The position numbers and the translations under genes are program-made. Shown one piece after another: positions 1 to 64,000 of a stretch of DNA of 64,000 nt. The DNA lies in contig RPFO01000164.1 of NCBI GenBank assembly GCA_009746045.1, positions 2,976,874-3,040,873 of the forward strand, given 5' to 3'. Source of the DNA: Mesostigma viride. Lineage: Eukaryota; Streptophyta; Mesostigmatophyceae; Mesostigmatales; Mesostigmataceae. The notes under the pieces were generated by a model. The model saw nothing but the letters and a program-made list of their open reading frames with translations, searched no databases and was not told the DNA's origin. How positions within the stretch are numbered: position 1 is the stretch's first letter; each line of letters opens with the position of its first letter.

Positions 1-40
1 TGAGCAACGCTCAACAAAGCAGTAGTAGTGATGATAATTA

Positions 41-597
41 GGAGGAGGAGGAGGAGGAGGAGGAGGAGGAGGAGGAGGAGGAGGAGGAGGAGGAGGGGGA
101 GGAGGGGGAGGAGGGGGAGGAGGGGAGGAGGGGGAGGAGGGGGAGGAGGGGGAGGAGGGGGAGAAGGGGGAGGGGGGAGGAGGGGGAGGAGGGGGAGGAG
201 GGGGAGGGGGAGGGGGAGGAGGGGGAGGAGGGGGAGGAGGGGGAGGAGGGGGAGGGGGAGGGGAGAGGGGAGGAGGGGGAGGAGGGGGAGGAGGGGGAGG
301 AGGGGAGGAGGGGGAGGAGGGGGAGGAGGGGAGGAGGGGGAGGAGGGGGAGGAGGGGGAGGAGGAGGAGGAGGAGGAGGAGGAGGAGGAGGAGGAGGAGG
401 AGGAGGAGGAGGAGGAGGAGGAGGAGGAGGAGGAGGAGGAGGAGGAGGAGGAGGAGGAGGAGGAGGAGGAGGAGGAGGCGGGAGGAGGAGGAGGAGGAGG
501 AGGAGGAGGAGGAGGAGGAGGAGGAGGAGGAGGAGGAGGAGGAGGAGGAGGAGGAGGAGGAGGAGGAGGAGGAGGAGGAGGAGGAGGAGGAGGAGGA
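41..597. repeat. (GGA)n / GGAGGGGGA homopurine repeat, 557 bp
   Basis: Pure G/A on the + strand with GGA triplets and GGGGGA variants; one C near 479 interrupts it. It lies upstream of the first visible WDTC1-like exon, presumably in an intron. The open frame across it (poly-Arg/Gly/Glu) is a repeat artefact. Confidence 0.95.
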
Positions 598-1477
598 TTT
601 ATTATCATTATTAGCCGTGTCCCATGGGCGGTGCCCTATGGATTGTTGTATCGCACCCACAGCTGCACCCGCACCATGATGCGGAGAGGGTGCTGTGTGG
701 CCTGCCCACTTGTGGCAGTGAGAGAAGCTAGTGCATGCTAGTCGAGGGCGCCCTCCCTCCTCACTTTGTACAGGGGTTGGAGGTTCCTTTACTCTGTATT
801 GGCACCCTGGCACATGTCGCAGTCACGTGCTTATTAATTAATGGGAAGTGTCCCATCAGATTTACCCCTCAGACATGTCCCTTAAGAATGATCAGATCTA
901 CTGTCTATGCCAGTCAGATGGCGTTCTGACCCCAAGTGGCACCCGTGCGCACCCCAAGCGCCCGCCTTACTTCCCTTAAGACCAGGGCGTGCACCCACCG
1001 TGCCAGTGGGCAGGATAAATGGGGTCGGAAGCTGCCGTTCTCGGCCGAATTGCACAAGGTGCATTCTGTAGTAATTATAATATTCTATAATGTTATCTAC
1101 AATATTTATTACCGCAAGGTGTATTCTATAATATTCTATAACATGGGTGTGCTTGCTGGGCTGGCTCATGAGACGCCTACCTGTGCTGATTCCTCCTGTG
1201 CTGACTGTGTGGAGGGGTCGTCTCGCCTGGTTCGCCACATCGGCGCAGGTGCATCTCAGCGAACTAAGCGCACATATGTGCATCTCGCTAAACTAAACGC
1301 ACACGGGTGCATCGCGGTAAACTAAGCGTGCACACGACATGTGTTGATCTGCGCTGTGCATGCGTGTTTCTGTGCATCGATGTGATTGGGTGTGCATGGG
1401 TGTGCGTGTGCGTGCTGGTGCCACATGTGCTGGGTGCTGGCATTCACGCTGGGTGCTGCCCCCCCTTACCCTGCCAG
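598..1477. other. Probable intron DNA without recognisable exon
   Basis: No WD-like coding block was found here, although the WDTC1-like protein should have more N-terminal blades. There are AT-rich patches at 1070-1145 (repeated ATTCTATAA) and TGTG-rich DNA near 1380-1430. Confidence 0.4.
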
Positions 1478-14065
<12,588 letters not shown>

Positions 14066-14301
14066 TGGACCTGGGTCATTGCACGATCCGCATTTACGTG
14101 CTGGTAAGAGTCTATTTTAATTTTGCCTCTTAGTAAGATGTCCTCGCCTGGTAGAAACACGGAGGTGAACATGTGAGTGCTTCGACCTTTTTGTATATCG
14201 TATAGAGGTACTTGTTGTCCGTGTACATCAAGTTTTTATTTACTTGGATGGTGGGTGGCCTTGCTGATGTCCAGGGCATGTATCTTTATCAAGGAGACAT
14301 A

Positions 14302-14307
14302 AATAAA
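14302..14307 (+). terminator. Candidate poly(A) signal AATAAA downstream of the WDTC1-like gene
   Basis: AATAAA lies about 240 nt after the stop codon, at the edge of a dispersed repeat. It could end the WDTC1-like transcript, but the element that carries it may be unrelated. Confidence 0.25.
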
Positions 14308-14428
14308 AAAAGATAATAAAGTCAATGAAACAGCCAGCACAGCTAGGCCAGAAATCAGGAGAATCCGGACCATGGTAGCTCGATCGAGCCTGCCGTTATC
14401 TTATCCACGTTTTCGAGTTGTTCAGGAT

Positions 14429-14598
14429 TGAATTGTAACATAACTCCGTTGGGAGTATATGTAGCACATAGCCCTTGAGAGGGGGCATATGGCCTATCAG
14501 AATATGGCCTATCATACATCCTAAGCTACTTCCTGCAAGGGTGGGGATGTAAAGGACCCTTGCTCTAGGTGCACCAGGGCACTTGCATCCCCATGATC
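14429..14598. mobile_element. 170-bp insertion with 10-bp direct flanks
   Basis: TGTTCAGGAT occurs at 14419-14428 and again at 14599-14608. The copy at 23.8 kb has only one such site, so the intervening 170 bp looks inserted with a 10-bp target duplication. The insert contains TAACATAACTCCGTTGGGAG..TGTAGCACAT, which recurs in diverged form at about 14727-14765. Confidence 0.5.
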
Positions 14599-14640
14599 TG
14601 TTCAGGATGATTGCCAATAAACCACGATAAGAGCTCACTT

Positions 14641-15880
14641 AATACTTAATTAATAAAACACGTGCTCCCGTTGGGAAGTCACGGAGAACTTCCCCCAATG
14701 AATGGATTAAAAATTAAATTAAATTATAACATGCCTCCGTTGGGAGATCATGTAGCACATATTCCTTTGTGGATGGGTGGAGTGGAAGGAGCCGCGTAAT
14801 CGAACTAACCTAACTCTTATAAGCTATCTAGTCTAGAAAAATCCTAACTACCCTACTCATCAAAACGCCGCCGCCTCTTGGGGGGAGTTGGCTTGCCCAC
14901 AGGGGCTGGCGTGTGAGCCTTGACAATCTTCTGCCACCGCGGCTTGTTCTGCATGGCAGTCCAAAGATCGAAGGGAGAGAGAGTGGATGCGGTGTTCAAA
15001 CTGGGCTGGGACCACTAGGTCGTCCAGCAACATCTGGATGTAGTTTGTGACATTTATCCCTACCCTTGCATTCCTGCTCAAGGAGGGGTGTTAGCCATTA
15101 TGTTGTACAATTTGTGGCATTTCTTTGGGGGATACCGTTCAGTGAGTGCAAGGTGGCGTCATATTTGTATTCCAGCATGTTTGGCAGTCTATTGTGGTCA
15201 ATTATATTGCTTCATTGTATGGCATGCATGGCATAGTTGGCTGTTTGCGCGCGCGTAAGCCACACATGTACACGCGTGCATTATACATGTCAAACGGGGT
15301 ATCCGGGTGGTTTGACCAAAGGAAAGGACCATTGGACTATCCAACTAAATTGTCCAATGTTGGTATTGAGGTTTCTGACCCCCCCCCTGAGAAAAATGGG
15401 GGGGTATACTTTTTCTTGCACGGAAACGATCGTCTTTTGGCCAACTTTGGCTGAAGCTATCATCTAAATGCCTTGATAAACCAGTGATATTATTGCATAT
15501 TCTGAAAGCCCTTGAAGTGTAGATGTACCTAGCACCTGGGTTGAGGGTATTTGGATCGAGTTGTGGTCCAGCAGTTATGATTTTTTTCATTTTTGGGGGT
15601 CAAAAAAGCAAAAAAAGTTGTGGCCGACTATTAATAAGAGCTGCACCTAGAATTCGTATACATGACATGCAGCACTTACATAATTCACATTGCCGCCGGG
15701 GAGCGCTCGTGCTATTAAGTGAGCCAACTCTATTTATTGATGATAAAGTTACCTTGAAAAACTCCCAAGGCAAGCGAGCAACGCAAGAAAAAAGGAACTA
15801 CGGCCTATACAGCAGTGAGGGGAGCCTGCTATATACATTGTACATATACATTGTATATTGTTGCTATATACATTGTACAC
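14641..15880. other. Intergenic DNA, probable decayed mobile-element remains
   Basis: AT-rich DNA with short low-confidence open frames only. A 73-codon minus frame at 14860-15081 is unrecognised. A C8 run and G7 run lie near 15380-15405, and repeated TATACATTGTACATA lies near 15830-15880. No intact gene was seen. Confidence 0.4.
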
Positions 15881-15893
15881 ATATATATAAAAG
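15881..15893 (+). promoter_or_regulatory. TATA-box-like sequence just upstream of the 170-bp array
   Basis: ATATATATAAAAG is a strong TATA match ending 2 bp before the first repeat unit. It is outside the repeated unit, so it may be target DNA rather than element promoter. The role is inferred. Confidence 0.35.
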
Positions 15894-15895
15894 GG

Positions 15896-18339
15896 CATGC
15901 GTGGACGATAGGAATTATAGCACCGGCGGGCTTCAAAGTGCCGGACGGCAGGCGGTACCACCATTCCGTGGCAGCTTGGCCCAGTTTGCTACCGGCTGGC
16001 ACACGTTTTCAGTGAATTTTGGGCTCCAGATTTAAATGCAACGTGCGGTTTGAGGCAGGGGAAAACATGCGTGGACGATAGGAATTATAGCACCGGCGGG
16101 CTTCAAAGTGCCGGACGGCAGGCGGTACCACCATTCCGTGGCAGCTTGGCCCAGTTTGCTACCGGCTGGCACACGTTTTCAGTGAATTTTGGGCTCCAGA
16201 TTTAAATGCAACGTGCGGTTTGAGGCAGGGGAAAACATGCGTGGACGATAGGAATTATAGCACCGGCGGGCTTCAAAGTGCCGGACGGCAGGCGGTACCA
16301 CCATTCCGTGGCAGCTTGGCCCAGTTTGCTACCGGCTGGCACACGTTTTCAGTGAATTTTGGGCTCCAGATTTAAATGCAACGTGCGGTTTGAGGCAGGG
16401 GAAAACATGCGTGGACGATAGGAATTATAGCACCGGCGGGCTTCAAAGTGCCGGACGGCAGGCGGTACCACCATTCCGTGGCAGCTTGGCCCAGTTTGCT
16501 ACCGGCTGGCACACGTTTTCAGTGAATTTTGGGCTCCAGATTTAAATGCAACGTGCGGTTTGAGGCAGGGGAAAACATGCGTGGACGATAGGAATTATAG
16601 CACCGGCGGGCTTCAAAGTGCCGGACGGCAGGCGGTACCACCATTCCGTGGCAGCTTGGCCCAGTTTGCTACCGGCTGGCACACGTTTTCAGTGAATTTT
16701 GGGCTCCAGATTTAAATGCAACGTGCGGTTTGAGGCAGGGGAAAACATGCGTGGACGATAGGAATTATAGCACCGGCGGGCTTCAAAGTGCCGGACGGCA
16801 GGCGGTACCACCATTCCGTGGCAGCTTGGCCCAGTTTGCTACCGGCTGGCACACGTTTTCAGTGAATTTTGGGCTCCAGATTTAAATGCAACGTGCGGTT
16901 TGAGGCAGGGGAAAACATGCGTGGACGATAGGAATTATAGCACCGGCGGGCTTCAAAGTGCCGGACGGCAGGCGGTACCACCATTCCGTGGCAGCTTGGC
17001 CCAGTTTGCTACCGGCTGGCACACGTTTTCAGTGAATTTTGGGCTCCAGATTTAAATGCAACGTGCGGTTTGAGGCAGGGGAAAACATGCGTGGACGATA
17101 GGAATTATAGCACCGGCGGGCTTCAAAGTGCCGGACGGCAGGCGGTACCACCATTCCGTGGCAGCTTGGCCCAGTTTGCTACCGGCTGGCACACGTTTTC
17201 AGTGAATTTTGGGCTCCAGATTTAAATGCAACGTGCGGTTTGAGGCAGGGGAAAACATGCGTGGACGATAGGAATTATAGCACCGGCGGGCTTCAAAGTG
17301 CCGGACGGCAGGCGGTACCACCATTCCGTGGCAGCTTGGCCCAGTTTGCTACCGGCTGGCACACGTTTTCAGTGAATTTTGGGCTCCAGATTTAAATGCA
17401 ACGTGCGGTTTGAGGCAGGGGAAAACATGCGTGGACGATAGGAATTATAGCACCGGCGGGCTTCAAAGTGCCGGACGGCAGGCGGTACCACCATTCCGTG
17501 GCAGCTTGGCCCAGTTTGCTACCGGCTGGCACACGTTTTCAGTGAATTTTGGGCTCCAGATTTAAATGCAACGTGCGGTTTGAGGCAGGGGAAAACATGC
17601 GTGGACGATAGGAATTATAGCACCGGCGGGCTTCAAAGTGCCGGACGGCAGGCGGTACCACCATTCCGTGGCAGCTTGGCCCAGTTTGCTACCGGCTGGC
17701 ACACGTTTTCAGTGAATTTTGGGCTCCAGATTTAAATGCAACGTGCGGTTTGAGGCAGGGGAAAACATGCGTGGACGATAGGAATTATAGCACCGGCGGG
17801 CTTCAAAGTGCCGGACGGCAGGCGGTACCACCATTCCGTGGCAGCTTGGCCCAGTTTGCTACCGGCTGGCACACGTTTTCAGTGAATTTTGGGCTCCAGA
17901 TTTAAATGCAACGTGCGGTTTGAGGCAGGGGAAAACATGCGTGGACGATAGGAATTATAGCACCGGCGGGCTTCAAAGTGCCGGACGGCAGGCGGTACCA
18001 CCATTCCGTGGCAGCTTGGCCCAGTTTGCTACCGGCTGGCACACGTTTTCAGTGAATTTTGGGCTCCAGATTTAAATGCAACGTGCGGTTTGAGGCAGGG
18101 GAAAACATGCGTGGACGATAGGAATTATAGCACCGGCGGGCTTCAAAGTGCCGGACGGCAGGCGGTACCACCATTCCGTGGCAGCTTGGCCCAGTTTGCT
18201 ACCGGCTGGCACACGTTTTCAGTGAATTTTGGGCTCCAGATTTAAATGCAACGTGCGGTTTGAGGCAGGGGAAAACATGCGTGGACGATAGGAATTATAG
18301 CACCGGCGGGCTTCAAAGTGCCGGACGGCAGGCGGTACC
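15896..18339 (+). repeat. 14.4 copies of a 170-bp monomer at the 5' end of a LINE
   Basis: GTGGACGATAGGAATTATAG recurs exactly every 170 bp (15901, 16071, ... 18281). Copies appear identical by eye. The last, partial copy changes at 18340 into the unique leader of the LINE coding region. The first copy begins at CATGCG next to a TATA-like stretch. The arrangement resembles the tandem promoter monomers of some mammalian L1 elements. Confidence 0.9.
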
Positions 18340-18353
18340 GCGACCGCAGCGCG

Positions 18354-18405
18354 TTGGGGGGCTGCCGCCCCCCAAACCCCCCGCGTGGGGGGCTCCGCCC
18401 CCCAC
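18354..18405 (+). promoter_or_regulatory. Two consecutive GC-rich hairpins in the LINE leader
   Basis: Stem 1: TTGGGGGGC at 18354-18362 pairs with GCCCCCCAA at 18367-18375 (loop TGCC). Stem 2: GTGGGGGGC at 18385-18393 pairs with GCCCCCCAC at 18397-18405 (loop TCC). Both are perfect 9-bp stems about 40-90 nt before the putative start codon. Confidence 0.7.
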
Positions 18406-18447
18406 ACCCCCCGCCCCCCCCCTCGGTGGCTGCCACGCCTGCCCTGA

Positions 18448-18960
18448 TTGTTCATGGACGACCCACGACCCCCTTCGCCCAACGGCTCCCCCGCTCCCCG
18501 GTTGGCGCCTCGGCGGTCCTCTCGGCTTGCGGCCCTTCTTGCGGAGGTGGGCGACCCGGCTGCGGGGGGCTCGGGCGCCCCGGTCTCCCCCTCCTTGGTC
18601 TGCGAGGTCTGCCGGAGCGGGCACCGCGGGCACCACATGTTAGTTTGTGATGCTTGCAATTCCGGGTGGCACTTGCAGTGTCTTACTCCCCGGCTCTACC
18701 GGGTCCCGCCGGGCTCCTGGACGTGCCCGCGCTGTCCCCCCCGGCGGGCCCCCGGGCTGCCCTCCCCGCTGGGTGCTCCGGCCCCCTGCCCCGTGTGCCC
18801 CCCTGCCGAGGCCCTCGGGGCGGGCCGTGGCCTGCCCGATGGGGCCGCCGTTGCTCGGGCCCTGGCGCCCTCGGCCCCGGGGCCCCACCCGTCGCCTGGC
18901 CCCGCCGACGGGGGCGCGGCGCTGTCGCCTGGGCTGGGCCCGGCCGACCCCCGGCGGGCC
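18448..18960 (+). CDS. LINE ORF segment: PHD finger
   Basis: The frame starting at 18448 encodes C-x2-C-x8-(H/C) spacing typical of a PHD C4HC3 finger: CEVCRSGHRGHHMLVC, then DACNSGWHLQCL, then W-T-CPRCPPR. The aromatic Trp before the sixth and seventh ligands and the W two residues before the last CxxC are both present. PHD fingers bind histone H3 tails; in a LINE this could steer integration or silence-evasion (inference). The frame continues open to 19236 but loses protein-like character near 18950. Confidence 0.85.
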
Positions 18961-21900
18961 TGGCGACCCCGGCGCCCGCCCCCGGCCCCTCGCTCCCCGA
19001 CGCTCTGGCCTCCCTTCCCCCGGCCGCGGTTGGCCACCCAGCCGCCACCCCCGTCCTTGCCGCGTGGGACGGCGGCCCCCGGGCCCACGCGTTCACCTCG
19101 TGGCCGCCCTCGCACATTGTCGGCGTGGTGGGCCGCGCCACCTTTTCTTGGGCGTACTGCCCTTTGTTGCTGGACGCGGTCGGGTTCCAGGCCGCCTTCC
19201 CCTCGCTCCCTAGGCCCCCGGCCTTCCTGGCCCTAGTTGCGCGGGTGCGGGCGACATTTCTTTCCGCCGCCCCCCGGTGACGGCCTCGACTCTTTGGGGG
19301 TATGTCTTGGAAGGATATCACGCCGGCTGCCGGCTGCCGTGGCATCTCCCGGCCGCCCGGCAGGAAGAGCTGCTTTCCCTGGACGAGCGGGTGGGTCAGG
19401 AGGTGGTCGAGTTCGTCACGGCGGTGGCTCGAGACGCACAGGTCTCGGTGCGGGCGGCCTACCTCGCGGGCGGCGCCGACCTGGGCCTCATGTCCCCGCG
19501 GCAGCTTCGCCTCTTCTTGGACGCCCAGGCCCCGCCTCCCGGCCCGGTTGCCAGTGGGGGCTTTCTCATCACCTCCCTCAGCCTGGCGCAGGCCGCCATG
19601 CTGCGTGTGGAGTTCGGGGCCCCCATCGCGGTTCAGGGCGGCCAGGCCATCTTGGTGGACTCGGCCGGGCGCGCCCAGCCCCTAACCGCGGGGACGCCTG
19701 TTTCTGCCTTCCTCCACGACATCCTGGAGTTGGCAGGCATCCCGCACGAATGGCACCCCGCGGCTGACCAACCGGTCGGCATCCTCTCGCGCGCCCAGAT
19801 TGCTGCTCTCCCGGGTTGCTGGGAGGCCGGCTGGGACCCGCCCCCCCTCATGTCCGGTCCCTTCTGGAGGGGGACGACCCCGAGTCGGGCTCCTGTGCCA
19901 TCTGCCTTGAGCCCTTCCGGCCGGGGGATGGCTTGTGTCGCCTGCCCGCGTGCGGCCACACATTCCATCAAGCGTGCATCGCGCGCAGCTTGCTCCACTC
20001 CGTGCCGCGCTGCCCGTTGTGCCGGGCTGTTGTGCCGCCCCCTGGGACTGCGCTTCCTCTCGGCCCGCCCCCGGTCTCGCTGGGTCCCCTGCCGGGTCCC
20101 CACCGGGCCCCGGGGCCAGCTGCCTCCCCGACCCCTCGGCCGCCGCCCCCGGCCTCGTTGCCGGGGCCTGGGGTGGTCGCGGGCGCGCTGGCGAGTCCCC
20201 CTGGGAGGGGCGCCGGCGTTCTCGATCCCCCTCCGCTGGGGGTCTCCCCGGTGGGCACTGCCTCCTCCGTGGCCCCGGCGGGCATGCCGGGCGCTGGTCG
20301 GGTCGTGGTGCGCGCGCCTGCCGGCCCGGCTGGGGAGACGCCGCAGGCCCCACGTCCTGCCTTTGCTGGCGCCGCTCCCCGCCACTCAGCGCCCGCCGAC
20401 GGCCTTCACCGGTGTGCCGTGCTGCTTCCCACGGGGTCCCCGTGTGCTGGTGTGTTCCACAACCGTAACCTCCTCTGCCAGCACCTTCGCGCTGTGCACC
20501 CCGATCTCGGCGCGGCGGATCTGCAGGCCATGAGCTGTTACCGGTGCCCGGAAGCTCACTGCCAGCGGGTGTACTCCATTCACGGGCGCGCTCAGCACGC
20601 GCGCGCCTGTGTTGCTCAACGGCCCCTCAACCGGCCAGCAGTCCCGGCCCCCTCCCCCCTCCCGCCTCGGCTCCCACCGGCTCCCAGCCCCCGCCGCCCG
20701 ACTACTCGGCCAGTTGGCGTTGGCTTGACACGGTTCCCTGGGATGCATGCGCCATCAACCCGACGTCTACCCTGACCGACCTCCCCCACCGCGCGCGTAG
20801 CCTTTTCGCGCAATGTGCAATCGTTTCTCTCCGGCGCATGCACGCCGCTCCGGACGACCCGCTGGGCTTTAAACTGCACATGGTGACCCCCCGCCTGCTC
20901 CTCACCCCTCTCGGGCGTGGTGTGCGCGGCCTCCAGGGTGCGGTTATTGCCCGTTGCCGACGCTTTCTGCAGGGGGACTGGGAGGGGCTGTTTGGCGTGC
21001 CGCCCCCGCGCACGGCCCGGCTGTCGGGGGAGGTCAACTTCGAGCGGGTGGCCGCCGACGTCATCCGCCTCGTCCGCGAGGGGCAGCTCAGCCGGGCCAT
21101 GACCCGCTTGGAAATGGCCAAGCTGGCCCCCGCCAATGCGGCTACCCTGGCGGCCTTGGAGGCTCTTCACCCTGCGGAGCCCGGATTCCAGCTGCCCGTG
21201 CCGGACCCCCTGCCGGCCCCCCTCCGGCTGGACCGCGACTGCTTCCTGGAGGTGATGCGTGCGGTCCCGCGGGCTTCCTCTACCGGGCCGTCGGGCTGGC
21301 GCTACGAGCACTTGGAGGTCCTGGTGGGGCATGGGGGCGAGGACATTCTCTTTGACACCCTCATTGACCTGGCGGCTGGTCGCGTTCCTCCCGCTGCGCG
21401 CGAGTGGTTAGCGGGCGCTCGCCTCCTCGCTCTGCTCAAGGGTGTCTTGCCCCCCCCGAGGGCAAGGTGCGCCCGATCGCCTGCGGTGAGGTGCTCCGCA
21501 AGCTCGTGGGCAAAGTGATCTGCCGCCAAAAGGCGCCCGAGCTCCGTGCCTTTTTCTGCCCGCCCCTCGCAGCGGGTGAGACCTCGGTGGCGGCCCAGCT
21601 GGGGGTGACGACTCCAGGCGGGGCGGATATCCTCATCCATTCGGTGCAGGCCTACCTCGAGGCCCACCCCACCCACGCTGTCGTCAAGGTCGACTGCCAC
21701 AACGCGTTCAACAGTCTGTCCCGCGCCAGCATGTTTGCGGCCGTCATGGAGTCCTTCGAGGACTTGTACGCTTGGACAGCCGTGTGCTACGGCCAGCCCG
21801 GCCAACTGGTTCACATCATGGAGGACGGCACTCGCGGCGGCCTGCTGTCGCGGTCGGGCACCCAGCAAGGGGACCCCCTGGGACCCCTGTACTTTGCCGC

Positions 21901-23614
21901 CCCCCTCCAGGGTTGCCTCCAAGCGGTCCATGCTGCCCACCCGGCGGTCGCTATTCAGGCCTACTTGGATGATATCTACCTTCTGGGCCCTGTGCCGGAC
22001 ACCACCGCGGCTCTGCTGGCACTGCAGACCGCGGTGGCCGACATCAACCTCCAGTTGACCCTGGCCAAGTGCGCGGTGTACTCGCCCCAAGGTGATTGCT
22101 CCGGCTTTCCGCCCCAGCTCTTGGGCCGGGACGAGCGCCTCCATGGGTTGGATGTCCTCGGCGTTCCGGTTGGCGACCCCGCGTTTGTCATCGATGCTCT
22201 GCGGGCCGCCCTCGAGGCACGCACTGAGGTACTGCCCTTGATTGCGCGCCTTCATGATTCGCAGACCAAGGGTCTGCTTCTGTGGTTTTGCGCTCACCCT
22301 CGCGTCGTTCACTGGCTCCGGGGCGCTCTTCCGGCTCAGGTCCGGCTGGCCGCCGAGGGCCACGACGAACGCATCCAGTCGGCCTTGGCGCAGCTGGTCC
22401 CGGGCCCCGACCTCCCGCCACATGCTATTCGCATTGCCTCCCTGCCTGCACGGATGGGTGGCTGCGGTCTGACTCGTGCCGCCCGGCTGGCCCCAGCAGC
22501 ATTTTTGGGCTCCGTCGCTCAGTCGTGGGCGGAAAGCTGCCGGCTCCTGCCCCTTTTGGCAACGGCAGCGCCTGACCTCCTGGACCCCAGCAGCCCTTTG
22601 CCCTTCGTCACCGCCATCCAGGAGGCCTATGCTGAGATCCAGCAGGCCTGTTCTCCCGTCCGTGCCGCTCAGGCGGTACAGCGCCACCTCCCTCGCGGCA
22701 CTCCCTCGGTCGCCTCCGTTCAATCTCCCGCCGCATTCCCTGCTCGCGTCATCGATAAACACCAGAAAACCTACGCGGGTATTCTGCACACGGCTGATTG
22801 GATTGCTCTTTTCGCGGACCTCAACGCCCAGGGACGTGCGTGGCTGTTCTCGCTTTCCTTGCGGAGTGTGGGCTCGGCGTACCTTCGTGCTCTTCCCATG
22901 GCCCCCCCATTCGCCTTGGCTCCCAGCCACTACTCGGTGGCGCTCCGGCACCAGCTATTTGCCCCGCAGCCTCTTGTTCCGGCCGGGCGGCCTTGTGGTA
23001 GCTGTGGGCAGCCGCTGGATCCCACGGGGACTCACTACCTTGCCTGCATGGGGGGCCAACAGAATCAGAATTGGTATTTGTATTTGCACACTGTCCTCCT
23101 GACGGTGGTGCTCGCCATGATTCGGTCGGTTTTCCCCCACGCGAACATCCGGTCCGAGGATGCGGATGGCGCTGCCTTCTATTCCCCCAACCACCGGCCT
23201 GACATCGTGGTGCTGGACTTTGAGGGGGGTGGCCGGCATCTGCTTATTGACGTTTCGGTGGCGCGGCCCTTGGCTCTTAGCCACGTGGCTGGGGCCTCCC
23301 TCACGGCAGGTTACACGGCGGACCGGGCGGAGCGGGCCAAGCTCCTGGCCTACGGCGACGTCGGGCACCATCGTGTGGTGCCCTTTGTCCTGGAGGAGTT
23401 TGGTGCCATGGGGCCCCTGACCTCCGCCTTCTTCAAGGAGTGTTGCCGGCTCCGGGAGGACCGGCTGGACCTGGAGGGCCAGCGGGCCCCATGGTCGGCG
23501 CGGACCTGGACGTCATATTGGCGTCAGCGCTTGTCGGTGGCGCTGACTCGGGCCATGGCTGACATCATGCTCCGCCGTACGCGGGCTGATTTTGCGGTGC
23601 AGCAGGGCTATTAG
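18448..23614 (+). CDS. LINE polyprotein: PHD, RING-H2, C2H2, reverse transcriptase, zinc knuckle, RLE nuclease (frame-shifted)
   Basis: Coding potential is continuous but changes frame about five times, always by the equivalent of one lost base. The candidate places are about 18930-18990, 19269-19275, 19840-19848, 20640-20670 and 21448-21456, mostly in C runs. Domains in order: PHD finger (about 18598-18745), uncharacterised region (about 18990-19840), RING-H2 (about 19889-20030), C2H2-like fingers (about 20400-20616), RT (about 21240-22200), CCHC zinc knuckle (about 22990-23050) and an RPD..D restriction-like endonuclease (about 23190-23260). The stop is at 23612-23614. If the shifts are sequence errors, the protein would be about 1,720 residues. 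The start at 18448 (MFMDDPR) is the first ATG after the leader. Confidence 0.75.
19277..19850 (+). CDS. LINE ORF segment: uncharacterised region before the RING finger
   Basis: The frame at 19277 reads protein-like up to about 19845 (e.g. LLSLDERVGQEVVEFVTAVA; FLITSLSLAQAAMLRVEFGA; FLHDILELAGIPHEW). I do not recognise the domain. The preceding 18990-19270 portion is coded in another frame (AHAFTSWPPSHIVGVVGRA) and also resembles no family I know. Confidence 0.55.
19816..20700 (+). CDS. LINE ORF segment: RING-H2 finger and C2H2-like zinc fingers
   Basis: RING-H2 ligands follow the canonical pattern: CAICLEPF, C-RLPACGHTFHQACI, then CPLCR. This is the form found in E3 ubiquitin ligases. A Pro/Gly-rich spacer of about 120 residues follows, then Cys/His clusters (CAVLLPTG-C...H..NLLCQHLRAVH; CYRCPEAHCQRVYSIHGRAQH) like C2H2 DNA-binding fingers at the N terminus of R2 elements. 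The frame decays after about 20640. Confidence 0.85.
20690..21456 (+). CDS. LINE ORF segment: RT N-terminal extension and first RT motifs
   Basis: This frame (open from 20544 to 21518) carries WLDTVPWDACAINP, many Leu/Arg-rich helices, and the RT motif STGPSGWRYEHLEVL at about 21276-21320, equivalent to the SPGPDG-type motif of R2 RTs. It breaks at the C8 run near 21450, where the next frame continues the fingers/palm region. Confidence 0.8.
21404..23614 (+). CDS. LINE ORF segment: RT palm, CCHC knuckle and restriction-like endonuclease
   Basis: RT motifs seen: VRPIACGEVLRKLVGK (motif 2); VVKVDCHNAFNSLS (motif A, catalytic Asp); SGTQQGDPLGPLYF (motif B); YLDD at 21962-21973 (motif C, Leu where most LINEs have Ala). 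Downstream CGSCGQPLDPTGTHYLAC forms a CCHC knuckle, followed by HRPDIVVLDF...HLLIDVSVARP, the (K/R)PD..D core of the PD-(D/E)XK nuclease of R2-type LINEs. No APE endonuclease was seen. The frame is intact over 736 codons. Confidence 0.9.
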   Translation: MVSGRSPPRSAQGCLAPPEGKVRPIACGEVLRKLVGKVICRQKAPELRAFFCPPLAAGETSVAAQLGVTTPGGADILIHSVQAYLEAHPTHAVVKVDCHNAFNSLSRASMFAAVMESFEDLYAWTAVCYGQPGQLVHIMEDGTRGGLLSRSGTQQGDPLGPLYFAAPLQGCLQAVHAAHPAVAIQAYLDDIYLLGPVPDTTAALLALQTAVADINLQLTLAKCAVYSPQGDCSGFPPQLLGRDERLHGLDVLGVPVGDPAFVIDALRAALEARTEVLPLIARLHDSQTKGLLLWFCAHPRVVHWLRGALPAQVRLAAEGHDERIQSALAQLVPGPDLPPHAIRIASLPARMGGCGLTRAARLAPAAFLGSVAQSWAESCRLLPLLATAAPDLLDPSSPLPFVTAIQEAYAEIQQACSPVRAAQAVQRHLPRGTPSVASVQSPAAFPARVIDKHQKTYAGILHTADWIALFADLNAQGRAWLFSLSLRSVGSAYLRALPMAPPFALAPSHYSVALRHQLFAPQPLVPAGRPCGSCGQPLDPTGTHYLACMGGQQNQNWYLYLHTVLLTVVLAMIRSVFPHANIRSEDADGAAFYSPNHRPDIVVLDFEGGGRHLLIDVSVARPLALSHVAGASLTAGYTADRAERAKLLAYGDVGHHRVVPFVLEEFGAMGPLTSAFFKECCRLREDRLDLEGQRAPWSARTWTSYWRQRLSVALTRAMADIMLRRTRADFAVQQGY

Positions 23615-23788
23615 GTTCCTCCCGTTAGGCGTTTCCATTGGTCTTATCGTAGTATAGAGCTTTGACATGGCTCTGTATATAGGTTTATAGCTGGGCGTTT
23701 GCTTTGGTTTGAGTGATTTCACTCTGCTGTAAGTAATTATATTTTTAATATATATATTCTGATTTATATATATTGTATATATATTGTT

Positions 23789-23895
23789 AAGGAGACAACC
23801 AGCGCAGGCCAGAAATCGGGAGAATCCGGACCATGGTAGCTCGAGCCTGCCGTTATCTTTCCCCGGCATTTTCGAGTCGTTCAGGATGATGACTA
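23789..23895. repeat. Dispersed repeat, copy 2, directly after the LINE AT-rich 3' region
   Basis: Same repeat as 14298-14640 without the inner insertion. Its first part, GACAACCAGCGCAGGCC, also recurs three times at 32850-32975 in a URB1 intron. Confidence 0.65.
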
Positions 23896-23899
23896 TAAA

Positions 23900-24324
23900 A
23901 TGGAGATGGTAACATGTGTAGCCTTGTTCATTGAAATTATGGCTGGCTTACGTGTAGAGCGACTAGGTGACCTAGACGGTGGGGCCGGAAACAACATGCT
24001 TGATCAGGGCGTGTGTTTCGAGCCTAGAACTGGCCGGGAGTGTCTATGACTCTATGTATGCATGCATGTTGGCCACCAGCCATACATAAGGGTACTGTGA
24101 TGCCGGCCTAGCGCTGTACACATGCATGCCTGTACCCCGGCATACGGATGTGAGATGCGGCCTAGCTCCATGCAATTTCTCCTCTGCTGGGGCACATGCA
24201 TCATAGACATCGATCGCCCGTCGGTTAGCCTAGCTTTGAAAATTAGAATGTGTACACAACGATTGACGATCACTGTGTATACACACTGGTGTGTGGCCGC
24301 AACTTGCGGCTGCATAACAACTAG
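23900..24324. other. Intergenic DNA without recognised feature
   Basis: Mixed-composition DNA with only short, unremarkable open frames. It may include the 3' UTR of the minus-strand phosphotransferase gene. Confidence 0.4.
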
Positions 24325-25272
24325 CTATAGGTATCGGTTTGCCCATTTGTGGGTGAATTCGATAAACACCATCATACCCGGGGGAGCCGTCTCCCGTTCT
24401 TCCCTCAACGCCTTTTCTGCGAACCTGGCGTAGAACTTTTTCCGAATCAAGATCATCCGGTCCAGCCGTGCACGGTCCAGTTTCCTGGCACATGTCGAGT
24501 TGTACCCTTCCACGAACTTGTCAACGAATTTCTCCGGGTGCTCTGCCTGGGGGACTTTCTCGCCACTGACGACCGCCCCCGCTTCGTTCAGCATGAAAGC
24601 AGTAAGACACGCATGCGCGACGTCGCTCTCCCACCACCCACGCTGTATCTGGTCCCAATCGAAGACATACAGCTTTTTGTCTGCGGAGTAGTGGAAGTTC
24701 GAGATGTTGACGTCACCGTGAAGGACGCCAAGGTCCTCGTGCGGCCACTGGATTGCATCTGCAGGGTCAATGGGGCAACCCTTCATGATAGACGAGTGGT
24801 TGTCCTCCCAGTTCTGTATCCGTGCCGCGACGTCCGGATGCGCTTTGCTGAATTCTCGCGAGGCGTTGTGCATCCGTCCCACCCATGCGCCCCAAGAAAA
24901 GATGAGCTCGTCGTCGAGCAGCCAGGCGTACTTGAAAAAGTCGACGATCTCTCCCTTTGCCCAATTCATTACCAACACAATCAGACCGTTTCCAGCAACA
25001 AAAAATGCACCGTCCTTCGTCGGCACAAAGTCGCACACGCCTTCGACTCCATGCTCGCTCAAATAGTTGACAAACAGGACTTCGTCTTTGACCCTGTCGA
25101 GGCGACTGGCAAGACAAACTCGGACGGCAAACTTCTCTCCGTCGGAGGCAGTCGCGGTGAATGTGTGGTTTATTGACTCCTTAATGACATTTCCCAGATC
25201 GAGCGACCAGTGCTGGCTGAGGGTCTTAGCCACGTAATCTTTGTCCACACTGATTGCCTCGAAAAGAGGCAT
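24325..25272 (-). CDS. APH/choline-kinase-fold phosphotransferase, intronless
   Basis: Complete 315-residue frame starting at an ATG at 25272. It carries the kinase-fold phosphotransferase signatures: VGRMHNAS near residues 131-137, the Brenner-type catalytic motif HGDVNISN at 185-192 (H-G-D-x4-N), and FDWD at 204-207 (metal-binding D-W-D). N-terminal residues 30-55 resemble a nucleotide-binding beta-hairpin (INHTF..ASDGEKFAVRV). The family phosphorylates small molecules such as aminoglycosides, choline, homoserine or fructosamine; the substrate cannot be told. Unlike both neighbours it has no intron and no low-complexity insert, so recent gain (transfer or retrocopy) is possible. It is divergent from URB1, with about 690 bp between the starts. 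Confidence 0.88.
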   Translation of the reverse strand: MPLFEAISVDKDYVAKTLSQHWSLDLGNVIKESINHTFTATASDGEKFAVRVCLASRLDRVKDEVLFVNYLSEHGVEGVCDFVPTKDGAFFVAGNGLIVLVMNWAKGEIVDFFKYAWLLDDELIFSWGAWVGRMHNASREFSKAHPDVAARIQNWEDNHSSIMKGCPIDPADAIQWPHEDLGVLHGDVNISNFHYSADKKLYVFDWDQIQRGWWESDVAHACLTAFMLNEAGAVVSGEKVPQAEHPEKFVDKFVEGYNSTCARKLDRARLDRMILIRKKFYARFAEKALREERETAPPGMMVFIEFTHKWANRYL

Positions 25273-25960
25273 TTTTACTCAAAATCTGAGAAAACGTGAC
25301 GGAGTAGGATGAGGGCAATCGCCTGAAATCGCTTGGATTATTTTATGGTTAGCATGTAATTAATTGAATATTTATTGCAGTTCGTTGCAGCAGGTCCTGC
25401 CAGTGCCCAGCACGACGGTTCAATTTCGATGTGGATGTCTCGCTGCCCTCGCGCACGTGCTGTCCCACGTCGCCATACCGCGGATAACGGTAGGGCGAGG
25501 CGATATGCACGTACCCCGAGTCGCCGACGTAGGAGCCAGCAACCCGCCACGTGTGCACCGCCGCTGCATTGCAATAATTACGGCGGCCAGCGCCGGCCGT
25601 GGGCTGGCAATTGGCAACAAACGTACCAAGCCAGGTTATAGCAGGCAGTAGAAGATATTAACTTTGTCGCACGGCAGCAGTATCGCTGTTGCCTGGCTGG
25701 AATTTACACTTCATCAGTTTTACAGTTGACGACGCAGGCCTGGGCGTCAAGTGAACTGCAAACTGCAAACCTCGCGGCTATGGAAAAGTGCAGCAGCTGA
25801 GGGAGCTAGTGCATGTGCAACGAGTTCGTAACTGTTATGCTCCCTATCGTTTTCGAACGCAGCATGGTCATCCAATTGGTAGCGTTGGACGTTATGCTGA
25901 GCCCGACTCAGATGCCATGGTTTTCGCAATCGCCGTGAAACAGAGACCAGGCAATTTGTG
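25273..25960. promoter_or_regulatory. Divergent intergenic region between phosphotransferase and URB1 genes
   Basis: The 688 bp between two outward-facing start codons should hold both promoters. No convincing TATA box was seen. A GC-rich stretch at 25430-25610 carries an unrecognised minus-strand open frame (25349-25558) that I do not call a gene. Confidence 0.4.
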
Positions 25961-63265
<37,305 letters not shown>

Positions 63266-64000
63266 GTAACGTGTTCGTGGCGGGGTAAGCGCTAATCTGC
63301 TGCGGTGCATGCAGATTTGTACACTATACTGCTTTGCGATACCGCCGGTGAGCGTTAAATGGAATAAGGCCGACACATATTCCATTTAAGTCAGGACAAG
63401 TTACGAGTGGAGGACTGATCTTACTTTTCTGTTATTTTTCCTAGGGTTCGAAATGACCTCCTGATAACTTGAAAAAAGAAGCAGCCCCTGATATGTTTGT
63501 GATGAAAGAGGCTCATCCCTGGTTGACTCGTGCAACTGTTTTTCCTGACACTTCAAAGGCCCTGGTTGGCTCACCAACCACTGGTTGGCTATTCCCCGTT
63601 TGCACCCAACTCTGCCATTGCAACGAGGCAGCATGAAGCCAACGCTTGTTTTGTGCTTGTTTGTGTGTTTACGCACCTGTGTTGGTGCATGCATAGCAGT
63701 GTAGCACGTGGGTGCATTTAGTCATATCTGCATATCTACGTATCTGTAATAGTGCTTGCATTATGTGGACATTCAAGAGTTTTAAGTGTGCTTAAACTAT
63801 GCGTGCCTTTGTACCCTTGCATGCAATATGAAATTGCAACTGTCATGCTCATACTGTAGGTAGTTTATTGACTCAGTTTCTGCAGGTGGGGTTTTGCCCC
63901 TGGAAGTCAACCGGAGTCACCCTCACGGAGCATTACTTGGGAGTGTGTTTGTTTATTATCAGAGATTGGTAGCACTGCACTGAATTCTTCCTGTGCCTGT

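Follow-up and report, generated by a model that had tools for sequence, protein, structure and literature searches.

A LINE with a 5' tandem array

The window, a 64,000-nucleotide stretch of Mesostigma viride contig RPFO01000164.1, carries on its forward strand a LINE that extends from approximately position 15896 to 23748, or about 7.9 kb in this copy. An earlier note on this DNA had placed the element at 18448..23614, and the domains do lie there, but the true extent is longer at both ends. The 5' end is a tandem array (15896..18339) in which a 170-bp unit is repeated 14.4 times without change (TRF, 100% matches). The array lies directly upstream in all eight copies that reach position 18340, the window copy counted, which rules out an unrelated satellite. 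The array resembles the tandem promoter units of mouse L1. A GC-rich leader, read directly, runs from the array to the first ATG (18340..18453) and contains 30-bp repeats at 18350-18414 (TRF). The stop codon is at 23612..23614, followed by a 3' UTR (23615..23748) that continues to the common 3' end and by a TA-rich target flank at 23749..23764. All 31 copies compared, the window copy and those at 30 other loci, had the 3' end pattern, with the terminus TTTTTAA in 29 and TTATTAA in two, L007 and L008.

Copies in the genome and their insertion sites

Copies were searched for throughout the M. viride assembly (439.9 Mb, 2,243 contigs). The RT gave 8,199 candidates, and the best 60, which were scored, were all 100% identical over 748 amino acids. 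The best 150 of 585 RING candidates were likewise 100% identical over 78 amino acids, and the best 150 of 2,074 PHD candidates were 95 to 100% identical, three of them with an internal stop. This PHD identity indicates that the family moved recently, and the copies are too young for purifying selection to show. A RING lies 1,392 to 1,425 bp downstream of the PHD, on the same strand, in at least 83 of the 150 scored PHD matches, a lower bound because only the best 150 RING candidates were scored. This recurrence excludes a chance association of the two fingers. The 5' start was determined in 31 copies, the window counted, a tally that leaves out loci whose fetched DNA ended inside the element; eight enter the 170-bp array and 23 are 5' truncated. 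The whole PHD is spanned by 11 of these copies and the whole RING by 23. A further stretch that was retrieved, L046, contained nothing of the element.

Insertion sites were TA rich. Within the 10 bp following the 3' end, ATATAT or TATATA occurred in 26 of 31 copies, against a background of 0.09% at 20,000 random window positions. The flanks after the 30 fetched copies and the window copy are diverse, and the insertions are not at the R2 site in 28S rDNA. Clear target duplications of about 12 to 15 bp that include the TA stretch, their exact length uncertain within AT runs, could be made out by eye in L012, L013, L022, C224b, C446, and C557b, six of the 15 truncated copies for which both flanks were in view; the tally leaves out L001, which was not parsed. 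In the remaining truncated copies the duplications were partial or unclear, and they were absent in C1b and C255. The two flanks of the window copy have only a short TA run in common. Taken together, the common 3' end, the 5' truncation, and the target duplications support target-primed insertion. At L018, L024, L025, L027, and L028, the insertions have further incomplete copies of this LINE beside them in either orientation, an arrangement consistent with insertion into the TA-rich tail of the LINE itself.

Domains of the encoded protein

All features described here are on the forward strand. The PHD, RING-H2, and RT that the earlier note had recognized were confirmed at the same place by Pfam and PDB matches, and its shorter motifs were located as well. 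A PHD finger of the C4HC3 type lies at 18601..18735 (Pfam E 2.3e-10, and the ligand pattern), its best PDB sequence matches being the PHD fingers of WSTF (E 4.7e-13, the best) and of KDM5-type proteins. A C3H2C3 RING-H2 finger follows at 19894..20022 in frame 1 (zf-RING_2, E 1.8e-11, and the pattern), with Arkadia (E 2.2e-7, the best) and EL5 as its best PDB sequence matches. Two C2H2-type fingers are found upstream of the RT (20413..20610), the second by pattern and the first by eye. The RT region, identified by RVT_1 (E 6.8e-11), alignment, and structure, occupies 20652..22500, with an approximate 3' limit, in frame 3 and then frame 2. It has the motifs QQGDPLGP at 21863 and YLDD at 21962, and both catalytic aspartates are invariant across 15 aligned proteins. 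The same 15 proteins retain all ligands of a CCHC zinc knuckle at 22994..23047 (C543, C546, H556, and C560 in the numbering of the 748-amino-acid ORF), which was also found by motif pattern. The RPD..D motif of a restriction-like endonuclease (RLE) was located by pattern at 23195..23251. Structure prediction gave the RT-nuclease half a fold like that of R2, aligning over about 600 residues through to the C-terminal part of R2.

Pfam scans of the window coding segments gave no match to an APE nuclease, the RLE being present instead, and no match to a peptidase, such as a Ulp1-like protease might give, in segments that include a middle region of no assigned fold. The 19274..19870 segment of this middle region, between PHD and RING, had no PDB or Pfam match; a single-sequence model of it, for which the query extended beyond the coding frame into out-of-frame sequence, was uninformative (pLDDT 38.7).

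Reading frame in the window copy and in other copies

The domains had been described as parts of one LINE coding region. In the window copy, a codon-usage frame map divides the coding signal into six frame segments rather than one ORF, with switches at 18951, 19245, 19850, 20631, and 21447, all in the same direction and none more than about 30 bp away from a poly-C run. The protein starts in frame 1 (18454..18948). The middle region is read in frame 3 at 18951..19245, a segment that L062 and L063 read in the PHD frame, and in frame 2 at 19274..19870, the segment that served to train the map. Within the PHD and RING fingers the map gives only a weak signal.

Two other copies, chosen for their long frames in the search tables, bear out a single coding region for the family. 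L062, unmended, has a 776-amino-acid open frame that contains the PHD, the middle region, the RING, and both C2H2 fingers and crosses the first three joints; it matches residues 1-755 of the composite protein by BLAST, the last few through chance likeness beyond the fourth joint. L064, also unmended, has a 1,280-amino-acid open frame that contains the RING, C2H2 fingers, RT, CCHC knuckle, and nuclease, crosses the last three joints, and matches composite residues 448-1731, from the RING to the nuclease end. The two frames overlap and give one continuous protein of about 1,720 amino acids, a length that was not open in any single fetched copy. A stop-free frame of at least 695 amino acids with the PHD occurred in three of 150 scored copies. 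Two of the three were fetched, and of these L062 reaches the RING in frame; in L063 the PHD frame is open through the first two joints and the RING is in a different frame.

Relation to known LINEs and to the nearest relatives

The element has what is found in RLE-encoding, R2-like LINEs: a LINE-type RT with a YxDD motif, a C-terminal CCHC knuckle with a restriction-like nuclease, and N-terminal C2H2 fingers in the ORF of the RT, as read in the L064 frame. R2, with structures from Bombyx, zebra finch, and turtle, likewise combines N-terminal C2H2-type fingers, RT, CCHC, and restriction-like nuclease in one protein. In comparison, the Mesostigma LINE adds a PHD, a middle region, a RING-H2 finger, and a 5' tandem array, the identity to R2 is about 16%, and TA-rich sites take the place of the 28S rDNA target. 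A PHD is present in ORF1 of CR1/L2 LINEs, but the nuclease of those elements is APE and most of them have two ORFs (PMC4120745, as excerpted); the word RING has no whole-word match in that paper. NeSL and Utopia LINEs are likewise RLE elements with N-terminal zinc fingers, the nematode ones carrying an extra domain of a ubiquitin-like pathway, a Ulp1-like protease (PMC4640811, as excerpted). They differ in having that protease where the Mesostigma LINE has a RING and in their U2 or spliced-leader targets, and the excerpts of PMC4640811 note no PHD. A candidate earlier report of a RING (PMC5678591) was rejected, as the "ring finger" in the excerpted text is part of the RT hand. The open-access literature searched yielded no LINE with a PHD, a RING, and an RLE in combination, nor a RING in any LINE. 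The novelty claimed earlier for the order PHD, RING, C2H2, RT, RLE thus stands within that literature, where neither a PHD in an RLE LINE, nor a RING in a LINE of any kind, nor the two combined appears to have been described.

The nearest RTs, at 34 to 51% identity, belong to unnamed elements from Cymbomonas tetramitiformis and metagenomes (P0001, P0003-P0007, and P0021-P0026). In a tree of algal, metagenome, and Diplonema RTs, which bears on those groups rather than on the Repbase or Dfam reference clades R2, R4, NeSL, CRE, HERO, and Utopia, the element grouped with its algal and metagenome relatives (support 100/99), apart from the Diplonema RTs. One of the latter, P0020, is called SLACS by one source. 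The Cymbomonas and metagenome elements have the RT/nuclease core in common with the Mesostigma LINE, and the C2H2 pair of Cymbomonas P0023 is similar by eye, but Pfam scans of these relatives found no PHD or RING, also in the five that exceed 1,300 amino acids. The N-terminal module may therefore be lineage specific.

Other N termini were seen among these relatives. Metagenome P0026 (2200 amino acids), a related RLE LINE protein, carries at its N terminus a deubiquitinase-type protease, OTU by Pfam (E 2.5e-10). The N termini of Cymbomonas P0021, P0023, and P0024 look Tudor-like by eye, with no Pfam match and a best PDB match to 7de9 at E 0.41. Such N-terminal additions suggest that related RLE LINEs may span ubiquitin-adding (RING) and ubiquitin-removing (OTU, P0026) domains.

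Several further matches came from other collections. EukProt P0028, labelled Prorocentrum lima, is 95% identical over the matched stretch and reads the middle region into the RING in frame; the label is probably due to contamination, horizontal transfer being the alternative. EukProt P0002 (M. viride, Mesvir1) matches the 3' half of the element at 86% over 57% of the query, the differences being mostly gaps by eye. This gene model has an Enkurin domain joined to the nuclease end of the element; the Enkurin part lies outside the window, at another locus, and the fusion is either an annotation artefact or an exonised LINE. Scans of genome contigs found seven distant LINE-like loci in bacterial MAGs (L055-L061), RT fragments in contigs binned as Spartobacteria, Granulicella, Curvibacter, and other bacteria, with a PHD or RING in none of eight scanned frames (E 0.05). 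These contigs are probably misbinned eukaryotic DNA. No relatives were found in scans of viral contigs.

Possible functions of the PHD and RING fingers

The reading we favor, with some reservation, is a recently active single-ORF R2-like LINE whose protein begins with the PHD, continues with the middle region, the RING-H2, and a pair of C2H2 fingers, and ends with RT, CCHC, and the restriction-like nuclease. The 170-bp array would serve as the promoter. The C2H2/RT/nuclease half would bind the RNA and nick TA-rich DNA, leading to target-primed reverse transcription. The PHD might dock the complex on histone H3 tails or on another protein, and the RING might recruit a host E2 and, where the element inserts, attach ubiquitin to a histone, to a host factor, or to itself.

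A more specific proposal, which we hold only tentatively, is that the LINE encodes both an E3 ubiquitin ligase and a histone reader of its own. Here open TA-rich sites would be where the PHD docks the RNP on chromatin. Ubiquitination by the RING, of histones or of a host factor in repair or silencing, would license second-strand steps, and the pairing of the two fingers inside a retrotransposon protein would be UHRF1/TRIM28-like. An equally doubtful alternative is that the fingers are structural modules, or modules that bind nucleic acid or protein in RNP assembly or dimerisation, and neither read histones nor ligate ubiquitin. The residues themselves speak on both sides. In RING fingers, the first-loop Ile, the Pro of CPxC, and a Trp contact the E2, and an Arg after the last Cys is the linchpin. 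This RING keeps eight of eight ligands, the Ile, the Pro, and the Arg, but it is without the Trp at the usual position. PHD fingers that read H3K4me0 have an acidic stretch, and an aromatic cage is also typical of H3K4 readers; judged by its sequence, this PHD has neither. The purely structural alternative is further favored by the short TA-rich DNA motif that insertions track, since the DNA-binding and nuclease part could explain such site choice without the PHD, and by the lack of both fingers in Pfam scans of the five longer relatives. Against it, the best matches of the RING are E3 ligases and those of the PHD are chromatin proteins. Chromatin reading and ubiquitin-ligase activity are putative functions, with key residues for both partly missing. 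An active RING would mean that this LINE combines a ubiquitin ligase with its RT and nuclease in one protein, and direct study of ubiquitin and histone marks in target-primed reverse transcription would become possible. With many young copies and, as host, a unicellular streptophyte alga that can be cultured, the idea is testable.

Frame switches and the origin of the N-terminal module

The favored single-ORF reading also has to account for the frame switches, which might instead be real and reflect several ORFs or programmed frameshifting at the poly-C runs. We consider this unlikely, even though the PHD-bearing frame is only 246, 254, 262, or 276-277 amino acids long in 132 of 150 scored copies and the first joint is open in just one of 11 compared copies. 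A published assembly built from PacBio reads with Illumina polishing counts against real frameshifts; for the M. viride NIES-296 genome, PacBio and Illumina reads and optical mapping were used (PMC6947507, as excerpted). In addition, the poly-C indels vary among copies that are 99.5 to 99.97% identical to the window. Twelve copies differed from the window by 63 mismatches and 39 short indels in total, with the C runs at the joints as recurrent indel sites. Each of the five joints is open in L062 or L064, and the five window switches go in the same direction, as undercalled bases would produce. Copies taken from the RT-protein search are biased at the 21449 joint, which the query protein crossed.

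It is very improbable that the two fingers come from a segment of a host gene that became attached by accident to a single copy or subfamily and do not belong to the working element: the module was found beyond the M. viride genome only in P0028 and a host parent gene was looked for among the best 150 matches only, but the order recurs in the 83 or more PHD copies noted above, open frames link the PHD to the C2H2 fingers and the RING to the nuclease, and the array meets the same 5' junction in eight of eight copies that extend that far. A separate, neighbouring host gene was rejected on the same order in many copies and the common open frames; collecting copies, as had been proposed, showed both fingers to be continuous with the element.

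Neighbouring features in the window

An ORF on the reverse strand at 24328-25278 matches the APH phosphotransferase family (E 3.4e-9). A repeat of about 85 bp, 87% identical between its two occurrences, lies just beyond the 3' flank of the LINE (23806-23887) and 9 kb upstream (14345-14428).
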